From a virus, in the IMG/VR virus record IMGVR_UViG_3300032006_002122, positions 1-63,293 of that record: a stretch of DNA of 63,293 nucleotides; one strand, written 5' to 3'. Both the position numbers and the translations under genes were made by a program. Under the pieces are notes generated by a model. The model did no database searches, was not told the DNA's origin, and saw only the letters and a program-made list of their open reading frames with translations. Each line of letters starts with the position of its first letter. Within the stretch, counting starts at the first letter, position 1. This document shows positions 1-63,293 of this stretch, one piece after another.

Positions 1-988
1 AGGGTTGATGTGACATATTTCCACGACGTTCTGAAACCCCGCCAAGCGGAAAATATTTATCAGTAATGTCGGTGGGGTTGTAATGAGATTTAGTAGGTTG
101 AAAAGCATCAACAACCCTGTTGTAATTCGTGCCAATAACACAGCTTTGCTCAGGAGAACAGAACTTTGTTCCCTTGATTATATTTATATTATTTGACAAA
201 GCGGTGTTTACAAAGGACTCTATCTTGTGAGCCAAGGACAGGGAGTGCGGAGAATTGAGAGGTTCTGATTTAGAAAAGTCTCTACGTAATTTTTTATGCT
301 TGGGTTTCTCAATCGTGTCAAAAATATTAAGAAGATCTCCTGCTCTATAAAAGGCACCGTCAACACTAAATAAAAATAAATAGTTGCTAGAACGAGGTGT
401 TTTAGAGTCTGTAGGCCACCTTATGTAGAAGTTGTCTTCGGGGGCATGAGTGTATCCTATTGAAATTCCAAAAATACTGGTTTTGATTGGGTCTTCCATT
501 GTGGTTGCATCCACCAGTTTAATAAACTGCTCTTCTCCCGTCTTGTAATTTTGTATAGTAGTATTTAATCCAAGCCTATAACTAACACACCAAGTATCTT
601 CTTTGAACAGGGAGTTAAGAATATTTTCATCTAGATTAGCTTTTCTAAACCACACGTTGTCATCGACAAAAAACCCAACCTTTTTATTTTCATTTTCCTC
701 AAGAAACTCAAACATAACTTGAGTAGCGTGGGATATTTCATTTACTGAAAAAATAGAAACAAACTTGTCTTTATCTTCTTTAACCCATTTTATCCCAGTT
801 AGTATTTCTTCTTCAATTAATTTTTCATATCCCTTTTCCCACATGTCCTCGTATGAAATATCGGAAGTAATTGCACAGTTATATAAAATTGTAACATCAA
901 ATATGTCTCCGCAATTTTTTTTCAGGCTTTCTAAGAGTAGTCTAAGTTGACAAGCCCTGTTTTTTGAGAAGATAAATATTGGAATCAT
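1..988 (-). CDS. Glycosyltransferase-like protein, paralog A (3' end cut by window)
   Basis: The reading frame starts with ATG at 988 and stays open to base 1, so at least 329 residues are present and the C terminus is missing. It begins MIPIFIFSKNRACQLRLLLE, the same N-terminal pattern as the proteins at 33683-34561 and 44082-44921. It also shares a hydrophobic strand ending in an acidic motif (GFFVDDNVW, near residue 95) and a 'SxRLGxNTxxQ' motif. This resembles a GT-A fold with a DxD-like metal site, so a sugar transferase is likely but the substrate is unknown. Its ATG overlaps the stop of the preceding GT25-like gene as ATGA, which suggests translational coupling. It is longer than its two paralogs (279-292 residues). 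Confidence 0.75.
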   Translation of the reverse strand, partial: MIPIFIFSKNRACQLRLLLESLKKNCGDIFDVTILYNCAITSDISYEDMWEKGYEKLIEEEILTGIKWVKEDKDKFVSIFSVNEISHATQVMFEFLEENENKKVGFFVDDNVWFRKANLDENILNSLFKEDTWCVSYRLGLNTTIQNYKTGEEQFIKLVDATTMEDPIKTSIFGISIGYTHAPEDNFYIRWPTDSKTPRSSNYLFLFSVDGAFYRAGDLLNIFDTIEKPKHKKLRRDFSKSEPLNSPHSLSLAHKIESFVNTALSNNINIIKGTKFCSPEQSCVIGTNYNRVVDAFQPTKSHYNPTDITDKYFPLGGVSERRGNMSHQP

Positions 989-1680
989 AGTTTTAACCTT
1001 GGTGTTACAGATTGTTCGCAGTGGCTAAATATACCCTTGTCATGAATTATCTTTGGGAAAACATAGTATGAATTGACAAACGGGTGGAAGAATCTATTTA
1101 GCTGACTATCTATGGGTCCGATGGGGTGTAATTGTAATAGTGGATCAAACATTCTTTGGTTTATTACAACCCCGTGTAATCCACCGCATGTAAAATGAGC
1201 ATTTCTTACTCGCTCTATTCCAGTTCTCTTGTTGGAATTATATTCTTTTTCAACATTTTGATTGTAATCATCTGATTCATATCCTATCCACCATCCTAAA
1301 AATAAGAAATCAAAATCTAGAGAGTTTAACTCACTGGATAGGCTTTCTGCAACTTCATCGTACCTGTTTGTAAAATACGCATCGTCTTCAAGAAAAAGAA
1401 CATTATTGAGACCTTCGTCTTTTGATTTAAGTATCATCTTCTTGTGAGACAAAAAGGCATTAAAGTGGTGAATTCTACCAGTGGGATTTCCGTAACCCCA
1501 GTGCGGTGGAACATCTTTAATGTCCAAATGGTCATATTCTGATTCTGGAAAAATATTCCCTTCACCAACTAAGAATCTATCAAATTTTAAACCTTTAGAT
1601 TCACAATGATTTTGTAAATCTTCCCACTCTTCCTGTCTCTTATCGAGACAAAGGCAAATAGCCTTGTCTACGAATTGCAT
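985..1680 (-). CDS. Glycosyltransferase family 25-like (LPS-type)
   Basis: This 231-residue protein resembles GT25 enzymes that add hexoses to lipopolysaccharide or other glycans. A family-typical N-terminal strand (AICLCLDKR, residues 7-15) is followed by the motif VLFLEDDA at about 94-101, which matches the GT25 'lEDDa' metal and nucleotide-sugar site. GPIDSQLNR near 188-196 matches the family's 'pvD' region. Length is near the usual 200-270. It overlaps the upstream gene by 13 bases and couples to the downstream gene by an ATGA overlap. Acceptor and donor cannot be read from the sequence. It is part of the glycan cluster at the left end of the window. Confidence 0.8.
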   Translation of the reverse strand: MQFVDKAICLCLDKRQEEWEDLQNHCESKGLKFDRFLVGEGNIFPESEYDHLDIKDVPPHWGYGNPTGRIHHFNAFLSHKKMILKSKDEGLNNVLFLEDDAYFTNRYDEVAESLSSELNSLDFDFLFLGWWIGYESDDYNQNVEKEYNSNKRTGIERVRNAHFTCGGLHGVVINQRMFDPLLQLHPIGPIDSQLNRFFHPFVNSYYVFPKIIHDKGIFSHCEQSVTPRLKL

Positions 1681-2777
1681 TTTATAACCCTGTCAAGCAA
1701 ATGTTTTGCTTCTGATTCTGTAGAAAGGTTCTTTTTTGTGTATTCAAAAAGCTCGTATGAAACCCTGCTATATTCATCTTCATCAAATATATCATGGTCA
1801 ATGTGTCCTGCGGGAACAGATTTTTGCAAATCATTTGCTTCTGGTCTACAGCTTCCAAGATAGGTATCAACTTCTGGATTCCAGTCTCTTGAGGTGTGTG
1901 GAACAATCCCTTTAATTTTTTTTGCTTCTATCATTAGATCTTTAGGAAATCTAACCATGGTGTCTTTTGGACATATTTCAATATTAGTAAAGAAAGGTAC
2001 GCAGCCACATGCGAGTATTTCATAATGCCTCATGCAGTCCCAGCCCTCATCCATATGGTTCCATTGACCCTTTTTACAGGTGTATGCAAACCTACTTATT
2101 CTATAGTCTCTATAATATGGATCTTCATGATCATATACATAGGTATCATGGTTCCACCAAGGAACAAGTCTTGCAAAATCTTTTTCTTTTTCTTCTGGGC
2201 CAAGCATCTTCTCTTTTGGAATTGAAAATGATATTGGAAAGGCTGTATCCGAATGGGTTTCGTTAAGCTCTCTTTTGAAATAAAGTCCGTACTCAAAGAA
2301 GTCTGTGTTTATTTTTGGTCGGTCCCAACCTTCTATCAGTATTATTTCTTCTTTTTTATAGTATTGTCTTAGATTGTTTAAAATTTCATACAAGCCAACG
2401 AAGTCAAACCCTTCCCATCCAACAAACGATATAGTCCAGTGTATTGGTAGTATGATATAATCATAGTAATGATTTCTAATCTTGGATTCAATATCTTCTC
2501 TATCTATATTTAACTCTTTTAGCAGTCTCCATATTGTAAAACCTTTTCCGTGGAAATTTTTCACAACTTCCTCGTCGGCACTATCATACATGTGCCACAT
2601 TTCAATATGGTCAACAACATCTTCCCCAAGAATGGATCTCAAGCCGTGGAATAGGCTGTCGTGAAGATAGTCTGCAACATTTGCTGAGTTTTCATCAAAC
2701 GGGCGCACACCGTGCGTGCTTCCACTATACATATTCTGAAATGTTGTTCCCAGTAAATGAGAAAAAAGAACTTTCAT
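1668..2777 (-). CDS. Exostosin/GT47-like glycosyltransferase
   Basis: This 369-residue protein carries near residues 246-263 the motif WDCMRHYEILACGCVPFF, which matches the acidic helix and glycine turn of GT-B transferases of the exostosin or CgeB type ('R..E.la.GcvPv'). The N-terminal half looks like the acceptor-binding domain but has no motif I can name. No signal peptide or membrane segment is visible, so it is cytoplasmic. The ATG at 2777 overlaps the stop of the upstream epimerase by 4 bases. Substrates are unknown. The GT-B assignment is from motif recognition only. Confidence 0.65.
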   Translation of the reverse strand: MKVLFSHLLGTTFQNMYSGSTHGVRPFDENSANVADYLHDSLFHGLRSILGEDVVDHIEMWHMYDSADEEVVKNFHGKGFTIWRLLKELNIDREDIESKIRNHYYDYIILPIHWTISFVGWEGFDFVGLYEILNNLRQYYKKEEIILIEGWDRPKINTDFFEYGLYFKRELNETHSDTAFPISFSIPKEKMLGPEEKEKDFARLVPWWNHDTYVYDHEDPYYRDYRISRFAYTCKKGQWNHMDEGWDCMRHYEILACGCVPFFTNIEICPKDTMVRFPKDLMIEAKKIKGIVPHTSRDWNPEVDTYLGSCRPEANDLQKSVPAGHIDHDIFDEDEYSRVSYELFEYTKKNLSTESEAKHLLDRVIKCNS

Positions 2778-3730
2778 GTAAGCATATCCAGTACTGCTTG
2801 AGCAACTGATCTGCTCGAATTTTTATACTTTGGCTCCCATCCAATACTTTTAAGTTTATCGTTAGAAGCTCTTATAATTCTATTGTCACCCTTCCAGTTG
2901 GAGCCTTCTCCGAGCCACTTTATATCTCTTTCAACGTCCATGGTATCTATAACGGTTTGAGCCACTTGTTCTATGCTGATAGAATTATCTGGTACAACAT
3001 TATATATTTGGTCTTCCCTTTTATCTAACGCAACTCTTATAAAAGCTTCCACAGCATCGCTTATATAACAATACGGTTTAGTAGATCCGGGGTGAGAACC
3101 CAGAACTTCTAAGGTGTCTGTATTGGAATTTATCTTTCTAATAAAATCTTTTATCACGCCATGGGTAACACCACTACCAATTGTTGCACAAAGTCTCAAA
3201 ATGCTTCCCCGACATTTTCCCATGCTTATATAAGATCGGAGAAGATTCTCTGACGCTAGTTTTGACACACCGTAGACGGAAACTGGGTGGGTGGCGTGAC
3301 TTTCTGTGTAAGACCCTTCTTCGTCTAGAGAAAAGAGCCAGTCTCCATAAACTATCACAGATGAGGCTAATATTACTTTGCAATTTTCAGGACAGAAATG
3401 AACCACTTTATGGGTTCCTATGACATTATCGTTTATGATCTTGTGCGGATCTTTTTCGTTAAGTTTTGGAACAGCATTTCCCGCCAGATGAAAAATTATA
3501 TCAGGATTATGCTGTCTGCAAATACCTCTAAACATGTTAAAAGTTGGAGATTCAGAATCAGAAAAAGACAAATCGCAGGTGTAGTGTCTGTGTGAGTAAG
3601 GAGAACATCCAGAAAATATAGGAGACTTGCTCATCGTGGTTATGTCTGTAAAGATATCTGGGTGTTCAGACAATCTCTTTACTAGATGTCTTCCAAGAAA
3701 TCCAGTTGCCCCAGTTACTATAACTCTCAT
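2774..3730 (-). CDS. NAD-dependent sugar epimerase/dehydratase (extended SDR)
   Basis: This 318-residue short-chain dehydrogenase has the Rossmann signature GATGFLGR at residues 7-14 and the catalytic Y-x3-K in YGVSK (153-157), preceded by an LASS strand with the expected serine. Length is normal for nucleotide-sugar epimerases, 4,6-dehydratases and reductases. It probably interconverts a nucleotide sugar used by the adjacent transferases. The exact reaction (UDP-hexose epimerase, dTDP-sugar reductase or other) cannot be decided here. It overlaps both neighbours by 4 bases. Confidence 0.85.
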   Translation of the reverse strand: MRVIVTGATGFLGRHLVKRLSEHPDIFTDITTMSKSPIFSGCSPYSHRHYTCDLSFSDSESPTFNMFRGICRQHNPDIIFHLAGNAVPKLNEKDPHKIINDNVIGTHKVVHFCPENCKVILASSVIVYGDWLFSLDEEGSYTESHATHPVSVYGVSKLASENLLRSYISMGKCRGSILRLCATIGSGVTHGVIKDFIRKINSNTDTLEVLGSHPGSTKPYCYISDAVEAFIRVALDKREDQIYNVVPDNSISIEQVAQTVIDTMDVERDIKWLGEGSNWKGDNRIIRASNDKLKSIGWEPKYKNSSRSVAQAVLDMLT

Positions 3731-4779
3731 TTCAGATCTCCCAAAACGAATTCTGCAAGCCTATCGCATTTCATCTTTTCCTTTTCCAGATCAAGATTTT
3801 CAAAAATTGTCGAGACTCTGTGGAAATAGGTATGGTTATTCAAAACGCAATTGTAACCCTTTTCTATATGCTCTTCTCTTTCTTCTGGGTTTTTTATGTA
3901 ATGATCTATAAGATCTAGAAAGTCTTGTGGACTCTTGGCGTATAAAACTTCACCATCTTTAAAAACATCTTCTGCCATTGATTGGACATAATCTGATATA
4001 CAAAAACCCTTACTCATCAAAACCTTAAACGGTCTTTCTATTATATCATATCCAAATTCTTGAGAGTGTGGCTCACTAATATTTGGAGAAATTGTTGCAG
4101 ATCTAAATACATTTTTTACAGATTCGTTGGGAAGAAAACCAAGATACTGGACAACTGGCCACCCCTGATTTCCGAAAATTTTTACGTTGTACTTTCCAAC
4201 GGGGTGGCAAAGAGGTATTAGGTATTTATCTATAGACTTAGCCTTGTAATCCCAATAACCACCAATAAATGAAACATCACTTTTCAAAGAGTCTTCAAAT
4301 TCTGAATCAATATAGTCAAAAACATCCGCCCCGTGAAGCATCGACACAACATTTATTCCCTCGCTGGACCAATTGTTGTGAGTTTGGCTCATCCATTTAT
4401 CATGATAATGGTTATACACAAAGTCAGGTTTGCCTGTTTTTTCTTTTAGCTCTTTCACTAATGTTTTTTCATCTTCTCTAGCGACAAGAACAGGAAACCT
4501 TTTAAAATCAATTTCATTTTGCATATCACCCCAGTCTGAAGCCCTCATGACAACCTTCATGTCTGGTCTTTCGGAGATGCATTTTACAACAGATTTTGTG
4601 AGGTTGTAAGTTTGGCCAATAAAAATATCAGGATCGAATTCGTCAAACGCATCGAATGCTGGTTTTCTTTCTATATCCCAAAATACAACTTCATGGCCAA
4701 GCTCATTAAAAACTTTAGCCCAGCCCAGCCTTATGTAAAAATGGGCATGCGGCCCGTCGTTAGATATCATTATTTTCAT
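3727..4779 (-). CDS. CgeB-like glycosyltransferase
   Basis: This 350-residue protein resembles the CgeB/YkvP group of GT-B transferases. The C-terminal half has ISPNISEPHSQ followed by ERPFKVLMSKGF at about 248-259, which matches the 'R.fE.lasGg' nucleotide-sugar-binding helix. It then has DVFKDGEVLYAKSPQD, the usual 'f.dg.e.v.y.d..eL' segment. The N-terminus (MKIMISNDGPHAHFYIR) is the first Rossmann strand. It is cytoplasmic and soluble, and sits in the glycan cluster with 4-base overlaps on both sides. Donor and acceptor are unknown. Confidence 0.7.
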   Translation of the reverse strand: MKIMISNDGPHAHFYIRLGWAKVFNELGHEVVFWDIERKPAFDAFDEFDPDIFIGQTYNLTKSVVKCISERPDMKVVMRASDWGDMQNEIDFKRFPVLVAREDEKTLVKELKEKTGKPDFVYNHYHDKWMSQTHNNWSSEGINVVSMLHGADVFDYIDSEFEDSLKSDVSFIGGYWDYKAKSIDKYLIPLCHPVGKYNVKIFGNQGWPVVQYLGFLPNESVKNVFRSATISPNISEPHSQEFGYDIIERPFKVLMSKGFCISDYVQSMAEDVFKDGEVLYAKSPQDFLDLIDHYIKNPEEREEHIEKGYNCVLNNHTYFHRVSTIFENLDLEKEKMKCDRLAEFVLGDLK

Positions 4780-5492
4780 TTTTGCAGATCTCTTATACAG
4801 TCTATTTCCATTATTGCGGATTTATCTGCCTCAACAGTGCGTAGCTTTCCACCGTTTTCCATCACGAGATTTAATATTTCAAACGTGTAAAGCTTTCCTC
4901 TTTTTCTATTTCTGCAAACACTCTTGCAGATATCAAGTTCTTGACCTGTGAGGTAGGCTATTTGTCCCCATTTTTTATCTAGACCATACGCAAAATGCGT
5001 GGCATAATCATTTACTACGGTGAGTCCTATTTTTTCAGTTTTTAAATGGTTGCTAATAACAACACTGGATTCACCAGTAACCACAGATTCAATAATATCT
5101 TGATTGAAAATTATGTCACCGTGAAGTATTAAAACGCTCTCTCCAACACAATTATTAAGACCAAGCCTTAAGCTCTCTGCCGTATTACTACTTTCGTAGT
5201 TCTGATTCTCAACTATTCTTATATTATTAGGAACTACATCTATTATTTTATCAGCTTCAAATCCAACGATTAGTATAATTTCATTATATTCAAATGAATC
5301 CTTTATTATATTGAGCGCTCTTCCCATTACGGTATTTTTCCCACCAACGGGAAGTAGGCACTTGGGTCCATACGATCTCATCCTGTGTCCCGCTCCGGCG
5401 GCAGGGATTATTATACTCAGGGTTCGATCTGGGGATTTTCCAGAAGGAGTCCTTTTTATGGGGACCGTAAATCTTGAGCTATTTTTAGGCAT
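4776..5492 (-). CDS. Sugar-phosphate nucleotidyltransferase (NTP transferase)
   Basis: This is a nucleotidyltransferase that would activate a sugar phosphate with an NTP. It has the AAGAGHRM loop (31-38), a PKCLLPVGG motif (43-51) and a central LHGDIIF strand with a metal-binding aspartate. The chosen ATG at 5492 gives 238 residues and an 8-base overlap with the upstream stop. A longer in-frame start at 5546 would overlap the neighbour by about 60 bases and is less likely. The nucleotide and sugar are not determinable. It likely feeds the neighbouring epimerase and transferases. Confidence 0.8.
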   Translation of the reverse strand: MPKNSSRFTVPIKRTPSGKSPDRTLSIIIPAAGAGHRMRSYGPKCLLPVGGKNTVMGRALNIIKDSFEYNEIILIVGFEADKIIDVVPNNIRIVENQNYESSNTAESLRLGLNNCVGESVLILHGDIIFNQDIIESVVTGESSVVISNHLKTEKIGLTVVNDYATHFAYGLDKKWGQIAYLTGQELDICKSVCRNRKRGKLYTFEILNLVMENGGKLRTVEADKSAIMEIDCIRDLQK

Positions 5493-6276
5493 TATGCCTT
5501 TCCGAAGCTTTCTCCATAACTCTAGACCAATTTCTCTGCCAAACATCTTTGTTGATTATAAAACTAGAATTATCACCCGTCACCCTTACCTTGGTTAAAG
5601 ATTCCGGTATATGAACAATCATGTAGTTGTCACTGATTCTCATCCATAGATCATAATCTTCGCAGGTTCTCATTGTTTCATCGTAAAAACCCGTTTCTTC
5701 TATTGATGCTTCTAGAGCCATTCTGTTAACAACAGATCCGCTGTGAACAATACATTCCTGAAACAGCCTTTGTCTATTGAAAGGTTCTTTAAATTCTCTT
5801 ATGGTCTTGTTAGTTTCAACATTAATGGTATCGTAGTCGGCATAGACCGCGCCGATTCTTTCTGGGTCTTCCAGTATTTTTTCTACACACTTTGATACTT
5901 TTGATGGATACATTTCATCATCAGAATCTAACATTGCATAAATATCAGTTCTGTGCAAAGTGTATTTTATACCCGTATTTCTAGCACCGCTTGGCCCGCT
6001 AGCCTCTGGCTTTTTAATTACTACGTGCTTCCCGTCTGTTACCAGTATTATATCACCATCCTCTTTTGTCTCCACCTCTCTGTCTGAAAATATCTTGGTT
6101 ATTGCTATATCCCAAGATCTATCACTAGACCCATCGTCTATCACGCATAATCGAAAATACGCTTCGTAGTCTTGATTTAAAGCGCTGTCTATAGCAGATC
6201 CGATATATTTTTCATCGTTATGTACCGGTATTAAAACCGTTACTACGGGCATGTTGGGTCTTCCAGACATTTTCAT
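5485..6276 (-). CDS. Family 2 glycosyltransferase
   Basis: This 263-residue protein is a clear GT2 enzyme. It has VTVLIPVHND (12-21), the VIDDGSSD motif (45-52), GARNTGI (97-103) and LDSDDE (116-121), which supply the nucleotide-binding aspartates and the DxD-type metal site. A 'tcEDyDLWMRI' motif (residues near 210) matches the catalytic-base region. No membrane helices are seen. Three in-frame ATGs (residues 1, 3 and 9) are possible. The ATG at 6276 overlaps the upstream gene by 4 bases. Confidence 0.9.
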   Translation of the reverse strand: MKMSGRPNMPVVTVLIPVHNDEKYIGSAIDSALNQDYEAYFRLCVIDDGSSDRSWDIAITKIFSDREVETKEDGDIILVTDGKHVVIKKPEASGPSGARNTGIKYTLHRTDIYAMLDSDDEMYPSKVSKCVEKILEDPERIGAVYADYDTINVETNKTIREFKEPFNRQRLFQECIVHSGSVVNRMALEASIEETGFYDETMRTCEDYDLWMRISDNYMIVHIPESLTKVRVTGDNSSFIINKDVWQRNWSRVMEKASERHNA

Positions 6277-7187
6277 TTTATAACATCGCTATATTTTACT
6301 AAAAATTCTTTAGATCCTGTGTTTTCAGCAAACTCTTTTATCTTGTCGCTTAGAAGAGCCTTGGCATTTCCTTGAAGGGCTTCGTGTAAATATCTCTGCA
6401 CTGTATAGCCATTTATATCTTTATCTTTATCGGGTTCTATAAACGGTAGGACTTCTAGATCTTCATATATCATTACATTTAATTGGTTAACAAAGTTTTT
6501 AGGAATTTTAAATCCAGCTTTAAACACTGAATAATATGAAGATTTGCAATTTCTAAAAACATAATCAACAGCAAAAAAATCATCAATAACCAGATCAGTC
6601 ATAGATATAAGCTGGAAGGTGGTATCCTCCCCAAGAATTTTCAGATGTCCTAAAATATCCAATTCTGAAATTCTATTATCAATATACTGAACAACTATAA
6701 GTTGTGATATTTTTTTATTTTCTTGGTTTTTGATTCTGTCAATACTGTCTTGGAAATCTTCAAACTTACACTCTTTATCCAATATAAGTATTATATCAAC
6801 ACTTATCTGAACCTCTTCTTTTGCTTGATTGACATGATCTGTTTTAAGATTGGACCACTCTTTAGTTCTGTAAAAATGGCATATCTTTTCAGAGGTATAA
6901 TATTTAATATCTGATTTATTTCCGTCTTCATCTAAAACTGTGTCAGACTCAATCTCCAATTTGTATCCTTTTTCTTTAAATTTATCAATCATACCCATTT
7001 TGCAATCTACTTGAGAATTTCCTATATATTCAGCAAAAAAACATTCCTTGCAAGATGTTGTAACTTTAAGAGCCTCTTGAATCTTCGAAGAACTTATTTC
7101 ATTTTCCGGTTTCAATTCATTGGGTATAATTATCGACGGTTTGCCTTCAGGGTCTGGCTGCTTATCCTTATTGAAAAAACCATTCAT
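6273..7187 (-). CDS. Unknown protein with N-terminal Cys cluster and degenerate GT2-like region
   Basis: This 304-residue protein is not confidently recognised. Residues 46-108 hold a CKECFF...DCKMG...CHFYR cluster, a possible metal-binding module. From about residue 130, a strand-rich region (VDIILILDKECKFEDFQDSI, then ISQLIVVQYID) resembles the start of a GT2 Rossmann-like domain, but the DDGS-type motif is missing. It lies between a GT2 gene and a methyltransferase-like gene with 4-base overlaps, so a glycan role is plausible. It could be a catalytically dead transferase partner. Confidence 0.5.
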   Translation of the reverse strand: MNGFFNKDKQPDPEGKPSIIIPNELKPENEISSSKIQEALKVTTSCKECFFAEYIGNSQVDCKMGMIDKFKEKGYKLEIESDTVLDEDGNKSDIKYYTSEKICHFYRTKEWSNLKTDHVNQAKEEVQISVDIILILDKECKFEDFQDSIDRIKNQENKKISQLIVVQYIDNRISELDILGHLKILGEDTTFQLISMTDLVIDDFFAVDYVFRNCKSSYYSVFKAGFKIPKNFVNQLNVMIYEDLEVLPFIEPDKDKDINGYTVQRYLHEALQGNAKALLSDKIKEFAENTGSKEFLVKYSDVIK

Positions 7188-7639
7188 GGTCTTTCTCCTT
7201 CTATAACCATCTTAAAATTAGACGATCTCTTTTTTAATATATCTATGCCTAAATTAGACAAAATAGATTCTAAATTTTCTATAGTTGTTTGATTTATTCT
7301 AAAATCCCAAGCTTCTTTTTGCTCACCGTGAATAAGAATATTTGCATCTTTCGTGGAAATCCCCTTTTGAAAAAAGTGCTTACACACTTCATACATATCT
7401 GTTCCACCAATGACAATTTTACCACTGTGTCTCAGTTTGCTGACCCAGTGTTGAATGGTTTTTTCAAGATCGTCCGACGACAGAAAATCTACCATATCCT
7501 CGGCAATAATCTCATTGCATTCCGAGTCATCCGCAACGTGGTCAAGATTTTTAATCTTATCCCATTGTTTATTAACAGATGGGTCTATATTAACGTATCC
7601 ATTTTTTGGTTTGCCCCCCACAGATATATTAATCTTCAT
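7184..7639 (-). CDS. Small SAM-methyltransferase-like protein
   Basis: This 151-residue protein resembles the short methyltransferase-like proteins found in polysaccharide clusters. GGKPKNGYVNIDPS (8-21) and an acidic segment leading to EIIAEDMVDFLS resemble the motif after the SAM-binding glycine loop. SGKIVIGG near residue 72-79 matches the strand of motif III ('pGG.l.i'). The usual GxGxG loop is absent, so activity is uncertain. It is coupled by 4-base overlaps to the flanking genes. A methyl transfer to a sugar is inferred from context only. Confidence 0.5.
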   Translation of the reverse strand: MKINISVGGKPKNGYVNIDPSVNKQWDKIKNLDHVADDSECNEIIAEDMVDFLSSDDLEKTIQHWVSKLRHSGKIVIGGTDMYEVCKHFFQKGISTKDANILIHGEQKEAWDFRINQTTIENLESILSNLGIDILKKRSSNFKMVIEGERP

Positions 7640-8646
7640 GCGAAAATCCTCGACGTTGCTAGAAAAATGTCATCCCATTTAGACAAAAATGACTCTTCAG
7701 AAAATCTTTCCACAATTGTTTTTCTTGCTTCTGATCCAATTTTCTCACAGAGGTTGGGATCGTTGAGGAGATCTACTAGGTATTGTTTAAGTTCATCCTC
7801 ATCGTTGCTTATAAAGCCATTAATTCCATTTTGTATAATTTCTGGAATCATGCAGGTTGCAGTTGACACAACTGCGCAGCCAGAAGACATCGCTTCTAAG
7901 AGGGCTGTTGGTACTGGTGAAATGGTCGAAGTATTGAGAAAAATTTTACTGGAGCGGTATATCTCAGATAGTTCATCCAGTCCCGCTGGTTCAGATAATC
8001 CGGGTGTGTCTCCAACAACTTTGACAGGTAATCCTTGGGAGACATTTCTCCATATACCAAAACCACAACACCAGTCTCTATTTATCCAGTCATTAACAAC
8101 AGAAAGAATCTCGTCGTTTCTTTCGACGTTGTCGTCCGGGGAAAATTTGGAAGAATCTACCCCGTGATGAACAACCATTGTGTTAGACAAGTCTCCCCAT
8201 TTCCAAGCATCTGTGCTATACTCAGAAATAAATACATTCACATCTCCACGCATACCCCTAAGATCCTCCATCATGTCGGGTGTCCACTCTGGCATTGGGA
8301 GAGTGTGTTCCAGACTTATCATGGGTATCTGCAAGGATCGTGCTATAGGGTAGGCAGTTTGAAACTGTCCAAACTTATTCTGAGAGAGTATAATATCAAA
8401 ATCTATATTTAGGGGTATCTGATTAAACCCAAGACTTCCATCTAGTAAGTGATAGTTATCTGGTACTGGTGAGTAAGTTTCATTCCAAGTTTTTATACCT
8501 TCTGCGTGATAAGCGTAGAAATTATGACCAGTTCTTGACAGAAGGGATTCATACCTCTCGTGTGTAGGCATACACAGTATGTTGAGAGGTTCGTCTAGCT
8601 TTCTGGTGGCCGCTCTGGTAAATGTTGATACGGGACTATTTGACAT
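7636..8646 (-). CDS. GT4-type glycosyltransferase
   Basis: This 336-residue protein ends in a typical GT4 C-terminal domain. It has VVHHGVDSSKFSPD, YRSSKIFLNTS, then ALLEAMSSGCAVVSTA, the E-x7-E-like helix with the glycine turn, and IIQNGINGFI. The N-terminal acceptor domain is shorter than usual. It is cytoplasmic, and its donor is unknown. It overlaps the upstream GT4 gene by 11 bases and the downstream gene by 4, and is one of three GT4 members in the left cluster. Confidence 0.85.
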   Translation of the reverse strand: MSNSPVSTFTRAATRKLDEPLNILCMPTHERYESLLSRTGHNFYAYHAEGIKTWNETYSPVPDNYHLLDGSLGFNQIPLNIDFDIILSQNKFGQFQTAYPIARSLQIPMISLEHTLPMPEWTPDMMEDLRGMRGDVNVFISEYSTDAWKWGDLSNTMVVHHGVDSSKFSPDDNVERNDEILSVVNDWINRDWCCGFGIWRNVSQGLPVKVVGDTPGLSEPAGLDELSEIYRSSKIFLNTSTISPVPTALLEAMSSGCAVVSTATCMIPEIIQNGINGFISNDEDELKQYLVDLLNDPNLCEKIGSEARKTIVERFSEESFLSKWDDIFLATSRIFA

Positions 8647-9766
8647 CAGATATCTCTTTTTCCATCAGCTTTCCAATATTTTCATAAGAATATTTACAAG
8701 CCGACTTAAGACCTTGCTCTTTCATTTTTTTGTAATCTGGATCTTTATCTGTGTGCATTGTGTATATTTTTCTCATGGCTTTTTGCAAACCTCTTATATC
8801 AACATTTATCCAGTCTTCATGACCTGTATAAATATCGTGAAATGTTTCAGTCATTCCAAAAACAGGTTCTGGGTGACCTTCGACTAAAATTCCACCACCG
8901 TCAGAGAGAAAGTCAGCCATCCCCCCGGTATTTGTGCATATAGGAGTTTTTCCAAATCCCATTGCGTCGAAAGCAGGTATACACCAAGCCTCGCCAAAGC
9001 TTGGCATAACAAAGCAATCACAGGTGTTGTGAAGATTTATAATATCTTCATCTGAAAGCCTTTCTGTGACAATTATTTCTTGTTTATAGTCGTCTATAGA
9101 GGAATAAAGTTTAAGATTTTCTTTTACGGCATTGCACATACCAACAACATTTTCCGCACATTCGTCGTCAGAAAGTCCGTATTTGCTGGTTTTGATCAGA
9201 AGTGAAACAGGTTCATTTGTTGTAAACTCAAGGTGGAAAGCTTTCAGGAGAGATACTAAATTTTTTCTCCGTATAAGCTCTCCTATAAAATAGAAGATAA
9301 ACTCTCCTTTTGTGGGAAGATTTATCTTTTTGTGACTTCTCTTAAATTTCGAAGTATCCGAAGCGTGAGGGATAATCTTTACTGGTACGCTGACATCACT
9401 TTCGGTTGCGCAATCAGACATTTGGCTATTTATAACCCAAGCTTCGTCCATCCTGTTTATTTTTTGTGGCCAACTGGAATATTTCATAGTGCTTGTTTCG
9501 CTAGCATAAAGCCCTATATTCTTTTTAAACCTACCGTTATAATCCATCAGGTGTGGAAGAACATGCTGTATACAGACATCACACCCGGATAGAGGCTTTT
9601 TCTCTAGCTCAACAATTCTATCTGGGATTTCTACGGTTGAGTCATTCAGCTTGATAGGTCTGCAAACTATATCTACACCTGCTGAATCTGCGGCTAAAAT
9701 ATAATCAATAGCCGCCTGTGCCCAGCCGGTGCCATCTCTATAACAGCCTATAAATAATACTTTCAT
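8636..9766 (-). CDS. GT4-type glycosyltransferase
   Basis: This 376-residue GT-B enzyme starts MKVLFIGCYRDGTGWAQAA, the first Rossmann strand with its glycine turn. The C-terminal domain has FYFIGELIRRKNL, NTCDCFVMPSFGEAW and FDAMGFGKTPI, which match the GT4 donor-binding region, with the first catalytic glutamate in 'FGEaw'. Length is normal. The start at 9766 lies 9 bases after the upstream stop. Substrate is unknown. Confidence 0.88.
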   Translation of the reverse strand: MKVLFIGCYRDGTGWAQAAIDYILAADSAGVDIVCRPIKLNDSTVEIPDRIVELEKKPLSGCDVCIQHVLPHLMDYNGRFKKNIGLYASETSTMKYSSWPQKINRMDEAWVINSQMSDCATESDVSVPVKIIPHASDTSKFKRSHKKINLPTKGEFIFYFIGELIRRKNLVSLLKAFHLEFTTNEPVSLLIKTSKYGLSDDECAENVVGMCNAVKENLKLYSSIDDYKQEIIVTERLSDEDIINLHNTCDCFVMPSFGEAWCIPAFDAMGFGKTPICTNTGGMADFLSDGGGILVEGHPEPVFGMTETFHDIYTGHEDWINVDIRGLQKAMRKIYTMHTDKDPDYKKMKEQGLKSACKYSYENIGKLMEKEISDVK

Positions 9767-9775
9767 TTCTTCTAT

Positions 9776-10105
9776 CTATCTAAAGTCAAAAAAAGCTATG
9801 CACTGTTCGCCTTCTTCTGTAAACCTCATGCTGCAAGCTTTGTTAAAAAATCTAAGAAGTTGATCAGGGGATAAGCCTTTAATGATATGGCTATCTTCTT
9901 CATACTGTTTCTCAAAACCTGTGACATGTAAGTATCCAGCTTTGGAATGAGAAGCTCTTGCGGAAGCTGAGTTGCCACTAAAAGAGTCCCATTCCACAGA
10001 GACTGTGACCTCATTGCCAAAAGTTATTTCAAATCCTGTTTTATTTTTAAATACTGGGAACATTATTTGGAATCCATAGTGGTCTGAGAACTTAAGTTTG
10101 ATCAA
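9776..10105 (-). CDS. Hypothetical protein, 109 aa
   Basis: This protein is not recognised. It is predicted soluble and strand-rich (repeated FEITFGNEVTVSVEWD-like segments), with no signal peptide or metal motif. It overlaps the C-terminal end of the large GT4 gene by 14 bases and is followed 9 bases later by another GT4. The order suggests an accessory role in the same glycan pathway, but nothing in the protein supports a specific activity. Confidence 0.55.
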   Translation of the reverse strand: MIKLKFSDHYGFQIMFPVFKNKTGFEITFGNEVTVSVEWDSFSGNSASARASHSKAGYLHVTGFEKQYEEDSHIIKGLSPDQLLRFFNKACSMRFTEEGEQCIAFFDFR

Positions 10106-11726
10106 GCCTTATTTGTTCCCAGTAATTTCTTCTGTTGCACAAACTGGCCATAGATTTATAAGCTATTTCTTCGTTAAATGGTTGGTATGACGGCTTTAAT
10201 GAATGTGCTGAGTCTTCATTCAAATACATACCAGCAGTTCCCTCTAAATACATTCCATAATTTAGATCTCTTATGAGTCTGGATTCAAAATATGTATCTA
10301 GCTTTTCTGGTTCACAAAGAACATTTATAATAAGCCATTTTGCATAATCTTTTGCCCCAAGGCCATTGGGAACATTCGGTGATGGGCTAGATATTCTAGG
10401 TGGAGATTTCCAAGTTTCTGATTCATTTTTTAATTCTACAGAATCAAAGTAATCCTCCCAAACCTTTGCAGTTTTGTCCCAATTGTAATGCTTCTTGAAC
10501 TTTTGTTGGGTTTTTCTCCCTTTCTTCATTCTTTCGGATTCAGAAAGTTTGAAGAATTTTTCAATTTCACTTGCTGCAAAATCATTATCTGGGATTGCTC
10601 TGTCACACCCAGTTTCCATTTCTTGATATAAAGTTTTTACTTTTAGCGGTACTCCACCAATCTTTCTTATAACGCTGCTCATAGCTGAATAATCCACGCT
10701 CATTACTGGAACCGCACACGATGCAGCTTCAACTTGTGGCAATCCAAACCCCTCGCTGTTTGCATACTGTATATAAAGATCAAAGATATTCATTATTTTG
10801 GAAAGAGATTCGGCATCTACACCTCTCTGAACACTGGCTAAACCGGCGGCATGTGTTTTGCAGTTTGGGCAAAGTGTTATAGCGTCCTTGAAAAATGTTG
10901 GAAAGAAATGGCCACATTTTGAGCATACATACGTAAACAATACCTTGCTAGAAAGCCCGTACTTATTTATAAGTTTTGGAATGTCCCAGCCTACATCCGG
11001 GTAGCTAGTGTGGCAATATAGATACGTATCATTGCTTCCAGAAGAGTTGAGATATTTTCTAAAAGTTTCAAACAGATCTGGATAGAGCTTCCTTCGTTGA
11101 TTTCGCATAACTGTTCCGACTATCTTTGTAGACGGATCAATTCCCATCTCAGATTTATGCGCTCTTTTATCTGCTATTGGTTTATATGCACTATCCGCTG
11201 AAGGAGGAGCTATTCCCATGCAGTTTATATTTTTACCGCCTTCAGATTTTAGTACATCCATTCCCCATTGAGAATAGTTAAAAACAGCATCTGCATTAGA
11301 GTAGGTGGCTAGCCATTGTTCGTTTTGTGGACACGAATCTACAGTAGGCATTACAGCCCAATGGAATAGATGTCTAAACGGAGACCTTTCTTGATAATCA
11401 AACATCCAAAAGTCGCGAATATCAAAAACGATATCGGGCTTAAAGTTCAAAAGAACTTCTTCAAATCTCCACTCCCCAAACTGATTTGTGGCAACTGAAT
11501 TATATTCCTTGAGTTGTCTTTCATCATTTTCATCTGGGGCATTTCCATAAAATTCCCAAGGTATATCAGAAGCTCTTTCGTCACCAACTGTTCCGTAGCT
11601 AGCAAATTCTGCTAGGTCAAACTTTCCAGACTGATGAAGCCTCTTTAGAACCTCTCTACCATATGTTGCATACCCCGTCATTAGAAACGTGGCTTCGCCG
11701 CAAAATAAAATTCTTTTGTTTCTCAT
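10092..11726 (-). CDS. Large GT4-type glycosyltransferase with embedded zinc ribbon
   Basis: This 544-residue protein starts RILFCGEATFLMTGYATYGR, the GT4 N-terminal strand and glycine turn. Later it has IVGTVMRNQRRKLY (donor-domain start) and FDLYIQYANSEGFGLPQVEA, the E-x7-E catalytic pair region. Between them, at about residues 269-290, lies CSKCGHFFP...CPNC, a four-cysteine zinc ribbon not normally present in GT4 enzymes. About 120 further residues follow the transferase fold. The gene is the first after the terminator that follows ssb. Substrate is unknown. Confidence 0.85.
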   Translation of the reverse strand: MRNKRILFCGEATFLMTGYATYGREVLKRLHQSGKFDLAEFASYGTVGDERASDIPWEFYGNAPDENDERQLKEYNSVATNQFGEWRFEEVLLNFKPDIVFDIRDFWMFDYQERSPFRHLFHWAVMPTVDSCPQNEQWLATYSNADAVFNYSQWGMDVLKSEGGKNINCMGIAPPSADSAYKPIADKRAHKSEMGIDPSTKIVGTVMRNQRRKLYPDLFETFRKYLNSSGSNDTYLYCHTSYPDVGWDIPKLINKYGLSSKVLFTYVCSKCGHFFPTFFKDAITLCPNCKTHAAGLASVQRGVDAESLSKIMNIFDLYIQYANSEGFGLPQVEAASCAVPVMSVDYSAMSSVIRKIGGVPLKVKTLYQEMETGCDRAIPDNDFAASEIEKFFKLSESERMKKGRKTQQKFKKHYNWDKTAKVWEDYFDSVELKNESETWKSPPRISSPSPNVPNGLGAKDYAKWLIINVLCEPEKLDTYFESRLIRDLNYGMYLEGTAGMYLNEDSAHSLKPSYQPFNEEIAYKSMASLCNRRNYWEQIRLDQT

Positions 11727-11750
11727 TTCTCCTCATGTAATGATAAAAAG

Positions 11751-11795
11751 GAGGAATAAAATATAAGGCTTGGGGGGTGATCTCCCCCCAAGCCT
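11751..11795 (-). terminator. Rho-independent terminator after ssb
   Basis: On the minus strand a perfect 12-bp G+C-rich stem (bases 11784-11795 pair with 11766-11777, six-base loop) is followed by a T-rich run, TATATTTTATT. It lies 20 bases after the ssb stop codon and 40 bases before the next gene, so it should close the long replication transcription unit. Confidence 0.9.
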
Positions 11796-11814
11796 CCTGT
11801 AAGCACTTTAAATA

Positions 11815-12204
11815 TCAGAACGGTGCTTCGGCTGTCTCTTCCGTTCTCTCGCTAGATTCGTTGTTATTTTCAGAATTGCTAGATGGTCTTTTGCCAAATA
11901 GTTTGAAATTATTTACACGAAATCTTACTTGAGACTTCTTGTTACCCTCTTTGTCTTCCCAACGGTTCTGTCTCGCTGTTGTAGAAACAGCTATTTCATC
12001 ACCCTTAAAACAATACTTGCTAATTGTTGTTGCCCCAGAGTCCCAAGCCTCAAAATCAAAATAATCGGTTTTTCTTGTCTTGGTTCCATCCTTTTGTCTT
12101 CTGTACTCATTAATAGCAAGAGTAAATCTTACTACATTTGTATCATTGACTTCTATAAGCTCTGGGTCGCTAACTAGTCTTCCTATAAACGTGCAGTTAT
12201 TCAT
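11815..12204 (-). CDS. ssb: Single-stranded DNA-binding protein
   Basis: This 129-residue OB-fold protein begins MNNCTFIGRLVSDPEL, the classic bacterial SSB start. It continues with VVRFTLAINE, TDYFDFEAWD and YCFKGDEIAVS. It ends in a flexible acidic tail, EETAEAPF, like the SSB tip that docks replication partners. I chose ATG 12204 because the family begins here; an upstream in-frame start at 12273 would overlap the previous gene by about 60 bases. It is the last gene before a strong terminator, downstream of polymerase, primase and helicase, so it serves phage replication. Confidence 0.95.
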   Translation of the reverse strand: MNNCTFIGRLVSDPELIEVNDTNVVRFTLAINEYRRQKDGTKTRKTDYFDFEAWDSGATTISKYCFKGDEIAVSTTARQNRWEDKEGNKKSQVRFRVNNFKLFGKRPSSNSENNNESSERTEETAEAPF

Positions 12205-12214
12205 TATATTTTTC

Positions 12215-12712
12215 CTAAAAAACTTCGGTCTGTAGCATCTTATATCCCAATTGCACTCCGTAATGCTCTGCAAGATCCTCCTGATTATAAGAGTCTGGGT
12301 GCGAAATGTAAAACAACTCAGCCAATTTGCCCTCTTTTATTATATCATCTGGGGACAATGGTCCACCCATTATGTCTACAAAGGATGAATCTTTTGGTAA
12401 TTCATCCCCCGTTTCGCTGTAATAAAAAATTAATTTTGGGGAAATTTTTAAACTGTCAACCTTTCTTAGTATGTCTCTGAAGATTATTATCCTCATGGCA
12501 TAAACTGGACACTCTGTGATGCTCTCATCTGAACTCATGGAGGATCGGTATAAAAAACCGTCCTCCTCCATGACATAAGAAAAAATTTCAGATTCTATAA
12601 ACGGCGTGGTAACTAAGTTGGCGGGAAATTCTGCAATACAGCCGTCGACACCTTTCGACTTGGTGATTCTTATAAAATAATCGTTCTCTTTAAAAAATTC
12701 TTCCACGTACAT
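12215..12712 (-). CDS. Hypothetical protein, 165 aa
   Basis: This protein is not recognised. It is acidic and predicted soluble. It sits 10 bases upstream of ssb and 32 bases downstream of the polymerase C-terminal gene, so it belongs to the replication unit. No catalytic or metal motif is visible. A polymerase- or SSB-associated accessory role is a guess from position only. Confidence 0.55.
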   Translation of the reverse strand: MYVEEFFKENDYFIRITKSKGVDGCIAEFPANLVTTPFIESEIFSYVMEEDGFLYRSSMSSDESITECPVYAMRIIIFRDILRKVDSLKISPKLIFYYSETGDELPKDSSFVDIMGGPLSPDDIIKEGKLAELFYISHPDSYNQEDLAEHYGVQLGYKMLQTEVF

Positions 12713-12744
12713 ATATATCTAACCAGATAACGCCTGTTTTCACA

Positions 12745-14391
12745 TTAAATTTGAGAGACGCTTTTTATTACGATGCCTTCTCGATTTCCGGTTTTTTCTC
12801 CAGATATGAGAACAGTATTTCCTTCCACTAGAAGGTCTTTATACTTTAACCACTCGTCAGAGAAAATAACAACAGAATCAAGCTCACAGGTGCTGTCTTC
12901 CACTGTTAGAAATCCCATTTTCATACCCTTGGATTTCCCTCTGGTTATAGTGTATTCTTCACATCTACTTATTGACACGGCAATTATAACCTTTCCCTCT
13001 CTCCCGTCAAATATTTCTTTGCATGTGCAGTTCGCCCGGCTGGTATCACAAGAATCAACTTTTGAATATGTAATAGAAACTCCCAAGTAATCCTCTTCCG
13101 TTTTTGATATCCAGTCTGGAGTATCTTCTAGGGGATAGGGTGGGTTATCAAGCTGTTTTAAAAGGTCTCCAACAATCTCTCTTCTGGAAACATTGAATGT
13201 TCCCCCGCCTTCTTTTGACAGGGGTTGAAGATCACGCATTGAATCTCTGAGGGAGTTCCATTTTTCAATACCTGACAAAATCCATTCCTGCTCTTTTTTT
13301 GTCAGTTTTTTCCAAGTGTCAAATTCGTACAACATTCTATTTCTGCTAACACCGCCGTGATCCAAACTTCCGGTAGAAATTAGAGAAGTTGTTAAAGTGG
13401 AAGTTATTTTATGAGAAACCGATACTAAAAATTCATACCAGCTAAAATCACTGATATTCTTATTCAGGGCTTCTTCCTGATCTTTTACGTTGGAAACCAA
13501 TTTGTCTACTTGGCTCTGACCTATAGACTTTATGTCTTTTAGTCCGAAATGTATCTTTTTATTATTTATTGAAAATTTGTCATTAATTATTTTAAGAGAC
13601 GGAGGGTAAACAAATATATTAGACAACTTGGCGTCTAAGACAAGCTCTTTGATTTCTTGTTGAGAATCTTGCTTGCCGTCTGCGTGATATAGGTAGCTAC
13701 AGTAAAAATCAAGAGGAAAATGACACTTGCAATAAGCAGACCAGTAACCACAAATAGCATAAGAAACTGCGTGACTCTTATTAAAAGCATATCTATTGGA
13801 TTTTTCGATCCAGCTAAATATCTCTTCCGCAATTTCTTTAGATACAACACCTTTGCTAGCCGCTCCTAAAAGAAAGGAATCTTTGACTTTTGACATCAGA
13901 TCGGCTTTTTTCTTGCCAATGGCTTTTCTGAGATTGTCAGCCTCTTTTAAGTCAAACCCAGCTATCTTTTGGGCTATTTGCATGCTCTGTTCTTGGTATA
14001 CAAGAACCCCTTGAGTGGACCTGAGAATTGGCTCAAGAGACTCGTGCATATATGTAACATCTTCAACTCCATTTTTTCGATCAGCATAGTGCTGTGTCAT
14101 GGATTTTCCGTCTACAATTGCTTTCAAGCAACCCGGACGAAGAAGTGCAGAAAGAGCGGCTAATTGCTCAATAGTCCTTGGTCGAATTCTTTTTGACCAA
14201 GATTTTCCCAAATTGCTTTCAAGCTGAAAGACCCCCTTGGTCCTCCCCTCGCATATTAAATTCCAAGTTTCTTCACAGTCATAATTGATATGATCTATGT
14301 CAAGAGATATAGACGGTAACCCGTTGTCTTCTCGTGTTTCTGTTCCAAGTTTTGTAAATTGACACCCACAGTTAAACGAACAATTTTCCAT
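12745..14391 (-). CDS. dnaE: DNA polymerase III alpha subunit, C-terminal part (fingers to OB fold)
   Basis: This 548-residue protein is the second half of a bacterial-type replicative polymerase. It begins with a small cysteine motif (CSFNCGC, residues 4-10), then enters the DnaE fingers at TKGVFQLES (51-59). Family motifs follow: ALLRPGCL, GVLVYQEQSMQIAQ, AIGKKKADLM and NKSHAVSYAICGYW. The end (about 455-548) looks like the OB-fold domain. It lacks the PHP domain and all three palm aspartates, which are in the gene at 15824-17776. ATG 14391 is preferred; a TTG lies six codons upstream. It overlaps the exonuclease gene by 20 bases. The two halves presumably assemble in trans. Confidence 0.93.
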   Translation of the reverse strand: MENCSFNCGCQFTKLGTETREDNGLPSISLDIDHINYDCEETWNLICEGRTKGVFQLESNLGKSWSKRIRPRTIEQLAALSALLRPGCLKAIVDGKSMTQHYADRKNGVEDVTYMHESLEPILRSTQGVLVYQEQSMQIAQKIAGFDLKEADNLRKAIGKKKADLMSKVKDSFLLGAASKGVVSKEIAEEIFSWIEKSNRYAFNKSHAVSYAICGYWSAYCKCHFPLDFYCSYLYHADGKQDSQQEIKELVLDAKLSNIFVYPPSLKIINDKFSINNKKIHFGLKDIKSIGQSQVDKLVSNVKDQEEALNKNISDFSWYEFLVSVSHKITSTLTTSLISTGSLDHGGVSRNRMLYEFDTWKKLTKKEQEWILSGIEKWNSLRDSMRDLQPLSKEGGGTFNVSRREIVGDLLKQLDNPPYPLEDTPDWISKTEEDYLGVSITYSKVDSCDTSRANCTCKEIFDGREGKVIIAVSISRCEEYTITRGKSKGMKMGFLTVEDSTCELDSVVIFSDEWLKYKDLLVEGNTVLISGEKTGNREGIVIKSVSQI

Positions 14392-15055
14392 CTGCAAAAG
14401 CTTTCTCAAATTTCGTCTTGGGAGCCATTGAACGATAAAACTTCATAAATCTTATAAGAATATTTGCAGTATCTTTTACATCCTTGAGTGCGTCATGGGC
14501 ATTTTCTGTGCTTAATCCCATCCAGTCTCTCATAGAATCCATACTGATAGATTTGATATCTGGATTATTTTCTGTCCATAGCCAAATAATATCCATAACA
14601 TCAATTTTATTGATTTTGCTAAACAGACCTTGCTCGTTAGTTTTTTTATTAGTTGGTCCATACTGTTGGCACATTCGCTCAACTATATGCATATCAAAAC
14701 CGTTTATATTATAACCAACAGGAATCGGGGCAAAGAATTGCGTTTTCTTAAAATTATATTTATTAACAAAGTTTGAAAACTTTTGCCACACTTGTTTGGG
14801 AGCGGGGGCTTTAGCCAACTCTTTTCTTGTTTTATTGGTTATTTCAAGAGCTTCGTCTTCAAGTGGGTCTAAACCCATCTCTATGGCTTTGTCGTCATCT
14901 AGTATTGGTCTTATTTCACTGTTAAAGGTGCCTCCCGGCTGCAATTTTAATTTCCTGCCGTGGATAGCGACCGCAGCTATTTGAGTGGGTTGGGTCTTGT
15001 GAGGGTTTCTAGATCCGGTTTCAAAATCAAGAACAATCAAGTCTCTATAATTCAT
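14372..15055 (-). CDS. DnaQ-like 3'-5' exonuclease (DEDDh)
   Basis: This 227-residue protein has the DEDDh exonuclease motifs. LIVLDFETGSRNP (7-19) supplies the first D and E. NGFDMHIVERM supplies the second D. NAHDALKDVKDTANIL supplies the H and the last D. Placed between the two halves of DNA polymerase III alpha, it is very likely the proofreading subunit. It overlaps the downstream polymerase gene by 20 bases and the upstream UDG gene by 11. Length is in the range of epsilon-type subunits. Confidence 0.92.
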   Translation of the reverse strand: MNYRDLIVLDFETGSRNPHKTQPTQIAAVAIHGRKLKLQPGGTFNSEIRPILDDDKAIEMGLDPLEDEALEITNKTRKELAKAPAPKQVWQKFSNFVNKYNFKKTQFFAPIPVGYNINGFDMHIVERMCQQYGPTNKKTNEQGLFSKINKIDVMDIIWLWTENNPDIKSISMDSMRDWMGLSTENAHDALKDVKDTANILIRFMKFYRSMAPKTKFEKAFADGKLFV

Positions 15056-15629
15056 CTAATACGCTCCTAGCAAAAGCAAAGTGTTCTTTGGTTTCTTCTA
15101 GCTTATCTCTCCCGTGCTGCAAAAGGTAGCTTGGGTGATAGCACGGAACTATTGTTGATCCTATGTAATCAACATGTTTAGCAATTCCAACTATACTTTT
15201 CATAGACGTGGACGGTTTTAGTTTTAGCAGAGTTTTTGATGCTACTGCTCCTAGGGTTATTATAACCTTGGGTTGGAGTTTTTTCAACTCGCTCCAGATC
15301 CAAATTTTACAGGACTGGATTTCGTCGGAGGTTGGAGGTCTATTTGATTTTCCATTATTTTTAGTTGGTCTACATTTCACCATATTGCTTATATATACAT
15401 TATTTTCTCTGCTTAGGTTGCAATCTTTAAGTATTTTATTCAAAAGCTCACCGGCTCTTCCGACAAAAGGCTCTCCCATTATTGACTCGTTTTCACCGAG
15501 AGCCTCTCCAACAATTACTATTTTAGCATCGTGGGGTCCAACTCCGGGTACAGGATGGCAACCATCAGGCATATCCTTGTGGAGGGGGCATCGTTTGCAA
15601 TTTCTTATTTTTTGCTGAATTTCCAGCAT
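15045..15629 (-). CDS. Uracil-DNA glycosylase, family 4-like (Fe-S)
   Basis: This 194-residue protein matches the family 4 / phage SPO1-polymerase-linked UDG superfamily. It has a CKRCPL pair (C11, C14), IVIVGEALGENE with the active-site loop (37-48), GRAGELLNKIL, VKCRPTKNN (C86) with a further C107, and YHPSYLLQHG with the catalytic histidine. The four cysteines fit a 4Fe-4S cluster. It removes uracil from DNA, which fits a phage that also carries dUTPase. It is located inside the split polymerase operon. Confidence 0.9.
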   Translation of the reverse strand: MLEIQQKIRNCKRCPLHKDMPDGCHPVPGVGPHDAKIVIVGEALGENESIMGEPFVGRAGELLNKILKDCNLSRENNVYISNMVKCRPTKNNGKSNRPPTSDEIQSCKIWIWSELKKLQPKVIITLGAVASKTLLKLKPSTSMKSIVGIAKHVDYIGSTIVPCYHPSYLLQHGRDKLEETKEHFAFARSVLDEL

Positions 15630-15855
15630 ATAGTTGTTTATCCAATTGTAAAAACTTATCTACAGCATTGTCCATATTATTATATATGGCACTAAAGACT
15701 GAAGATAGTCTATAATCTTCACAATGAACCTGATAAGTATCAAGTCTTTGTCTTATTACTGTATTATAGTAATTTCCTACCCTGCAAATGCTTAGAGAGT
15801 TTTTCTCTATAGCGCCTCCACACTCAAGTATTTCCACACATGACTCTTTCTTCAT
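15565..15855 (-). CDS. Hypothetical protein between the polymerase halves, 96 aa
   Basis: This protein is not recognised. It has a good Shine-Dalgarno (AGGAG, 9 bases before ATG 15855), and its start overlaps the end of the polymerase N-terminal gene by 32 bases. Its end overlaps the UDG start by 65 bases in another frame. Residues 1-30 contain three cysteines, and the rest is helical. It could be a linker or assembly factor for the split polymerase, but nothing in the sequence shows this. I saw no intein block motifs in it. Confidence 0.6.
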   Translation of the reverse strand: MKKESCVEILECGGAIEKNSLSICRVGNYYNTVIRQRLDTYQVHCEDYRLSSVFSAIYNNMDNAVDKFLQLDKQLYAGNSAKNKKLQTMPPPQGYA

Positions 15856-17776
15856 TATCGAAAGCTCCTAATTTACATAGCTGGTCACGCACTCCCATTA
15901 TCTTGTCTAATAAAGAGACACCGAGAATATCAAATTTTACATGACCCATAGATTCTAAATCCTCCATTTCAAGTCCAGCAATTTTTTCTTTGCTGTTTTT
16001 TTGCCTCACCATTGGGCAAACAGTGTTCAAGTCGTGAGACGAAATAACCACGCCCGCTGCGTGTTTTCCTTGTGATTTGAAAGTTCCTTCAATTCTCATT
16101 GCTTGTTCAAAAAGCTTGGAGTATTCTCCATCAAGAATACCATCTTCGGTTAGGTAGCACCAGTCCTTGAGGCTGTCTGGTTGATTTACCAACGTCCACA
16201 TTATTACAGAAGAACTATCCATCTCTTGAAGCTGGTCAGAAACTTCTGCTTCATGGGGGAGATTCTTAGTTATCCTGTTCATCTCGTCGTAAGAACATGC
16301 ATCGTTGGCTCTGAGAACTTCTTTTATTGCGCTTCTCCCCTGTAGCCGACCAAACGTTATCATCTGGCCAACCTTTTTCTGACCATATTTATTTCTAATA
16401 TATTCTATTGCATCGTCTCTCTTGTCTGCTGGAATATCTATATCAATATCTGGAAGAGAAACGTGTTCTTCTGTATTTCTGCCCGCGTTATAAAATCTTT
16501 CAAAAATCAATCCGTATTCAATAGGATCTACACGAGTTATCCCAATGAGGTAAGAAATTAGACAACCGGCAGCAGATCCTCTCCCCGGACCCGGAATCCA
16601 GTTCTCCTGTCTTGCGTAACGAACAATATCTCTAACGATAAGAAAGTATCCAGCAAGGTTTGCTTCCTTTATTACGAATAGCTCTTCTTTAATTCTTTCT
16701 AGGTATATATTTAAATTTTCTTCGTCGTCTATTTTCCCATTATTTTTTAATAACTTTTTCCACCCCTCTCTACATAGAGATGTTAAGAGGTCGTGTTCAG
16801 AAGAATATCCTTCATGGTTAAATTTTGGAAGCATTGGTTTGTCTAATATGTCATATTCTTCGCAAGTCTCGGATATAGCCAAGCTATTTCTAAGCTCTTC
16901 TTCTGTGTGTAGATCCACCATTTCGTCTTCAGACGGTATGTGGTAATTATTAGAACGAAAGAACGAAGAAAGCCCAACTTCTTGACCTTCAGATAGCTTC
17001 TTTTTTACATTCTTTAGGGTTGTTTTTAGTGCCGCACACAGCAGGAGCCTCTGATCTACCGCATCCTCCTTGGTTGGGTAGTGCGAGTCTGCGGTGGCCA
17101 CAGCGGGTATCCTCGTCTCTCTAGAGACCTCTCTGAGGCAATCTCCGATAACCCTTGCTGCCGGGGAATTCTCTTGGTCGATCAGTTGAATCTCTATGTA
17201 AAAATTTCCATCGCCAAAGATTTCCTGATACTTATTGGACAAAATTTTCGCTTCTTCAAGATAGTTGTCTTTAAGATGCTGCTTAACCTCATTTTCAGAC
17301 TGGGAATTATAAGCCTTTTTCCAGTCGTGAAATAGTATATTAGCAAGATCACTTCCCATGTGTCCGCTAAAAGCTATGAGATTTCCATCACAGTATTCTG
17401 ATAAAATATCTAGATCCAGCCTTGGCTTGAAGTAAAAAAGTTCTTCATCATTACTTCTGGATGTAGCCTCGATTAGTCTCTCCCATCCCACTTTATTCTT
17501 TGCGAGAACCACAAGATGGCTAAGCGTTCTGTTTTCTTTATCCTTTATGGTTGCAGACTTTTCAGATAAATAAAACTCACACCCCAGTATAGGCTTTATG
17601 TCATTTTCTCTCATTGACTTTACAAAAGATACAGCACCGGACACAGTTCCGTGGTCTGTTATTGCGCAAGATTTGTATCCCAAATCCTTACATCTTTTAG
17701 CAACCTGTTTAGGTTTTGATAGACCGTCCAGTAAAGAGTAGTGAGTGTGCAAATGTAGAGGAACCCACTTAGACAT
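15824..17776 (-). CDS. dnaE: DNA polymerase III alpha subunit, N-terminal part (PHP and palm)
   Basis: This 650-residue protein opens with an intact PHP domain: LHLHTHYSLLDG (7-18) and ITDHGT (39-44). The polymerase core follows with GPGRGSAAG (396-404), LPDIDIDIP with D443, D445 and D447, and VKFDILG with D616, the equivalent of the third catalytic aspartate in DnaE. It stops 34 residues later, just before the fingers. The rest of the polymerase is encoded 1.4 kb downstream at 12745-14391. All residues for nucleotidyl transfer are here, but the nucleotide-binding fingers are in the other protein. The start is 2 bases after a small membrane-protein gene. Confidence 0.95.
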   Translation of the reverse strand: MSKWVPLHLHTHYSLLDGLSKPKQVAKRCKDLGYKSCAITDHGTVSGAVSFVKSMRENDIKPILGCEFYLSEKSATIKDKENRTLSHLVVLAKNKVGWERLIEATSRSNDEELFYFKPRLDLDILSEYCDGNLIAFSGHMGSDLANILFHDWKKAYNSQSENEVKQHLKDNYLEEAKILSNKYQEIFGDGNFYIEIQLIDQENSPAARVIGDCLREVSRETRIPAVATADSHYPTKEDAVDQRLLLCAALKTTLKNVKKKLSEGQEVGLSSFFRSNNYHIPSEDEMVDLHTEEELRNSLAISETCEEYDILDKPMLPKFNHEGYSSEHDLLTSLCREGWKKLLKNNGKIDDEENLNIYLERIKEELFVIKEANLAGYFLIVRDIVRYARQENWIPGPGRGSAAGCLISYLIGITRVDPIEYGLIFERFYNAGRNTEEHVSLPDIDIDIPADKRDDAIEYIRNKYGQKKVGQMITFGRLQGRSAIKEVLRANDACSYDEMNRITKNLPHEAEVSDQLQEMDSSSVIMWTLVNQPDSLKDWCYLTEDGILDGEYSKLFEQAMRIEGTFKSQGKHAAGVVISSHDLNTVCPMVRQKNSKEKIAGLEMEDLESMGHVKFDILGVSLLDKIMGVRDQLCKLGAFDNEERVMCGNT

Positions 17777-17778
17777 TA

Positions 17779-17955
17779 TTATTTTCCCTTAGCGGTGCTG
17801 TTCCACATGAAGCAATTAACAGATATCCATAGAAAAATCTCTGTTAAAAATGATGGCTCAAATCCTTCAAAAAAAGAAGAAATAAGAGCGGCCCACATGA
17901 AAAGTAAAGCCACAATTTTGTAATCAAATCTAAACCCCAAATCAAGTCTTGACAT
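17779..17955 (-). CDS. Small membrane protein, 58 aa
   Basis: This 58-residue ORF begins at ATG 17955, which overlaps the stop of the upstream nuclease-like gene as TAATG, a translational coupling arrangement. It has two hydrophobic stretches (residues about 13-26 and 35-50) around a short polar turn, so two membrane passes are likely. It ends 2 bases before the polymerase N-terminal gene. No homolog is recognised. Its place in the replication operon is unexplained. Confidence 0.6.
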   Translation of the reverse strand: MSRLDLGFRFDYKIVALLFMWAALISSFFEGFEPSFLTEIFLWISVNCFMWNSTAKGK

Positions 17956-18581
17956 TACAATCCCATGACCTTTAATTTTCTAATTTTTGACATGGATGTC
18001 TTTGGCATGATGTTTAGAGCGTTAGCCTTAAGGGTGTGAGCACCTTTGAATATTCCAGAAGACTCTGGATATTTAGAAAACATTTCATAAGAAGCCCAAC
18101 CAACTAAATAAACACACATATCATCTAGGTCGGCTAGGGCAAGTACATATATGCAGTCTTCGTGTAGCTCCTTGGGTCTTACCGGCAGAGTATATGTTGG
18201 AAGAGGCTTGTTCTTTCTTCTGATTTTGCTACCCTTGACATCTATTGGGTAGGGATACAAATCAATTCCTCCGTCACCTTCGTATGGATTTTTGTTTCTT
18301 ATTTTTCTTTCTTTGTCGTATGCCCTTCCATTGTCCTTGTTTAGCCACTCTGAAGCAGCGCAAGTTGTGACCTGACCAACTAGTTGGTCTTCACTAAGCA
18401 TTACGGATCGCTTGTCTCTAGACTGATGAATCTGAGAGTTTCCTCCAAGCGTGCATTTTTCTGCATGTATTTTACAGAGTCTAATCAGATGCTCATTTAA
18501 ATTTATTTGTATTATATTATCCCGGCGATTCGTAGTAGCCCAGACTGAAGCCGTCTTTAGTGCATTCGGAAGTCGCGACAT
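17955..18581 (-). CDS. PD-(D/E)XK-type nuclease-like protein
   Basis: This protein has up to 208 residues with a central GDGGIDLYPYPIDVKGSKIRR segment, matching the D-x(n)-(D/E)-x-K core of restriction-like nucleases (IDVKGS supplies D and K). A Holliday-junction or repair nuclease role is plausible from its place beside a RecB/Cas4-like nuclease. The start is uncertain: ATG 18581 overlaps the upstream gene by 65 bases, and no later ATG exists before residue 61. It is coupled to the small membrane gene by TAATG. Confidence 0.6.
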   Translation of the reverse strand: MSRLPNALKTASVWATTNRRDNIIQINLNEHLIRLCKIHAEKCTLGGNSQIHQSRDKRSVMLSEDQLVGQVTTCAASEWLNKDNGRAYDKERKIRNKNPYEGDGGIDLYPYPIDVKGSKIRRKNKPLPTYTLPVRPKELHEDCIYVLALADLDDMCVYLVGWASYEMFSKYPESSGIFKGAHTLKANALNIMPKTSMSKIRKLKVMGL

Positions 18582-19524
18582 CTATACCTTCCTTCTTTAT
18601 TTTATCGTGTACATATCTACACATATTAGTATCAGTACCATTCCAATTTGTTTTATAAAAATGGCAAAGATTTTTACATTTCCAATGAGACTGGTCGTTT
18701 GAAAGCATGCAAGGTCTTGTATTATTCTTTATCTGATTAAACCTTTTTCTCAGCATTGCTAAAAATTTTTCTTCATCATTTTTATCAAAGCAAAGCGAGA
18801 ATGGCCCACCATCTTTAATATAAAATATAGTCATTATAGACTGGTCGTATTCTGGAAACATTTTAGATATAGCATAGTAGTATAGTAATAATTGCGGATC
18901 GTTTGACAGCTTATCGTAATCTTTTTCTTCCCCGGTTGCCCAATCTACCCTTCTTCCGGTTTTCCAATCTATAACTTCTATTACACCATCTCCAGACTCG
19001 GTTATTAAGTCTATGGTTCCCTTTAACCTGAGTTTTCCAGATAACGGTGTTTCTCCGGTGTCGTAGTTATATTTAGCCCAAGGGTCTTCTATTTCTATAT
19101 CAAACTGTGGCTCTGTTTCTATAATCTTCCTATTTCTTGGGTCGAACTGGCCGTCGTTATATTCAAGCCCCATCCACACCCATTTTCTACAATTATTTTT
19201 GTCACCTTTGGTGTAATGATGAATGCAATCAGATGTGTAGTGGTCGTAGCTCTTGTCCAGCATTTTGTCTACGAACTTATCTGTAAACAGGGATGACTCC
19301 GTAAACCTAACCCTTCCCAAAGAATCATCTGTAAAGCTAAGCTTATTTTCTTGAAGAGCCTTCTTTGCTCTAGATAGGCATTCCATGACCTTGTGGACAA
19401 TGGTTCCCATCTGAGCCTTCTTTCCAGACGGGCTTCTGTGGCCAAGAACATACGTCATGTAGTATTGTTGTTGGCAAAAATCATAATTATTATAAGAAGA
19501 GCTTCTTATATAAGTTACTTCCAT
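18517..19524 (-). CDS. RecB/Cas4-like nuclease with Fe-S cysteines
   Basis: This 335-residue protein matches the PDDEXK_1 family (RecB, AddB, Cas4). The N-terminal 'SSSYNNYDFCQQQYYMTYV' has the first cluster cysteine (C17). GTIVHKVME is the family's GxxxH motif. EVIDWKTG carries the D and K of the nuclease site, and PQLLLYYYAI is the QxxxY motif. The C-terminal CKNLCHF...MCRY cysteines complete a probable 4Fe-4S cluster. It is likely a ssDNA exonuclease in recombination or end processing. No Cas genes or CRISPR arrays are present. Confidence 0.88.
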   Translation of the reverse strand: MEVTYIRSSSYNNYDFCQQQYYMTYVLGHRSPSGKKAQMGTIVHKVMECLSRAKKALQENKLSFTDDSLGRVRFTESSLFTDKFVDKMLDKSYDHYTSDCIHHYTKGDKNNCRKWVWMGLEYNDGQFDPRNRKIIETEPQFDIEIEDPWAKYNYDTGETPLSGKLRLKGTIDLITESGDGVIEVIDWKTGRRVDWATGEEKDYDKLSNDPQLLLYYYAISKMFPEYDQSIMTIFYIKDGGPFSLCFDKNDEEKFLAMLRKRFNQIKNNTRPCMLSNDQSHWKCKNLCHFYKTNWNGTDTNMCRYVHDKIKKEGIDVATSECTKDGFSLGYYESPG

Positions 19525-19529
19525 CTTTT

Positions 19530-20324
19530 TTACCGTTTAACCGCTACAGTGGAAGAGGTAGAAGAAGTTACCCAGCCCCACTGAAGAAGAACCTTTAAAA
19601 GTTTGGAATGACATTCTTCCATAGTCAAATTTTCATTATCAATGACGTAATCAAATTCTTTTAGATGTATTTTGTCTAGGGAGGTTTCACTCTCGTGAGA
19701 ATCCGTATGTGGATTCCTAGTTAGCCTAATGACTCTTCCGCCAGCTTTTTTTATGGCGTCAATCTCGTCTGGAAACCTACAGTCTGATATAACGGCTATC
19801 TCTGTTTCTGTTTTATTTATACTTTCAATACATGAGCTAGACCAGACATCGGACTTTATTTTTCTGCAAATATTTGTTCCAAAGTGTTGCATGAACTCTC
19901 TAGAAGTAACTTTGCCCTTGGTTCTCCTTCCAGAGATGGGCATATTTTTCCATAAAATATCAGTATCCGTGTTCTTTTGATCCTCAGTTCCATAGCATTG
20001 CTCGTGAGTAAGTCCAAATAGCTTTTTGCAAATAACTTTCAGAGGATCTGCAAAATTAAACTCTTTTATATATGGCCAAACCATTTCGGATGCGTATACG
20101 CCAAAGTCGTAATCATCTCTATGGATGTCAAATACACCCATGGCTTCTGTTGAGTTTCCCTTTTCGTCAGTAAATACGGCGTTAACAAGAAGTTCGCCAT
20201 TGTCAGTTAAGTCAAAGACCTCTATGACATCATTAATTTTCATTTGGTAGCCGTGTAAAAAATTAACACAGCTACTTTTTCCACTCTGTTTGTGTCCGCA
20301 AAAAGCAAGAATTCTACCCGCCAT
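19530..20324 (-). CDS. Deoxynucleoside monophosphate kinase (T4 gp1-like)
   Basis: This 264-residue protein has the Walker A loop GHKQSGKSS (residues 10-18). It also has a 'FADPLKVICKKLFGL' segment, GRRTKGKVTSREFMQHFGT and a VISDCRFPDEIDAI strand typical of phage dNMP kinases. It phosphorylates dNMPs to dNDPs to supply DNA synthesis, acting with the ribonucleotide reductase, dCMP deaminase and dUTPase encoded upstream. Its ATG overlaps the primase stop by one base (TAATG). Confidence 0.88.
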   Translation of the reverse strand: MAGRILAFCGHKQSGKSSCVNFLHGYQMKINDVIEVFDLTDNGELLVNAVFTDEKGNSTEAMGVFDIHRDDYDFGVYASEMVWPYIKEFNFADPLKVICKKLFGLTHEQCYGTEDQKNTDTDILWKNMPISGRRTKGKVTSREFMQHFGTNICRKIKSDVWSSSCIESINKTETEIAVISDCRFPDEIDAIKKAGGRVIRLTRNPHTDSHESETSLDKIHLKEFDYVIDNENLTMEECHSKLLKVLLQWGWVTSSTSSTVAVKR

Positions 20325-21331
20325 TAAATCATACCTTTTAACTGAGGAATTAGTATTTCTCTTATGCTATCTATAGACATATCGCCAACATCTTTGGTGG
20401 GTATATCTGGAAAATGTAGTTTAAACATTCTTTCGCACTTATTTTTTATTGACTGCTTGGCCTTCTCTCCAGCTTCGTCAGAATCGCTCAAAACAACAAT
20501 GTTCAATGCTCCAGAGGATTCAAGTATAAAAAGTTGAGAGTCGCTAAGAGAGCATCCAAACATCCCAACAGAGTTTTTGATTCCAGATTCATAAAGCCTC
20601 CAGACATCACCCTGTCCTTCAACGAGTATTATTGTCTTTAGATCTCTAATATATGATTTAGCAATCCAGTACCCATACAAATAGGAACCTGAATGAAAAC
20701 TTTTTGAATTAATCCATTTAGAATGGGTTTCATTATTAGTAGTCTTTCTGCCAACACATCCAACCATATATGAATACGTGTCGTCGTAAACTGGTACTAC
20801 AACCCTATTCCTCATCTGTTTTCTTTTGTCTTTGCATAGACCCACATCAAATCTGTCTAGCGTTTCTTCCTTATATCCTCTATCGATGTAGTATTTTGCG
20901 GGTATGTCTAGCAATGACCTTACTTGTTTCCTGCTAATACCGCTTTTGGGGATATGTCTAGTTGGTTTTCTTTCCGAATTTCTTCTATCAACAGACTTTT
21001 TAAATTTTTCTTTATGTTTAAATATAGAGCTATCATCAAGCTTCAAAAATTCGTAGGAAAAATCTACCGCGTCTTGAAACGTGGTTCTTTCATCTCTGTG
21101 AAATACCAGAAGACCTCTGACCAGACCAAGGGGGGTTGGGTAGTATTTTCTCTCGCAACCTCTAGTCCAGCATCTCCAGTTGCCATAGAACGGGCCGTCA
21201 TCTATATCTATAGTAAACGCTTGGGGGTTATCTCCCCCATGAATTGGGCAAGATGTGACAATTCTTTCGTCGTGTATTATATACTCCACCCCAAAGAGAT
21301 CTAAAAGATCGGTAACCCTGTCTGCAATCAT
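20324..21331 (-). CDS. DnaG-type DNA primase
   Basis: This 335-residue protein has an N-terminal zinc site (C28, H31, C54, C59) and a TOPRIM domain. ILVEGQGDVWRLYESGI has the conserved glutamate, VVLSDSDEAG carries the DxD, and FGCSLSD is also typical. It synthesises RNA primers for the phage fork. It is short compared with bacterial DnaG (about 600), because the C-terminal helicase-binding domain is missing. The helicase gene lies immediately upstream. Confidence 0.92.
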   Translation of the reverse strand: MIADRVTDLLDLFGVEYIIHDERIVTSCPIHGGDNPQAFTIDIDDGPFYGNWRCWTRGCERKYYPTPLGLVRGLLVFHRDERTTFQDAVDFSYEFLKLDDSSIFKHKEKFKKSVDRRNSERKPTRHIPKSGISRKQVRSLLDIPAKYYIDRGYKEETLDRFDVGLCKDKRKQMRNRVVVPVYDDTYSYMVGCVGRKTTNNETHSKWINSKSFHSGSYLYGYWIAKSYIRDLKTIILVEGQGDVWRLYESGIKNSVGMFGCSLSDSQLFILESSGALNIVVLSDSDEAGEKAKQSIKNKCERMFKLHFPDIPTKDVGDMSIDSIREILIPQLKGMI

Positions 21332-21366
21332 CTCAGAGAGGATGGACAGCTTTTCTTTTTCTTTAT

Positions 21367-22824
21367 TTAAAATGAGATCTCTCCGGTGGAGCTATCCTCT
21401 TCAACGCTAGCAAAGCCTTGATTTCTTGTTCTGGAAGATACTTTAAGCTCATTTCTAGTTTCGTTTTCAATTATTCTAGCCGTATCTCCAATCATGGCTA
21501 TATTAATATAATCACCATCTTCTAATCCGGGGCCATGTCTGGAAACTATAGGTACAAGTTTTTTATTATTATTTTGGTCGTCTTCCTCTATTTCTTCTAT
21601 GCTCTTATTCTTAAAAATGCTAAAGCTGGTACATAGCCATATTAACCTGTCAGATCCGCTCACCGTGTCGGTGGATTCTTTAGTTATACCGTCTCTGTTT
21701 AGCTGGACAAAGCTTAAGCATGGACAGTCGTATTGAACACAAAAATTGTGAAGTGCTGTTATCTGAAATCCAAGAACTTGAAACTCCTGCATATTATTAG
21801 TAATTTTATCAGGAGTCATGAGTTTTAAATAATCATAAACAATCAGACAATCGTTAACTCTTCCTGTGGAATCGTATCCAACATTTTGTATGATCCACCT
21901 TCTCATTATTGATAAGGTTTCTTCAAAAGCTTTTCCAGCTATACTTATGTAGCTAATGGGTATGTCTTTTATTAGATCCGCTGCCTTTTTAACCTTTTCT
22001 TTGTCGGAAGGTTTTTCTGAAAATTTTCCAGAAGATATATCATTTATGCTTACACCGCTAAAGTTAGCAAGCATTCTGTTTAAATTATCTTCTTTGGACA
22101 TCTCGGTATCTAGCATTAGTACCGGTATGTTTAAGCTATGAGAGGCGTGTATTGCCACATTTTCTGCAAAAACACTCTTACCAACTTTTGGGCGAGCGGC
22201 TATAAGGTCGACACATTTTCTTCTAAAACCACCGCCTATGGCAGCATCATATCTTGGAAAGCCGCTGCTAACACCTATCATTTCGGACGGGTTGTCTTCT
22301 AGGTGTCGGATGTAGTCTTCTACCGATTCGCCTATATTTTTGGGTTTCTCAACGTCGGTCCCAAGATCATTGGTGAGATTGAATATCGGAGCTTCGACTA
22401 TTCCTATTATTTCATCAACTGTTTCTTCCCCGGTGACCGTGTATATGTTTCTCTGTATGTCTTTTATTTTTGATCTTAGGGTTCTTGCTATCTCAAGTTT
22501 TTTAACCTTGATAGCATTGGCTCTTATGTTTCCCGTTTCGGTTTCAGATTTACAAATGGACTTCAGATTGTCCATTGCAAAATCATTTTCTAGAAAGTTA
22601 TGGAAACCTAGTTCGCTTGCTGTGGATATTATTGACGGGAGGTCTACTGTGGAGGTGTCTTTAAGAATATGGGATAGGCATTTGTATATAATCTGGTGGT
22701 CTTCTGATGCGAAACTATCTACCCTGAGAATGTCCCCCACGTCAGTAAACGCAGTTAATCCATGTTGAAATATTCCAGATAAAACAGCTTCTTCTGCCGC
22801 CTCGTTGCTAATTTGTTCAGACAT
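21367..22824 (-). CDS. DnaB-type replicative helicase
   Basis: This 485-residue protein has a DnaB N-terminal helical domain (EEAVLSGIFQHG, then HQIIYKCL). A RecA-type motor follows with Walker A ARPKVGKSVF (about 209-218), LMLDTEMSKEDNLNRM and DCLIVYDYLKLM (Walker B). ATG 22824 is preferred, since the family similarity starts with MSEQISNEAAEEAVL; an upstream in-frame start would extend into the previous gene. It unwinds DNA at the fork with the downstream primase. It starts 1 base after the upstream stop. Confidence 0.93.
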   Translation of the reverse strand: MSEQISNEAAEEAVLSGIFQHGLTAFTDVGDILRVDSFASEDHQIIYKCLSHILKDTSTVDLPSIISTASELGFHNFLENDFAMDNLKSICKSETETGNIRANAIKVKKLEIARTLRSKIKDIQRNIYTVTGEETVDEIIGIVEAPIFNLTNDLGTDVEKPKNIGESVEDYIRHLEDNPSEMIGVSSGFPRYDAAIGGGFRRKCVDLIAARPKVGKSVFAENVAIHASHSLNIPVLMLDTEMSKEDNLNRMLANFSGVSINDISSGKFSEKPSDKEKVKKAADLIKDIPISYISIAGKAFEETLSIMRRWIIQNVGYDSTGRVNDCLIVYDYLKLMTPDKITNNMQEFQVLGFQITALHNFCVQYDCPCLSFVQLNRDGITKESTDTVSGSDRLIWLCTSFSIFKNKSIEEIEEDDQNNNKKLVPIVSRHGPGLEDGDYINIAMIGDTARIIENETRNELKVSSRTRNQGFASVEEDSSTGEISF

Positions 22825-22825
22825 T

Positions 22826-23275
22826 CTACTTCCTACAGCAGTCAGAACACCTGTAAAAATCTCTAACCAGATCTTGGTGAACGGACTCGGTTTCTCCACA
22901 TAAGTGGCACTTGATATCTATTAGTTTCTTTGCTGATCTGTTTCTTGGAGACCTTGGGGCGTCTGGAGTTTCTACATTAATATGTTCAGTGCCGTCATCA
23001 TTGAACTTGTTTGATCTAGCTTCCTCTGTGCTTATAGGTTCTGATCTTGCTATTCTTGATCGTCCAGAAGTTGAGTTTTTACCTTTAATAGGGGCTATGA
23101 AATCTTCATTTTCTGAAACCTCTTCGTCTTCTTCCGCTACTGAATGATCTTCTTTGTCATCTTCTTGGTCGGAATTAAAAGACAAGGATTCCCCAGTAAG
23201 CAATTTATAACCATCAGCTACAGTTTTCATATTGTTGTTCATTATTCCATGTTTAATTTTTTCAAGCGGACTCAT
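22826..23275 (-). CDS. Acidic protein with C-terminal zinc ribbon, 149 aa
   Basis: This protein is not recognised as a named family. The middle (about 36-60) is a very acidic low-complexity stretch. The end has CHLCGETES...FYRCSDCCRK, a C-x2-C plus C-x2-C zinc ribbon. It is encoded directly before the helicase with no gap. A helicase-loading or ssDNA-associated role is possible from position only. Confidence 0.6.
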   Translation of the reverse strand: MSPLEKIKHGIMNNNMKTVADGYKLLTGESLSFNSDQEDDKEDHSVAEEDEEVSENEDFIAPIKGKNSTSGRSRIARSEPISTEEARSNKFNDDGTEHINVETPDAPRSPRNRSAKKLIDIKCHLCGETESVHQDLVRDFYRCSDCCRK

Positions 23276-23772
23276 CTATTTTGCCTCTTGCTTCTTTGTA
23301 GTTCTACAAGAATATCACCCATTCTTCTTATATCTTTTATTTTGTCTTGAAGTCTATTAACCCTTGCCTGTGCGTGTAGTTTTATGGTGTGTAGCCTTGA
23401 GGCGAAATCATTTCCTCTTAAGGCTTGGTGATATTTCTCCTCCCACTTTGTATATCTATCACCGTACTGCTTCATTTCTGAAGCAAGTATTCTCCAAAGA
23501 GCATCGTTTGACCAATTTAGCTTTTCAAGATTTCTATTATATTCTGTTTGAACATAGCTAGCATACGCAAAAACAGCGTAAGCTTTTTCACCGCATTCCT
23601 CAGAATTCAGTGACCTTAATTCAAAAGGTGTTAGATTTAATATTGTTTCAACGTCCTTGTTGTATTTTACTAAATCTAATCCAGAGTTATTTATATAACT
23701 ATCTGTTGCGTCTATAAACCGCTTAAATTGATCATCAGCGGTTGAGAATTGATTGCTTCCAGTCATCGTCAC
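23272..23772 (-). CDS. Helical protein, possible UvsY-like recombination mediator
   Basis: This 166-residue helical protein has a charged C-terminal third (RVNRLQDKIKDIRRMGDIL). It lies two genes after the RecA/UvsX gene and just before the helicase region. In T4-like phages the mediator UvsY is a small helical protein encoded near recombination genes, and the general layout is similar. Sequence similarity to UvsY is not strong enough for me to name it. The start at 23772 overlaps the upstream endonuclease gene by 38 bases. Confidence 0.55.
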   Translation of the reverse strand: MTMTGSNQFSTADDQFKRFIDATDSYINNSGLDLVKYNKDVETILNLTPFELRSLNSEECGEKAYAVFAYASYVQTEYNRNLEKLNWSNDALWRILASEMKQYGDRYTKWEEKYHQALRGNDFASRLHTIKLHAQARVNRLQDKIKDIRRMGDILVELQRSKRQNR

Positions 23773-24151
23773 TATCTGAATATTTTAATGATACTATGTC
23801 TATTTTATTTAGATTGCACCATTCGATCTTTTGCCTGTCCCTAGCCCTAGATCGATAGTACCCCTTTTTGTCCTTATGGTAGAATTTTACATACTCATAA
23901 TGCTGTCTACCGTGAACTTCTATAATAAGATCCTGTCTTGGAATAAAGAAGTCTGCATAAAGAATGGATCGTTTTTTAGTCTTGTTGCTTCCCGGCAAGG
24001 CAACCTCTTCAAGAATCCTTTCCCTAGGGAATATTTCTCGTATTATCTTTCTGGCTCTTTTGTGAAGATTTGATTTCGATTTTTCGCCACGTTTTGACTT
24101 GCTGTACAGTGGGAGATTTCTCTCTCTTCCATCAAAACCTACAACTTTCAC
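23735..24151 (-). CDS. DUF559/Vsr-like endonuclease
   Basis: This 138-residue protein has LYADFFIPRQDLIIEVHGRQHYEY (about residues 64-87; D and E of the restriction-like fold, then a histidine) and later RDRQKIEWCNLNKIDIVSL. These match the DUF559/Vsr group. Such proteins act in repair or as homing-type endonucleases. No intron or intein is visible nearby. It is coupled by a 4-base overlap to the recombinase gene, so a recombination or resolution role is plausible. Confidence 0.75.
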   Translation of the reverse strand: MKVVGFDGRERNLPLYSKSKRGEKSKSNLHKRARKIIREIFPRERILEEVALPGSNKTKKRSILYADFFIPRQDLIIEVHGRQHYEYVKFYHKDKKGYYRSRARDRQKIEWCNLNKIDIVSLKYSDSDDDWKQSILNR

Positions 24152-25197
24152 AGCATGGCCTTAAGTTCTTCTTCTAGAAGAGATAAAACAGGTGAGTTTT
24201 CTTCTATGAACGAGTACAATTTTTCTTGACCCTGAAATTTTTGACTTTCCTCCATGCCGTCTGGTAGCAGGTCTTTTCTGCCGAGAAGAAAGTCGCATGA
24301 ATACCAAGCACCGGCTTTTCCAATTAATCCAAGTTCGCAACCCATGTGGATTAATTCTTTAGTTTTATCAACACCTTTTCCATATCTTATCCAGCTTTCC
24401 GCTTCTTTTCCCGGTGGGCCAACTGAAGAACAAAAAACCTTCCATACAACCATTTGCCCAACAGGCTCGTCATCTGCTTCCCAAGACTTAAAATATTTGA
24501 CTTCCATTCTTGTGTCTGCTTGATATTGAATTTTTACACCGCCGTCTGGAAGCTTTGTTTTATACCCCATTCCGCTGGTGTTGCTTATAAAATGGGTTAT
24601 AAGTATAATGATCGCCCTTTGCTTCCTGACAACCCCGGACATTCTTCTGGTAAACGCTGCGAGAATTTTTGGAAGACCGGCTCTAAATTGCCCGCTAAGA
24701 GAGTCTGTAAGTTCTCTTTCCGGTGTCAGGGTTGATGTGGAGTCTACTATAAGAACGCATTTAGGGAATTGTTTGATATACGCCTCTGCAATATCTAAAT
24801 ATTCCTCTGCGCTCATAGGCTCTTCGTTTGACTCGATAATCTTTATATCTTCAATTTTTAAACCATCAATTCCAGAAAGGTTCATGGACTTCAATCTACC
24901 CTCGGCATTCAGGTAGATGACAGGTCTTTCTCCATACTCTTCTTTTTGGCAATTAGAGGCAAACTGTAGTGCGGTGGTGGTCTTTCCACTTTTTGGGTCT
25001 CCCGTAAGCAAGACCCAGCTACCCTCCTGTATACCACCCCCTAGGGCTAAATCTATAGCTGGGCTAACAGGTATTATCTGAAGATTTTTAGTTTCTTCAA
25101 ATACATCCGTTCCACTTCTCACCACCTCCCCATACTTCTTTATAATTCCTTTTGTCGTCGCATCGTCAAACAGAGATTGTGTCTTTTTTTTACCCAT
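24148..25197 (-). CDS. RecA/UvsX-type recombinase
   Basis: This 349-residue strand-exchange ATPase has Walker A GDPKSGKT (66-73), Walker B CVLIVDSTS (about 147) and a PVSPAIDLALGGGIQEGS entry loop. A central LPDGGVKIQYQAD segment matches the L2-like DNA-binding region. It forms filaments on ssDNA for recombination-dependent replication and repair. It works with SSB, the possible mediator at 23272 and the nucleases nearby. Length is normal for RecA and UvsX. Confidence 0.93.
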   Translation of the reverse strand: MGKKKTQSLFDDATTKGIIKKYGEVVRSGTDVFEETKNLQIIPVSPAIDLALGGGIQEGSWVLLTGDPKSGKTTTALQFASNCQKEEYGERPVIYLNAEGRLKSMNLSGIDGLKIEDIKIIESNEEPMSAEEYLDIAEAYIKQFPKCVLIVDSTSTLTPERELTDSLSGQFRAGLPKILAAFTRRMSGVVRKQRAIIILITHFISNTSGMGYKTKLPDGGVKIQYQADTRMEVKYFKSWEADDEPVGQMVVWKVFCSSVGPPGKEAESWIRYGKGVDKTKELIHMGCELGLIGKAGAWYSCDFLLGRKDLLPDGMEESQKFQGQEKLYSFIEENSPVLSLLEEELKAML

Positions 25198-25600
25198 CTA
25201 GATCTCTTAATCCAGAATTATTAAAGTTAAATGGTTTGCGAGGTTGAGACATCTTGTCTTTGTGTTCTATTGTTTTTATATCTCTTTTATCAAACTTGTC
25301 TATTTTTTCCTGCTCAATTTTTATTAAATCGTCTAAACCGTTAAATCTAAGAGAGTATATGCGCTCGCCTTTTTTTGAAAGGAGGGCTGCTATTATAGCT
25401 TCTTCGTTATAAATTTTTAATAATCCGTGAGCAGCTATTATCTGGTGTCTATAAATAGACTTCCATTTTCCCCTGTTCCAAAATTTAAACGGAAGTTCTT
25501 CTTTGTCTTTATCTGCCATTCTGCGACAGATTAATTCGGTTATATATTGCGCTGGACCGCAGCTATTTCCAGTTGATCTAGACTTGTATTTTCCCGGCAT
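25190..25600 (-). CDS. Hypothetical basic protein, 136 aa
   Basis: This protein is not recognised. ATG 25600 is chosen because the protein then starts MPGKYKSRSTGNSCGPAQYI; a longer in-frame start would lie wholly inside the upstream gene. The protein is rich in lysine and arginine with a central helical region. It overlaps the recombinase start by 8 bases. A nucleic-acid role is plausible from charge and context but not shown. Confidence 0.55.
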   Translation of the reverse strand: MPGKYKSRSTGNSCGPAQYITELICRRMADKDKEELPFKFWNRGKWKSIYRHQIIAAHGLLKIYNEEAIIAALLSKKGERIYSLRFNGLDDLIKIEQEKIDKFDKRDIKTIEHKDKMSQPRKPFNFNNSGLRDLDG

Positions 25601-26033
25601 CCGAGAGATCCTGATTGAAAATGAGGCATTCGGTGTAATCATGAGGGTTCCGATTGTCCGAATGGTCAACCTTCAATTCTGGAAGACGCCAAGTTCTGGT
25701 GTGTAGATTTCCGTCTTTTAGGGTTCCGGTGATAAAAGACTGTGTGGTTTCTTCACTGAACATAAAGGCACTGGCTCCCTTGCAGAAGAAATACGCCTCG
25801 GCATCAGTGTCTGTGACATCTTCTATATTGGACCTATTCTTTATTTTCATGCCAACTATACTAACACTGTTTTTTTCGCAATAACTCTTGAGTCTCAACC
25901 AAGCGCTGCTTGGTTCAATTTCATCACGACCGTCATCCTGATATATAGTTTCCCCGTTAGAAAGTTCTGCTATCCATATGGGGTTTTGATCAGCGTATTG
26001 GTTTATAAACGAATCAAATTCCTTTGTAAGCAC
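25578..26033 (-). CDS. Hypothetical protein, 151 aa
   Basis: This protein is not recognised. It is acidic and soluble, with aromatic-rich segments (NPIWIAELSNGETIYQDDG, residues 17-35). It overlaps the next gene by 23 bases. It belongs to the replication/recombination unit by position, and no motif suggests a function. Confidence 0.55.
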   Translation of the reverse strand: MLTKEFDSFINQYADQNPIWIAELSNGETIYQDDGRDEIEPSSAWLRLKSYCEKNSVSIVGMKIKNRSNIEDVTDTDAEAYFFCKGASAFMFSEETTQSFITGTLKDGNLHTRTWRLPELKVDHSDNRNPHDYTECLIFNQDLSDAGKIQV

Positions 26034-26034
26034 G

Positions 26035-26382
26035 TTACTTCTCGCTTTCCTGTTTTATCCTGTGGATGGCACTTGAAAATTTAGAACTCTTTTTTCTTGT
26101 TTGGTCAGAAAGCTCAGAAGCTGCTGGTGTCATCGTTGTGACGCCTCGGCCCTCTTTTCTAGCCATGAGATTTCCAACTGTTTCTTTGGATTCCTCTTTT
26201 TTGGTTCCAGTCACATGGGGTTTTCTATTGTGCTGAATGGCTGTGAGGTGTTTTTCAACGGCGGGGACAGACCTGTCTAAGTCTTTTGAAAGCTCATCCA
26301 CGCTCTTGTCCGTGTTGTTTTCTATGTAAAAGATCTCCACCTTACTCAGTGGGCCTCTTTTACCTTTGGTGGCTTTGGGCAT
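26035..26382 (-). CDS. Small HTH-like protein, 115 aa
   Basis: Residues 10-50 (KRGPLSKVEIFYIENN, then SVDELSKDLDRSVPAVEKHL) have the spacing and pattern of a helix-turn-helix. They resemble the small DNA-binding domains of phage proteins that start with a G+K-rich arm. The rest is basic and disordered. It could regulate transcription in the early or middle unit. The fold call is by pattern only. Confidence 0.55.
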   Translation of the reverse strand: MPKATKGKRGPLSKVEIFYIENNTDKSVDELSKDLDRSVPAVEKHLTAIQHNRKPHVTGTKKEESKETVGNLMARKEGRGVTTMTPAASELSDQTRKKSSKFSSAIHRIKQESEK

Positions 26383-26383
26383 T

Positions 26384-26683
26384 TTAATTTCTCTCGACTT
26401 TTCTCAGGTAAGATTTATTTCTTGTTTTTAGATACTCAATATAAAAGTTAAATATTTTTTCAGGAACCCTTTTGTAGGAAGGGTTAAGGCTTCTTGCTCT
26501 ATCCTGATAGATACCCCAAGGATCAAAAACTCTTCCACGAGCATATTTTATATAGTAAGTGTCTATCCCGTTTTCCCTATCAATTTTTTTAGCAAAAGAT
26601 GAAGTGCTGTCTACAGTTTTGGTTTTACCCCCTGCTGTATAATAAACTTCTTCTCTTGACTGGGGGTTTTCAAAATTATTCAT
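26384..26683 (-). CDS. Hypothetical protein, 99 aa
   Basis: This protein is not recognised. It is basic, with many tyrosines, and YYIKYARGRVFDPWGIYQ (residues 43-60) is its most distinctive segment. It lies 1 base upstream of the HTH-like gene and overlaps the zinc-ribbon gene by 8 bases. No function can be supported. Confidence 0.55.
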   Translation of the reverse strand: MNNFENPQSREEVYYTAGGKTKTVDSTSSFAKKIDRENGIDTYYIKYARGRVFDPWGIYQDRARSLNPSYKRVPEKIFNFYIEYLKTRNKSYLRKVERN

Positions 26684-26969
26684 CTTTTTGAGCCTCTAGG
26701 CACGCATGAACTGTTGTTATACCATCTTTTTCTAAAATTTGTGTTATCCTGCTATTTTCAGTGCATCCTATATATATTTTTCCAGAGACCTCTTTTATAA
26801 AGCTAGCATTATCGCAATCATCACAAAACAATTTTATCTTTGTGATAAAGTCAGATTCTTTAACCTTCCATACGTCAATCAGTTCGTTGCCACAAAAATC
26901 ACACTCAAATTCTACATGCCCATTGTCCGAATAACCCTTGGGTTCACGCGGCTCGGGTTCGTTAAACAT
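26676..26969 (-). CDS. Small zinc-ribbon protein, 97 aa
   Basis: CDFCGNELIDVW (residues 23-34) and FCDDCDNASF (about 48-57) form a C-x2-C plus C-x2-C zinc ribbon of the transcription- or repair-factor type. The remainder is short and has two more cysteines. It abuts an FmdB-like zinc-ribbon gene, making three small zinc-binding proteins in this operon. The binding partner is unknown. Confidence 0.65.
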   Translation of the reverse strand: MFNEPEPREPKGYSDNGHVEFECDFCGNELIDVWKVKESDFITKIKLFCDDCDNASFIKEVSGKIYIGCTENSRITQILEKDGITTVHACLEAQKDE

Positions 26970-27385
26970 TATTTCTTGCCTTTCATTATGTAATTAGCCT
27001 TCTGCTTTTGTGTCATGTTAGAGATGTCTTTATTAGTCGCATCTCTTTTTGAATTATACCAAGGTTCTCCACCTGTGTTTTCTGGAAGGCTCATTCCTTG
27101 CGGCAACTTTGACTTAAGAGCTTCCTTTCTGCTCTTTTTTCCGCTCTCCTTGTGAAGAGTTCTCTTCTCTTGCAGGAGAGTCTTTCCCATTTTCTTGTTG
27201 TTTTGATCTGCCAGTTGCCCAACAGTAGCCGGGTCTCCTTTTACAAAAACCATGGGAGGGAAAAGAACCCTCTTCAGCTTCATTTTTTTGCATTCTTTGC
27301 ACTTCTTTTTCGGACGGTCTTTTATTCTTTGAACGATTTCAAAAGAAAAATCGCAATTCGAGCACTTATACGTATAAGATGGCAT
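26969..27385 (-). CDS. FmdB-like zinc-ribbon protein
   Basis: From ATG 27385 the protein starts MPSYTYKCSNCDFSFE and continues KKKCKECKKMKLKRVLFPP. This is the FmdB/CxxC regulatory ribbon (C8, C11 and a second CxxC near 30-33). A lysine-rich tail of about 95 residues follows. A start 4 codons upstream is also possible; I chose the family-typical MPSYTY. Function is unknown in phages, but a nucleic-acid or transcription role is usual for the fold. Confidence 0.75.
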   Translation of the reverse strand: MPSYTYKCSNCDFSFEIVQRIKDRPKKKCKECKKMKLKRVLFPPMVFVKGDPATVGQLADQNNKKMGKTLLQEKRTLHKESGKKSRKEALKSKLPQGMSLPENTGGEPWYNSKRDATNKDISNMTQKQKANYIMKGKK

Positions 27386-27617
27386 TGTCTTCCCCATCTA
27401 CAGGGTTCAAAAGACGGGGGCAATCACTAATGGTTCCTATTTGGTCTATTCTGGATATTAGAAGTTTTAAATTGTCAACAAGCAAAAATGGGCCAGTTGC
27501 GTCGTTTCCTATTTTTTTAACCTCGCCCTTTATTTTTCTTACGGACCCATTCGTTTTTTTGTACCTGACAAGAACGTCACTACCAACACGTATGGCTGGT
27601 GTCATGCTTTTCTTCAT
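27366..27617 (-). CDS. Small SH3-like/RNA-polymerase-tail-like protein, 83 aa
   Basis: This short strand-rich protein (GSDVLVRYKKTNG, then KIKGEVKKIGNDATGPFLLVDN) looks like a small beta barrel. A similar layout is seen in the 84-residue protein at 59601-59855, which also has a GPKGPFVTIDV-type segment after a lysine-rich loop. The two may be distant paralogs. It overlaps the FmdB-like gene by 20 bases. Function is unknown. Confidence 0.5.
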   Translation of the reverse strand: MKKSMTPAIRVGSDVLVRYKKTNGSVRKIKGEVKKIGNDATGPFLLVDNLKLLISRIDQIGTISDCPRLLNPVDGEDNAILYV

Positions 27618-27958
27618 TATAAAAATCCTACTATCCAGCTTTCATTTATATAACATAAAAGAATAAATTGAAAAAAACACAGAGCAATCATAGAAATCCA
27701 AGCCCAATTTTCTTTATATTTATAAAGCAAAGAAAGAAATCCGAGAGTCAGAACGGTTCCAAAAAATTTCACAGACATAAAAAGGGCAACGCTGCCACCG
27801 TCTTCGATAATAAGGTATCTTCCTATTGGGTTCTGTTCATTTTCCAATAGTATATTTTGATTTTTTATTGCTAGATACATGTCGTAGGACGATACATATC
27901 CCACGAACATCCATAACAATGAATATACATATATTGTATGAAAGTCTTTAAGATTCAT
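27617..27958 (-). CDS. Membrane protein, 113 aa
   Basis: Three hydrophobic segments (about residues 8-25, 55-78 and 88-110) predict an integral membrane protein with short loops. There is no signal peptide and no recognised family. It is coupled to PhoH by an 11-base overlap and to the next gene by one base. A role at the host membrane during replication or takeover cannot be specified. Confidence 0.6.
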   Translation of the reverse strand: MNLKDFHTIYVYSLLWMFVGYVSSYDMYLAIKNQNILLENEQNPIGRYLIIEDGGSVALFMSVKFFGTVLTLGFLSLLYKYKENWAWISMIALCFFQFILLCYINESWIVGFL

Positions 27959-28610
27959 TTTTTGGAGGGTCTAGTCTTCTTAGTATTCTTGCTAAAACTT
28001 TGCTCCTTACTATATCGCAATAATCAAGTTTGCAAATACCAACACCCTGAGTGTCTGAAAGGCGATCAAAGCAGTGGTTAAGACCGCCGCTTAAGCTTTG
28101 GGGTAGATCGGTTTGGTCTAGATCCCCATTAATAACAGCCTTCGAGCCTTTTCCAAGTCTTGTTATAAACATTTTGATTTGGTCGAATGTTGCGTTTTGA
28201 GCCTCGTCTAATATCATGAATGACCAGTGAAAGTTTCTGCCTCTCATGTATTCCAGAGGTACAATTTCTATAATATCAGAAGACATCATGCTTCTAACTT
28301 TTTGATCGTCTAGGTAATAGTTCATCTCGTCTAGTATGGGTACTAGGTAGGGATGTATTTTTTCTTTAAAATTACCCGGAAGATATCCAAGACCCCTAGA
28401 GCTTGACTCCACTGTGGGTCTTGTTATTACTATTTTTGAAACCTTTTTACTAACTAGATACTCGCAAGCTAGACCGACTGCAACGCTAGTTTTACCAGTA
28501 CCGGCAGGTCCAGAGCAAAACGTTACATTGTTTTCTGATATAGCTCTTATGTATTCTGCTTGATTTTCGGTTCTCGGTTTGAGTTCTCTCTTATTGTTGT
28601 TTTTTTTCAT
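27948..28610 (-). CDS. phoH: PhoH-like ATPase
   Basis: This 220-residue protein has Walker A GPAGTGKTSVAVGLA (about 34-48), VITRPTVESS, GYLPGNFKEKIHPYL and the Walker B segment FMILDEAQNAT. It also has NGDLDQTDLP, all diagnostic of the PhoH family (predicted RNA-associated ATPase/helicase). PhoH is frequent in marine and freshwater phages. The frequently proposed phosphate-stress role is not proven. It is located between a membrane protein and dUTPase in the nucleotide/replication unit. Confidence 0.93.
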   Translation of the reverse strand: MKKNNNKRELKPRTENQAEYIRAISENNVTFCSGPAGTGKTSVAVGLACEYLVSKKVSKIVITRPTVESSSRGLGYLPGNFKEKIHPYLVPILDEMNYYLDDQKVRSMMSSDIIEIVPLEYMRGRNFHWSFMILDEAQNATFDQIKMFITRLGKGSKAVINGDLDQTDLPQSLSGGLNHCFDRLSDTQGVGICKLDYCDIVRSKVLARILRRLDPPKNES

Positions 28611-28618
28611 CTAAATAA

Positions 28619-29080
28619 TTATCTACCACTAGAGCCAAAGCCATTGTTACCACGGTCGCCTTCCTCTAGATTCTTCACTTCTCTTATTTCAAATACTGGG
28701 GCTTGTTGTATTATTATTTGAGCTATCCTATCCCCGGTTTCAATTACGTAGTTATTTTTTGCCTCTTCTGGATTTGAGTTGTGTAAACAAACTTTTACTT
28801 CCCCTCTGTATCCAGAGTCAATTACCCCTGCATATCTATGGATGCCCTTTACCCCCATAGAAGATCTATCCCAGATTAAACCAACGTAGCCTCTTGGTAT
28901 TGCTATTTTTATCCCTGTTCCAACAAGCTTAGTTTCCCCCGGTTTTATTAAAACAAAACTGTTGTTAAGATCTGCATATAGATCATATCCAGCATCTGTT
29001 GCATGCGCTCTTGTTGGAATGATGGCAGAATCCGTAATTCTGCTAACCTGAACACTTCCTATTTCAGCACAAATCGCCAT
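28619..29080 (-). CDS. dut: dUTP diphosphatase
   Basis: This 153-residue trimeric-type dUTPase has all five motifs: ATDAGYDLYA, WDRSSMGVKG, GVIDSGYRGEV, TGDRIAQIII and the C-terminal NNGFGSSGR. It hydrolyses dUTP to dUMP and PPi, keeping uracil out of DNA and supplying dTMP synthesis. It fits with dCMP deaminase and the UDG elsewhere in the unit. It ends 8 bases before phoH and begins 1 base after the reductase stop. Confidence 0.96.
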   Translation of the reverse strand: MAICAEIGSVQVSRITDSAIIPTRAHATDAGYDLYADLNNSFVLIKPGETKLVGTGIKIAIPRGYVGLIWDRSSMGVKGIHRYAGVIDSGYRGEVKVCLHNSNPEEAKNNYVIETGDRIAQIIIQQAPVFEIREVKNLEEGDRGNNGFGSSGR

Positions 29081-29081
29081 A

Positions 29082-31277
29082 TTATATTATCTCGCAAGAT
29101 CCACCAGAGCACGCAACCTCTTGCTGAAGTTTTGTGTTGTCTTCTTGTTCTGTACACTCAGTATAATCAACCGATGTATAATTTCTTTTCATGTCAACCC
29201 ACTCCTTCCAATTATAAACATCTTTCATACAATATGACAGCTTTTTTACATCTCCATCCATGTATTTATCTGCAAACCTTTTGCATCTGTCTGTCCATTC
29301 TTTCTTACCGTTTCCTTTAGGCTTGTTTCCCAAGCCAACCAAGGCGTCACAAGCTGCCCAAAGGTTGTCTTCCCACAAATTTAGAGCTATCTCTATAAGT
29401 CCGCTGACAAACATTGACCCATCGCCATAATGAGAAACCATTTCGCTGGGCAAATATACGGTGGTGAAAGGAGCTTGGGGATAATCTTTATCTCCACTCA
29501 CTGGAAGAAGGGACACTCCACAGAAAAATTTTCTATTTTTATATATAAACTTCTGTACATCTTCCCACTCTTCAGGCTTAACGTTAATTGTATTAGATAC
29601 ATTATGTTGCAAGAAACTTTTGACACATAGAGAGTCGTTTCTTCCTGTCATGACCCAGTTCTGTTGGGTTAATTTAACACAGCTAAGTAAATCAATAGCG
29701 CTAACTTTGTTTTTTAGTTTTGCACCGTCTGGAACTTCTATACAAAAGGAAACAACATCATCGCTATCATTAGCTGACCAAACTGACTCTTCGCATGCTC
29801 TCGGATTTGTTTTCTTAAAGTGCTGATATATATCTTCCATCTTATTAGCCTGTACACGTCTAATATAGCGCTTGGCATGATGAGGATGAATGCCAGAACT
29901 AGTACCAAGAATGCAACTAGCAGTGCCTTCAGGCTTGACACAAGTAGTTCTAGCTGCTGGATTAATTCCGATTTTCTTAGCAAGTTCTCTATTTGTCTTC
30001 TTGACAACTCTAGCACCTTCCTTTTGAACATCTGGGTCTAGGCAAATCTCATGTCGTTCCATGATCCCGGTCATAGAGACTCCAAGAAGAGATTCTCTCT
30101 TCAAAATTCTTTCTGTTACCTCGCCAAGATATTCCATTTCAGTAAATCCTGCTTGCAAAGTGCCTATAATAGATGCTGCCCTGCAAGATTCAAAAAATTC
30201 CTCCTTGCTCTTTACCTTTGCGCAATTAATAGTACTGAGATTGCACGCTTGCCACCCTGTTTCCCCAGTTTCCTCGTCTACAGGATAGAGACCTATCTCC
30301 ACGCAGGGGTTAACTATAAGCTCTGTAGAATCGGACCACACAAAACCCGGCTCACCAAATTCTCTGACGGAACTCATAAGCTCAGAGAACCTTTCAGGAT
30401 CGGTTGAATCACGAAGCAATAGAGCAGAATTATTAGAACGACCACGTTGAGGGTTGTCGTGAAACCAATTGCCCGTCTTCGCAATAGCCATTTCCCTGTC
30501 ATCTGGTGAAAAAACACAAATCGTAGCACTTCTACGTACACCACCAGATATAACAGCATCAGCAGCGTGCATAACAATGTCGTAGACATCTATTGGCCTT
30601 AATTTTTTATTGGAATTAAATTCTGCCTCTTTTACAGATTTGTCCAAAACTTTTTTTATGTTAGTCAAAGCTTTCTTTAGTGGCTCTGGTCCGGGGGCTT
30701 TCCCTGAACTTGAGCTTAAATATGATCCAGCCTCCCGAATTTTTGAGTAATCAAATATGACATTCTTTTGTACGTATTCTGGAAAAATATCGTCTTGATC
30801 AAGATAGCTGCTAACGAGAACCCCTACGGCGTCAGACCACCCTTCTATTGTGTCTGGTACGGTAAACTTTTTACTTCCAGTTTTAGATGTTTTTCTCATA
30901 ATGAGGTCTGGAAGCTTTTCAACGTGATGTTTTTGTACGGAAAACCCGGTTCCGCACCCACATAAAAGAAGATACATACACTCTTGAAAAAACCTAGGTC
31001 TATCAATATATGAAGCTATACAATTGTATACCCTTGCATTATGCTTAAGTATAGGAGATCCGCCAAATTGAAGAGCGCGTTGAGAGCCGAGAACTCTTTT
31101 CTTATGCATCATGTCATAAGCCCACTCCACATCATTAGATGCTTCTGAGTATTTTTCGAGCATCATGCCTTTTACACGATCAACTGATTCTTTCCAAGTT
31201 TCTCGCCTTTTTTTCTCTGGTATCCATCTCGCGTATCTTCCAACAAACGTATAATTCTGTAGCTCAGCTACTGACAT
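29082..31277 (-). CDS. Adenosylcobalamin-dependent ribonucleotide reductase (class II, monomeric RTPR-type)
   Basis: This 731-residue protein matches the Lactobacillus-type ribonucleoside triphosphate reductase. The N-terminal RYARWIPEKKRRETW region, an NPCVEIGLYP motif, GGVRRSATI and the C-terminal redox pair CSGGSC (the last 8 residues) are present. It converts NTPs to dNTPs using vitamin B12. Class II enzymes need host cobalamin and work with or without oxygen. A thioredoxin-fold protein is encoded at 35516-35833. It sits with SNase, dCMP deaminase and dUTPase. Confidence 0.93.
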   Translation of the reverse strand: MSVAELQNYTFVGRYARWIPEKKRRETWKESVDRVKGMMLEKYSEASNDVEWAYDMMHKKRVLGSQRALQFGGSPILKHNARVYNCIASYIDRPRFFQECMYLLLCGCGTGFSVQKHHVEKLPDLIMRKTSKTGSKKFTVPDTIEGWSDAVGVLVSSYLDQDDIFPEYVQKNVIFDYSKIREAGSYLSSSSGKAPGPEPLKKALTNIKKVLDKSVKEAEFNSNKKLRPIDVYDIVMHAADAVISGGVRRSATICVFSPDDREMAIAKTGNWFHDNPQRGRSNNSALLLRDSTDPERFSELMSSVREFGEPGFVWSDSTELIVNPCVEIGLYPVDEETGETGWQACNLSTINCAKVKSKEEFFESCRAASIIGTLQAGFTEMEYLGEVTERILKRESLLGVSMTGIMERHEICLDPDVQKEGARVVKKTNRELAKKIGINPAARTTCVKPEGTASCILGTSSGIHPHHAKRYIRRVQANKMEDIYQHFKKTNPRACEESVWSANDSDDVVSFCIEVPDGAKLKNKVSAIDLLSCVKLTQQNWVMTGRNDSLCVKSFLQHNVSNTINVKPEEWEDVQKFIYKNRKFFCGVSLLPVSGDKDYPQAPFTTVYLPSEMVSHYGDGSMFVSGLIEIALNLWEDNLWAACDALVGLGNKPKGNGKKEWTDRCKRFADKYMDGDVKKLSYCMKDVYNWKEWVDMKRNYTSVDYTECTEQEDNTKLQQEVACSGGSCEII

Positions 31278-31279
31278 TT

Positions 31280-31672
31280 TTACTTCCTAAGCTTTGCTTT
31301 TGTCGCATGTCCTGATTCTACCATGATCTCCGACACATCTTTTCCATCTACAAAAATATGTCCAAGAACTCTTCCAAAAGTAAAAATATCTTTCAATTGA
31401 TTTTCATCATCCGCTGGTATATGCAAAACTGCATCTACATACTCAATCATTCCGGTGTCTTTATTTTTACCCTCAAAAAGAATCTTTCTAAGATGATTTC
31501 TTGCAGCAATTCCTTTTGATTTCTCTTCTTTATTTTTGGTGCGTATTTCTGAACACCAACAATTCTTAAGTCTTACGGTGACCTCTCTCTTAATTTCTAC
31601 AATAACTGTGTCGCCGTCATAAACCTTTTTAATTATTACATCTGTGGTCCATCCTCTGGGGGGTTCTTTCAT
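31280..31672 (-). CDS. Staphylococcal nuclease-like (TNase) protein
   Basis: ATG 31672 has a Shine-Dalgarno (AGGGAAG, 8 bases away). An earlier ATG at 31726 lacks one and overlaps dCMP deaminase by 44 bases, so 31672 is preferred (130 residues). KKVYDGDTVIVEI and VTVRLKNCWCSEIR match the TNase fold with the catalytic aspartate and arginine. GHIFVDGKDVSEIMVESGHA is the family's C-terminal segment. It may degrade host DNA or RNA, but its target is unknown. Confidence 0.88.
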   Translation of the reverse strand: MKEPPRGWTTDVIIKKVYDGDTVIVEIKREVTVRLKNCWCSEIRTKNKEEKSKGIAARNHLRKILFEGKNKDTGMIEYVDAVLHIPADDENQLKDIFTFGRVLGHIFVDGKDVSEIMVESGHATKAKLRK

Positions 31673-31682
31673 AGGATCTTCC

Positions 31683-32210
31683 CTAGCCCGCAAAGGGGGA
31701 CCGTTGTGAATTATTCTTGTAGCCATCTAGGATATTATACACTATATTAGGGTCCATGTAGGTAATCTCAAGTCCATTCTCTATAAGGTGATCGTAGACA
31801 ATTTTGTCCTCTTTCTTTTCTCCGTGAGCTTTAGACCCTACGGGAACATACCATTCGGTAACACCTGTTTGCCACAACAGTTTAGCACAATTTGCACACG
31901 GAAGGTGTGTAATGTAAGCCTTATAGCAATCTATCTGTCTCACAATTAAGTTAGTAATAGCGTTGGCTTCTGCATGCACAATGAACGGATATTTGTCAGG
32001 TCTTGTGGTTGGAAGACCTTTCTCGTTTACATTTGTGCAAAATCCATTATACCCAACGCCTACAACTATGTTGGAGCTACCAACTATGACGCAACCGACC
32101 TTAGTTTCGGAATCGTGACTTCGTATAGACGCATAATGCGCCATACCCATGAAATACTCATCCCATGTCGGTCTTCGGTTCCTCAATTCGTCTTTTTGAT
32201 CTTCTTGCAA
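31683..32210 (-). CDS. dCMP deaminase (TTG start)
   Basis: This 175-residue zinc deaminase has TWDEYFMGMAHYASIRS, HAEANAI (zinc histidine and proton-shuttle glutamate) and LPCANCAK (zinc cysteines). It converts dCMP to dUMP for dTMP synthesis. The only start that keeps the conserved N-terminal 'RPTWDEYF' region is TTG at 32210, preceded by GAGGG 7-11 bases upstream. A TTG start may lower expression. The gene is the first after the promoter at 32275-32303. Confidence 0.92.
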   Translation of the reverse strand: MQEDQKDELRNRRPTWDEYFMGMAHYASIRSHDSETKVGCVIVGSSNIVVGVGYNGFCTNVNEKGLPTTRPDKYPFIVHAEANAITNLIVRQIDCYKAYITHLPCANCAKLLWQTGVTEWYVPVGSKAHGEKKEDKIVYDHLIENGLEITYMDPNIVYNILDGYKNNSQRSPFAG

Positions 32211-32274
32211 CTTTTTCCCTCTTCAATCTCTTTTTGTCTTTCTTGCTTTTTCGTCTAATGGTTTTCCCCATAGT

Positions 32275-32303
32275 ATTATGGCGTGCCGTTTGAGTTTGGT
32301 CAA
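32275..32303 (-). promoter_or_regulatory. sigma70-like promoter P1 for the nucleotide/replication unit
   Basis: On the minus strand TTGACC at 32303-32298 and CATAAT at 32280-32275 are separated by exactly 17 bases, each one base from the host sigma70 consensus. It overlaps the stop codon region of the Tat-protein gene. Transcription would start near 32268 and give a 5' leader of about 58 bases before the TTG-started deaminase. No terminator is visible between it and the one after ssb. Confidence 0.75.
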
Positions 32304-32806
32304 CGTCGAACTGCCGGGCCTCTCCTTCTGTTTAAGTAGTGCTGGTTTACCCTATTAAGATTATGGATATATGTAGGAATATCTGACGAGATATTTGATT
32401 TAACTTTTCCACGTGTTTTATCATAAATTTTTATAGTTCCGTCTTCGAATATATAAATACAATCTGCGTTATGAATAGATATCTGTTTTATATTCTTGTA
32501 TTTTTTTTGCAAGGAGTAATATCCCTGTAATGAATTTTGAAATCCAAAACTGTCAATATTTTGTTGAAGATACACTGGTTTCGCCTGAATGGTCCATCCC
32601 CAAGGGGTCCACACCCAAACCATGTGTTGGGGTTGATAGAAATGATTGAAATAAAGTTGTGAATTAGAAAGCCTGTTATGCTCTATAACATTAGAAATTT
32701 CTTCCACGAATATTTCCACGTCAGCAGATTGGCAGGTGTCACTGCTAATAAATGGAATGATCGCAGCAGACATGGCGCCAATTTTTAAAAATTCTCTTCG
32801 TCTCAT
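32300..32806 (-). CDS. Tat-signal exported protein, 168 aa
   Basis: The N terminus MRRREFLKIGAMSAAIIPF is a textbook twin-arginine signal (RR-x-FLK, followed by a hydrophobic stretch and a serine-rich cleavage region near residue 22-28). The mature part has aromatic-rich segments (MVWVWTPWGWTIQ, residues 62-74) and no recognised domain. It is coupled by 4 bases to a propeller-like protein. Tat export implies a folded or cofactor-bound protein placed in the periplasm. This is rare for phages. Confidence 0.75.
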   Translation of the reverse strand: MRRREFLKIGAMSAAIIPFISSDTCQSADVEIFVEEISNVIEHNRLSNSQLYFNHFYQPQHMVWVWTPWGWTIQAKPVYLQQNIDSFGFQNSLQGYYSLQKKYKNIKQISIHNADCIYIFEDGTIKIYDKTRGKVKSNISSDIPTYIHNLNRVNQHYLNRRRGPAVRR

Positions 32807-33711
32807 TTCAGAACCTCCAAACCATGAATACAGTGTCTAATATCTTCTTCTAGTTGTATTTCTTTTAGCAGCTTTTGTGTTCTTATATCAAGCATTAAAA
32901 TTCTAGCTGGAGAAGATCCGACAAAAACTATATCCCCGCTTCTTGCCAGACCCCTGTTCCAATTGTTTTCGGCAATTGTATCTACATGATACTTAACATT
33001 TCTTGATCTTGGTATGACTATAAAATCACAACCAACATCTTTGTTTATTCCTAGGTATTTAAACGATGTTAGGTTTACGAGTGAAAAGTCTTCGTACTCA
33101 TAAAAATTATGCTGAAAACTTTTCGAACCATTTAGTGTGGGCATTGCAGACACAACGTTCATGGTTTCAAGATCATAGAGGTGTGTAATTAATCCAGAAA
33201 ATACAACTCTTCCATTTTCAGAGGATATGGAATTGATATGAAAATTATCATCATTAGTCAAATCGGATTTAGATACTGAATCTTTACTTTCCAAAACCTT
33301 GTAATCATGAAGACTCCTGCCGTTTATTTTGTAAATGTTGCATATATTAAAATTTAAATCAACCTGAACAATGGCATCGTAAGCGGTTGAGGTTACCCAT
33401 ATATAACCATCAAGATAGCAAATTTCATGAATAGACTTAAAAACTAGTGAATCTTTAACTCTATTGATTATCTCGTAATTTTTTCTGTCTAGCTGAAATA
33501 GCCCGGCAGAATCGGCTACTATTATTCTGTCTTTTAAAACACATATACCCCTGAGACCTCTTTCACCCCCTCTTTCATTGTCGTTGATGAAACTGTCTGA
33601 GTATGGAATATATTTTTCCACCTTTTCGGAATCAACATCGATAATGTATAGACCGCCGTGTATGTCTCCCTGCTTGGCGGCTCTAACTACTGTGGAGCAT
33701 ATGATCTTCAT
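32803..33711 (-). CDS. Beta-propeller-like protein, 302 aa
   Basis: Repeated strand blocks such as GGLYIIDVDSEKVEKYI, GLFQLDRKNYEII, AIVQVDLNFNICNIYKI and ILMLDIRTQKLLKEI have the spacing of propeller blades (NHL/YVTN-like). There is no signal peptide. It may bind a glycan, a peptide or a partner protein. It overlaps the Tat-protein gene by 4 bases and the glycosyltransferase-like gene by 29. An enzyme function cannot be shown. Confidence 0.6.
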   Translation of the reverse strand: MKIICSTVVRAAKQGDIHGGLYIIDVDSEKVEKYIPYSDSFINDNERGGERGLRGICVLKDRIIVADSAGLFQLDRKNYEIINRVKDSLVFKSIHEICYLDGYIWVTSTAYDAIVQVDLNFNICNIYKINGRSLHDYKVLESKDSVSKSDLTNDDNFHINSISSENGRVVFSGLITHLYDLETMNVVSAMPTLNGSKSFQHNFYEYEDFSLVNLTSFKYLGINKDVGCDFIVIPRSRNVKYHVDTIAENNWNRGLARSGDIVFVGSSPARILMLDIRTQKLLKEIQLEEDIRHCIHGLEVLK

Positions 33712-34561
33712 GTTTAAATTGCACTTCTAGGCTCTGGTAAGGTCTGGAAATATTATTTAATTTTATTTTTTCACGGTTTATTTTCATATTGTTTAAATAT
33801 CTCAAGTTTAAAGATGCGTCTGATGCACCGAGATCATCGGATTTGTGTAAAATAATTCTGTTTATAGAATTGGTAATTAAGGCGCTGTATTCAAAGCACG
33901 CCATTTTGGTTGGTATTGAGTTTCTATATCTATTTTTATATAGTGGTTTTTGCATAGCAATATCCAGACTTTCCGAATCTTCAAAATCAACCTTGGAAAC
34001 AATATTTTTTATTACATCTCTTTTGTATATATGACCATTCACAGAAAGGGGTAGGGCGAAATTGGTGTATGGCTCGACCTGAATAGCATCCCATACAAGA
34101 AATTTATCCCATATAAAATCTCCGTGCTCTGGTGTAGGTGAAAAATAATTACTGGAATCATATATATCTTGTAAGATAGTATTGTTCCCAAGCCTTAACG
34201 ATAAGGTCAGAGGGTTGTATTCTTCAAAAAGATTCTTTATGTCTTTATAAGCAGCAAGTCTTTGGAATAGTATATCTTCATCTGAAAACAGCGCTACATA
34301 CTCTCTGGAGTTTTCAATGCACAGCAAAAGGGATTCTTTTAAATTTTCACTCTCTATATATTTTGGAGAATACAGGAAATTTTTTGAACACTTGTTATTA
34401 AAATTTTGTATAAGTTTTAAATACCCTTCTCTAAATTCAAGATTAGAGTAGTCGTAAATTACAGTGTTTTCAAAAAGATTTCCTGCGCAATGCTGTATAC
34501 TTTCAAGCAATAGATGTGTTTGGCAGGCTTTGTCTTTTGATATGACTATTGAAGATATCAT
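33683..34561 (-). CDS. Glycosyltransferase-like protein, paralog B
   Basis: This 292-residue protein shares an N-terminal pattern with the proteins at 1-988 and 44082-44921: SSIVISKDKACQTHLLLESI, then an acidic motif VALFSDEDILF (about 88-98), SLRLGNNTIL and PLSVNGHIYKRD. The GT-A-like layout with a DxD-type site suggests a sugar transferase. Its ATG overlaps the stop of the upstream fucose synthase gene by one base (TAATG), so it may use GDP-fucose. That link is inference only. Confidence 0.65.
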   Translation of the reverse strand: MISSIVISKDKACQTHLLLESIQHCAGNLFENTVIYDYSNLEFREGYLKLIQNFNNKCSKNFLYSPKYIESENLKESLLLCIENSREYVALFSDEDILFQRLAAYKDIKNLFEEYNPLTLSLRLGNNTILQDIYDSSNYFSPTPEHGDFIWDKFLVWDAIQVEPYTNFALPLSVNGHIYKRDVIKNIVSKVDFEDSESLDIAMQKPLYKNRYRNSIPTKMACFEYSALITNSINRIILHKSDDLGASDASLNLRYLNNMKINREKIKLNNISRPYQSLEVQFKHEDHMLHSS

Positions 34562-35532
34562 TACACTTCAGCAAATCCGACAACGCTGGGTCTGTAAACC
34601 TCTTTATACCATTTTACGGTACGTTCAAGACCCGTGGACAGGTCGGTCTTGGCTGAAAAACCTAGCTTGTCTTTTGCCTTGTCCACATTTAAACATCTTC
34701 TTGGCTGTCCATCTGGCTTGCTAGTATCCCATATAATTTTTCCATCATACCCCATTTTGTCGGCTATTATTTCTACAAGATCTTTAATTCTTGTTTCTTT
34801 GCCAGTGCCTATATTGATGGGGTCTGGCTCGTCGTAAACTTCCATCGCTCTAACAATTGCCTCGGCGCAGTCTTCCACAAATAGAAACTCTCTGGTGGCA
34901 TTTCCTGTTCCCCAGACAACAATTTCTTTGCTATTTATTTCAATAGCTTTCTGCATGTTTGTTATCAACGCTGGAATAACATGACTAGTTTTGGTATTAA
35001 AATTATCTTCAGGACCATACATATTTACAGGCATTAGTGTTATGCCATTAAAATTAAATTGCATCCTGTAAGATCTAATCATTTCCATAAGGGCTTTTTT
35101 AGCTATTCCGTATGGAGCGTTTGTTTCCTCTGGGTAACCATTCCACAGATCATCTTCTGAAAATGGAACTGGGCAATGTTTAGGATAAGAGCAAACGGTC
35201 CCTGCGAGAATCACCTTGTCGGCAGTTGTCATTCTGGCCTCTTCTATAACCTTCATTCCCATATTGAGATTCTCATAGAAGAACGATGCTGGGGAAAGCT
35301 GATTGGCCCCAATACCACCAACCCTAGCGGCCAAGTGAATAACAATTTTTGGGCTATGCTGTTGAAAAATATATCCAACGTGTGAGGAGTCTGTTAAATC
35401 AAGACCGTCTCTAGTTCCGCTCAAAGGAACAACGTTTCTGTACCCTTTAGAAAAAAGTTCCCTGACAACAAACTTTCCCAGAAACCCATTTCCGCCAGTG
35501 ACAAGTATGCAATCTTCACTGTGAATAATCAT
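34561..35532 (-). CDS. fcl: GDP-L-fucose synthase
   Basis: This 323-residue extended SDR matches GDP-4-keto-6-deoxymannose epimerase/reductase closely. It has the GGNGFLGK Rossmann loop (13-20), AARVGGIGAN, SYPKHCPVPFSEDDLWNG, YGIAKK (catalytic Y and K), NMYGPEDNF, WGTGNATREFLFVED and a KPDGQPRR segment. It makes GDP-L-fucose for fucosylated glycans. No GDP-mannose dehydratase is seen in the window, so the substrate may come from the host or from outside this window. Confidence 0.92.
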   Translation of the reverse strand: MIIHSEDCILVTGGNGFLGKFVVRELFSKGYRNVVPLSGTRDGLDLTDSSHVGYIFQQHSPKIVIHLAARVGGIGANQLSPASFFYENLNMGMKVIEEARMTTADKVILAGTVCSYPKHCPVPFSEDDLWNGYPEETNAPYGIAKKALMEMIRSYRMQFNFNGITLMPVNMYGPEDNFNTKTSHVIPALITNMQKAIEINSKEIVVWGTGNATREFLFVEDCAEAIVRAMEVYDEPDPINIGTGKETRIKDLVEIIADKMGYDGKIIWDTSKPDGQPRRCLNVDKAKDKLGFSAKTDLSTGLERTVKWYKEVYRPSVVGFAEV

Positions 35533-35833
35533 GAACTTCTCCTAGGTCCAAAAACTCATTCATTTCTTGAGCTTCCAGAAAATACGTCCGTTTTACTTCG
35601 TTTCTTCTTTGGTCCATAATAATTATGCACGGGAGATGAACAACATCAAAGATATCTTTGGCCTCTGAGTATGTCTCTGTCCCCTTGTATAAGAACAGCG
35701 GCTTTCCTCCATAATATTTTCCCATAGATCTAACAACTCTGTCATCAATCAACACCTTGGTTTTTAACTTATAGCAATATGGGCACTCTTGTGACATAAA
35801 GATTATTATTTGCAAATCAGCAGGATTTGGCAT
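35516..35833 (-). CDS. Thioredoxin/glutaredoxin-fold protein (CPYC)
   Basis: This 105-residue protein has FMSQECPYCYKLKTK (about 12-26) with a CPYC redox motif and a later HLPCIIIMD segment with the expected cis-proline region. A glutaredoxin or thioredoxin that reduces ribonucleotide reductase or another disulfide is likely. There is no signal peptide, so it is cytoplasmic. It overlaps the fucose synthase start by 17 bases. Confidence 0.8.
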   Translation of the reverse strand: MPNPADLQIIIFMSQECPYCYKLKTKVLIDDRVVRSMGKYYGGKPLFLYKGTETYSEAKDIFDVVHLPCIIIMDQRRNEVKRTYFLEAQEMNEFLDLGEVHDYSQ

Positions 35834-35838
35834 TTTGT

Positions 35839-36165
35839 TTATTCCGCTACGGTATACTTATATTTTATACCGGGTTTTGAGTTAATACAATCGGGGCACA
35901 TCGGAACCTTTTTACCATGCATTTTTAGATGATGCTGGGTTCTGAGAACCTGTTTTACAATCACAGTGTCTCTGTATAAAGATTGCTTATGTGCATTTTC
36001 TAAAGCGGCAGCTATTGCTACTGCCTCATACCCAACAGTGGAAGGTGTCTTTATTTCTGCGGATTTAGTATTAGCTTTTTGATTATCGAAATAATATAAA
36101 CTGATTCCAATATTCGCAGCAGTGCAGACTATAAATAAGATTATAAGATTAATTGTTGTTCTCAT
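35839..36165 (-). CDS. Membrane-anchored protein with CPDC motif, 108 aa
   Basis: Residues 5-25 are one hydrophobic helix, then a polar domain ends with MCPDCINSKPG (about 87-97), a CxxC pair. The protein is probably inserted in the inner membrane with the CxxC in the periplasm or cytoplasm. It is encoded between the CPYC protein and a secreted protease. Redox or zinc function is possible; neither can be shown. Confidence 0.6.
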   Translation of the reverse strand: MRTTINLIILFIVCTAANIGISLYYFDNQKANTKSAEIKTPSTVGYEAVAIAAALENAHKQSLYRDTVIVKQVLRTQHHLKMHGKKVPMCPDCINSKPGIKYKYTVAE

Positions 36166-37124
36166 GGTCTTCTTTTCTCGAAACTAGCCTGAGAGGGCTG
36201 CTTAGTGACAGGTAGAATCGGAAATTTTATACCATCTTTTGTTGGTAGACTCTTGCCGGTAGAGCTTTTAGGTGTTGAAGATCTTCCTTCTGGGCTAATA
36301 TTTCTTATGTCATTTATGGAAGGGGTCTTGACATCAGTGTCTATAGCCCACAGTATACCTTCTTTTTTAGCATACTTTCTCATTCGTCTTACTGGGACGA
36401 TCAGATTGAAAGTTTCACCAGCACCTCTGACAAGCATGCCCATATATTGTCCAGATTTTTCGCCAGATCTTTCACTAAGAAAAACTCCACCGCCACTAGA
36501 CCCCGGAAATGCTGTAACTGTCGTTTGATCAAAAACAACGCCGTCGCTATTTCCTAAGTCTAGAACTCTACCAACTTGAGAACAAATTCCTCGCGTCATC
36601 GAGTTACTGCCTACTTGGCCTAGTAAAGAACCTACGTGATATAACTCAGTACCAATAGCGACTGGCTTACCAGATCCCTTGTAGAAAGTTGTAGTCTTAT
36701 CAATAAAACCCTTCTTTCTAACCATCAAGAGAGCCAAGTCTTCTCCGTTTTCAGCATCGGAGTACTTAATTACCTTGGCTTCCATCTTGATTTCACCAAC
36801 TCGACGGCCATCTTCTACCAACTCTTTTACTATTTGAGCATCTCTAAATTCAATAACTCTCTTGGTCTGGCCATCCTTTACGACCCTTCTTTCAGATCGC
36901 AGTCCATCTACAACATGTGCTGCGGTCCAAACAAAATTTACCTTTTGCTTAACATTTGGAGCGACCTCTATTTCTCTGGTAACAATAACACCAGACCCCT
37001 CGCCCCCGGCAGCTTTAACTGTTACTGAAACGTCTTGAAGATGCTGGTATAGTTTATCATCAGCATTAGATGTGCTAGCCAGAACAAATAAAGCTACAAA
37101 TACACCTGTAAAAATTGTTTTCAT
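36162..37124 (-). CDS. Secreted trypsin-like serine protease
   Basis: This 320-residue protein has a Sec signal peptide (MKTIFTGVFVALFVLASTSNA), so ATG 37124 is chosen over an upstream start at 37184. The chymotrypsin-fold triad is visible: H70 in WTAAHVV, D129 in EDLALL and S210 in FPGSSGGGV. A proline/serine-rich tail follows from about 270. It would cleave periplasmic or extracellular proteins. It overlaps the CPDC-protein gene by 4 bases and follows a terminator hairpin. No PDZ domain is evident. Confidence 0.88.
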   Translation of the reverse strand: MKTIFTGVFVALFVLASTSNADDKLYQHLQDVSVTVKAAGGEGSGVIVTREIEVAPNVKQKVNFVWTAAHVVDGLRSERRVVKDGQTKRVIEFRDAQIVKELVEDGRRVGEIKMEAKVIKYSDAENGEDLALLMVRKKGFIDKTTTFYKGSGKPVAIGTELYHVGSLLGQVGSNSMTRGICSQVGRVLDLGNSDGVVFDQTTVTAFPGSSGGGVFLSERSGEKSGQYMGMLVRGAGETFNLIVPVRRMRKYAKKEGILWAIDTDVKTPSINDIRNISPEGRSSTPKSSTGKSLPTKDGIKFPILPVTKQPSQASFEKRRP

Positions 37125-37146
37125 GTCCGTCCTTCCTTGAAAATAT

Positions 37147-37204
37147 AAAAAGATCCCGGCCCAGATATAAAGAATTATAATCAATATAAAACAGGACCGG
37201 GATC
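37147..37204 (-). terminator. Terminator hairpin with long A+T-rich loop
   Basis: On the minus strand an 11-bp stem (37204-37194 pairing with 37162-37152, one G-T wobble that only pairs in the minus-strand RNA) is followed by TTTTT. The 31-base loop is A+T-rich and contains a TATAAT-like hexamer. It ends the unit of the 37224-38012 gene. The long loop could also hold a start site for the protease downstream. Confidence 0.8.
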
Positions 37205-37223
37205 AAAAACCATAAGTCTTAAG

Positions 37224-38012
37224 CTAGTTTACCGTATCTCCACCCTGCATGCGTCTTTCCAACTCTCGCTGCGGGCTATTCTTATCGTTCTCGGCAACGC
37301 CGGGAGCAACGGGAACATTTGGTGTGGCAATAGATCTCAGTTCATCTTCAGTAAATTCACTTCCTAGTGCAGGATGTTTAATCCACTCAATAGTCGGAAT
37401 GTGGCTAACATCGTAGGTATCGAAGTGGGTTTTGGCTAGATAAAACGGACTGTCGTTATCAAACACTGCGTGAGCTTCTAATACAGGAATTCTAAATAGC
37501 TCCACGCACATTAGACGATATGCTTCTCGGAAGAGCTTCTTCATTTCTTTTCCTGTAGAATCACTCCAGTCGTTAGCCCAAGTGTTCTCAGAAAGCTGAG
37601 CAATATCGCTTAGTCCCTGAAGACCAAGTTCGATCCATCGACGACAGTAGTCGTTTTTGACATCGAAATAACGAATCGGATAAATCTTGAATGCTCGTCG
37701 CTCGTGAGTAATGTGGTGAGCCTCAAGTCTTTCCATGTTATCTGGCTTCGTATTTGTGTCGATAAGATTGCACAAACGAACAAACATGTTGTGGTGCTGT
37801 TTGACTGCGGCTAGTGTGGGAGGACCGGGAACAAAACAGTCAGTACGAACACTGAAAGCTTGTAGGTGTTCTCCAATTTTGTCAAAGAGCCGAGCCATGG
37901 CCATGTTGTGGGTTTCCTTGTTGTCGCCAACATTGGGAATAGCCCACTTTACCCCTTCAAACATGTATGGTAAAATAGCGTCGTGAACCGGAATTACTAA
38001 ATTTTCAGACAT
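37224..38012 (-). CDS. Unknown protein, 262 aa, possibly highly expressed
   Basis: This protein is not recognised. It is soluble, aromatic-rich, and has no signal peptide or catalytic motif. Its codon use looks more restricted than in the glycan genes, with many C-ending codons, as in the probable virion protein at 41128-41724. Together with a terminator immediately after it, this suggests strong expression. It sits between two secreted proteases. It could be a virion or abundant late protein. Confidence 0.6.
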   Translation of the reverse strand: MSENLVIPVHDAILPYMFEGVKWAIPNVGDNKETHNMAMARLFDKIGEHLQAFSVRTDCFVPGPPTLAAVKQHHNMFVRLCNLIDTNTKPDNMERLEAHHITHERRAFKIYPIRYFDVKNDYCRRWIELGLQGLSDIAQLSENTWANDWSDSTGKEMKKLFREAYRLMCVELFRIPVLEAHAVFDNDSPFYLAKTHFDTYDVSHIPTIEWIKHPALGSEFTEDELRSIATPNVPVAPGVAENDKNSPQRELERRMQGGDTVN

Positions 38013-38025
38013 TTTATATCTCCAC

Positions 38026-40074
38026 TTATTCTATGTTATATCTTTCTTTCAAACGGTGTCTTAATAGCGTGTCAATTTGAGCCATCGTCATGGTTTGGTC
38101 ATTTCGATACTCGTTAACCAATTCTCCAAACACTGTCATTATTTGTTCAGAGGTTACTGTTTTACGTGTTCCAAAAGGAACGTGTAAAAATTGGGGTGGC
38201 AATCCATGTGCCGCAACTGGTTGTTGATAGTGTGGCTCAGCAACAGGCATTCCGTAGGGTACAAATCCGGGGTTTAGTCCACTACTGTGGTCTTCCCCAG
38301 TCATGCAATCGATTTCGTTAGTAGTCTTTCCTTCCGGTAGTTGATCGAGTGGTACAATGTAATCATTAGCATGTTTGTGCTTATGAATATGTTCATGTTC
38401 GTGAACATGCTTCTGAACATTTGATCTCTCAGTACTCGAATCTTCTTTAATATGATCCTCCGCATTATTATCATACCCCTCATCCTGATTTTCATCAACG
38501 TTTTTTCCGTTTTTTCTGCGTCTTCTTCCAATTCTTCCTAAGATAAGGGGTACTCCATATTTTAGAGCCAATGCTCCCAAGCTGGCACCTCCCAGAGCAA
38601 AGCCCACATTTTCAACAGCGTTTCCGTTTCCGCCAGTAGGTTCATCAAGGTAGTGGGCGCTATTATCTTTAAGCTGATTTATAATCTGGTCTTTATCTTT
38701 GACAAAAACCAGAAGTTGTTCTATCCTTGAATTTAAGGATTGTTTTTGCCCCTCAACAGCCCCAAGAAGATCTTTTAGTCCACTAATTTCATTATTAGCT
38801 GAAGATAGATTTCCACTAACTCCAGAGAGTTCAGCTTTTAAAGTTTCAGACAGGGATTCTAGATTGGTTAGTTTTTCTTGAAGTTGTGAGATCTTATCAA
38901 GATATTCCTGTCTCTCTTTTTCAAAGTCTACGGGAGGGTCTACTGGTGGATTTGGTCCGGGGTCTGGCCTTCCGGGCCAAGGGTTGAAACCACCCCCGCC
39001 ATCTGGTGGATTTGGCCCGCCGGGATTTGGCCCGCCGGGATTTGGTGGTTGCGGTTGCGGTGGGCGAGGATTATTCCAAGGACACCAAGGGAATATGCCG
39101 TTGTCTTCATACAGTTCGCCAACCTTTATACCTCCGTAATATTGAGCAGTGTCTGCAACACCGCCGTCTGGAAACTTGAGTTTTGGACAAAACATAAAAT
39201 GTCCATCATCAGTTCTTCTAAGCCGACCGTTGTGGGGGATTACTACGTGGTCTTTAATCTTAGTCTTGCAGTGCGGACAAATGGCGTTAAGTCTTTCCTC
39301 GGCTGATTTAGTATTTTTTTTAATCTTTTCATTTTCATAAACTAGATTGTAAGAAGTTTCAATTGGATACCCTCTTCCGTTCCCATCCATTATTTCGTAA
39401 ATTTGTTTTAAGGATAAACCAGCACCATAATCATCTGGTCCGTCATCTGACCAAGCACCATCACCTACTCGCCAAGCAAGAAGAATTCCAATTCTGCTGT
39501 GAAGCTCCCCTTTGTCGTCTTTTACAAGAATTAAAACACCGCTTCCAGACTGACCACCAATTGGTGCAGCATTAAAGCTGATAACCGCTCCGGTATTGCT
39601 TCTAACTCTACTTTTCCAATAACAAGCCCATTGTGCAGAAGGACATCCCCCTCCCATAATCAAATCATTGGGTTTTATAACTGTTCCTTTTGGGGCAAGG
39701 GGTATAACCCTAGGTGGATACCTACCAAAGTATTTTTTCTTTACGGAGAGGACAGCAAGATCAAGGGCGGTCCCTTCTTCATAAGTTGAATATTCCGTTT
39801 TAAAGGGAATCATTGCTGACTTGTAGCCCTCTTGGAAAAACTCTAGATGGCCTCTAGAAGATTTTCCGACAACGTGTCCGTTGGTTAGTACGTAATATTT
39901 TTCCTCATCTTCGGCAAAAACTGTTCCGCTACCGCGAGCGCTGTTTGTACTAACTCTGCATACAGCGTCTAAAGCCTCGTCCATTGTCAATGGCTTGGCC
40001 CAAGACGTATTGGAAAATAAAAGAGATCCCAAAAAGATTATTGCGAATATTGCTAGCTTTTTCATGTTGCGCAT
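38026..40074 (-). CDS. Large secreted multidomain trypsin-like protease, 682 aa
   Basis: Residues 1-26 are a Sec signal peptide ending SWA. A trypsin-like domain follows, with H67 (TNGHVVG), D105 (ALDLAVL) and S176 (GGQSGSG). Cysteines C266, C269 (CPHC), C296 and C331 may bind zinc. Residues 335-382 are a Pro/Gly linker with NPGGP repeats. Residues 384-472 are a coiled coil, and 487-515 a hydrophobic segment followed by RRRRK. Residues 555-568 are a His-rich stretch (HVHEHEHIHKHKH). A membrane-anchored envelope protease is inferred. No known phage protein of this layout comes to mind. Confidence 0.85.
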   Translation of the reverse strand: MRNMKKLAIFAIIFLGSLLFSNTSWAKPLTMDEALDAVCRVSTNSARGSGTVFAEDEEKYYVLTNGHVVGKSSRGHLEFFQEGYKSAMIPFKTEYSTYEEGTALDLAVLSVKKKYFGRYPPRVIPLAPKGTVIKPNDLIMGGGCPSAQWACYWKSRVRSNTGAVISFNAAPIGGQSGSGVLILVKDDKGELHSRIGILLAWRVGDGAWSDDGPDDYGAGLSLKQIYEIMDGNGRGYPIETSYNLVYENEKIKKNTKSAEERLNAICPHCKTKIKDHVVIPHNGRLRRTDDGHFMFCPKLKFPDGGVADTAQYYGGIKVGELYEDNGIFPWCPWNNPRPPQPQPPNPGGPNPGGPNPPDGGGGFNPWPGRPDPGPNPPVDPPVDFEKERQEYLDKISQLQEKLTNLESLSETLKAELSGVSGNLSSANNEISGLKDLLGAVEGQKQSLNSRIEQLLVFVKDKDQIINQLKDNSAHYLDEPTGGNGNAVENVGFALGGASLGALALKYGVPLILGRIGRRRRKNGKNVDENQDEGYDNNAEDHIKEDSSTERSNVQKHVHEHEHIHKHKHANDYIVPLDQLPEGKTTNEIDCMTGEDHSSGLNPGFVPYGMPVAEPHYQQPVAAHGLPPQFLHVPFGTRKTVTSEQIMTVFGELVNEYRNDQTMTMAQIDTLLRHRLKERYNIE
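39008..39045. repeat. 15-base tandem repeat coding NPGGP
   Basis: The unit GGATTTGGCCCGCCG is repeated about 2.5 times in plus-strand reading. It lies inside the protease gene at 38026-40074 and encodes the minus-strand NPGGP linker. It is much richer in G+C than its surroundings. Confidence 0.85.
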
Positions 40075-40080
40075 CTTGTA

Positions 40081-40734
40081 TCACCAATCTTTCTCTATTG
40101 TAAACTGATATTTAAACAATGGAGATCTTGCCAAATCCGCAGGAGTTGTTGCGCTATCCGCTAAGTAGGGCACGGGATCTATATAGTTTTTTCTGTATGC
40201 GAATGTTACAGCAGTGCTGCAAACAAAAACATCATTTGGGTCTTCGTCTTTTATATTTTGTTTTGCGAGCCTGCAAAACGGTAGATAGTGTTTGCCCAGT
40301 TTCCAAAAATTTTTCCATCCATATGGCAAACCTGTAATCTCTAGCATTGTGTCTGTAATTTCACTCTTTATGTCAGAATCTAATTTATATTCTAAAGGCT
40401 CATTAGATAATATGGGTTTTACAGACCTGTTTTCTATATTCTTCGGCCAAGCCTCAAACTTGTTTTGGACAACATGGCTAGCCGCTCTAAAGATATCTAT
40501 GTTATCTGGATGCGATTCAACCTGACTTTTCAGGGATACAGATCTTCCTCCTTTAAACTCCCTGAATTCAACGCATTCAAGATTGTCTCCATCCCAATGA
40601 GCCATTCCAACATGGCTATGAACTCCGCTTCCGTACCTTTTTATTAGCCAAGAGATTAAACCCTCTCCTCTAAATAAAAGGACATCCGCCTCTTCTATTT
40701 GTTCAAGGGCTTGTGAATATGGAACCAGAGTCAT
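40081..40734 (-). CDS. Permuted papain-fold (YiiX/NlpC-P60-like) amidase
   Basis: This 217-residue protein matches the permuted NlpC/P60-like group (YiiX, DUF830). ADVLLFRGEGLISWLIKRYG (16-35) is the family start, HSHVGMAHWDG (39-49) has the histidine, and DVFVCSTAVTFAY (168-180) has the nucleophile C172. Members hydrolyse amide or thioester bonds, with peptidoglycan or lipid-linked substrates suggested. The gene starts next to a holin- or spanin-like gene and ends 6 bases before the large protease. There is no signal peptide. Confidence 0.78.
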   Translation of the reverse strand: MTLVPYSQALEQIEEADVLLFRGEGLISWLIKRYGSGVHSHVGMAHWDGDNLECVEFREFKGGRSVSLKSQVESHPDNIDIFRAASHVVQNKFEAWPKNIENRSVKPILSNEPLEYKLDSDIKSEITDTMLEITGLPYGWKNFWKLGKHYLPFCRLAKQNIKDEDPNDVFVCSTAVTFAYRKNYIDPVPYLADSATTPADLARSPLFKYQFTIEKDW

Positions 40735-41054
40735 TCTTTATCTTCCAGCTTTTTTTCTATTCTATCTAGTATATCTGCTATCCTTCTTTGGTCGTTAACA
40801 ATTTGTGTCATAATTTGTTGCATCTCTTTTTGTGTTTCTGCCCAGCTTCTGGGGACATAAACTAAAGGTGTCCCATCAGAGTCCTGTCTGGAAACAACCT
40901 TGTAAGTATGCTGTATCCAGTCTCTTTCATCGCCCATTAAGACTGATTTCGGGGTTACAGATCTCAGAATAAGAACCTCAATAACCTTCCCCAAACCCAC
41001 AACTATAGCAACTATTGCTGCCAAAACAGGAATTGAAAGGATTTCTGATTCCAT
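40731..41054 (-). CDS. Single-pass membrane protein with coiled coil, holin- or spanin-like
   Basis: From ATG 41054 (107 residues), an N-terminal hydrophobic helix (about 7-28, LSIPVLAAIVAIVVGLGKVI) precedes a polar domain and a charged coiled coil (about 70-105). SD GGAG lies directly after a terminator T-run. The layout fits a holin, pinholin-partner or i-spanin. It precedes the papain-fold amidase, so this could be a lysis pair. An earlier in-frame start is inside the terminator region and is rejected. Confidence 0.55.
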   Translation of the reverse strand: MESEILSIPVLAAIVAIVVGLGKVIEVLILRSVTPKSVLMGDERDWIQHTYKVVSRQDSDGTPLVYVPRSWAETQKEMQQIMTQIVNDQRRIADILDRIEKKLEDKE

Positions 41055-41065
41055 TTTTATTCTCC

Positions 41066-41106
41066 AAAAAAAACGGGGGGCGGGCTGACTAGCAGCCAAC
41101 CCCCCG
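41066..41106 (-). terminator. Rho-independent terminator after virion-like gene
   Basis: On the minus strand a 14-bp stem with one mismatch (41106-41093 with 41087-41074; loop of five) is followed by eight T residues (41073-41066). It follows the stop codon of the 41128-41724 gene by 22 bases. The ribosome-binding site of the next gene begins right after the T-run, so downstream genes depend on read-through or another start. Confidence 0.92.
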
Positions 41107-41127
41107 CTATACAAACAAACAATAACT

Positions 41128-41724
41128 TTAACCGGTGAACGACTTGTAGTCGTCTTGTTGCGGAATAATTGCTCCGTACATGTAAACAAGCTCACCGGGC
41201 ACTGCATGATGATCCTGTGCGGCATCATCTGTGGCGTTGTTAGAATTATTCGTAGTTGATACGAAAGTCTTCTTAGCAACAGCACCCTTGGTCAAGGCTG
41301 TCTCGTAAGGAGTTGCAAACAGGTCAAAGCTACTGTTAGCGTAGTTGTAGTAACTAAGCTGAATATGAATAGCTCTGCGGAAGAAGTCGCTTCCGGGGAT
41401 GCGTAGAGCATCGGTTGCTACGTTGTTGATAGTCGTGGCCATTCCACGAATAAGGAATTGAGGAGCAGAAGAACTTCTGTCGGCTCTCTTCGGGAAAAAC
41501 GCAAGTGCTCCAGAGCCTTTACTTGTCTGTACACCAACCTTAAACGCACTTCCGGTCTTGGCGATAATTTTGGAGCCATACAGAAGAGTGTTATCTAGGT
41601 TGTCTAGAAGAGCGACTGAATTACTTACATGGGTGTCCGTGGCGGAAACATTGCCGCCGTTTAGAACGGTTGCCCCATTTACTACTTCGGCTCCTCCAGC
41701 GGACTTTGCTGCCTGTGTAGCCAT
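41128..41724 (-). CDS. Probable virion protein, 198 aa
   Basis: This protein is not recognised as a named family. It is rich in Ala, Ser, Thr and Asn, with few charged clusters, no cysteines, and a Gly/Ala-rich N terminus. That is the composition of phage head or decoration proteins. The gene has its own strong terminator just after it, a T4-late-like element just before it (41761-41775), and restricted codon use, all consistent with high late expression. Virion identity is inference. Confidence 0.55.
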   Translation of the reverse strand: MATQAAKSAGGAEVVNGATVLNGGNVSATDTHVSNSVALLDNLDNTLLYGSKIIAKTGSAFKVGVQTSKGSGALAFFPKRADRSSSAPQFLIRGMATTINNVATDALRIPGSDFFRRAIHIQLSYYNYANSSFDLFATPYETALTKGAVAKKTFVSTTNNSNNATDDAAQDHHAVPGELVYMYGAIIPQQDDYKSFTG

Positions 41725-41760
41725 ACTAAAACCTCATATTTTATGGATTTCAGCTTTTTC

Positions 41761-41775
41761 CTATTTATCCTATAG
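41761..41775 (-). promoter_or_regulatory. Possible late-promoter-like element
   Basis: On the minus strand CTATAGGATAAATAG lies about 40 bases before the start of the probable virion gene. GATAAATA is one base from the T4 late-promoter core TATAAATA. A phage sigma-like gene is just upstream. No second copy was found in the other gaps, so support is weak. Confidence 0.3.
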
Positions 41776-41796
41776 TGCAGTCCGTTTCCTAAGTGT

Positions 41797-42294
41797 TTAT
41801 ACACCATTATCGAGCAATTTTTCCAGTTTTTTAAGACCCTCGATAACGTATCTTCTGGCCGTTTCTCTGCTATAATCGTTTATTCCGGCAATTTCTTCCA
41901 TAGTAAATCTATAAAAAAATTTTTGCTTTATGACAATTCTAAATCTAGGATGTAGCTGCTGTATTAAATCTTCTAACTCAAAATATTTGTAGCTGACATC
42001 ATCTGACAATGAGATTGAATCGTTATACGAGACACATCTCTTGTCTCTTCTTATTTTATAGCACTGTTTTTTGCATTCCCAAGTTATTCTGCTGTAAAGA
42101 AACGATGTGAATTTTTTTCCTTTTTCAGGGTCGTATTTCTGAAGAGCAGACCACAGAGAAATTAGTTTACATCTCTCAAGCTCATCGTAAGGGATGATGG
42201 TAAAATACTTAGAACAAACCTTGTTCATTATATTTATATTATTTCTATCTCTTAAAGCCTCGTTAAACTCTGTGTCTCCAATTGTCTTGTTCAT
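41797..42294 (-). CDS. Phage sigma-70-family factor
   Basis: This 165-residue protein has a region 2-like segment (ISLWSALQKYDPEKGKKFTS, about 45-64, with 'FlYSRITWECKK') and a region 4 helix-turn-helix (MEEIAGINDYSRETARRYVIEG, about 132-153). It lacks region 1.1 and region 3, like compact phage late sigma factors. It would redirect host RNA polymerase to late promoters. It lies in the same unit as a probable virion gene, which it precedes. Confidence 0.88.
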   Translation of the reverse strand: MNKTIGDTEFNEALRDRNNINIMNKVCSKYFTIIPYDELERCKLISLWSALQKYDPEKGKKFTSFLYSRITWECKKQCYKIRRDKRCVSYNDSISLSDDVSYKYFELEDLIQQLHPRFRIVIKQKFFYRFTMEEIAGINDYSRETARRYVIEGLKKLEKLLDNGV

Positions 42295-42939
42295 TTAATC
42301 CTCTTGATCTGCCCTGAACATAAATCCACCAGACAGATCTTTTGCCTTTTTGTACAAGATTAGCTTTTTTACGTATTTCTCATCCTTATCATCGTTTGCG
42401 CTTATGTAATCTATTTCACCGTTTGGGAATACAAAAATAGCCCAGTATTTGTATTGAGATAGAGACTTTTTTATTATAGATATAGTCTCTTTTATCTCTT
42501 TTCCAAATTCAGAATCTGTTATACTGTCAATTTTATCTATTTTTACAATGTCGCTTCCACACAGGAGAGATTCTATATTTGTTCTTGAGCTTCTAAAGTT
42601 AAATAATTTTCCAATCCCTACAAAAAATCTATACCTGCTTAATATGACAAGTAGTTCAACACCATCAACGCTCTCTATAATCTCTTTTACGGAATCAGTT
42701 ATGTCAAAATTGGTATGACCTGTCCAGCAATCAAATTGTTTTGTAGGACTCATTTTGTCGTGAAGCTGATAGATACCAAGAGGTGTGGTAACAAGCTTTG
42801 GTATTTTTTGGAAGATGCTTAGCTGGTCTTCTATTCCCTCAGCCCCTTCTTCAAAATCTTCGAGATCAGATTTATTAAAGGCTTCTTCTTCTATTATGTC
42901 GTCGTCCCATTTTTCCCAAGCTATTTTTCTCTCCAACAT
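42295..42939 (-). CDS. Hypothetical acidic protein, 214 aa
   Basis: This protein is not recognised. The first 40 residues are very acidic. A central segment (VELLVILSRYRFFVGIGKLF) looks like a hydrophobic strand pair, and the end is charged. It abuts the sigma-factor gene with no gap (its stop ends at 42295). It might be a sigma partner or anti-sigma, but only adjacency supports this. Confidence 0.55.
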   Translation of the reverse strand: MLERKIAWEKWDDDIIEEEAFNKSDLEDFEEGAEGIEDQLSIFQKIPKLVTTPLGIYQLHDKMSPTKQFDCWTGHTNFDITDSVKEIIESVDGVELLVILSRYRFFVGIGKLFNFRSSRTNIESLLCGSDIVKIDKIDSITDSEFGKEIKETISIIKKSLSQYKYWAIFVFPNGEIDYISANDDKDEKYVKKLILYKKAKDLSGGFMFRADQED

Positions 42940-42974
42940 GATGTATTCCTTTACGAAATGAGTTTTCTTGTTGG

Positions 42975-43394
42975 TTAAATTTCATCGAAGCCATTGTTTT
43001 TTTCCAACATGTTTCCCATAACGTCCGTAGGCTTCACCACAATAGAGTCAGATTTCGATTTTATGGAATCTGTCTGCTTGGTCATGGATTCGTTAAGAGT
43101 GTATAATATTGAGAGGTAATCGTTGTAATTACCCTCTTTCCGAGTATAATCTTGTAGGAACTCTAAGATTTCTGGCATCAAGGCGCCCACATTAACTTCG
43201 TATAAAAGTAATGCAAATCTTTTTAATGATTCAGGATCGTCTCTCCATCCGCAATCTATAAAAATTTGATCGTCACTATCAACGTGAAGAATAATAAAAC
43301 CTTCAGACAATTCTTCAGGTCTTATTTCCGGTTCCGGTGTTGGTTCGATTTTCTCTTTCGAGAAAAGTTTTTTTATACGAGATATAAGGTTCAT
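42975..43394 (-). CDS. Hypothetical protein, 139 aa
   Basis: This protein is not recognised. It has a short basic start (ISRIKKLFSKEK), an acidic middle and a helical C-terminal region. It belongs to the P2 transcription unit upstream of the sigma factor. No motif supports a function. Confidence 0.5.
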   Translation of the reverse strand: MNLISRIKKLFSKEKIEPTPEPEIRPEELSEGFIILHVDSDDQIFIDCGWRDDPESLKRFALLLYEVNVGALMPEILEFLQDYTRKEGNYNDYLSILYTLNESMTKQTDSIKSKSDSIVVKPTDVMGNMLEKNNGFDEI

Positions 43395-43399
43395 ATTAA

Positions 43400-43618
43400 T
43401 TACAATTGCGATAACAAATCTAGGCAGCTTTGGGCGTGTTCGTAATCCTCTAGGGATTTAATAGCTTCTTCCACTACGTTTGAGTGATCTCCAACCGCCA
43501 GAGGCTGGGTTGTGTAAAGAACATATCTAACCCTAGCTTCCTCCTTCTTGGATTCAAAATGTTTCTCAACCGCTTTGGTAACCCCTTTAAGTGCCACGCT
43601 AACTGTCTTCGAGTCCAT
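43400..43618 (-). CDS. Small protein, 72 aa
   Basis: This 72-residue protein is mainly helical and charged, and is not recognised. It has a strong Shine-Dalgarno (AGGAGG, 6 bases upstream of ATG 43618). It lies in the same unit as the small membrane protein upstream. Confidence 0.55.
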   Translation of the reverse strand: MDSKTVSVALKGVTKAVEKHFESKKEEARVRYVLYTTQPLAVGDHSNVVEEAIKSLEDYEHAQSCLDLLSQL

Positions 43619-43654
43619 CCTTTTCCTCCTGTGTATAAAATTATTAAATCCTAA

Positions 43655-43831
43655 TTATGCAGAACGAAGGCTGTCGCCAACGATCCAAGCTCCACCGAGA
43701 AGTACGATATGATTAACCTGATCGGCTGCTAGGTTAAGACCAAGTCCGTCATTAAAAACACACAAAACAACGCCGCCGATAGCAACCCAGAATCTACGAG
43801 AGACCATTAAGTTCTTAATCTTGTCTACCAT
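43655..43831 (-). CDS. Small membrane protein, 58 aa (possible holin-like)
   Basis: The ORF from ATG 43831 begins MVDKIKNLMVSRRFWVAIGG, with one strong hydrophobic segment (about 14-27) and a second weaker one near 40-55. That resembles class II holin-like or small phage membrane proteins. It is the first gene after the promoter at 43853-43881. Function is not proven. Confidence 0.6.
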   Translation of the reverse strand: MVDKIKNLMVSRRFWVAIGGVVLCVFNDGLGLNLAADQVNHIVLLGGAWIVGDSLRSA

Positions 43832-43852
43832 TGTGAATCTCCAGTTCTAAAA

Positions 43853-43881
43853 ATCATAGAAAAAAAGTAAGGTCGAGTCAA
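43853..43881 (-). promoter_or_regulatory. sigma70-like promoter P2
   Basis: On the minus strand TTGACT at 43881-43876 and TATGAT at 43858-43853 are separated by 17 bases, each one base from consensus. It lies between the stop of the Cys-rich gene (43882) and the start of the small membrane gene (43831). It would start the unit that includes the sigma factor and the probable virion gene. Confidence 0.8.
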
Positions 43882-44088
43882 CTATTTAGGGCAATTGGCG
43901 CAATTGCACCCAGACTCGTCACAGGCGCATTCATCGCATACGCAGGAATCACAAGCGCACACGGAATGCTTTCCAGCTACGGGACATTTTCCAGCGCAAA
44001 CGCAAAACAGTGGGCACAAGTGAAGTGACCATCCGATTACGCCGCCAACAAGAAAGCATAGCCAGTGATTTTTAACCATGTTTAACAT
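43882..44088 (-). CDS. Cysteine-rich metallothionein-like membrane peptide, 68 aa
   Basis: Fourteen of 68 residues are cysteine. The N-terminal third (about 7-26) is hydrophobic and may be a signal or membrane anchor. The rest has CxC and CxxC repeats (CACDSCVCDECACDESGCNC), like metallothioneins or zinc/copper-binding peptides. A very strong Shine-Dalgarno (AAAGGAG, 8 bases before ATG 44088) supports translation. The next gene downstream follows a promoter. A metal-binding or disulfide-rich secreted role is inferred. Confidence 0.65.
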   Translation of the reverse strand: MLNMVKNHWLCFLVGGVIGWSLHLCPLFCVCAGKCPVAGKHSVCACDSCVCDECACDESGCNCANCPK

Positions 44089-44921
44089 TTTAATTCTCCT
44101 TTAAACTTAAGTTCTAACTCTTGGTGACACCCAATAATGTTTGAAAAGTCCATAGACTCTAAATCTACAGACTGTCCATTCAAATATTTATCGTTAAGAT
44201 CTTCCAAAGATATGCCAAAATGTTTTCCGCTCATGTTTTCTGAAGACCCAACAAGGTTGAGAGGTGTGTTAACCACGCAACTGGAAATCAGGGAAGCCAT
44301 GTTTTCGGAAAGCTTGTGTGCGAAAGGGAGACCTCTTCCTTCTAGGGCATTTGGTGTATCAAAGTCGTATTGGGAAATTATATTTAACACATCATCTTTT
44401 CTGAAGATATGTCCGTCCATTGAAAATGGGTAAGCAAAATTTGTAAAAGGTGGTAGGACTTTCCAGTTCCAAACAAGAAACATGTCGTCAACTACAGTAA
44501 ACTTATTAGGGGGAATGCATCTTGATCCAGAGTATTGGTTTTGAATATATGTATTTTTTCCCATTCTAAGGGATAGGCACATTGGTGATTCTTCTACGGA
44601 AAGAATATTGTTTATATCATTTATATTGACTGGTATCTTTTTATACAAGATATTGTCATCAACGAAGAAGCAAACTTTGTCGTTAGAAGATTTTACTATA
44701 TCAACAGTGTCTTCTTTAAAGTTTTTTTCTTCAACCCATGAAAATCTATCGTAAGATGGGTATTTCCCGCTTGCTATTGAGTAGCCCTCTTTAAACTTTT
44801 CGTTTGACGATTCAAATAATATAATAACCTCAAAGAGACCGTTCCCGTTTAGTGATATACTCTGAAGGAACAGGTCTAATTGGCACGCTCTGTCTTTAGA
44901 AAATACTATGGCCGTTATCAT
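44082..44921 (-). CDS. Glycosyltransferase-like protein, paralog C
   Basis: This 279-residue member of the family is also found at 1-988 and 33683-34561. It starts MITAIVFSKDRACQLDLFLQ, and has CFFVDDNILYK (about 85-95), MCLSLRMGKNTYIQ and PFSMDGHIFRKDD. The GT-A-like layout with VDDN as the DxD-type motif suggests a sugar transferase. It overlaps the metallothionein-like gene by 7 bases. Substrate is unknown. Confidence 0.65.
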   Translation of the reverse strand: MITAIVFSKDRACQLDLFLQSISLNGNGLFEVIILFESSNEKFKEGYSIASGKYPSYDRFSWVEEKNFKEDTVDIVKSSNDKVCFFVDDNILYKKIPVNINDINNILSVEESPMCLSLRMGKNTYIQNQYSGSRCIPPNKFTVVDDMFLVWNWKVLPPFTNFAYPFSMDGHIFRKDDVLNIISQYDFDTPNALEGRGLPFAHKLSENMASLISSCVVNTPLNLVGSSENMSGKHFGISLEDLNDKYLNGQSVDLESMDFSNIIGCHQELELKFKGELKC

Positions 44922-44935
44922 TTTGATAAACCGGT

Positions 44936-45247
44936 CTAATCTTTTTTAGTATTATCTTTTAAATAATTCTCTTCTGTCGAATTAAGTATATGAACACCTC
45001 TCCCTTTGTATACCAGAGTTCTTCCATTCTTCCTGTATTTTCCTCTTCTAGAATAATGGAAAACTTCTCCGCTCTGTGGGTCTTCGTATACGTAAATAGC
45101 CCCTGAAGATTTCTCTTTGTTTTCCCATTGACTGTTGCAAAATGCAACTCTTTGTTTTTGGTCGGGAAAACTTTGATTGGACTTGTCATCGCTCATGCAT
45201 CTTGAGACAAAGTCTTTTTGACTTTCATTATTTCGTGGAGATGGCAT
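44936..45247 (-). CDS. Small phage protein with N-terminal RCM motif, 103 aa
   Basis: The N-terminal pattern MPSPRNNESQKDFVSRCMSD followed by FPDQKQRVAFCNSQWE matches a short phage-associated domain I recognise from many tailed phages ('dFvsRCMsD...fPdq.QR.A.C'). It is often found alone or at the start of virion or prohead-related proteins. Its role is not established. It lies between two glycosyltransferase genes here. Confidence 0.6.
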   Translation of the reverse strand: MPSPRNNESQKDFVSRCMSDDKSNQSFPDQKQRVAFCNSQWENKEKSSGAIYVYEDPQSGEVFHYSRRGKYRKNGRTLVYKGRGVHILNSTEENYLKDNTKKD

Positions 45248-46301
45248 TGATTATCCTTTTTGCTGTGTTTTTCCAAGAAAAGTGCTTAGCAGTCTCTATA
45301 CCAGCTTTATTTGAAACTTCATTGCCAGATTTTTTTGAGCAGTGTATAGACTGCATATGCTCTATTAATTGACCCATGGCGTTGTTGTTAATTGATGCCC
45401 ATTTTCCCTGACCTTTAAACCAAATTCCATCATTGGCTTCTTCTAGTTCATCTATATGTATGAGCTTGCAATTCTTTCTGTTGCAAAATTCAGTATGTGC
45501 AGAATAGTCAGTTGCAATAACAGACTTTCCGCAACTCATCATCTCAAGTAGTTCTAAATTCCAACCTTCTGCTCGTGAAGGAAAGACCCCACAATCAGCA
45601 GACGCCATTATACTATACACCTCTTTCTGTGTCTCTTTCCTTGGAATAAGCTTTATCTTATCGCCAAGTTTAGATGACTTGTATAGGCTTTCCCATTTCA
45701 AATTTTCTTCCGGTGAAAAGAAAGGGTTGCTACACATCATCCATAATTCGACATTATCTTCCTTGCTAAAAGCCGAATTAAAAGCTTCAATTAAAATATC
45801 GTGCCCCTTCCTAATTTCCCACTTTCCTATATTCAGAAAAATTGTTTTTTCTGTTACGTTGAGAGTTTCCGAAAAGATTGATCTATCTACACCCAGAGGT
45901 ATCACGCTTACTGGTGGGCAAGAGTGTCTGTTGAAATTTTCTTCAACAATATTTTTAGCCCAATGTGAGCAAACAAAAATATGGTCAAGGCTTGATAGGT
46001 GGTGCATTTCAATTTCATTGAATCTGTCTAATTCAAAAATCGGATATCCTATATGCTCACCCTTCCCGACAAACTGGCTCATGTCATGCTGATGCCATAT
46101 TCTTATACACGGAGCTTCAAAGTCTGGCTTAATCGCATTTCTAGCACAGTCGCTCAGTCTTTCATGCACCTCTTTGGGGCAGTCTATATTGCCTATGTTC
46201 CAAAGAGACAAGTCGCAAATATCACTTAGGCTTAATGCTATATTAGTTCCAGCTACCCCATAACCAAGTTGATTTATTGGAGTTATAAGATTAACATTCA
46301 T
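45228..46301 (-). CDS. GT4-type glycosyltransferase
   Basis: This 357-residue protein (ATG 46301, MNVNLITPINQLGYGVAG) is a GT-B enzyme. It has VSVIPLGVDRSIFSE, FLNIGKWEIRKGHDIL, ADCGVFPSRAEGWNLELLEMM with the catalytic E-x7-E pair, and GKSVIATDYSAHTEF. It overlaps the upstream gene by 4 bases. A longer upstream start is possible but less likely. Substrate is unknown. Confidence 0.9.
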   Translation of the reverse strand: MNVNLITPINQLGYGVAGTNIALSLSDICDLSLWNIGNIDCPKEVHERLSDCARNAIKPDFEAPCIRIWHQHDMSQFVGKGEHIGYPIFELDRFNEIEMHHLSSLDHIFVCSHWAKNIVEENFNRHSCPPVSVIPLGVDRSIFSETLNVTEKTIFLNIGKWEIRKGHDILIEAFNSAFSKEDNVELWMMCSNPFFSPEENLKWESLYKSSKLGDKIKLIPRKETQKEVYSIMASADCGVFPSRAEGWNLELLEMMSCGKSVIATDYSAHTEFCNRKNCKLIHIDELEEANDGIWFKGQGKWASINNNAMGQLIEHMQSIHCSKKSGNEVSNKAGIETAKHFSWKNTAKRIINAISTK

Positions 46302-47251
46302 AATAAGCTTCTTGATTCTTCTATTTCTTTTTTCCAATATGAAAGTCTTATCCTGTCATAATTAAATTTTTCATCTCTTATCCGGTCCATCACATCTCTT
46401 AAAGTTTTAAGATTTAAGGCAGAAAAAGAGGTTATCCTGACAACTGGGAGACCTTCTAGAGATGAGGTTACCAAGCTGTCCATAACCACGGGAAAAGAGC
46501 CGCAGTACAGAGATTCTAGCGTTCTGTAACAGTCCACTCCGTTTCCTTCAGGGGAAAGAACGAAAGCGTGTCTGGAAATATCGGATAGATACTCCGTGTG
46601 TGGTTTTGCTTTTAAGTTTTGCGTAACCCAAGGGAAATTATTAGAAGCAAAGTACTCGTTTAAAATTGTTCTCTCGTGAGTATAATTTTGAAAATTGACG
46701 TATAGCCAGTTTTCTTTTTCATCTATCGGTGTTTGATTTATTTTTGATAATTCTTCAATTGTCTCTTCGGAATGATTTACACCAAATGGAATTGGGATAA
46801 TTTTTTCATCTTTTGCGCAAGCATTGCAGCAAAACCACTTGACAACATTGTCTGGGATTTCGTCAAACGTAGAGTGTGTAAAAGAATTACATCTAACGGA
46901 ATACTTATGATTTATATTGCAAAGGTTTTTATCACATCTAGCGGAAATTTTTAAATCTTCATATCCCAATGACGCCACTGTGTTTTGGAGAAGTGGCCAA
47001 AATTTAAACATGTCAAGGCAAACTGGATATTCAGACTGAATCGCTACTCCATAATCACTGAATCCACTTACAACTACATATTTGTTATCAGTGTCTTTGC
47101 AGCGATCAAAAAATTCTGATATGTGCTCTATATTGCAATACACAACCCCAGAGTCTGGGATAGTACCTTGTTTTTTGTGGTCGTGTTCATAATTACAGTC
47201 ACCCACGTCCATCCAAGACTTGACGGTAATAATATCTTCTTTAGGAAACAT
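46298..47251 (-). CDS. Exostosin-like glycosyltransferase
   Basis: This 317-residue protein has HAFVLSPEGNGVDCYRTLESLYCGSFPVV (about 230-258), matching the exostosin/RXYLT1-type C-terminal motif 'SPrGnG.DchR.wEal..G.iPiv'. The first half has several cysteines, including a CCNAC cluster, that may be structural. It is cytoplasmic, and its donor is unknown. It is coupled to the GT4 gene by a 4-base overlap. Confidence 0.78.
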   Translation of the reverse strand: MFPKEDIITVKSWMDVGDCNYEHDHKKQGTIPDSGVVYCNIEHISEFFDRCKDTDNKYVVVSGFSDYGVAIQSEYPVCLDMFKFWPLLQNTVASLGYEDLKISARCDKNLCNINHKYSVRCNSFTHSTFDEIPDNVVKWFCCNACAKDEKIIPIPFGVNHSEETIEELSKINQTPIDEKENWLYVNFQNYTHERTILNEYFASNNFPWVTQNLKAKPHTEYLSDISRHAFVLSPEGNGVDCYRTLESLYCGSFPVVMDSLVTSSLEGLPVVRITSFSALNLKTLRDVMDRIRDEKFNYDRIRLSYWKKEIEESRSLL

Positions 47252-47723
47252 TTTTATCCGTATCCCCTTTGAGGATTTTTCTAATTGGTCTGACTAGATA
47301 GTGTCCTATAAACCCACCTATTCTATTCATCCCAAGAGATGTTCGGACAGAGTTTTCAAGTCTTGTTAGTGGGCACACTTCTCTAGTAAAAGTGACGGTT
47401 AGGATAAAGCTGTTCAGAGGAACCCACACCCAAACGGGGTACATGAAAGGGAGGATAAAGAATGCTGCAATGTTTGTAAAAATAACACAGAAATGTAGAC
47501 CGATAATAAAATACAGAGAGCATTTTTTTAAGTAGTTCTTTTTCTCTGGCTTTCTCTCATATAAAGCTTTTAGCATCTCTAAGCTAATTCTAAGAGAATC
47601 GTTATCAGTGTGCTGCCCTATTTCATGCTCAAGCCTAGCAGTCAACTCTCTTGCTTGGTTCTCATCTAAATACTCATCTAGAAGCTCCACTATGCTTCCA
47701 GCTTCTTCTACGCTTGTCGGCAT
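47241..47723 (-). CDS. Membrane protein, DUF2784-like
   Basis: This 160-residue protein has an acidic N-terminal helical region and two hydrophobic helices (about 70-90 and 98-112). Its end has CPLTRLENSVRTSLGMNRIG followed by FIGHYLVRPI. This end matches the DUF2784 family ('CPLtplEn.lR......ggFi.hyl'). The family is unassigned in function. It lies between UDP-glucose dehydrogenase and an exostosin-like gene, so an envelope or glycan-related role is possible. Confidence 0.65.
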   Translation of the reverse strand: MPTSVEEAGSIVELLDEYLDENQARELTARLEHEIGQHTDNDSLRISLEMLKALYERKPEKKNYLKKCSLYFIIGLHFCVIFTNIAAFFILPFMYPVWVWVPLNSFILTVTFTREVCPLTRLENSVRTSLGMNRIGGFIGHYLVRPIRKILKGDTDKNVS

Positions 47724-47754
47724 GATTATTACCTCTTTTTTTGGTTTGAAAGTT

Positions 47755-48594
47755 TTATACTACTGCTCTTCCTTTTAGTTTTTCCCAATCTTTTTCGGGT
47801 CTAGCCAAAAGATTTGTATTCCAAGCACCTTCTATTGTGTTTGCTCTTATACAAAGCTCTTGGGCTAAGCTCATGAGTGCGTTTAAATCTTTGGGAAAAC
47901 AGCTTCCTCCAAAACCGTAATGTCCATCCGGGCCGGGAACTGACCAGTGACTGTTGCCTAGCCTTTCGTCGTGAAGAGAATATTCTATAACTTTATCATA
48001 GTCTATATTTAGATTGCTACAAATAGCATGTATTTCATTTGCAAAAGAAACTTTAACAGCGAGAAAAGAATTGGTTAAATATTTTACCATTTCTGCTATT
48101 GTTGAGTCTGTTTTTATAACCTCAGCTTTTGGAAAAACTCTGTCATAAAATTGTTTCATAATTGTTGTTGCTGGTCTTGGACCGCCTAAAATTACACGGC
48201 TAGTATTTTTAAAGTCCTCTTCTGCGTTTCGTTCAAGTAAAAATTCAGGGTTAAAAACTATTTGAGAGTCTTGACATAAATCCTGAAGAGCCTTTGTTGT
48301 GTTTGGAGGAATGGTGGACTTAATTGCCACTATATTCTTTCTTCCGCTGCTGCAAGCCTCCTGAACAGATTTCTTAACTATTGATATATCGCAAGAGCCA
48401 TCTTCTTTCATGGGTGTGGGCACACAAACAAAAATAAGCTCACAGGCTCTAGACATGCTATATATGCTTTTATGTGTTGACAAATCTTTTTTAAACTTGT
48501 CATATGAATATACGTTGTAGTGAGGCTCGAAGCTCTTTAATAGAGAGCTTCCAACAAAACCCTGACCAATTATTCCAACATTTTGTATTTTCAT
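47755..48594 (-). CDS. UDP-glucose/GDP-mannose dehydrogenase family, short form
   Basis: This 279-residue protein has the Rossmann loop GQGFVGSS (10-17), FVCVPTPM and a catalytic-cysteine motif GFGGSCFPKD with C232. It would oxidise the C6 hydroxyl of a nucleotide sugar to the uronate. The usual enzyme is about 390-450 residues; the C-terminal substrate-binding domain is missing here, as in short phage versions. Activity may need a dimer or another partner. It shares a 4-base overlap with the aminotransferase gene. Confidence 0.85.
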   Translation of the reverse strand: MKIQNVGIIGQGFVGSSLLKSFEPHYNVYSYDKFKKDLSTHKSIYSMSRACELIFVCVPTPMKEDGSCDISIVKKSVQEACSSGRKNIVAIKSTIPPNTTKALQDLCQDSQIVFNPEFLLERNAEEDFKNTSRVILGGPRPATTIMKQFYDRVFPKAEVIKTDSTIAEMVKYLTNSFLAVKVSFANEIHAICSNLNIDYDKVIEYSLHDERLGNSHWSVPGPDGHYGFGGSCFPKDLNALMSLAQELCIRANTIEGAWNTNLLARPEKDWEKLKGRAVV

Positions 48595-49796
48595 AGACTT
48601 TGTGACGCCTTTTGTATAAAATATGTAGCAGCTTCTGCATCGTTTTTATCAAATGTTAGATGCGGTCTCAGTCTGATAGATTTTTCGCCACATTTAAGGG
48701 CAAGCATGTCTTTTGATAAAATAGTCATCATTCTGTCTCTGGACTCTGTATCTGGTAGATCAAATGCTATCATTAAACCTCTGCCTCTAACATTATCTAT
48801 ATAATCAATGTTAATGAGATTATTTAACAAATATTTTCCAACAGTTTTTGCGTTATCAATAAGGTTTTGATCTATTATGGCGTCAATTATATAACTGAAT
48901 CTAACCATATCAACAATATTCCCGCCCCAAGTAGAATTGATCCTACCACTAGTATTGAACACATTGTTTTCTATCTCGTCTATTCTGTCGGTGGAACAGA
49001 AGCCGCACACCTGTGTCTTCTTACCAAAGCACATCATGTCTGGTACAACATCAAAATGCTCGTATGCCCACATCTCCCCGGTTATTCCCAGACCTGTTTG
49101 AACTTCGTCAAATATCAACATGCAATCATTCTCATCCGATATATCTCTTAGCGAAACTAGGAAATCTTCTGATAAATGATTGTCGCCACCTTCGCCCTGT
49201 ATAGGCTCAACTATGATGGCAGCTACGTCGTCGTGAATAAATTCCCTTATTTCGTCCGCATCTGGATTGACCGTTGTCCAAGGAAATTTTGGATATCTGT
49301 CAGTCTTTTCTCTAGTTGTATTTGTCAGAGAGAGTGTGTATCCAGTTCTTCCGTGAAAGGCGTTTTTTAGATGAAAAACATCTAAGTTATTAATGTCTTC
49401 TACGCGATGGTATCCCATTTTTTGGGACTTCCAGTCGAAAGAGGCTTTTAGTGCATTTTCAACACCCAAGGCTCCACCATCAATAAAAAAATAATGATCA
49501 AAGTCTTCTGTAACTTCTGCAAATTTATCTACAAAATTTTCGTATTCCTTTGAATACATATCGCTATTTGCTAATTTGCACATGCCAGATCTTCCCATGT
49601 CCTTTTGGGCACGAATCATGGCAGAATGCTTCCAGCCAAGAGGTTGGCTAGCGAATTGTGAATAGCAATCTAAGTATCTATTTCCCTCTAGATCAGTTAT
49701 CCAAGACCCCAAGCTTCTTTGAAGATCCACTACTATATGGAATCCATCTGTTATTATATATCTATCTAGCTGTTCTATAATAGGAGAGCTAGGCAT
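48591..49796 (-). CDS. lat: Class III aminotransferase, L-lysine 6-aminotransferase-like
   Basis: This 401-residue PLP enzyme has IFDEVQTGLG (228-237) with the cofactor aspartate, and FGKKTQVCG (257-265) with the PLP lysine. INSTWGGNIVDM follows. FGKKTQVCG and the STWGGN segment match L-lysine epsilon-aminotransferase (LAT), which makes alpha-aminoadipate semialdehyde from lysine and 2-oxoglutarate. Ornithine aminotransferase is a less likely alternative. It overlaps the guanidine enzyme gene by 22 bases. This is very unusual in a phage. Confidence 0.82.
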   Translation of the reverse strand: MPSSPIIEQLDRYIITDGFHIVVDLQRSLGSWITDLEGNRYLDCYSQFASQPLGWKHSAMIRAQKDMGRSGMCKLANSDMYSKEYENFVDKFAEVTEDFDHYFFIDGGALGVENALKASFDWKSQKMGYHRVEDINNLDVFHLKNAFHGRTGYTLSLTNTTREKTDRYPKFPWTTVNPDADEIREFIHDDVAAIIVEPIQGEGGDNHLSEDFLVSLRDISDENDCMLIFDEVQTGLGITGEMWAYEHFDVVPDMMCFGKKTQVCGFCSTDRIDEIENNVFNTSGRINSTWGGNIVDMVRFSYIIDAIIDQNLIDNAKTVGKYLLNNLINIDYIDNVRGRGLMIAFDLPDTESRDRMMTILSKDMLALKCGEKSIRLRPHLTFDKNDAEAATYFIQKASQSL

Positions 49797-50587
49797 TTTG
49801 CAGCACCTCCAGCTTTAATAAATTCAGACATATTGCAATATATAACTTTCATGCCCAAAAAACATGATCCATAATCTTTTGACGGTGTTATTACTGTATC
49901 CCCCAAGCAAATACTATTGCAAACAAATTGTTTTGCTAAACCGTGCCCAACATTAACAAAGTTTATATATTTGCTGGTTTCAATAGCTTTCTTCATAACC
50001 GTTCTCACTATGTCTCTCATAGAACGTTCTGAGAATGCGTCTTGATAATACACAAAATTTCCACCACCATAAAAGAGACATGTATCTAGATGGTAGAATC
50101 TAGGGTCTACCAGATCACAAGAAACATATTCAACGCCAAGAATCTCTGCTATTATCGGGTGAGCCTTTTTGCTTGTTCTTAATCCATGTCCGATAAATAA
50201 AACATCTTCGACAAAAAGTGCGTCACCCTCTCCCTCAAAGTAAATTTCCTGTGGTAGCTCTTCTACAGTGTAGCCATTGTTAATAAACCATTGCTTAAAA
50301 AGTTCTCGTTCACCCTCTCTCTCTGGGTGTCTGAAATTTGGAAGTATTGCTGTCTTTCCTTTGACTAGGCCACCATTCGCAGTGAAAACCATGTCCGGTA
50401 AAGACATACGGGGTTGAATATATTTCAATTCAACCCCGCATTGAACAAGATTATCGTGAAATGAAGCCCATTGAGTTTGGGATTTTCCAAACTCAGGCTG
50501 CTTGCCAACGTCCATCCATGCGTTTATTTCATAACTTACATCAAAAAATGCAGGTGGGCATAAAAGTATTTCACTCGACTTTTGCAC
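49775..50587 (-). CDS. Guanidine-modifying enzyme family (DDAH/arginine dihydrolase-like)
   Basis: This 270-residue protein has the pentein-fold signature: D65 in LPDMVFTANGG, FEGEGDAL (118-124), H166 in FYHLDTC and the nucleophile C265 in GGAAKCL near the C terminus. Relatives are dimethylarginine dimethylaminohydrolase, arginine deiminase and cyanobacterial-type arginine dihydrolase. The substrate is likely arginine or a derivative, giving citrulline or ornithine. It lies between aminotransferase and aldehyde dehydrogenase genes, overlapping each. The specific activity cannot be read. Confidence 0.8.
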   Translation of the reverse strand: MQKSSEILLCPPAFFDVSYEINAWMDVGKQPEFGKSQTQWASFHDNLVQCGVELKYIQPRMSLPDMVFTANGGLVKGKTAILPNFRHPEREGERELFKQWFINNGYTVEELPQEIYFEGEGDALFVEDVLFIGHGLRTSKKAHPIIAEILGVEYVSCDLVDPRFYHLDTCLFYGGGNFVYYQDAFSERSMRDIVRTVMKKAIETSKYINFVNVGHGLAKQFVCNSICLGDTVITPSKDYGSCFLGMKVIYCNMSEFIKAGGAAKCLALLL

Positions 50588-52073
50588 CTGTGCTCATTCC
50601 TTGAGGGAAGTTTAGTGAGTCGCCATGATTAACAGTCCAAGCAACTTCGTGGGTCACCGCTCTGAAGGTTCTAGCTGCGCTAGGCTGTCCGTTTCCAGAC
50701 TTCTTTACCCCTCCGAACCCAAGATGAGACTCAGCAGCAATGCTGCCTCCATTCCAGTAGCCAAGACCAAAATCGCACTCATTTCTAATTCTTCTTGCTA
50801 CTTTGAAGTTTTCAGTTACTACCCCAAGAGAAAGTCCATAGTCAGTGTCGTTGTAAATCCTAATAGCATCACATACTGTATCGTAAGGAATGATTGCCAC
50901 ATGAGGCCCGAAAACTTCTTCTTTAAGGTATGGTGCATCTCTCCACTCTGTTTTATATACTGTAGGAGTTAAAAATAGCCCTCCATCAACCCGTTCTCCC
51001 ATAAGAAGAACGTCTGCTTCTGGATCTTCAGCTACTATTTCATTATACTTGACAACTCTATCCAATTGCTTTTCATTTATCAAAGATCCATAAAAAGTAC
51101 CATCGTCAAATGGGTCTCCGGTCTGTACTTGAGAACTTCTTTCAGCAAATTCTTCCGCAAATTTATCATATATAGACCGGTGGACAATAAGTCTTCCGGC
51201 AGACACGCATCGTTGACCGGAAAGCTTATAGGCGCTTGCTAGGCAAGCAGCCATTGCCATGTCGTAGTTGGCGTCTTCATGTATGATCACAGCAGATTTA
51301 CTACCCATCTCACAGGAACAAGTCTTGTGCCAACTCTCAGCGCAAACTTTTCTAACATGCATTCCAACGTCTGCGCTTCCTGTAAAGCATACATGGTCGA
51401 TATCTTTGTGGATTAAATCATCTCCAACCCGACCATCCCCTTGTATCATATTAAACACACCCGGAGGAAATCCTGCCTCGTGATAAAGCTCGGCAGTTAA
51501 TTGGCCAACCCAAGGAACATCTTCGCTAGGTTTAAGAATTACCGTGTTGCCCTCTACTAGAGCAGGTGCGGCACACCAGAAGCCGCCAATAGCAAAAGGA
51601 AAGTTAAAAGGAGCAACAATTGACACCACGCCCTTTGGCTTGCGAAGCATGTAAGCATCTTTTTCAGGTAGTTCAGATGCGATTGCTTCTCCATAAGGGG
51701 TCTTTCCTGTACTAAAGGCATATTGGGCCATGTGCAGGGCTTCGTTTACCTCTGCGATAGATTCATTGTAGACTTTTCCAGTTTCAATGCTTATTGCTTT
51801 AGCGATATCTTCTCGTCTTTTCTCGATTAGATTGGCTAGGGTGAGAAAGTATTCAGCACGCTTTATTCTACTATATTGTCTCCATCCTTCAAAGGATTCT
51901 CTTGCTGCTTGGTATGCGGCACTTACATCCTTGGATGAAGACTGTGGGAAAGAGCCAACAATCTTGCCGGTCGCTGGATTTGTGCTATCAAAATACTCTC
52001 CTTCAAGTGGATCTGGAGAGAAAAATTGACCATTAACGTAGTTTGCACCCTGTACTATTAGTGTAGTCGTCAT
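50571..52073 (-). CDS. NAD(P)-dependent aldehyde dehydrogenase
   Basis: This 500-residue enzyme has the ALDH core: FNFPF with N157, FTGSADVG (230-237), E255 in CEMGSKSAV and the nucleophile C289 in SGQRCVSAG. EEVFGPHVAI and LGFGGVKKSGNG follow near the end. Acting after the LAT-like enzyme it would oxidise alpha-aminoadipate semialdehyde to 2-aminoadipate; glutamate semialdehyde is an alternative substrate. Codon use looks more restricted than in neighbours, hinting at higher expression. It overlaps the VOC gene by 4 bases. Confidence 0.88.
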   Translation of the reverse strand: MTTTLIVQGANYVNGQFFSPDPLEGEYFDSTNPATGKIVGSFPQSSSKDVSAAYQAARESFEGWRQYSRIKRAEYFLTLANLIEKRREDIAKAISIETGKVYNESIAEVNEALHMAQYAFSTGKTPYGEAIASELPEKDAYMLRKPKGVVSIVAPFNFPFAIGGFWCAAPALVEGNTVILKPSEDVPWVGQLTAELYHEAGFPPGVFNMIQGDGRVGDDLIHKDIDHVCFTGSADVGMHVRKVCAESWHKTCSCEMGSKSAVIIHEDANYDMAMAACLASAYKLSGQRCVSAGRLIVHRSIYDKFAEEFAERSSQVQTGDPFDDGTFYGSLINEKQLDRVVKYNEIVAEDPEADVLLMGERVDGGLFLTPTVYKTEWRDAPYLKEEVFGPHVAIIPYDTVCDAIRIYNDTDYGLSLGVVTENFKVARRIRNECDFGLGYWNGGSIAAESHLGFGGVKKSGNGQPSAARTFRAVTHEVAWTVNHGDSLNFPQGMSTGAKVE

Positions 52074-52573
52074 TTTATTTCCTTGGTAGATTCCATGAGG
52101 TTTTTCACTGAATTTTCACAGAAGCCCTTGCTGCCTCTTTGTATTAATTCTATTATAACACCACCAAGATAGTCTATAGGTTTGGTGAAAATTTGTCTAA
52201 GGTTGTCTTCGGGGCAATCAATTATATCGTCCGTAATAAATTCTACTAAATTTCCGTCTCTCCACTCCTTAACAATTTTATCTATATCTTTCACCTTGTA
52301 GGCGATGTGGTGAATACCACCGTCTCCACCTTTAAATTCAACCCAATCACCAACAATAGATCCGGGGCTTCCGTCAGAAATAAAAATTTCTGGACCTTCG
52401 CGAATTAGGGCAACTGGATTAATGGGTGGAATAAGGGCGTAACAGTCTGCACTAGAGCCATCGTCGAACTGTATGTCGAATTCGGTCCCAACTTCGTAGT
52501 TAAGAGTGCCGGTAAAAAATTTAACAGCTTTGTGTCTATCTTTTACCCTGAAGGCAATATGGTCTAGTTTCAT
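52070..52573 (-). CDS. VOC-superfamily protein, HPPD-like
   Basis: This 167-residue protein has the paired beta-alpha-beta modules of glyoxalase/dioxygenases. KLDHIAFRVKD opens the first module, GGIHHIAYKVKDI the second with a metal histidine, and VIIELIQRGSKGFCENS the closing glutamate. The end resembles 4-hydroxyphenylpyruvate dioxygenase, but the protein is only half its length. It may be a metal-dependent epimerase, lyase or dioxygenase in the adjacent amino-acid block. Confidence 0.75.
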   Translation of the reverse strand: MKLDHIAFRVKDRHKAVKFFTGTLNYEVGTEFDIQFDDGSSADCYALIPPINPVALIREGPEIFISDGSPGSIVGDWVEFKGGDGGIHHIAYKVKDIDKIVKEWRDGNLVEFITDDIIDCPEDNLRQIFTKPIDYLGGVIIELIQRGSKGFCENSVKNLMESTKEIK

Positions 52574-52974
52574 AGAGGGTTACCGTATCTATCTTTTCCT
52601 TCCAGTGCCTCAATCTCTTTCCAGACCTCATCCCAGCCGTCTTCGTTGTCACCCCTGACTCTAGCGGCCTTGTCGTCGATGTAGATGGCTCCTGCTGGTT
52701 TCCCCATCCAAGCATGAGTGTATTTCACCCCGTGATTTTCCAGCCAGTCTGTCCACTCTCTGTAGCCCCTTTCGTACTGCCTGTTTATATTTCCCTTTTC
52801 TCTATCGCCGTATCTGGCAGTGTATAGTACAACTTCATAGCCCATCTCGTAAAGTTTATTAACTTGATTTATGCCATGTTGAAGTGGCTCAGCTTTTGAA
52901 TATTCACCACCATGGGTTTTGTCTGCAATAACCCCATCGCAATCCACTATTAATCTTTTGCTTGTATCAGGCAT
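52570..52974 (-). CDS. HAD-superfamily phosphatase
   Basis: This 134-residue protein has LIVDCDGVIAD (8-18), the DxD motif of HAD phosphatases. It also has VVLYTARYG (motif II threonine) and KPAGAIYIDDKA (motif III/IV lysine and aspartates). It is like the small capsule-associated phosphatases. It could dephosphorylate a sugar phosphate or nucleotide. It overlaps the VOC gene by 4 bases and is preceded by tRNA-Arg. Confidence 0.82.
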   Translation of the reverse strand: MPDTSKRLIVDCDGVIADKTHGGEYSKAEPLQHGINQVNKLYEMGYEVVLYTARYGDREKGNINRQYERGYREWTDWLENHGVKYTHAWMGKPAGAIYIDDKAARVRGDNEDGWDEVWKEIEALEGKDRYGNPL

Positions 52975-52990
52975 TCTAAACCTCCATAAA

Positions 52991-53064
52991 TACCCTCGGC
53001 ACGACTCGAACGTGCGACCTACGGTTTAGAAGACCGTTGCTCTATCCAACTGAGCTACGAGGGC
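52991..53064 (-). tRNA. tRNA-Arg (anticodon TCT)
   Basis: A full cloverleaf is visible on the minus strand: acceptor GCCCTCG with CGAGGGT, D-arm GCTCAGTTGGATAGAGC, anticodon stem ACGGT/ACCGT around loop CTTCTAA, and T-arm GCACG-TTCGAGT-CGTGC. Anticodon TCT reads AGA. No CCA is encoded. It lies inside the P3 operon between coding genes. Confidence 0.95.
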
Positions 53065-53072
53065 GTAGATAA

Positions 53073-53321
53073 CTAGTACCCTCTTTCTCTAACCGCATCT
53101 ATAACTTTGTTAACACTAAAGAATTTTTCATGCATGGTATCAATTACGTAAGGAACTCTTTCTGAGGGAAATCCTTTTTCGTTTACAACAAATGTTTCAC
53201 CGGCATCAACAGTGCCGTACTCATCTAGGGAATCGCTAACGGCATTCATGCAAGCCTCAAAGGGTTCGGCAGCATCTACTACCCTTTTAAAATTTCCAGA
53301 CTCTATATAGTATTTAGCCAC
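53073..53321 (-). CDS. Hypothetical protein, 82 aa
   Basis: This 82-residue acidic protein is not recognised. It may form a small alpha-beta fold (YYIESGNFKRVVDAAEPFEA at the start, FVVNEKGFPSERVPYVID in the second half). It is coupled to the methyltransferase by an 8-base overlap and followed by tRNA-Arg. No motif supports a function. Confidence 0.55.
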   Translation of the reverse strand: MAKYYIESGNFKRVVDAAEPFEACMNAVSDSLDEYGTVDAGETFVVNEKGFPSERVPYVIDTMHEKFFSVNKVIDAVRERGY

Positions 53322-53922
53322 TGCTTTTCTCTATAAGGGTTAGCCCTTGACAGAACTCAACCTTATAGGCAATGTGCCATTCCTTGTTGGAATCTAAAAA
53401 CTCGTAGATTGATTTCAATATGCCTTCCGCACCATTTACATCTCTGCTAATTTCACCATGAGACTGGGTGTCGTGAAAAACTATTTGCTTCCTAGCCTTG
53501 TGAGCGTGAAGTGCTAGCTCATCTCTCACCTGTTCATATGTGTGAAGTGTGTCAATAAACAGAAGATCTGTTTCCTCTATCTCAAAATTTTCATCTGTAG
53601 TATTTGCAATATTAAATTTCCAATCGCATGGAACTGTTGAAATATCAAGTTCAGAAATAAACGGTGGTTCGTTTAGATCGTAGCTCATAAGTTTTCCAGA
53701 GCTTGGCAACCCACACATAAACGCAGACGTACTTCCACCATCCCTTACACCGAATTCAACTATATGATTGCATTTTGATGCTAGATATTGTAAAAAGGGG
53801 ATGTGTGAAGAAATGTCGCTATGGTTTGGCCTTCCGTCGTGCCATGGAAACCCAAGGTGGTTGTCTGGCCAATCGTAAGCAGGTCTGTTATAGTGCCAGT
53901 TCCTAAATTCCGAAAGATTCAT
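53314..53922 (-). CDS. Class I SAM-dependent methyltransferase
   Basis: This 202-residue protein has CNHIVEFGVRDGGSTSAFM (about 51-69), the SAM loop of the Methyltransf_24/CmcI-like group. DLLFIDTLHTYEQVRDEL and QIVFHDTQ match the 'iDg.H.y..v..Dl' and later 'vHD' motifs. Such enzymes methylate sugars or small molecules. Substrate is unknown. It lies in the P3 unit near the start. Confidence 0.78.
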   Translation of the reverse strand: MNLSEFRNWHYNRPAYDWPDNHLGFPWHDGRPNHSDISSHIPFLQYLASKCNHIVEFGVRDGGSTSAFMCGLPSSGKLMSYDLNEPPFISELDISTVPCDWKFNIANTTDENFEIEETDLLFIDTLHTYEQVRDELALHAHKARKQIVFHDTQSHGEISRDVNGAEGILKSIYEFLDSNKEWHIAYKVEFCQGLTLIEKSSG

Positions 53923-54236
53923 ACACCAACTACCTGTCTAATCTTACCTCTTAGAACCTGACCATTTCCCCTGTTTGTAGTTGCTTTAGTTGCAACTGAA
54001 ACACTAGATGTCAGAGTAGTGTCAACACCTAGCTTCTTTGCAGCAGTCTTCTTTCCCCTTGCTGTTGAGGGATAAGTCCCCTTACCGGCAGACCTGCAAA
54101 CTGCTGTAATGGGATCGAATTTCTCTCCGCGAGACTTTCCGTTCTTTGCAACCCCGACAATTGTCTTCCCGTCGATGGTCCATTTGTAAGCCTTTGTGGT
54201 TTCAGATAGAGCCATGAGAAATTGTGTCTCAGTCAT
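53919..54236 (-). CDS. Phage protein of unknown function, 105 aa
   Basis: The segment KFDPITAVCRSAGKGTYP followed by RGKKTAAKKLG (residues about 39-70) resembles a short basic module I recall from other large phages, but no function is known. The rest is threonine- and serine-rich. It overlaps the coiled-coil gene by 8 bases. Confidence 0.55.
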   Translation of the reverse strand: MTETQFLMALSETTKAYKWTIDGKTIVGVAKNGKSRGEKFDPITAVCRSAGKGTYPSTARGKKTAAKKLGVDTTLTSSVSVATKATTNRGNGQVLRGKIRQVVGV

Positions 54237-54372
54237 CGTCGTTCTCCTTTTTAAGTTCTTCTTCGCACTCTTCCAAATACGACCTTAGTGCAGCCACCTG
54301 TTTTTCTAGGTCACCTATTTTCTGAACAATCTGATCAGTATAAGCTTTGGCCATGTCTTCTACGGACGGCAT
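54229..54372 (-). CDS. Small coiled-coil protein, 47 aa
   Basis: This 47-residue ORF from ATG 54372 has a very strong Shine-Dalgarno (AAGGGAGGT) and lies 33 bases after the P3 -10 box. It is a charged helix with heptad leucines (IGDLEKQVAALRSYLEECE) and an acidic tail. It is the first gene of the P3 unit. Function is unknown. Confidence 0.65.
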   Translation of the reverse strand: MPSVEDMAKAYTDQIVQKIGDLEKQVAALRSYLEECEEELKKENDDD

Positions 54373-54404
54373 AGTTTACCTCCCTTGTGTGTTAGTAACA
54401 TATT

Positions 54405-54433
54405 ATAGTATCCATCGGGCCGAATATTGTCAA
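54405..54433 (-). promoter_or_regulatory. sigma70-like promoter P3
   Basis: On the minus strand a perfect TTGACA (54433-54428) and TACTAT (54410-54405) are separated by 17 bases; an overlapping TATAAT sits 3 bases further on. The surrounding 150 bases are non-coding. The unit would begin with the coiled-coil gene and run through tRNA-Arg, the aminotransferase block and the glycan genes. Confidence 0.85.
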
Positions 54434-54525
54434 TCTTTTTTTAAAAATTTTTACTCACCAGCCAAGCTAGTGTTGTTGTCTGCTCCAACCGGAAAATTTA
54501 GCTGGAACAAGAAGAATAGACGAAG

Positions 54526-54598
54526 TACCCCCGGATGGAATCGAACCATCGACTACCGCTTTATAAGAACGGCGCTCTAACCACTGAGCTACGGGGGC
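54526..54598 (-). tRNA. tRNA-Ile (anticodon TAT)
   Basis: A full cloverleaf is visible on the minus strand: acceptor GCCCCCG with CGGGGGT, D-arm GCTCAGTGGTTAGAGC, anticodon stem CCGTT/AGCGG with one G-T pair around loop CTTATAA, and T-arm ATGG-TTCGATT-CCAT. Anticodon TAT reads ATA. No CCA is encoded. It lies upstream of promoter P3, so it belongs to the preceding unit. Confidence 0.93.
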
Positions 54599-54609
54599 TA
54601 AGGGTGTGT

Positions 54610-55092
54610 TTATCCGTCTCCCCCGATATCCAGATTAAATGGGTGGTCTGGATCTCTGTGGTGTTTTAAATCTATATCTCTATGATCGTATTCTGTGGCG
54701 TGTGTAACTAAATCGCTACTGCTCTGTATCTTGCTGCCGCCAATATTCCATTTCAGATATATACCAAGTTTTTCACACAGCTTTACTTCTGGAACATTGT
54801 CAGAAACTCTATCGCCACCATTTCCAAAATAATTTGGCCTAATTCTATCTAATGCTTCACAAACAGTTCCGTCAGAATCATCTACCGACTCTACTTCGTA
54901 AACAGACTCCATCTCGCTAAGTATATACTTGCGTTCCTCGAAAGGCATAAAAGAGTATCCCTTTTTCTTTCTAAGCCAGTCGTCGCTGTTTAGTATGATT
55001 ATTACTTTTCCATACCTACAGGCGTCTTGTATCATTTGGACGTGTCCAATGTGAACAGGATCAAATCCACCGCTTAATGCTATTGTTTTCAT
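54610..55092 (-). CDS. Cytidylyltransferase-like nucleotidyltransferase (RfaE/TagD-type)
   Basis: This 160-residue protein has SGGFDPVHIGHVQMI (7-21), the HxGH motif of cytidylyl- and adenylyltransferases. MPFEERKYILSEM (49-61) and a downstream GGSKIQSSSDLV segment match the family end motif. Relatives activate heptose-1-phosphate or glycerol-3-phosphate. It may supply an activated sugar for the glycan genes. The substrate is open. Confidence 0.83.
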   Translation of the reverse strand: MKTIALSGGFDPVHIGHVQMIQDACRYGKVIIILNSDDWLRKKKGYSFMPFEERKYILSEMESVYEVESVDDSDGTVCEALDRIRPNYFGNGGDRVSDNVPEVKLCEKLGIYLKWNIGGSKIQSSSDLVTHATEYDHRDIDLKHHRDPDHPFNLDIGGDG

Positions 55093-55094
55093 AA

Positions 55095-55523
55095 TTAATC
55101 TCCCAATGTTGCAATTTTACCCGTTGAAGTAGACCACCACACACTTTCTATATTAAGGGCGGATAGTACCGATTGACAATCTCTGCATGGTTTTGCCATC
55201 TGTAGATTTCCATTTACAGATAGCCTTAAAGAAATCAGGCTCATTGAACTATCTATATGAACTTTTCCCCAAGCCCTTTGAATGGCATTAATCTCTGCAT
55301 GCATGTATGGGTATTTTTTCTGTTTCTCTGACCCAAATCTTTTTGCAAAGTATAGAGCCTTTGCAGACGGCTTATCGACAATGTTTTGCCCTATAGATAT
55401 AAGCCGGTTCTTCTTCCACAAAAAAGCAAAGTGGAAGGGCTGGTATTTTGTTTTTTTCTGATAGGATTCGGGAAACAGGCTCTTTGCAATAGCTATAGAC
55501 TTGTTAATGTTTTTCCTGTTCAT
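55095..55523 (-). CDS. Cytidine/deoxycytidylate deaminase-like protein
   Basis: This 142-residue zinc deaminase has YMHAEINAIQRAWG, with the zinc histidine and proton-shuttle glutamate, and AKPCRDCQSVLS, with the two zinc cysteines. The frame around the motif differs from the dCMP deaminase at 31683-32210, so this may act on a different base, nucleoside or a nucleic acid. It ends 2 bases upstream of the nucleotidyltransferase gene. The substrate is unknown. Confidence 0.8.
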   Translation of the reverse strand: MNRKNINKSIAIAKSLFPESYQKKTKYQPFHFAFLWKKNRLISIGQNIVDKPSAKALYFAKRFGSEKQKKYPYMHAEINAIQRAWGKVHIDSSMSLISLRLSVNGNLQMAKPCRDCQSVLSALNIESVWWSTSTGKIATLGD

Positions 55524-55692
55524 CTTTATTTTTTTTAATAGGGGTTATTCTTTCCCTATTTTCCCACTGAAGTCTTTCCACTTCTTTTTTTAATCGTCTG
55601 TCTTCTCTTATGTCACTCCTTCGCTCTAAGATTTTCTTTTTTGATCTTCTCTCTCTTGCCTTTTTCTTTCTTTCTTTTTGTTTTTTGGACAT
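55504..55692 (-). CDS. Small highly basic protein, 62 aa
   Basis: This 62-residue lysine/arginine-rich helix overlaps the next gene upstream by 80 bases in a different frame, and the deaminase gene by 20. The composition suggests nucleic-acid binding. The large overlap lies in A-rich DNA, and one of the two overlapping frames might not be translated. Confidence 0.45.
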   Translation of the reverse strand: MSKKQKERKKKARERRSKKKILERRSDIREDRRLKKEVERLQWENRERITPIKKNKDEQEKH

Positions 55693-55936
55693 CTGGTAGC
55701 TCTTCTATTGATATGTTAATTTTATAAAATTTGCTTCCGAATAGGTCGCAATCTAGACTGTAGAATATATCTTCAGCGGTTATATTATCCTTATATAAAA
55801 GATAAGAATCTATTTTACCAAATAGTTTACCTTTGTCCCGCATGTTTAGATAAGTAAAAAATAATTCACCATCCTCATTATTCATGCAGTCTACTGAAGC
55901 CTTGAAAGAGACCGAATTCTTTTTTAGAATAGCCAT
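55613..55936 (-). CDS. Hypothetical protein with basic tail, 107 aa
   Basis: This protein is not recognised. The first 80 residues are mixed alpha-beta (ELFFTYLNMRDKGKLFGKID), then a lysine-rich tail of about 25 residues shares its DNA with the basic protein at 55504-55692. It begins 2 bases after the upstream stop. Function is unknown. Confidence 0.5.
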   Translation of the reverse strand: MAILKKNSVSFKASVDCMNNEDGELFFTYLNMRDKGKLFGKIDSYLLYKDNITAEDIFYSLDCDLFGSKFYKINISIEELPDVQKTKRKKEKGKREKIKKENLRAKE

Positions 55937-55938
55937 GA

Positions 55939-56250
55939 TTAATATTTCTTTTCAATTTTAGGATTGTATATTAGTCTGCCGTCTTTTCTTATTCTGCAAA
56001 AAAAGCTATGGCTTATTACAGTATCCTTAACAGGGGAGTCTTTTCTTGGTTTTTGAGTATATATATTAACTCTCCAGCTATCCCCATAAACATTAAAAAT
56101 TTTTATTTCAGATAACCCATCAGGCTTTCCGAGTTTATCTATAACATCTTTTCTTATTTTTTCCTCAAGATGTTTTAGGTCTATTTCAACCCTTTGGTGC
56201 ATTGGCTGTTGTTTTTTTAAATCTTTTTTCTTTTCCATGGTAGGATTCAT
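55939..56250 (-). CDS. Hypothetical protein, 103 aa
   Basis: This protein is not recognised. It has a basic N terminus and a strand-rich C-terminal half with WRVNIYTQKPRKDSP. It is coupled to the upstream gene by 4 bases. A second in-frame ATG is at codon 5. No function can be supported. Confidence 0.5.
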   Translation of the reverse strand: MNPTMEKKKDLKKQQPMHQRVEIDLKHLEEKIRKDVIDKLGKPDGLSEIKIFNVYGDSWRVNIYTQKPRKDSPVKDTVISHSFFCRIRKDGRLIYNPKIEKKY

Positions 56251-56453
56251 TTACGTCTTTCTTTTTCCATTATGGAAACAATCTTAGAAAGTTCTTCTGT
56301 TGTCAATATTACGTTTTGTTTAGTTATAACCTTTGTTCCATCGAAGCAGGTTTGTATGAAAGAAATCTCAACCTTGCCCTCTGACAAATATACCTGTGTT
56401 TCCCAATGCAAATCCCCCATGCTTTCGCTGCATTTGTATATTAGAGAACTCAT
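56247..56453 (-). CDS. Hypothetical protein, 68 aa
   Basis: ATG 56453 is chosen because it overlaps the aldolase stop by 4 bases (ATGA). The protein is short and strand-rich (HWETQVYLSEGKVEISFIQ) with a helical tail. No family is recognised. Confidence 0.55.
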   Translation of the reverse strand: MSSLIYKCSESMGDLHWETQVYLSEGKVEISFIQTCFDGTKVITKQNVILTTEELSKIVSIMEKERRK

Positions 56454-57415
56454 AAAGCACCGTGTGTTGCGGCACTGCACTCTCTAGCACGTTCAATAAA
56501 TGAGCTTTGGGCTTTTTCTTTGTTTCCATTAGACCAGTGTTCAAGGCATTGTTTTTGAAGCTCTCTGCCAAACGAAAAAGAAACATACCACGGGTGAAGC
56601 TCTTCTTTATTTATTAAAGATAAATGTTCAGCGGCCTCGCCGTCTGGTTGTCCACCGCTTAAAAAGGCTATCATTGGAACCGCTGCTGGAACAGACCTGA
56701 GAAGACATCTCTTTGTAAAGTCTGCGGTAACTTCTCGTCTGTCCAGAGAATTCCAAAAATTAACATTGTCATATCCCGAAAGAACCATATTTGGTTTTAA
56801 TATCATTTCTTCCAAGGAAACATTTTCATAAAACAGCGCTTCAAAAACTATATTCAGGGTTCTCTCTGTTATCTCTAGGGAGTCCTCTATAGAGTGACCA
56901 CCATCCATGATAACTTCTGGCTCAACTATTGGGATCAAACCCTGAAGCTGGCTTTTTTTTGCGTATCTGGCAAGTGTGTAGGCATTTGCTGTTATTCCGC
57001 CAACACTGTTATTCGGGTTAATTACACCTCTCCACTTAGTAAAAGTGGCTCCGAGTTTCCTGTACTCTTCAAGCCTCTCGTCGAGACCGTCCATTCCCTC
57101 GGTGAGTTTTTCGCCCCTCTTGTGATTATCGTAAGGAACTGCACCTTTGTCAACTTTTACACCTAGTAAAATTCCCTTGTCCCTAAGTGGTTTAATGGTT
57201 GCTTCTGTTCTTATTGTTTCATCAAATAGAATAACTCCGCTAATATAGTTTTCTATACCGGGAGAGCTAAAAAGAGTTTGTCTATAGTCATGTCTGCTCT
57301 CTGGGGTAGACTCTACACCAACGGACTTAAGACGTTTTGCTATGGTGGGGGAACTCTCATCTGCTGCAAGAATTCCTTTTCCAAATATACTTATTCTAGC
57401 TATCGTGTATACCAT
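56450..57415 (-). CDS. Class I fructose-bisphosphate aldolase
   Basis: This 321-residue protein matches the eukaryotic/bacterial class I aldolase. It has GKGILAADESSPTIAKRL (12-29), GVKVDKGAVPY (86-96), FTKWRGV (125-131), IVEPEV (164-169) and MILKPNMVLSG with the Schiff-base lysine K207. It cleaves fructose-1,6-bisphosphate to two trioses. ATG 57415 has SD GAGGT 6 bases upstream; longer starts overlap the GMP-reductase gene. The usual C-terminal tyrosine is not seen (it ends THGAL). A host-type carbon enzyme in a phage suggests metabolic steering. Confidence 0.92.
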   Translation of the reverse strand: MVYTIARISIFGKGILAADESSPTIAKRLKSVGVESTPESRHDYRQTLFSSPGIENYISGVILFDETIRTEATIKPLRDKGILLGVKVDKGAVPYDNHKRGEKLTEGMDGLDERLEEYRKLGATFTKWRGVINPNNSVGGITANAYTLARYAKKSQLQGLIPIVEPEVIMDGGHSIEDSLEITERTLNIVFEALFYENVSLEEMILKPNMVLSGYDNVNFWNSLDRREVTADFTKRCLLRSVPAAVPMIAFLSGGQPDGEAAEHLSLINKEELHPWYVSFSFGRELQKQCLEHWSNGNKEKAQSSFIERARECSAATHGAL

Positions 57416-57422
57416 AGTTACC

Positions 57423-58454
57423 TCACACATTGATATCATGCACTCTATTTACTCTAACAAAAGTAGCGCATTTTGGCAAGTCTTTTAGTGTTCTTGCTCC
57501 AACATAAGCACATGCACTTCTAAGCCCCCCAGTTATTTCCTGAATAACATTCATAACTGGTCCTTTGTATTCAACGGATGTAGATTTTCCTTCAGAGGTT
57601 CTGTAGGTTCCAACCCCTCCGTTGTGGGCTTTCATTGCATCTTCGCTAGACATTCCGTAAAACTTTAATGACTTATTCCCGTCTTTATATTGCCACTCTC
57701 CCTCGCATTCATCTGTACCCGCAAACATTCCTCCAAGCATTACAAAATCAGCACCAGCAGCAAACGCCTTAACGACATCGCCGGGGTGTCTGCAACCTCC
57801 ATCGGCACAGATATGTCCTCCTAGACCGTGAGCAGCATCGGCACATTCAATTATTGCAGAAATTTGTGGGTATCCGCAACCTGTTATCCTTCTCGTAGTG
57901 CATACACTTCCCGGCCCAATACCAATCTTTACTATGTCTGCGCCTCCGCTGATAAGAAGTTCGCTAACCATTTCTGGTGTACAAACATTCCCAGCCATAA
58001 TACATGAATGAGGAAAACTATCTCTGATTCTTTTAACATGGTCAACAAAAACTTTTTGATACCCATTTGCAACATCAATACATATCTTGTATACTTCTGA
58101 CCAGCCGGGATCTAAAACACTGATTAGTTTCTCTACATCCTCTTCTTTTATACCTATTGTATAAAAAGTATTTAATCTCGTTGCTTTGCCAAAGAAGTCA
58201 ACAAGGTCATCTAAGGTGTAGTATTTATGCAAACACGTTTGCATTCTTTCCTGTTCCAGTTGATCCGACATAGCAAAAGTACCAACGGTATCCATGTTGG
58301 CAGCAATTATAGGAACAATGGTTTCAGTTATACCGGAGTTTAAATAGCGATATGTCTTCTCAATGTTAACACCAGACCTGCTGCTTAAAGTCGACCTCTT
58401 CGGTCTAATTAGAACGTCGTTAAAATCCAGCTTGATTTCATTTTCAATAATCAT
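57423..58454 (-). CDS. guaC: GMP reductase
   Basis: This 343-residue TIM-barrel enzyme of the IMPDH/GMPR family has LDFNDVLIRPKRST, IIAANMDTVG, KIGIGPGSVCTTR with the catalytic cysteine, and ADGGCRHPGDVVKA. FYGMSSEDAM and TSEGKSTSVEYKGPV, without a CBS domain, favour GMP reductase over IMP dehydrogenase. It converts GMP to IMP with NADPH. ATG 58454 has a GGAAG site 10 bases upstream. It lies just after a terminator. Confidence 0.92.
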   Translation of the reverse strand: MIIENEIKLDFNDVLIRPKRSTLSSRSGVNIEKTYRYLNSGITETIVPIIAANMDTVGTFAMSDQLEQERMQTCLHKYYTLDDLVDFFGKATRLNTFYTIGIKEEDVEKLISVLDPGWSEVYKICIDVANGYQKVFVDHVKRIRDSFPHSCIMAGNVCTPEMVSELLISGGADIVKIGIGPGSVCTTRRITGCGYPQISAIIECADAAHGLGGHICADGGCRHPGDVVKAFAAGADFVMLGGMFAGTDECEGEWQYKDGNKSLKFYGMSSEDAMKAHNGGVGTYRTSEGKSTSVEYKGPVMNVIQEITGGLRSACAYVGARTLKDLPKCATFVRVNRVHDINV

Positions 58455-58473
58455 AATTAAATCTTCCGCATAC

Positions 58474-58507
58474 ACAATAAAAGACCGGCGACTAAAGCCA
58501 CCGGCCT
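58474..58507 (-). terminator. Rho-independent terminator
   Basis: On the minus strand an 11-bp stem (58507-58497 with 58492-58482, loop of four) is followed by TTTTATTG. It closes the rIIB-containing unit 30 bases after the stop of the 58538-58780 gene, and precedes GMP reductase. Confidence 0.9.
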
Positions 58508-58537
58508 TTAGTTAAATTCGGCGGATAAGGTCGTATG

Positions 58538-58780
58538 CTACCCTTTATTAAACTTTAGTCTACTAGACTTATATCTACTGGGATCTGCAAGACCATTGTC
58601 TATACGATCTTCGTCAGTAACATAATAACCATGCTCATCTTCAAGGACAACTTTTTTATCTTTATTTAGCTCGCCAGTTTTTTCCTCATCAATCATGGAT
58701 GAGTGACTACCAAACCTAGTTGGATACTTATACGCTTCCTTTTTGGCTGGTATCCTGTTTTGACTACGCTGCCGGGCCAT
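58538..58780 (-). CDS. Hypothetical protein, 80 aa
   Basis: This basic, polar protein has a central acidic segment (DEHGYYVTDEDRID) and is not recognised. It is the last gene before the terminator. No membrane or metal motif is visible. Confidence 0.55.
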   Translation of the reverse strand: MARQRSQNRIPAKKEAYKYPTRFGSHSSMIDEEKTGELNKDKKVVLEDEHGYYVTDEDRIDNGLADPSRYKSSRLKFNKG

Positions 58781-58782
58781 TG

Positions 58783-59361
58783 TTAACTCCGTTTACCTGC
58801 CAACTCATCGTTAATTCCATAAACCTTGTCAAAATCAAAGAATCTCCACCTGTTAAGGTGATCTACTTCAGATTCGCTGCAATTAACTTCGTTTAAATAT
58901 TCAAGCAACTCTTCCCAATCACTAAATATCAAATCATGAGGTACAACTCCAAACATCCAATTTGGTGCGTTGTGTTTACCCTGTTTGCACCTTATCAGCA
59001 CTGGTTTTCTTTGTGAAAGTGCCAAGAACGCTTCATGATAAGATCCGCATAGATGAACATCCATGTCGATATTCATAATAATGAAATGAGCAACGTCAAC
59101 CATTCTTAAATCTACAGAGCATATTGGTTTCATTGTTGCTGCAACAGCTTCGTAGTTTCTGCTGTCTTTGTGATATTCAATTGCAGTTCTTGTTTCTTCG
59201 TTTTCCTCTGCAAAATTGCTAGGTTTGTCGCATGGGTTAAAAACTCCTATACCCCAGTTCTTTAATCTTTTGGAGATATGTTCTCTCCACTCAGTGCCGC
59301 CATCTGGAACTCTGTCCATTGGTCCGCACAGATAACAAGTAGTGCCTTTAAGTCTTCTCAC
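58783..59361 (-). CDS. Nucleoside 2-deoxyribosyltransferase-like protein
   Basis: This 192-residue protein has TCYLCGPMDRV (8-18), matching the 'iYlaGPm' start of nucleoside deoxyribosyltransferases. SVDLRMVDVAHFIIMNI and SYHEAFLALSQRKPVLI carry the acidic catalytic and helix motifs. It could exchange or cleave bases of deoxynucleosides, helping salvage or nucleotide-pool change. It overlaps the next gene by 14 bases. Confidence 0.78.
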   Translation of the reverse strand: MRRLKGTTCYLCGPMDRVPDGGTEWREHISKRLKNWGIGVFNPCDKPSNFAEENEETRTAIEYHKDSRNYEAVAATMKPICSVDLRMVDVAHFIIMNIDMDVHLCGSYHEAFLALSQRKPVLIRCKQGKHNAPNWMFGVVPHDLIFSDWEELLEYLNEVNCSESEVDHLNRWRFFDFDKVYGINDELAGKRS

Positions 59362-59614
59362 TAGATTTTCCAGATATATTTTCTGCCCATTGTGCTAATT
59401 CTGAATTACTCAGAGGTTCGCCGGTCCATATATCTAAACCCTTTTCATATCTTTCGGCATAAAGTTCAATAAGAGGTGCTTTTTCTTTATCGTAATTTTC
59501 TTTCGGGTCTGCCCCTGCGCTTTTATTGAATACTGCCTTGGTATTTAAAAACTTATACAGACCATGCTCTACCGTTCTGTCATAAGTTTGGTCAAAGCCC
59601 CTAAGTTTTCGCAT
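59348..59614 (-). CDS. Hypothetical protein, 88 aa
   Basis: This protein is not recognised. It is a charged helical protein with a WTGEPLSNSELAQWA segment near the C terminus. It overlaps its upstream neighbour by 14 bases and its downstream neighbour by 14. No function can be supported. Confidence 0.5.
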   Translation of the reverse strand: MRKLRGFDQTYDRTVEHGLYKFLNTKAVFNKSAGADPKENYDKEKAPLIELYAERYEKGLDIWTGEPLSNSELAQWAENISGKSSEKT

Positions 59615-59855
59615 CTACCTTCTCCACTACTTCCAGATCCTTTATCCCAGAAATAGAGAAGGACTTATACTCACTCTTTTTATCCGTTGACCGGACATCA
59701 ATAGTTACAAACGGGCCTTTCGGCCCAAAGCCAAAGTCGGTAAGTTTTCCTTGTCTCTCTTTCTTGTTATATGTGAATCTTATTTCTTTGTTATCGTCAT
59801 AAGCCTTGCTAAGAATTGGTTTAAGGCTATCAAACATTTCTCCGCTAATTCTCAT
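59601..59855 (-). CDS. Small beta-barrel-like protein, 84 aa
   Basis: This protein has the pattern EIRFTYNKKERQGKLTDF, then GPKGPFVTIDV. This resembles the small protein at 27366-27617 (lysine-rich loop, then GPFLLVDN). The two may share an SH3-like fold. No partner is known. Confidence 0.5.
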   Translation of the reverse strand: MRISGEMFDSLKPILSKAYDDNKEIRFTYNKKERQGKLTDFGFGPKGPFVTIDVRSTDKKSEYKSFSISGIKDLEVVEKVDAKT

Positions 59856-59857
59856 GG

Positions 59858-60334
59858 CTATCCCTTTTTAAATATGTCCTTAAGGAGTTCCTCAACGCTG
59901 GTGTATTCGGCATCAGCTACTTTCTCATTAACTAGCTTAATAGCGTCTGCCTTTTTATATCCATAGTTGATGAGCGCCCAAGTGCAATCTTCAACGATTT
60001 CCTTACTAGTCTTAGTGTCGCCTTGCTCACTTTTGTTAAAGATGTTTTCTAAAACCCAGTCTCTAGACCTAGCGTCTCCTGTCTTAGCTTTTTCTACAGC
60101 AGCTTCGCATATCTCCTGCCAATCATTTTCATCAAATGTTTTTGGCTTAGGTTTAGTCTTAGGTTTGGGTTTCTTAGTTTTTATAATTTCAGATTTTTGT
60201 AGTGTCATCGCAGGTGTCTGGTTTAATACTCTATTTCTACTATCAACAATTTCTTTTCCTCTTTCCGAACAAAGGGCAGAAAAAAAACCAAACGATATGG
60301 CAACTAACATGAAAAATAACCAGACAAATTCCAT
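59858..60334 (-). CDS. Membrane-anchored protein with RuvA C-terminal-like domain
   Basis: From ATG 60334 (GGGGG Shine-Dalgarno, 8 bases upstream) the 158-residue protein has a hydrophobic N-terminal helix (about 4-22), a KPKPKTKPKPK linker (about 55-65) and a helical domain. Its end, CTWALINYGYKKADAIKLVN followed by YTSVEELLKDIFKK, resembles the UBA-like C-terminal domain of RuvA ('AL..LGyk..eA...v'). A membrane-tethered interaction domain is inferred. Confidence 0.6.
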   Translation of the reverse strand: MEFVWLFFMLVAISFGFFSALCSERGKEIVDSRNRVLNQTPAMTLQKSEIIKTKKPKPKTKPKPKTFDENDWQEICEAAVEKAKTGDARSRDWVLENIFNKSEQGDTKTSKEIVEDCTWALINYGYKKADAIKLVNEKVADAEYTSVEELLKDIFKKG

Positions 60335-60384
60335 AAAGTCCCCCTTCAAATAAGTAACATTTGAAGCTAAGAAGTCTATGGTCA

Positions 60385-61236
60385 TTAGTTATTCTTCCAT
60401 CCTTCGTCTTCAGAATCAAAGTCGTAATCGGAATCAGAATCGTTATCCTGAGACATAAGGGTGTGCATAAAATCTGCGAATTGTTCTGGAGTCCAAGCGT
60501 CCCCATCTTCGCTGCTATGCAACAGACTCTTAAGTGGTCCTTCATAGTCAGCAATAACCTGATATTCACAGGTGCGAACTTTCTGGCATTCGCAATCGGT
60601 TGGGACCGAAACAACGTCCTTCGGGTTAACCTTGACAATGACTACACGGTCACCGGCGTGTTCGGCCCGGTAGCTTTCGACGTACTCCAATGCCCCGCAG
60701 TGAAGTCCATCAGAGCATCCAACACCACAGTCATCGTTAACCTTGCGTCGTTGCATGCTAACAGTTTGACCAACGCTATTATCAATCTCTCCGGTCCACT
60801 TGTCCTTGTAGTCATCAGTAACTGCTTTGTATGCAAGGAAGCAACCATCTTCTGTGATGGGAAGATTCTTATGCTCAAGGAACGTATAGAGTTCCTGAAC
60901 AGCACGGTTGCTGTGGTTTTCCAAGACATTGGCCAAGAACTTAATCATAGGCTCGAAGGGGAATCCTGTGCGCATCATTCCCATAATACGATCAGTAAGG
61001 CTGTTGTGGATCTCCTCACCGTCATAGCGAAGAACCCCATCGGTAACAGTGACCTTTCCTTCTGCGTAATCTTCAATAGCGGAGGGAATGTCGATTAGCT
61101 CTTCAATCTTAGACTCATCATTATTGACGACACATTCTTTAATCGCCATATAATTAGGATGATCGTATCCAACAGTGTAGCTTTTGTTATCAACCACAAT
61201 GGTCATAACACCAGTTCCGCTAACAATGTAATTCAT
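60385..61236 (-). CDS. rIIB-like protein
   Basis: This 283-residue protein matches the C-terminal pattern of phage rIIB homologs: FLANVLENHSNRAVQELY, PITEDGCFLAYKAV, a DNSVGQTVSMQR segment and VIVKVNPKDVVSVP. In T4, rIIA and rIIB act at the membrane against prophage-mediated exclusion; the function here is unknown. ATG 61236 has SD GGAG. It lies downstream of an rIIA-like gene, two small genes and a promoter. The C-terminal end is rich in Asp and Ser. Confidence 0.85.
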   Translation of the reverse strand: MNYIVSGTGVMTIVVDNKSYTVGYDHPNYMAIKECVVNNDESKIEELIDIPSAIEDYAEGKVTVTDGVLRYDGEEIHNSLTDRIMGMMRTGFPFEPMIKFLANVLENHSNRAVQELYTFLEHKNLPITEDGCFLAYKAVTDDYKDKWTGEIDNSVGQTVSMQRRKVNDDCGVGCSDGLHCGALEYVESYRAEHAGDRVVIVKVNPKDVVSVPTDCECQKVRTCEYQVIADYEGPLKSLLHSSEDGDAWTPEQFADFMHTLMSQDNDSDSDYDFDSEDEGWKNN

Positions 61237-61283
61237 CTCAACATCTCCAAAGAAAGGAACAGTGTCTACCCTTTGTTGGGTAA

Positions 61284-61350
61284 GTGGTTGTACAGGAATC
61301 GAACCTGTATTGTCTTGAACCCATAAAGACGTTAACACCAGTCAACCTAC
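61284..61350 (-). tRNA. tRNA-like or degenerate tRNA element
   Basis: On the minus strand a perfect T-arm (ACAGG-TTCGATT-CCTGT), a five-bp acceptor-like pair (GGTTG/CAACC) and an anticodon-like stem GTCTT/AAGAC with a nine-base loop TATGGGTTC are present. The long loop, short acceptor and weak D-arm argue against a normal tRNA. It starts only a few bases after the promoter at 61354-61381 and precedes rIIB, so it may be a tRNA relic or a structured leader. Confidence 0.45.
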
Positions 61351-61353
61351 CTT

Positions 61354-61381
61354 ATTATAGCCTATTCTCCACCAGAGTCAA
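61354..61381 (-). promoter_or_regulatory. sigma70-like promoter P4 upstream of rIIB
   Basis: On the minus strand TTGACT (61381-61376) and a perfect TATAAT (61359-61354) are separated by 16 bases. The -35 box lies inside the end of the 61362-61790 gene. Transcription would begin close to the tRNA-like element, followed by rIIB. Confidence 0.8.
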
Positions 61382-61790
61382 TCTTCTCGATTTTTTTATC
61401 GAAATCTGGCTTCTTAATGACATCGGGCTTAACCGGCATGGGCTTATCGGTAGGGAATAATTCTCCCTTTTCCATCTTAGCCATTTCTTCGCTTTGGTTA
61501 AGTCCGTGCTGATAACCCTCATGCCAAACAGAATGATAATCCTTGGGGTTAGTAAGGTATTCAACAATGCCTTCCATTCTGCCTTGGTTCCTCATGCCCT
61601 CTTCATTCTCTGTGCTGAGCTTATTAAGCATGACATGGGTGATTTCATTTGCCCACTCTTGGTTAATATCACTTCGGGTGTCTGATAATTTAATCAGACG
61701 TTCAAGGTGGGAATTTTCCCTGTGAAGGTGAATTCCATAGTTAATCAATGTAGCTACAGTAACCGATAGTGCGATGATAATTTTATTCAT
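61362..61790 (-). CDS. Membrane-anchored or exported protein, 142 aa
   Basis: Residues 4-21 are one hydrophobic helix (IIIALSVTVATLINYGI), then a helical polar domain with a proline-rich, lysine-rich end. It is likely anchored at the inner membrane. It overlaps the 61783-62034 gene by 8 bases and lies between the rIIA- and rIIB-like genes. No family is recognised. Confidence 0.6.
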   Translation of the reverse strand: MNKIIIALSVTVATLINYGIHLHRENSHLERLIKLSDTRSDINQEWANEITHVMLNKLSTENEEGMRNQGRMEGIVEYLTNPKDYHSVWHEGYQHGLNQSEEMAKMEKGELFPTDKPMPVKPDVIKKPDFDKKIEKIDSGGE

Positions 61791-62034
61791 CTGTTTGTTT
61801 CCTTACTTCGACTTCTTTGTCAATTGTTCGTTCTACGAACATTCCTAACATAACTAATTCTTCTACACTCAGTTTTCTAAACGCCTTCTCTAATTTTCTT
61901 CTCCTGTTTTCCCCTTGTAGTAATTTAATAACTTTTTCTACTACACGTCTTTTGCTCATGTAGTCAGTTTCAGAAGGGTTAAATAGCCTTATGTCTTTCT
62001 CCTTAAGGTCTTTCCCTGAGACATGCTTAGGCAT
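61783..62034 (-). CDS. Small basic helical protein, 83 aa
   Basis: ATG 62034 (MPKHVSGKDLKEKDIRLF) is chosen because it overlaps the rIIA stop by 8 bases; a start 20 codons upstream would overlap far more. The protein is basic and helical. It lies between rIIA-like and rIIB-like genes. Function is unknown. Confidence 0.55.
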   Translation of the reverse strand: MPKHVSGKDLKEKDIRLFNPSETDYMSKRRVVEKVIKLLQGENRRRKLEKAFRKLSVEELVMLGMFVERTIDKEVEVRKQTDE

Positions 62035-63293
62035 TACTCTCCCTTTCAATAAGGTCAACATAACGGGCCAGTTCTTCAACCATCTCCTCTTCAATTCCGT
62101 AATATCTTTTGGACAACATTTTAATCAAGGGATACTTATCAAGACATGTTATAAGGTGGGTCTTGTGTTTGTTATCAACCTTGTCAGGAAGTGTTTTGAA
62201 AATCCTGCACAGGTTGTAAGTATCTTCTGCCTTCTTCTCTTCCTGTTGCTTATCATAGTATTCTTTGAGAGCAACAATCTGTCTAAGACCATTGTTTTCA
62301 GTAGTAGTCTTACGAGCAACTTTCTTAATCTCTTTAACGTCTATCCCAAGATTATCAAACATATCCCTGACAGACATCCTGTCTTCGATAAGTTGCTTAT
62401 CTTCTTCACTAATATTTTTAGCCACCTTTTGGGCAAGCTGAGTAATGTCAACCCACTTACCTTCCGAGTTAACCAACTTCTGGAACTTAGCTCTATTCCA
62501 AACGACATTCTTGATACCATAAATCTTATCTTTATCAATGTCGTAACCAAGAGCAATAAGATGGTCTACGACTTGACCAAGAGTAGTGAGGTCAGGAAAC
62601 ATTCCATGCGTTTGGGTAAGTTCATAGCGGTCAATCCTTACGAAATAACCACCATCATTAAGATCAATATCAACATCAGACCAGTTCTGACCTTTCTTCC
62701 AACTATAAGTCCTGCCATTCCATTTGGCAACGCTGGTGCGTTTTTCTGCATCGTAAGACCTATTACTAATAGGCTTATCAAGGTCAGAGGTCTTATTGAT
62801 GTGGCTTTCGTCGCATCCCACTAGTTCGCGGAACTTAGCAATAGCCTCATCCGTACCAGTTACCCTGTAGACCTTAAACTTGCTATCACCATGTTCATAC
62901 CTGCCACTGGAGGTATTCTCCTTAACATGATGCTTAATACGACTGATTCCACCACGCTTAAGGTCGTCAACAAAGATGGCGGCATTAGGGTCTACTAGCA
63001 GTTTGCTAACATGGTCTGTTTGGACTGCTTTCTTCCAACCATCTCTATAATAAACCCTAACAGACAAACCTTCAATGTCCCCAATGAAAATCTGACTAAA
63101 GTTATTATCAAACAGGTCGGTATTGTTCCACTTAATACCAGTGGCATTAATTGTCTTGGAGAGTCCACCAAGCAAGCCACTACTTCTGGTAATATTAACA
63201 TGGGCAACTCTAGCATCCCAGAGGGTCTTTGCCTCTGAGATAGATTCTTCAGCTACACGTTGAGCTTTCTCTCTAATCTCAACACACTTCCTA
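62027..63293 (-). CDS. rIIA-like protein, 3' part (5' end outside window)
   Basis: The frame stays open to base 63293, so the start lies outside. The visible 421 residues include KIYGIKNVVWNRAKFQKLVN, a region with QIFIGDIEGLSVRVYYRDG, and a coiled, charged C-terminal end, as in phage rIIA homologs after the GHKL ATPase domain. That ATPase domain should be upstream of the window. Gene order rIIA-small genes-rIIB supports the call. The function is presumably membrane protection. Confidence 0.78.
   Translation of the reverse strand, partial: RKCVEIREKAQRVAEESISEAKTLWDARVAHVNITRSSGLLGGLSKTINATGIKWNNTDLFDNNFSQIFIGDIEGLSVRVYYRDGWKKAVQTDHVSKLLVDPNAAIFVDDLKRGGISRIKHHVKENTSSGRYEHGDSKFKVYRVTGTDEAIAKFRELVGCDESHINKTSDLDKPISNRSYDAEKRTSVAKWNGRTYSWKKGQNWSDVDIDLNDGGYFVRIDRYELTQTHGMFPDLTTLGQVVDHLIALGYDIDKDKIYGIKNVVWNRAKFQKLVNSEGKWVDITQLAQKVAKNISEEDKQLIEDRMSVRDMFDNLGIDVKEIKKVARKTTTENNGLRQIVALKEYYDKQQEEKKAEDTYNLCRIFKTLPDKVDNKHKTHLITCLDKYPLIKMLSKRYYGIEEEMVEELARYVDLIERESNA

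Follow-up and report, generated by a model that had tools for sequence, protein, structure and literature searches.

A viral DNA polymerase III alpha encoded in two genes, divided between palm and fingers with an exonuclease gene in the gap

In cyanobacteria, DnaE is split inside the fingers region and its two parts are joined by a trans-splicing intein, whereas PolC carries its exonuclease as a domain inserted in the PHP domain. Among phages, group 2.2 jumbo phages such as Agrobacterium phage Atu_ph07 have a split minimal Pol III alpha and also a B-family polymerase (Iyer et al. 2021, PMC7824862), and in Aeromonas phage 25 gene 43 is divided into 43A and 43B, with a homing endonuclease at the break, and the two chains co-purify with activity (PMC2988022). 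Split phage polymerases are therefore already known; a break between palm and fingers with an exonuclease gene inside it was not found described, in a literature search that covered few subscription papers and whose negative outcome is accordingly weak. Here we describe such a locus in 63,293 nt of viral DNA (IMG/VR record IMGVR_UViG_3300032006_002122, positions 1 to 63,293; hereafter the window).

A single polypeptide is the usual, though not required, state of DnaE-type Pol III alpha. In the window, this C-family polymerase is instead encoded in two genes, N and C, all on the minus strand (Table 1). Matches to PHROG 405, a profile of the full-length phage DNA polymerase with 1190 positions, run from 41 to 613 for N and from 622 to 1076 for C; because these ranges are disjoint, the two products are complementary without overlap. 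Alignment with full-length DnaE, as the initial annotation had suggested, likewise covered Taq and E. coli alpha in two non-overlapping parts: N corresponds to Taq alpha residues 6–628 and C to residues 642 onwards, and the break lies at the passage from palm to fingers, near residues 555–570 of E. coli alpha. Read across N and C, the domains follow the DnaE order of PHP, palm/thumb, fingers, HhH and OB. The Pfam domains, PHROG 405 and the Taq alpha halves agree in confirming the coordinates and content first assigned to both polymerase genes, and the break was correctly placed at the palm–finger joint of DnaE.

Table 1. Genes, domains and motifs of the split polymerase locus (window coordinates)
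Feature	Position	Strand	Evidence and remarks
N gene	15824–17776	(-)	650 aa; PF02811 E 3.4e-41, PF07733 E 1.2e-70
PHP domain of N	17186–17758	(-)	PF02811 E 3.4e-41
DNA_pol3_alpha (thumb and palm) of N	15920–16789	(-)	PF07733 E 1.2e-70
Palm aspartates D443 and D445, motif PDIDID, D447 next	16442–16450	(-)	invariant in 170/170 relatives
Third palm aspartate D616, motif HVKFDILG	15929–15931	(-)	invariant in 170/170; 34 codons left before the stop
96-aa ORF	15565–15855	(-)	directly after the N gene; 32 nt overlap with N
UDG, family 4	15045–15629	(-)	PF03167 E 4.4e-34; TIGR00758 141.9 bits
DEDDh 3′–5′ exonuclease	14372–15055	(-)	PF00929 (RNase_T) E 8.6e-14; PHROG 192 E 1.9e-23
C gene	12745–14391	(-)	548 aa counted from ATG; PF17657 E 4.6e-47
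N-terminal extension of C, CGCxF motif and later Cys	14302–14391	(-)	family alignments
Fingers (DNA_pol3_finger) of C	13852–14313	(-)	PF17657 E 4.6e-47
HhH (HHH_6) of C	13336–13617	(-)	PF14579 E 7e-8
OB of C	12772–12945	(-)	PF01336 E 4e-5; 23.9 bits, just below the Pfam cut-off of 27
Single-strand binding protein	11815–12273	(-)	downstream of the C gene; PF00436 E 1.7e-21

The three palm aspartates recognized at first reading in the N product are the counterparts of E. coli D401, D403 and D555, and the Pfam matches together with their invariance among relatives uphold the assignment of PHP and palm to this gene. All nine metal ligands of the window PHP domain are intact (H10, H12, D17, H42, E67, H87, H139, D230 and H232). 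Across the family the full set is intact in 83 of 170 members, and 43 of 170 have lost four to eight of the nine. E. coli epsilon docks on the PHP domain of alpha; with PHP degenerate in some members, a docking site of this type may not be shared.

The fingers, HhH and OB regions claimed for the C product were also recovered, the first two by Pfam matches above cut-off and OB with the support of an AlphaFold model. This single-chain model (pLDDT 91.2, pTM 0.85) superposes on E. coli alpha 570–1073 (Z 21.4), so that the alignment reaches through OB to residue 1073, and the C half is predicted with high confidence to fold by itself. The finger motifs are strongly conserved in the family alignment. 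C stops after OB, and no tau-binding domain was seen in it. Its N-terminal extension with the CGCxF motif, modelled as a beta hairpin at low confidence, occurs in much of the family, is lost in members of the L002–L017 type and is absent from fused DnaE.

The same arrangement was found in related viruses. In 208 of 208 distinct viral loci where both halves occur, the polymerase is split, N precedes C and a DEDDh exonuclease gene lies between them, with no fused form among the matches listed; the sample comprises the closest matches per scan, and fused sister genes may exist in unsampled viruses. Relatives were retrieved with alignment queries, the N protein alone having returned none. The 78 other records in the same test, bacterial DnaE included, read through the palm–finger junction. 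The split forms make up one clade (SH-aLRT 100, stem 1.08), the distances of N, exonuclease and C run parallel (r 0.87–0.89), and the order with the SSB gene after C is kept in relatives. The split is thus no local accident but a family-wide state, shared across a large uncultured group of bacterial viruses. Because the search of related phages that had been proposed returned this order in about 200 viral contigs from many metagenomes, an assembly error or frameshift at the split is rejected; the initial annotation, too, had seen no frameshift remnants. Stop-codon read-through is rejected as well, since it cannot bridge the 0.6–10 kb of other genes between N and C.

The exonuclease is the constant element of the interval. 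All five DEDDh residues are present in the window protein (D10, E12, D121, H187 and D192) and invariant in 170 of 170 relatives, and the profile that it matches, PHROG 192, is that of a DNA polymerase exonuclease subunit. Its gene stays in the gap even where 6–10 kb of other genes are inserted (L275–L277), and the start of C overlaps its stop by 4, 8, 11 or 20 nt in most loci (20 nt from the ATG in the window). The gene order, as the one line of support, makes it probable that this enzyme is an epsilon-like proofreading subunit. If the exonuclease, joined in some members by the small protein, instead bridged the palm and fingers chains and held them together in an obligate three-chain replicase, this would account for its gene staying in the gap of every member and would be a third route to C-family proofreading, besides epsilon as a subunit of its own and the domain inserted in PolC. 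We consider such a bridge unlikely. Natural fusions of the exonuclease to N or C were not found in relatives, a point against the two-chain core with its own exonuclease that is proposed below.

Other genes of the interval are variable. The family 4-like UDG proposed from the sequence scores above the curated cut-off (125.3 bits for TIGR00758), but it lies within the interval in few of about 210 loci (the window, L057–L060, L086, L098, L378 and L384). The interval also takes up other genes, among them HNH (L006), endonuclease VII (L153), methyltransferase, GDH-like and GlmS-like genes, so that the UDG looks like one passenger of several; its sporadic presence leads us to reject it as part of the polymerase unit. 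Hence, of the initial reading of a stable two-protein polymerase with proofreading and uracil repair in one operon, the two-protein polymerase with an exonuclease holds family-wide, whereas uracil repair is not a general feature. The 96-aa ORF, listed at the outset alongside the UDG, is real, as homologues detected by profile (HMM) lie at the corresponding position in 100 of 168 loci. Its predicted alpha-beta fold (helix, four strands, helix; mean pLDDT 78) had no significant match in the PDB (best E 0.18) or BFVD (best E 0.018). It has a conserved core of its own, and N and C already span the whole alignment; we therefore reject the readings that it is an intein fragment or a part of the polymerase absent from N and C.

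Two forms of splicing could yet restore a single chain. A split intein would join the halves after translation, as in cyanobacterial DnaE, and inteins do occur in relatives: L339, L345 and L351 carry them within the C gene, and in L402 the N and C parts of an intein, cut between GPGRG and SAAG, flank a nuclease-like ORF inside the N gene. At the palm–finger break, however, N ends 18–46 aa past its last motif (KFD) across the family and C begins shortly before the fingers, a tail and lead so short that an intein N part of about 100 aa has no room. The break sits in a variable linker rather than a conserved motif, and the split-intein profiles TIGR01443 and TIGR01445 (E 0.01) had no match in the N, C, 96-aa ORF, exonuclease and UDG products of the window. 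This detection works, as the same search finds the real inteins of L339, L351 and L402. That the break lacks an intein, as noted from the start, is thus sustained, and a mature enzyme joined by an intein is extremely improbable. A self-splicing intron, by comparison, would join the halves at the RNA level, its open frames including the exonuclease. Introns with nuclease ORFs are known in phage polymerase genes, and in L424 and L433 a LAGLIDADG ORF, showing no signs of an intein, breaks up the N gene once more and may belong to one. Rfam gave no intron match in the window or 15 relatives, a weak negative given that it also found none in L424 and that diverged introns may escape it. The length of the interval with its unrelated genes, and C's own start overlapping the exonuclease stop at varying places, argue against an intron, which we hold to be very improbable.

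Twenty contigs of up to 244 kb contain exactly one PF07733 gene apiece, and no A- or B-family polymerase (DNA_pol_A, DNA_pol_B) was detected in these mostly incomplete contigs. A sliding clamp gene was not found in 26 contigs, which suggests that these phages lean to some degree on host or unknown factors. The missing clamp would suit a scenario in which N and C no longer form a polymerase, the host enzyme being used and the halves acting separately, for example as a PHP/palm repair enzyme; yet against it stand the invariant palm residues, the strong conservation of the finger motifs, the constant co-occurrence of N with C and the lack of any other A- or B-family polymerase in the twenty contigs, and we regard this scenario as highly unlikely.

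Together, the complementary halves, their order in all 208 loci, the single clade, the invariant residues, the parallel distances, the gene overlaps, the lone PF07733 gene per contig, the predicted fold of C by itself and the 43A/43B precedent make likely a stable two-chain Pol III core with its own exonuclease, which probably goes back to one ancient fission. In this core, the N chain would supply the PHP domain, the thumb and the whole of the palm active site, and the C chain would bring fingers, HhH and OB; made from one coupled operon, the two chains would assemble non-covalently into an ordinary C-family active site, and the DEDDh exonuclease from the gene in the gap would serve as the proofreading subunit. 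We suggest that the split has a single origin, the common ancestor of a large tailed-phage clade, in which an insertion in the palm–finger loop probably broke the gene, a mobile endonuclease being the likeliest kind, and that it could then become fixed because each piece folds by itself.

Such a core may also be the fixed by-product of a mobile nuclease insertion, the split having no functional role and the exonuclease gene having been caught in the gap and kept there by operon order only. The interval is a hotspot for insertions (HNH, endonuclease VII, UDG, methyltransferases and others), further breaks appear in single members (in the C gene of L021 and the N genes of L402, L354 and L424) and T4-type phages have followed the same route (PMC2988022). 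Set against this is an exonuclease that is in the gap at every locus while other insertions come and go; a neutral origin does not account for that constancy, although linkage and age may. We give neutral fission, jointly with a captured exonuclease, slightly less than even weight.

Replicative polymerases belong to the most constrained enzymes known; a large and diverse phage clade nonetheless keeps palm and fingers on two chains, and in the members sampled the two seem never to have been joined again. As a Pol III that comes naturally in two components, it offers a system for palm–finger cooperation and for fidelity or assembly tuned by the split, and as a case for how fission of an essential enzyme turns permanent. 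In annotation, N and C are easily taken for a pair of polymerase genes damaged by truncation or frameshift, and a search for PHP, palm or fingers would recover only half of the enzyme at a time.

Like the present locus, Atu_ph07 encodes a C-family polymerase as two phage proteins with no intein reported. Its break, however, falls before PDIDID and leaves the aspartates on the C piece (a 177-aa ORF ending in SEFLE and a 191-aa ORF starting with MKNIPDIDID), whereas here the break follows the palm; Atu_ph07 also lacks PHP and has its genes about 180 kb apart, whereas here PHP is present, the genes are neighbours and no PolB was found. Adjacent DnaE halves also occur in Krampusvirus AnnaSerena (gp56/gp57) and RikSengupta (gp61/gp63) and in Mycobacterium phage Onyinye (gp82/gp84), with a small ORF between them in two of the three. 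There, the N piece of 317–346 aa ends near the PHP–palm junction, palm and fingers share one chain and, unlike here, no exonuclease lies between the halves. Split gene 43 of Aeromonas phages 44RR and 25 is likewise a replicative polymerase in two chains, but it is of the B family, is confined to some T4-like phages and, as far as PMC2988022 tells, has no exonuclease gene at its break. Cyanobacterial dnaE also occupies two genes, whereas no intein is present at the break here. The PHROG 405 model describes a single full-length protein, of which N and C of the window cover 41–1076; with the members from cultured phages the window shares no more than about 34% identity. The bacterial Pol III core (alpha and epsilon) and PolC have the same PHP domain and DEDDh exonuclease, and the domain order is otherwise that of DnaE1; bacterial alpha, however, is one chain, whereas here there are two, with the exonuclease a separate gene between palm and fingers.

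Domain search matched the N-terminal gene (N) of the split DnaE-type DNA polymerase III alpha to PHP and DNA_pol3_alpha, and the C-terminal gene (C) to DNA_pol3_finger, HHH_6 and OB. N covered positions 41-613 of PHROG 405, the full phage polymerase family, and C 622-1076; for TIGR00594 the coverage was 1-566 and 576-1021. On Taq alpha, the family profiles matched 6-628 (N) and from 642 on (C), leaving about 13 linker residues (Taq numbering) outside both. C as modelled by AlphaFold from 56 sequences (pLDDT 91.2, pTM 0.85) aligned with residues 570-1073 of E. coli alpha (Z 21.4, 458 residues), and all three palm aspartates were on N. The break therefore lies in the palm-finger linker, and these alignments bear out the junction proposed in the initial annotation. 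At the start of the C chain, the CGCxF motif and later Cys may form a metal or structural cap acquired when the polymerase was split.

The window is a virus record of 63,293 bases. Its replication genes are on the minus strand, where a DnaB-like helicase, a primase, a nucleotide kinase-like gene (assigned from sequence only), a PD-(D/E)XK nuclease and a 208-aa ORF precede the polymerase block in transcription order, and a 165-aa ORF and then SSB follow it. Each gene of the block overlaps the next, by 32, 65, 11 and 20 bases in turn, a pattern that fits an operon with translational coupling.

Features of the window and of related viral loci (L numbers)
Locus	Feature	Position	Strand	Remark
Window	N gene	17776-15824	minus	first in polymerase block
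Window	96-aa ORF	15855-15565	minus	after N
Window	Family 4 uracil-DNA glycosylase (UDG)	15629-15045	minus	after 96-aa ORF
Window	DEDDh exonuclease	15055-14372	minus	after UDG
Window	C gene	14391-12745	minus	after exonuclease
Window	CGCxF and later Cys	14302-14391		in much of the family
Window	tRNA gene	52991-53064	minus	
Window	tRNA gene	54526-54598	minus	
L060	Glutamate dehydrogenase-like ORF	7932-9140		between halves; by eye
L086	GlmS-like aminotransferase ORF	10223-11881		between halves; by eye
L339	Contiguous C-gene intein	7760-10027		
L345	Contiguous C-gene intein	9522-11627		
L351	Contiguous C-gene intein	8237-11113		
L402	N gene with split intein	1086-4122		
L424, L425, L433	N gene broken near PDIDID	around 1026-4100		
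L354	N gene broken near PDIDID	3147-4930		
L021	C gene split again	7977-9666		361 aa + 200 aa

A scan with the C protein returned 20 viral contigs; nearly all of them keep the gene order N, exonuclease, C, and identity in N and C is roughly 45-58%. Four more scans using alignments enlarged the set to at least 208 loci differing in the 3′ end of N (best 80 matches each; the contigs are fragments, and near-identical ones count separately where N 3′ ends differ). The same split, sought in related phages, was present in all 208 loci among the matches listed, with N before C, the exonuclease between them and no N-C fusion; three loci that at first seemed to lack N have it on the strand of C, 6.8-10.4 kb upstream. 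By the same test, at least 78 records of bacterial and other phage DnaE read through the junction, including three actinophages broken elsewhere. The split forms comprise at least 54 lineages below 80% identity in N and at least 79 below 72% in C, and in a tree that also contains 13 fused DnaE they occupy one side of a branch (SH-aLRT 100). Identity in the genome scan dropped from 47% for the less similar of two split forms to 36% for the best bacterial DnaE, and cultured phages reached up to about 34%. Two clade members (L196 and L195) lie in metagenome bins named Lokiarchaeota and Flavobacteriales, reflecting either mistaken binning of viral contigs or true host links.

Residues D443, D445, D447 and D616 of N and all five DEDDh residues of the exonuclease were invariant in the 170 complete sets. 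Between-member distances of N, exonuclease and C ran parallel (r 0.87-0.89), as expected of genes inherited together. Twenty contigs, up to 244 kb long, each had exactly one PF07733 gene and no detected A- or B-family polymerase; a search of 26 contigs found no beta clamp. Terminase matches in 11 of 20 contigs are consistent with tailed phages. The nine metal ligands of PHP are all present in the window, but 43 of 170 members have lost 4-8 of them; the exonuclease, by contrast, persists in every member, which suggests that the exonuclease rather than PHP is the indispensable proofreader. Shortened PHP domains with most metal ligands gone, beside an intact palm and exonuclease, occur in L002-L017 and L149-L181.

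The exonuclease is also the sole constant of the interval between the halves. The 96-aa ORF is one of a family of small proteins encoded directly after N at 100 of 168 loci, with a predicted fold of one helix, four strands and another helix; structure search of the model gave no clear match. UDG is found there in the window, L057-L060, L086, L098, L378 and L384. Among the other insertions are HNH (L006), endonuclease VII (L153), a TylF-like methyltransferase (L037) and genes for DUF1559 pilin-like and DUF1501 proteins (L318, L392 and L428); the DUF1559 and DUF1501 genes are typical of Planctomycetota and may point to the host of some members. With insertions so varied, the interval is evidently open to them, and this fits a mobile-endonuclease origin of the split; no mobile element was common to the intervals of all loci.

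A split intein at the break, named beforehand as the finding that would change the two-protein reading, was sought and none was found; N ends too near its last motif to accommodate one. The family does contain inteins elsewhere, and these served as positive controls. Three are contiguous, at different conserved motifs of the C gene (RPG/C, FNK/SH and before YQEQ). In L402, N has a second break at GPGRG/SAAG: N1 carries the N part of an intein at its end (TIGR01445, E 6.4e-7), N2 opens with what by eye is the C part (VCDLSV...VHN/SAAG) and a 283-aa nuclease-like ORF (weak PF05367) lies between. The N gene of L402 is a fractured gene within a polymerase that was already split. No Rfam intron matched, a weak test because Rfam was silent even at the LAGLIDADG interruption of L424. 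There, a 283-aa LAGLIDADG ORF separates the N pieces without intein signs, possibly as an intron. In L021, C is divided between HhH and the C-terminal part by a stop followed at once by ATG; with N 10.4 kb upstream, this gives a three-piece polymerase.

The most likely product is a two-chain enzyme. N and C would be translated from one message, with C starting at the exonuclease stop; each half would fold alone, as structure prediction supports for C only, and the two would dock, restoring the usual active site between palm and fingers; the exonuclease would probably be the proofreading partner. The 43A/43B polymerase of phage 25 is a precedent: although split, this replicative enzyme assembles and is active (PMC2988022). 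In Atu_ph07, the Pol III alpha break instead precedes PDIDID and the genes are distant, and in Krampusvirus and Onyinye DnaE is broken near the PHP-palm junction; none of these has the palm-finger break or an exonuclease between the halves. Split replicative polymerases are already known, and what stands out here is the site, the embedded exonuclease and the universality of the arrangement in a large clade.

Follow-up and report, generated by a model that had tools for sequence, protein, structure and literature searches.

Uncultured phages carry a conserved module built around an aldehyde dehydrogenase (ALDH), in which the partner predicted to produce 2-aminoadipate semialdehyde (AASA) is exchangeable, a finding that exceeds what had originally been claimed for this DNA. 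The window analysed here is the whole of the virus contig IMGVR_UViG_3300032006_002122 (63,293 bases), where the partner is a class III aminotransferase of the lysine 6-aminotransferase (LAT) type, encoded next to a pentein-fold guanidine enzyme. We consider it probable that these genes make up a phage lysine-degrading module, which would lead from lysine to 2-aminoadipate with an arginine arm beside it.

A contiguous block of metabolic genes

The window carries phage replication genes, namely a DNA polymerase in two ORFs, a DnaB-like helicase and a UvsX-like recombinase, and RIIA/RIIB-like genes are also present. The split polymerase ORFs lie at 12745-14409 and 15824-17776, with other genes in between. 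As the initial annotation had described, the VOC-superfamily, ALDH, pentein and aminotransferase genes form one contiguous run on the minus strand (Table 1), with mutual overlaps of 4 nt (VOC/ALDH), 17 nt (ALDH/pentein) and 22 nt (pentein/aminotransferase). Its extent had been given as these four genes, but the block is larger, as a short UDP-glucose-dehydrogenase-like (UGD-like) gene usually accompanies them; here this gene and a HAD-family gene flank the four, each with a 4-nt overlap. The residues that had been singled out (D65, H166 and C265 of the pentein, C289 and E255 of the ALDH, FGKKTQVCG of the aminotransferase) are present and are invariant in relatives, save for one FGKKSQVCG.

The block had also been placed behind a promoter, P3. 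This was discarded, as matches to the promoter consensus in the region are no commoner than in shuffled sequence (20 vs 21.4 +/- 4.5). Immediately upstream of the block are a tRNA-Arg (TCT, 52991-53064) and a tRNA-Ile (TAT, 54525-54598). Elsewhere in the window, an IMPDH/GMP-reductase-like gene (57423-58475) overlaps the gene (56450-57439) of a class I fructose-bisphosphate aldolase that scores above its curated cut-off.

Table 1. Positions of the block and its flanking genes in the window.
Feature	Position	Strand	Length	Match or remark
HAD-family phosphatase, EcbF/BcbF-like, upstream neighbour	52570-52974	minus		TIGR01689 4e-14, below cut-off
VOC-superfamily protein	52070-52573	minus	167 aa	PF13669 4e-9
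ALDH	50571-52073	minus	500 aa	PF00171 7.5e-130
Pentein-fold guanidine enzyme, predicted ArgZ type	49775-50587	minus	270 aa	single domain, GTG start
Overlap of pentein 3' end and LAT start	49775-49796	minus	22 nt	
Class III aminotransferase, LAT type by sequence	48591-49796	minus	401 aa	PF00202 1e-84
Short UDP-glucose-dehydrogenase-like protein (UGD-like)	47755-48594	minus	279 aa	PF03721 + PF00984; NDP-sugDHase 194 bits

Conservation of the cassette in other viral contigs

Scans of a viral collection returned ALDH, pentein and aminotransferase genes in identical order in 16 other viral contigs (L002-L014, L150, L154 and L155), some of which (e.g. L010 and L014) may stem from a single phage recovered in separate samples; an additional contig, L060, terminates within the pentein. 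These scans used short peptide patterns, so the families are sampled. The pentein, with an overlap of exactly the length seen in the window, is found in every LAT contig that they returned (16/16 besides the window). At least three genomic settings can be told apart. In one, glycan-type genes lie alongside, as in the window. In L009 and L014 the cassette sits between two DNA-polymerase halves, and the L010 contig ends early. In L005 it lies behind a polymerase and glycosyltransferases, with VOC and UGD-like genes missing, and in L013 the UGD-like gene is missing and an aldolase is next. A UGD-like or VOC gene is likewise missing from L003, these contigs being fragments, so that a gene missing from a contig need not be missing from the phage.

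Mean identity within the cassette is 56% for the pentein, 71% for the LAT and 75% for the ALDH, the pentein diverging fastest. In trees, the cassette penteins form one clade, as do the cassette LATs, and the cassette ALDHs nearly so. The conservation of gene order is far beyond chance and identifies a conserved phage cassette. Because order and overlap are kept while the surroundings change, a functional module is the best reading of the cassette. Separate acquisition of unconnected genes, with each enzyme acting on its own host substrate and adjacency reflecting the tight packing of phage genes, would fit the faster divergence of the pentein and the finding that about 45 other viral contigs (L015-L059) have related penteins but neither LAT nor ALDH. 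It would, however, have to account for 17 phage contigs that agree in order and overlap although they represent at least three settings, and for the clades just described, and we regard it as extremely unlikely. Several of the stand-alone ArgZ-like penteins lie near a cytidylyltransferase-like gene, and the profiles picked up neither a class III aminotransferase nor an ALDH among the neighbours of these penteins; such neighbourhoods proved uninformative and were set aside as a clue to the pathway.

Other genes were observed in these contigs. Three relatives encode a 121-aa protein between ALDH and pentein (L003:4188-4553, L150:9497-9862 and L155:9467-9832); Pfam assigns the L003 copy to the SET domain, and those in L150 and L155 look similar. 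Moreover, a gene of the ornithine cyclodeaminase/mu-crystallin family occurs in cassette or ALDH contigs (L013:14569-15480, also L009, L010, L014 and L217), possibly encoding a further enzyme of ornithine/lysine metabolism.

Family placement of the three enzymes

Judged by its sequence, the aminotransferase is by descent of LAT type and no standard ornithine aminotransferase (OAT). It scores 454.7 bits against the LAT family model (LAT_fam, TIGR03251), below the curated cut-off of 520.8, and at most 227 bits against any other family, with 157 bits against the OAT model TIGR01885 (cut-off 378.4). LATs of the bacterial phylum KSB1 that lie above the TIGR03251 cut-off score 626-701 bits. Profile matching to the PDB gave 417 bits for the Mycobacterium tuberculosis (Mtb) LAT Rv3290c vs 199 for the next solved family. 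In a tree with LATs, OATs, ArgD, AstC, GabT, PuuE and PatA, the phage proteins fall within the LAT group (100% SH-aLRT, long stem), and OATs, ArgD, AstC and GabT fall outside it. The PLP lysine Lys300 and the substrate-pocket residues Arg170, Glu243, Asn328, Thr330 and Arg422 (Mtb numbering) are all kept; we take their roles, including contact of Asn328 with the substrate, to be those assigned from the Rv3290c structures. The initial annotation had raised an ornithine-specific aminotransferase as an alternative, and the sequence argues against it: the OATs form a clade of their own, and where Asn328/Thr330/Trp331 are kept in 13/13 phage LATs the OATs have Gly/Thr/Phe or Tyr. Ornithine is a secondary substrate of some LATs, and such activity is possible for the phage LAT.

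The phage LATs are without about 30 residues found in other LATs, the shortening lying around Mtb residues 196-225, and in an AlphaFold model of the protein (mean pLDDT 63) the pocket was not readable. The LATs returned by a scan of genome contigs are only 41-48% identical, and no cellular donor or host of the cassette was identified there.

For the pentein, two families had been in view, of which the ArgZ type is favoured over DDAH: a profile search of the PDB gave 322 bits for ArgZ (Sll1336) and 306 for AgrE vs 81 for DDAH. Against the NCBIfam models, it scores below the curated cut-offs of both Arg_dihydro NF052232 (ArgZ; 217.7 bits, cut-off 450) and DDAH NF045659 (209.4 bits, cut-off 300). 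N71, which corresponds to Asn71 of ArgZ, is invariant in 24 phage sequences along with H166, C265 and D65; the ArgZ chain of PDB entry 6juz has another residue at the aligned Asn. The second domain of ArgZ is missing from the phage protein. An arginine dihydrolase with ornithine as its product is the best prediction, and the step from arginine to ornithine stands as such.

The ALDH retains the catalytic C289, general-base E255, oxyanion N157 and NAD-binding K181; Arg288 precedes the catalytic Cys and the anchor loop reads NGGSIAAESHL. In a tree it forms a separate phage clade together with its counterpart from a 595-kb phage and lies outside the clades of P6C dehydrogenases, P5C dehydrogenases (RocA/PutA) and KSB1 LAT-neighbour ALDHs. 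A placement in ALDH7 was thus not borne out (269 bits against the P6C dehydrogenase/ALDH7 model NF050084, cut-off 730); the P5C dehydrogenase model TIGR01237/RocA gave 279 bits (cut-off 660). Because of this position and score relative to the P6C dehydrogenases, we infer the ALDH substrate from its partners. The AE of the loop is common to P6C dehydrogenases and to the ALDHs beside LAT in KSB1; at this point GAL or GAV is seen in P5C dehydrogenases and GAA in AstD.

Exchange of the partner enzyme in related phages

A scan with the ALDH alignment yielded 73 viral loci. Among them are 43 without LAT for which 6 kb or more of downstream sequence is available, and in 42 of these a saccharopine/lysine-dehydrogenase-like (SDH-like) gene lies nearby. 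By profile, its product matches the L-lysine dehydrogenase 3abi (137 bits) and human AASS (75 bits). Its structural model (pLDDT 89) has 3abi as the best match (Z 37.6 over 328 residues, rmsd 2.5 A), followed by carboxyspermidine dehydrogenases (Z 33.4) and AASS (Z 32). Fold and motifs resemble those of 3abi and AASS, and we predict a lysine/saccharopine-dehydrogenase-like enzyme; with carboxyspermidine dehydrogenase as structural runner-up, the family could be another member of this fold group. At one locus (L160, G131:C1:112516-113619) one search gave the SDH-like frame with an internal TGA, although the alignment includes it as an open frame of 367 aa.

The SDH-like gene is absent from seven LAT contigs (six of 38-161 kb and the window), LAT is absent from six SDH contigs of 118-178 kb, and the two occur together in five contigs. 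In one of these LAT-bearing contigs, L013, the aldolase is located between the LAT and the SDH-like gene. The ALDH shows the loop NGGSIAAESH and an Arg in front of the catalytic Cys whether its partner is LAT or the SDH-like enzyme. The product of LAT is AASA (PMC4726150), which lysine dehydrogenase and saccharopine dehydrogenase both release (PMC7253579, PMC9437556). Since the SDH-like enzyme replaces LAT, would share its product and is found with the same ALDH loop, lysine to 2-aminoadipate is the best-supported route. The proposal that LAT and ALDH would together convert lysine to 2-aminoadipate therefore finds support in the aminotransferase tree and residues and, above all, in this exchange of partners.

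A predicted route from lysine, with an arginine arm

In the scheme that we infer, LAT would use 2-oxoglutarate as acceptor for the epsilon-amino group of lysine, the products being glutamate and AASA, which equilibrates with P6C. The ALDH would oxidise AASA to 2-aminoadipate with NAD(P)+, while the pentein would hydrolyse arginine to ornithine, 2 NH3 and CO2, and ornithine might pass via LAT and ALDH on to glutamate. If the flux runs in this direction, infection would tap basic amino acids, either as a source of glutamate, ammonia and reducing power or to obtain aminoadipate itself. The arginine to ornithine step looks like a side arm, and onward flow to glutamate through LAT is possible: the pentein is linked to LAT and not to the SDH-like enzyme, so that ornithine is perhaps a second LAT substrate, and the fact that every LAT contig in these scans has the pentein, joined by the 22-nt overlap, would fit this.

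The same facts can be arranged as a linear arginine route, equivalent to the AST pathway minus succinylation, in which the pentein supplies ornithine from arginine, the main substrate of the LAT-like enzyme is this ornithine, and glutamate semialdehyde is turned into glutamate by the ALDH. An arginine dihydrolase is indeed the nearest relative of the pentein, whose gene overlaps that of the aminotransferase in all 16 other LAT contigs and is absent near ALDHs with an SDH-like partner only; moreover, E. coli ast has the same three enzyme classes (AstB, AstC and AstD). However, the aminotransferase has the placement and residues of a LAT and not an OAT, loci that have no LAT combine the same ALDH with the SDH-like enzyme, a huge phage with sister LAT and ALDH has no detectable pentein, and the AE of the ALDH loop is unlike the GAL, GAV or GAA of P5C dehydrogenases and AstD. 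We consider this linear arginine route unlikely. Somewhat more plausible, though put forward tentatively, is a fuller version of the lysine scheme, a widespread phage module in which an interchangeable AASA-making step (LAT or SDH-like) would feed the phage ALDH and the linked VOC protein, and the LAT-ALDH pair would take both lysine and pentein-made ornithine, draining the two into glutamate and aminoadipate.

Several points count against the lysine reading. Besides the placement of the ALDH, the constant company of pentein and LAT and the structural runner-up of the SDH-like protein, the LAT and pentein scores are under the curated cut-offs, and the VOC protein is without a place in the pathway. 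The VOC gene lies directly upstream of the ALDH in 50 of the 72 loci with enough upstream sequence. Its conserved His5, His88/89 and Glu142, putative metal ligands in the alignment, together with weak matches to methylmalonyl-CoA epimerase and HPPD (about 44 bits each), point to a metal enzyme. A lysine-pathway enzyme of VOC-like kind, HglS, is known (PMC7286885); no DUF1338 match was seen in the phage protein, and an HglS-type role in 2-oxoadipate oxidation is speculation.

The UGD-like protein has the N-terminal and central domains only, the C-terminal UDP-binding domain being missing in 11/11 cassette copies; its GGSCFPKD motif, with the catalytic Cys, is invariant, and its gene adjoins LAT in most LAT contigs. 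The HAD neighbour, 74-85% identical, lies beside VOC or ALDH in many LAT contigs. Any roles for these proteins are conjectural, and one that would tie them to the cassette is building-block synthesis, with aminoadipate, AASA/P6C or ornithine as precursor for a phage surface glycan, a modified base or an osmolyte and with a contribution from the UGD-like, HAD, VOC and glycosyltransferase genes. Glycan-type genes do surround the cassette in the window, the UGD-like gene moves along with it, the VOC gene keeps its position upstream of the ALDH, and a marine bacterium uses aminoadipate as an osmolyte (PMC4334477). Yet no transferase or ligase for attaching aminoadipate was recognised among the genes, the blocks of L009 and L014 between DNA-polymerase halves are away from glycan genes, and the copies in L005, L013 and L003 are missing UGD or VOC. 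We judge this explanation improbable, less so than a chance assembly of unconnected genes.

Under the preferred reading of a lysine-degrading module, one possible purpose is aminoadipate as an osmolyte, and another is to furnish phage synthesis with glutamate, ammonia and reducing power. To our knowledge, reports of metabolic genes in phages usually concern isolated reactions taken over from the host. In the present case, a series of successive reactions in one amino-acid degradation route, via AASA, would travel together in phages. The use of unrelated enzymes for the first of them among related phages is strong comparative evidence of selection on the pathway itself. The scheme predicts that 2-aminoadipate and glutamate go up and lysine goes down in infected cells, and it would extend the list of processes that phages may redirect in natural communities to lysine and arginine turnover.

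Comparison with known systems

The initial annotation knew of no such block in phages, and we too found no phage report of the pathway in the openly licensed literature searched, nor any openly licensed paper linking LAT or saccharopine dehydrogenase to phage auxiliary metabolic genes. The closest phage parallel is the huge phage LR756511 (595 kb), which has a sister LAT (53%) and a sister ALDH (55%); there, however, about 184 kb separates the two, and a pentein and an SDH-like gene were undetected.

Like the cassette, the AST pathway of E. coli (astCADBE) combines a pentein dihydrolase, a class III aminotransferase and an ALDH. In contrast, the phage aminotransferase is LAT-type and not AstC, the pentein is ArgZ-type and not AstB, and no succinyltransferase or desuccinylase of AST type was seen with them. 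ArgZ/AgrE (Sll1336, Alr4995) gives the best match across the whole catalytic domain of the pentein, with Asn71, His and Cys kept, but the phage protein is without the ornithine cyclodeaminase half and adjoins an aminotransferase instead.

A LAT with an adjacent ALDH is also found in the sampled KSB1 genomes and as lat/pcd in actinobacteria (PMC9854754). These share with the phages the aminotransferase family, the conserved residues and the pairing with an ALDH; the phage LATs, however, are a clade of their own with a shortened region, and the phage ALDH belongs to a different clade. The LATs of KSB1 have ALDH neighbours but no pentein, and no beta-lactam genes were seen with the phage cassette.

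Lastly, the marine bacterium Ruegeria pomeroyi has a verified gene pair for lysine dehydrogenase and AASA dehydrogenase (lysdh-aasadh, SPO0234-SPO0235), and aminoadipate serves it as an osmolyte (PMC4334477). The phage ALDH lies outside the sampled P6C dehydrogenase clade, and the window, being that of a phage, has a LAT in place of a dehydrogenase and adds an ArgZ-like pentein and a VOC protein. The likeness lies in the arrangement, in which a predicted AASA-making enzyme is set beside an aldehyde dehydrogenase, and in the SDH-like protein of the related phages, which falls in the lysine/saccharopine dehydrogenase fold group.
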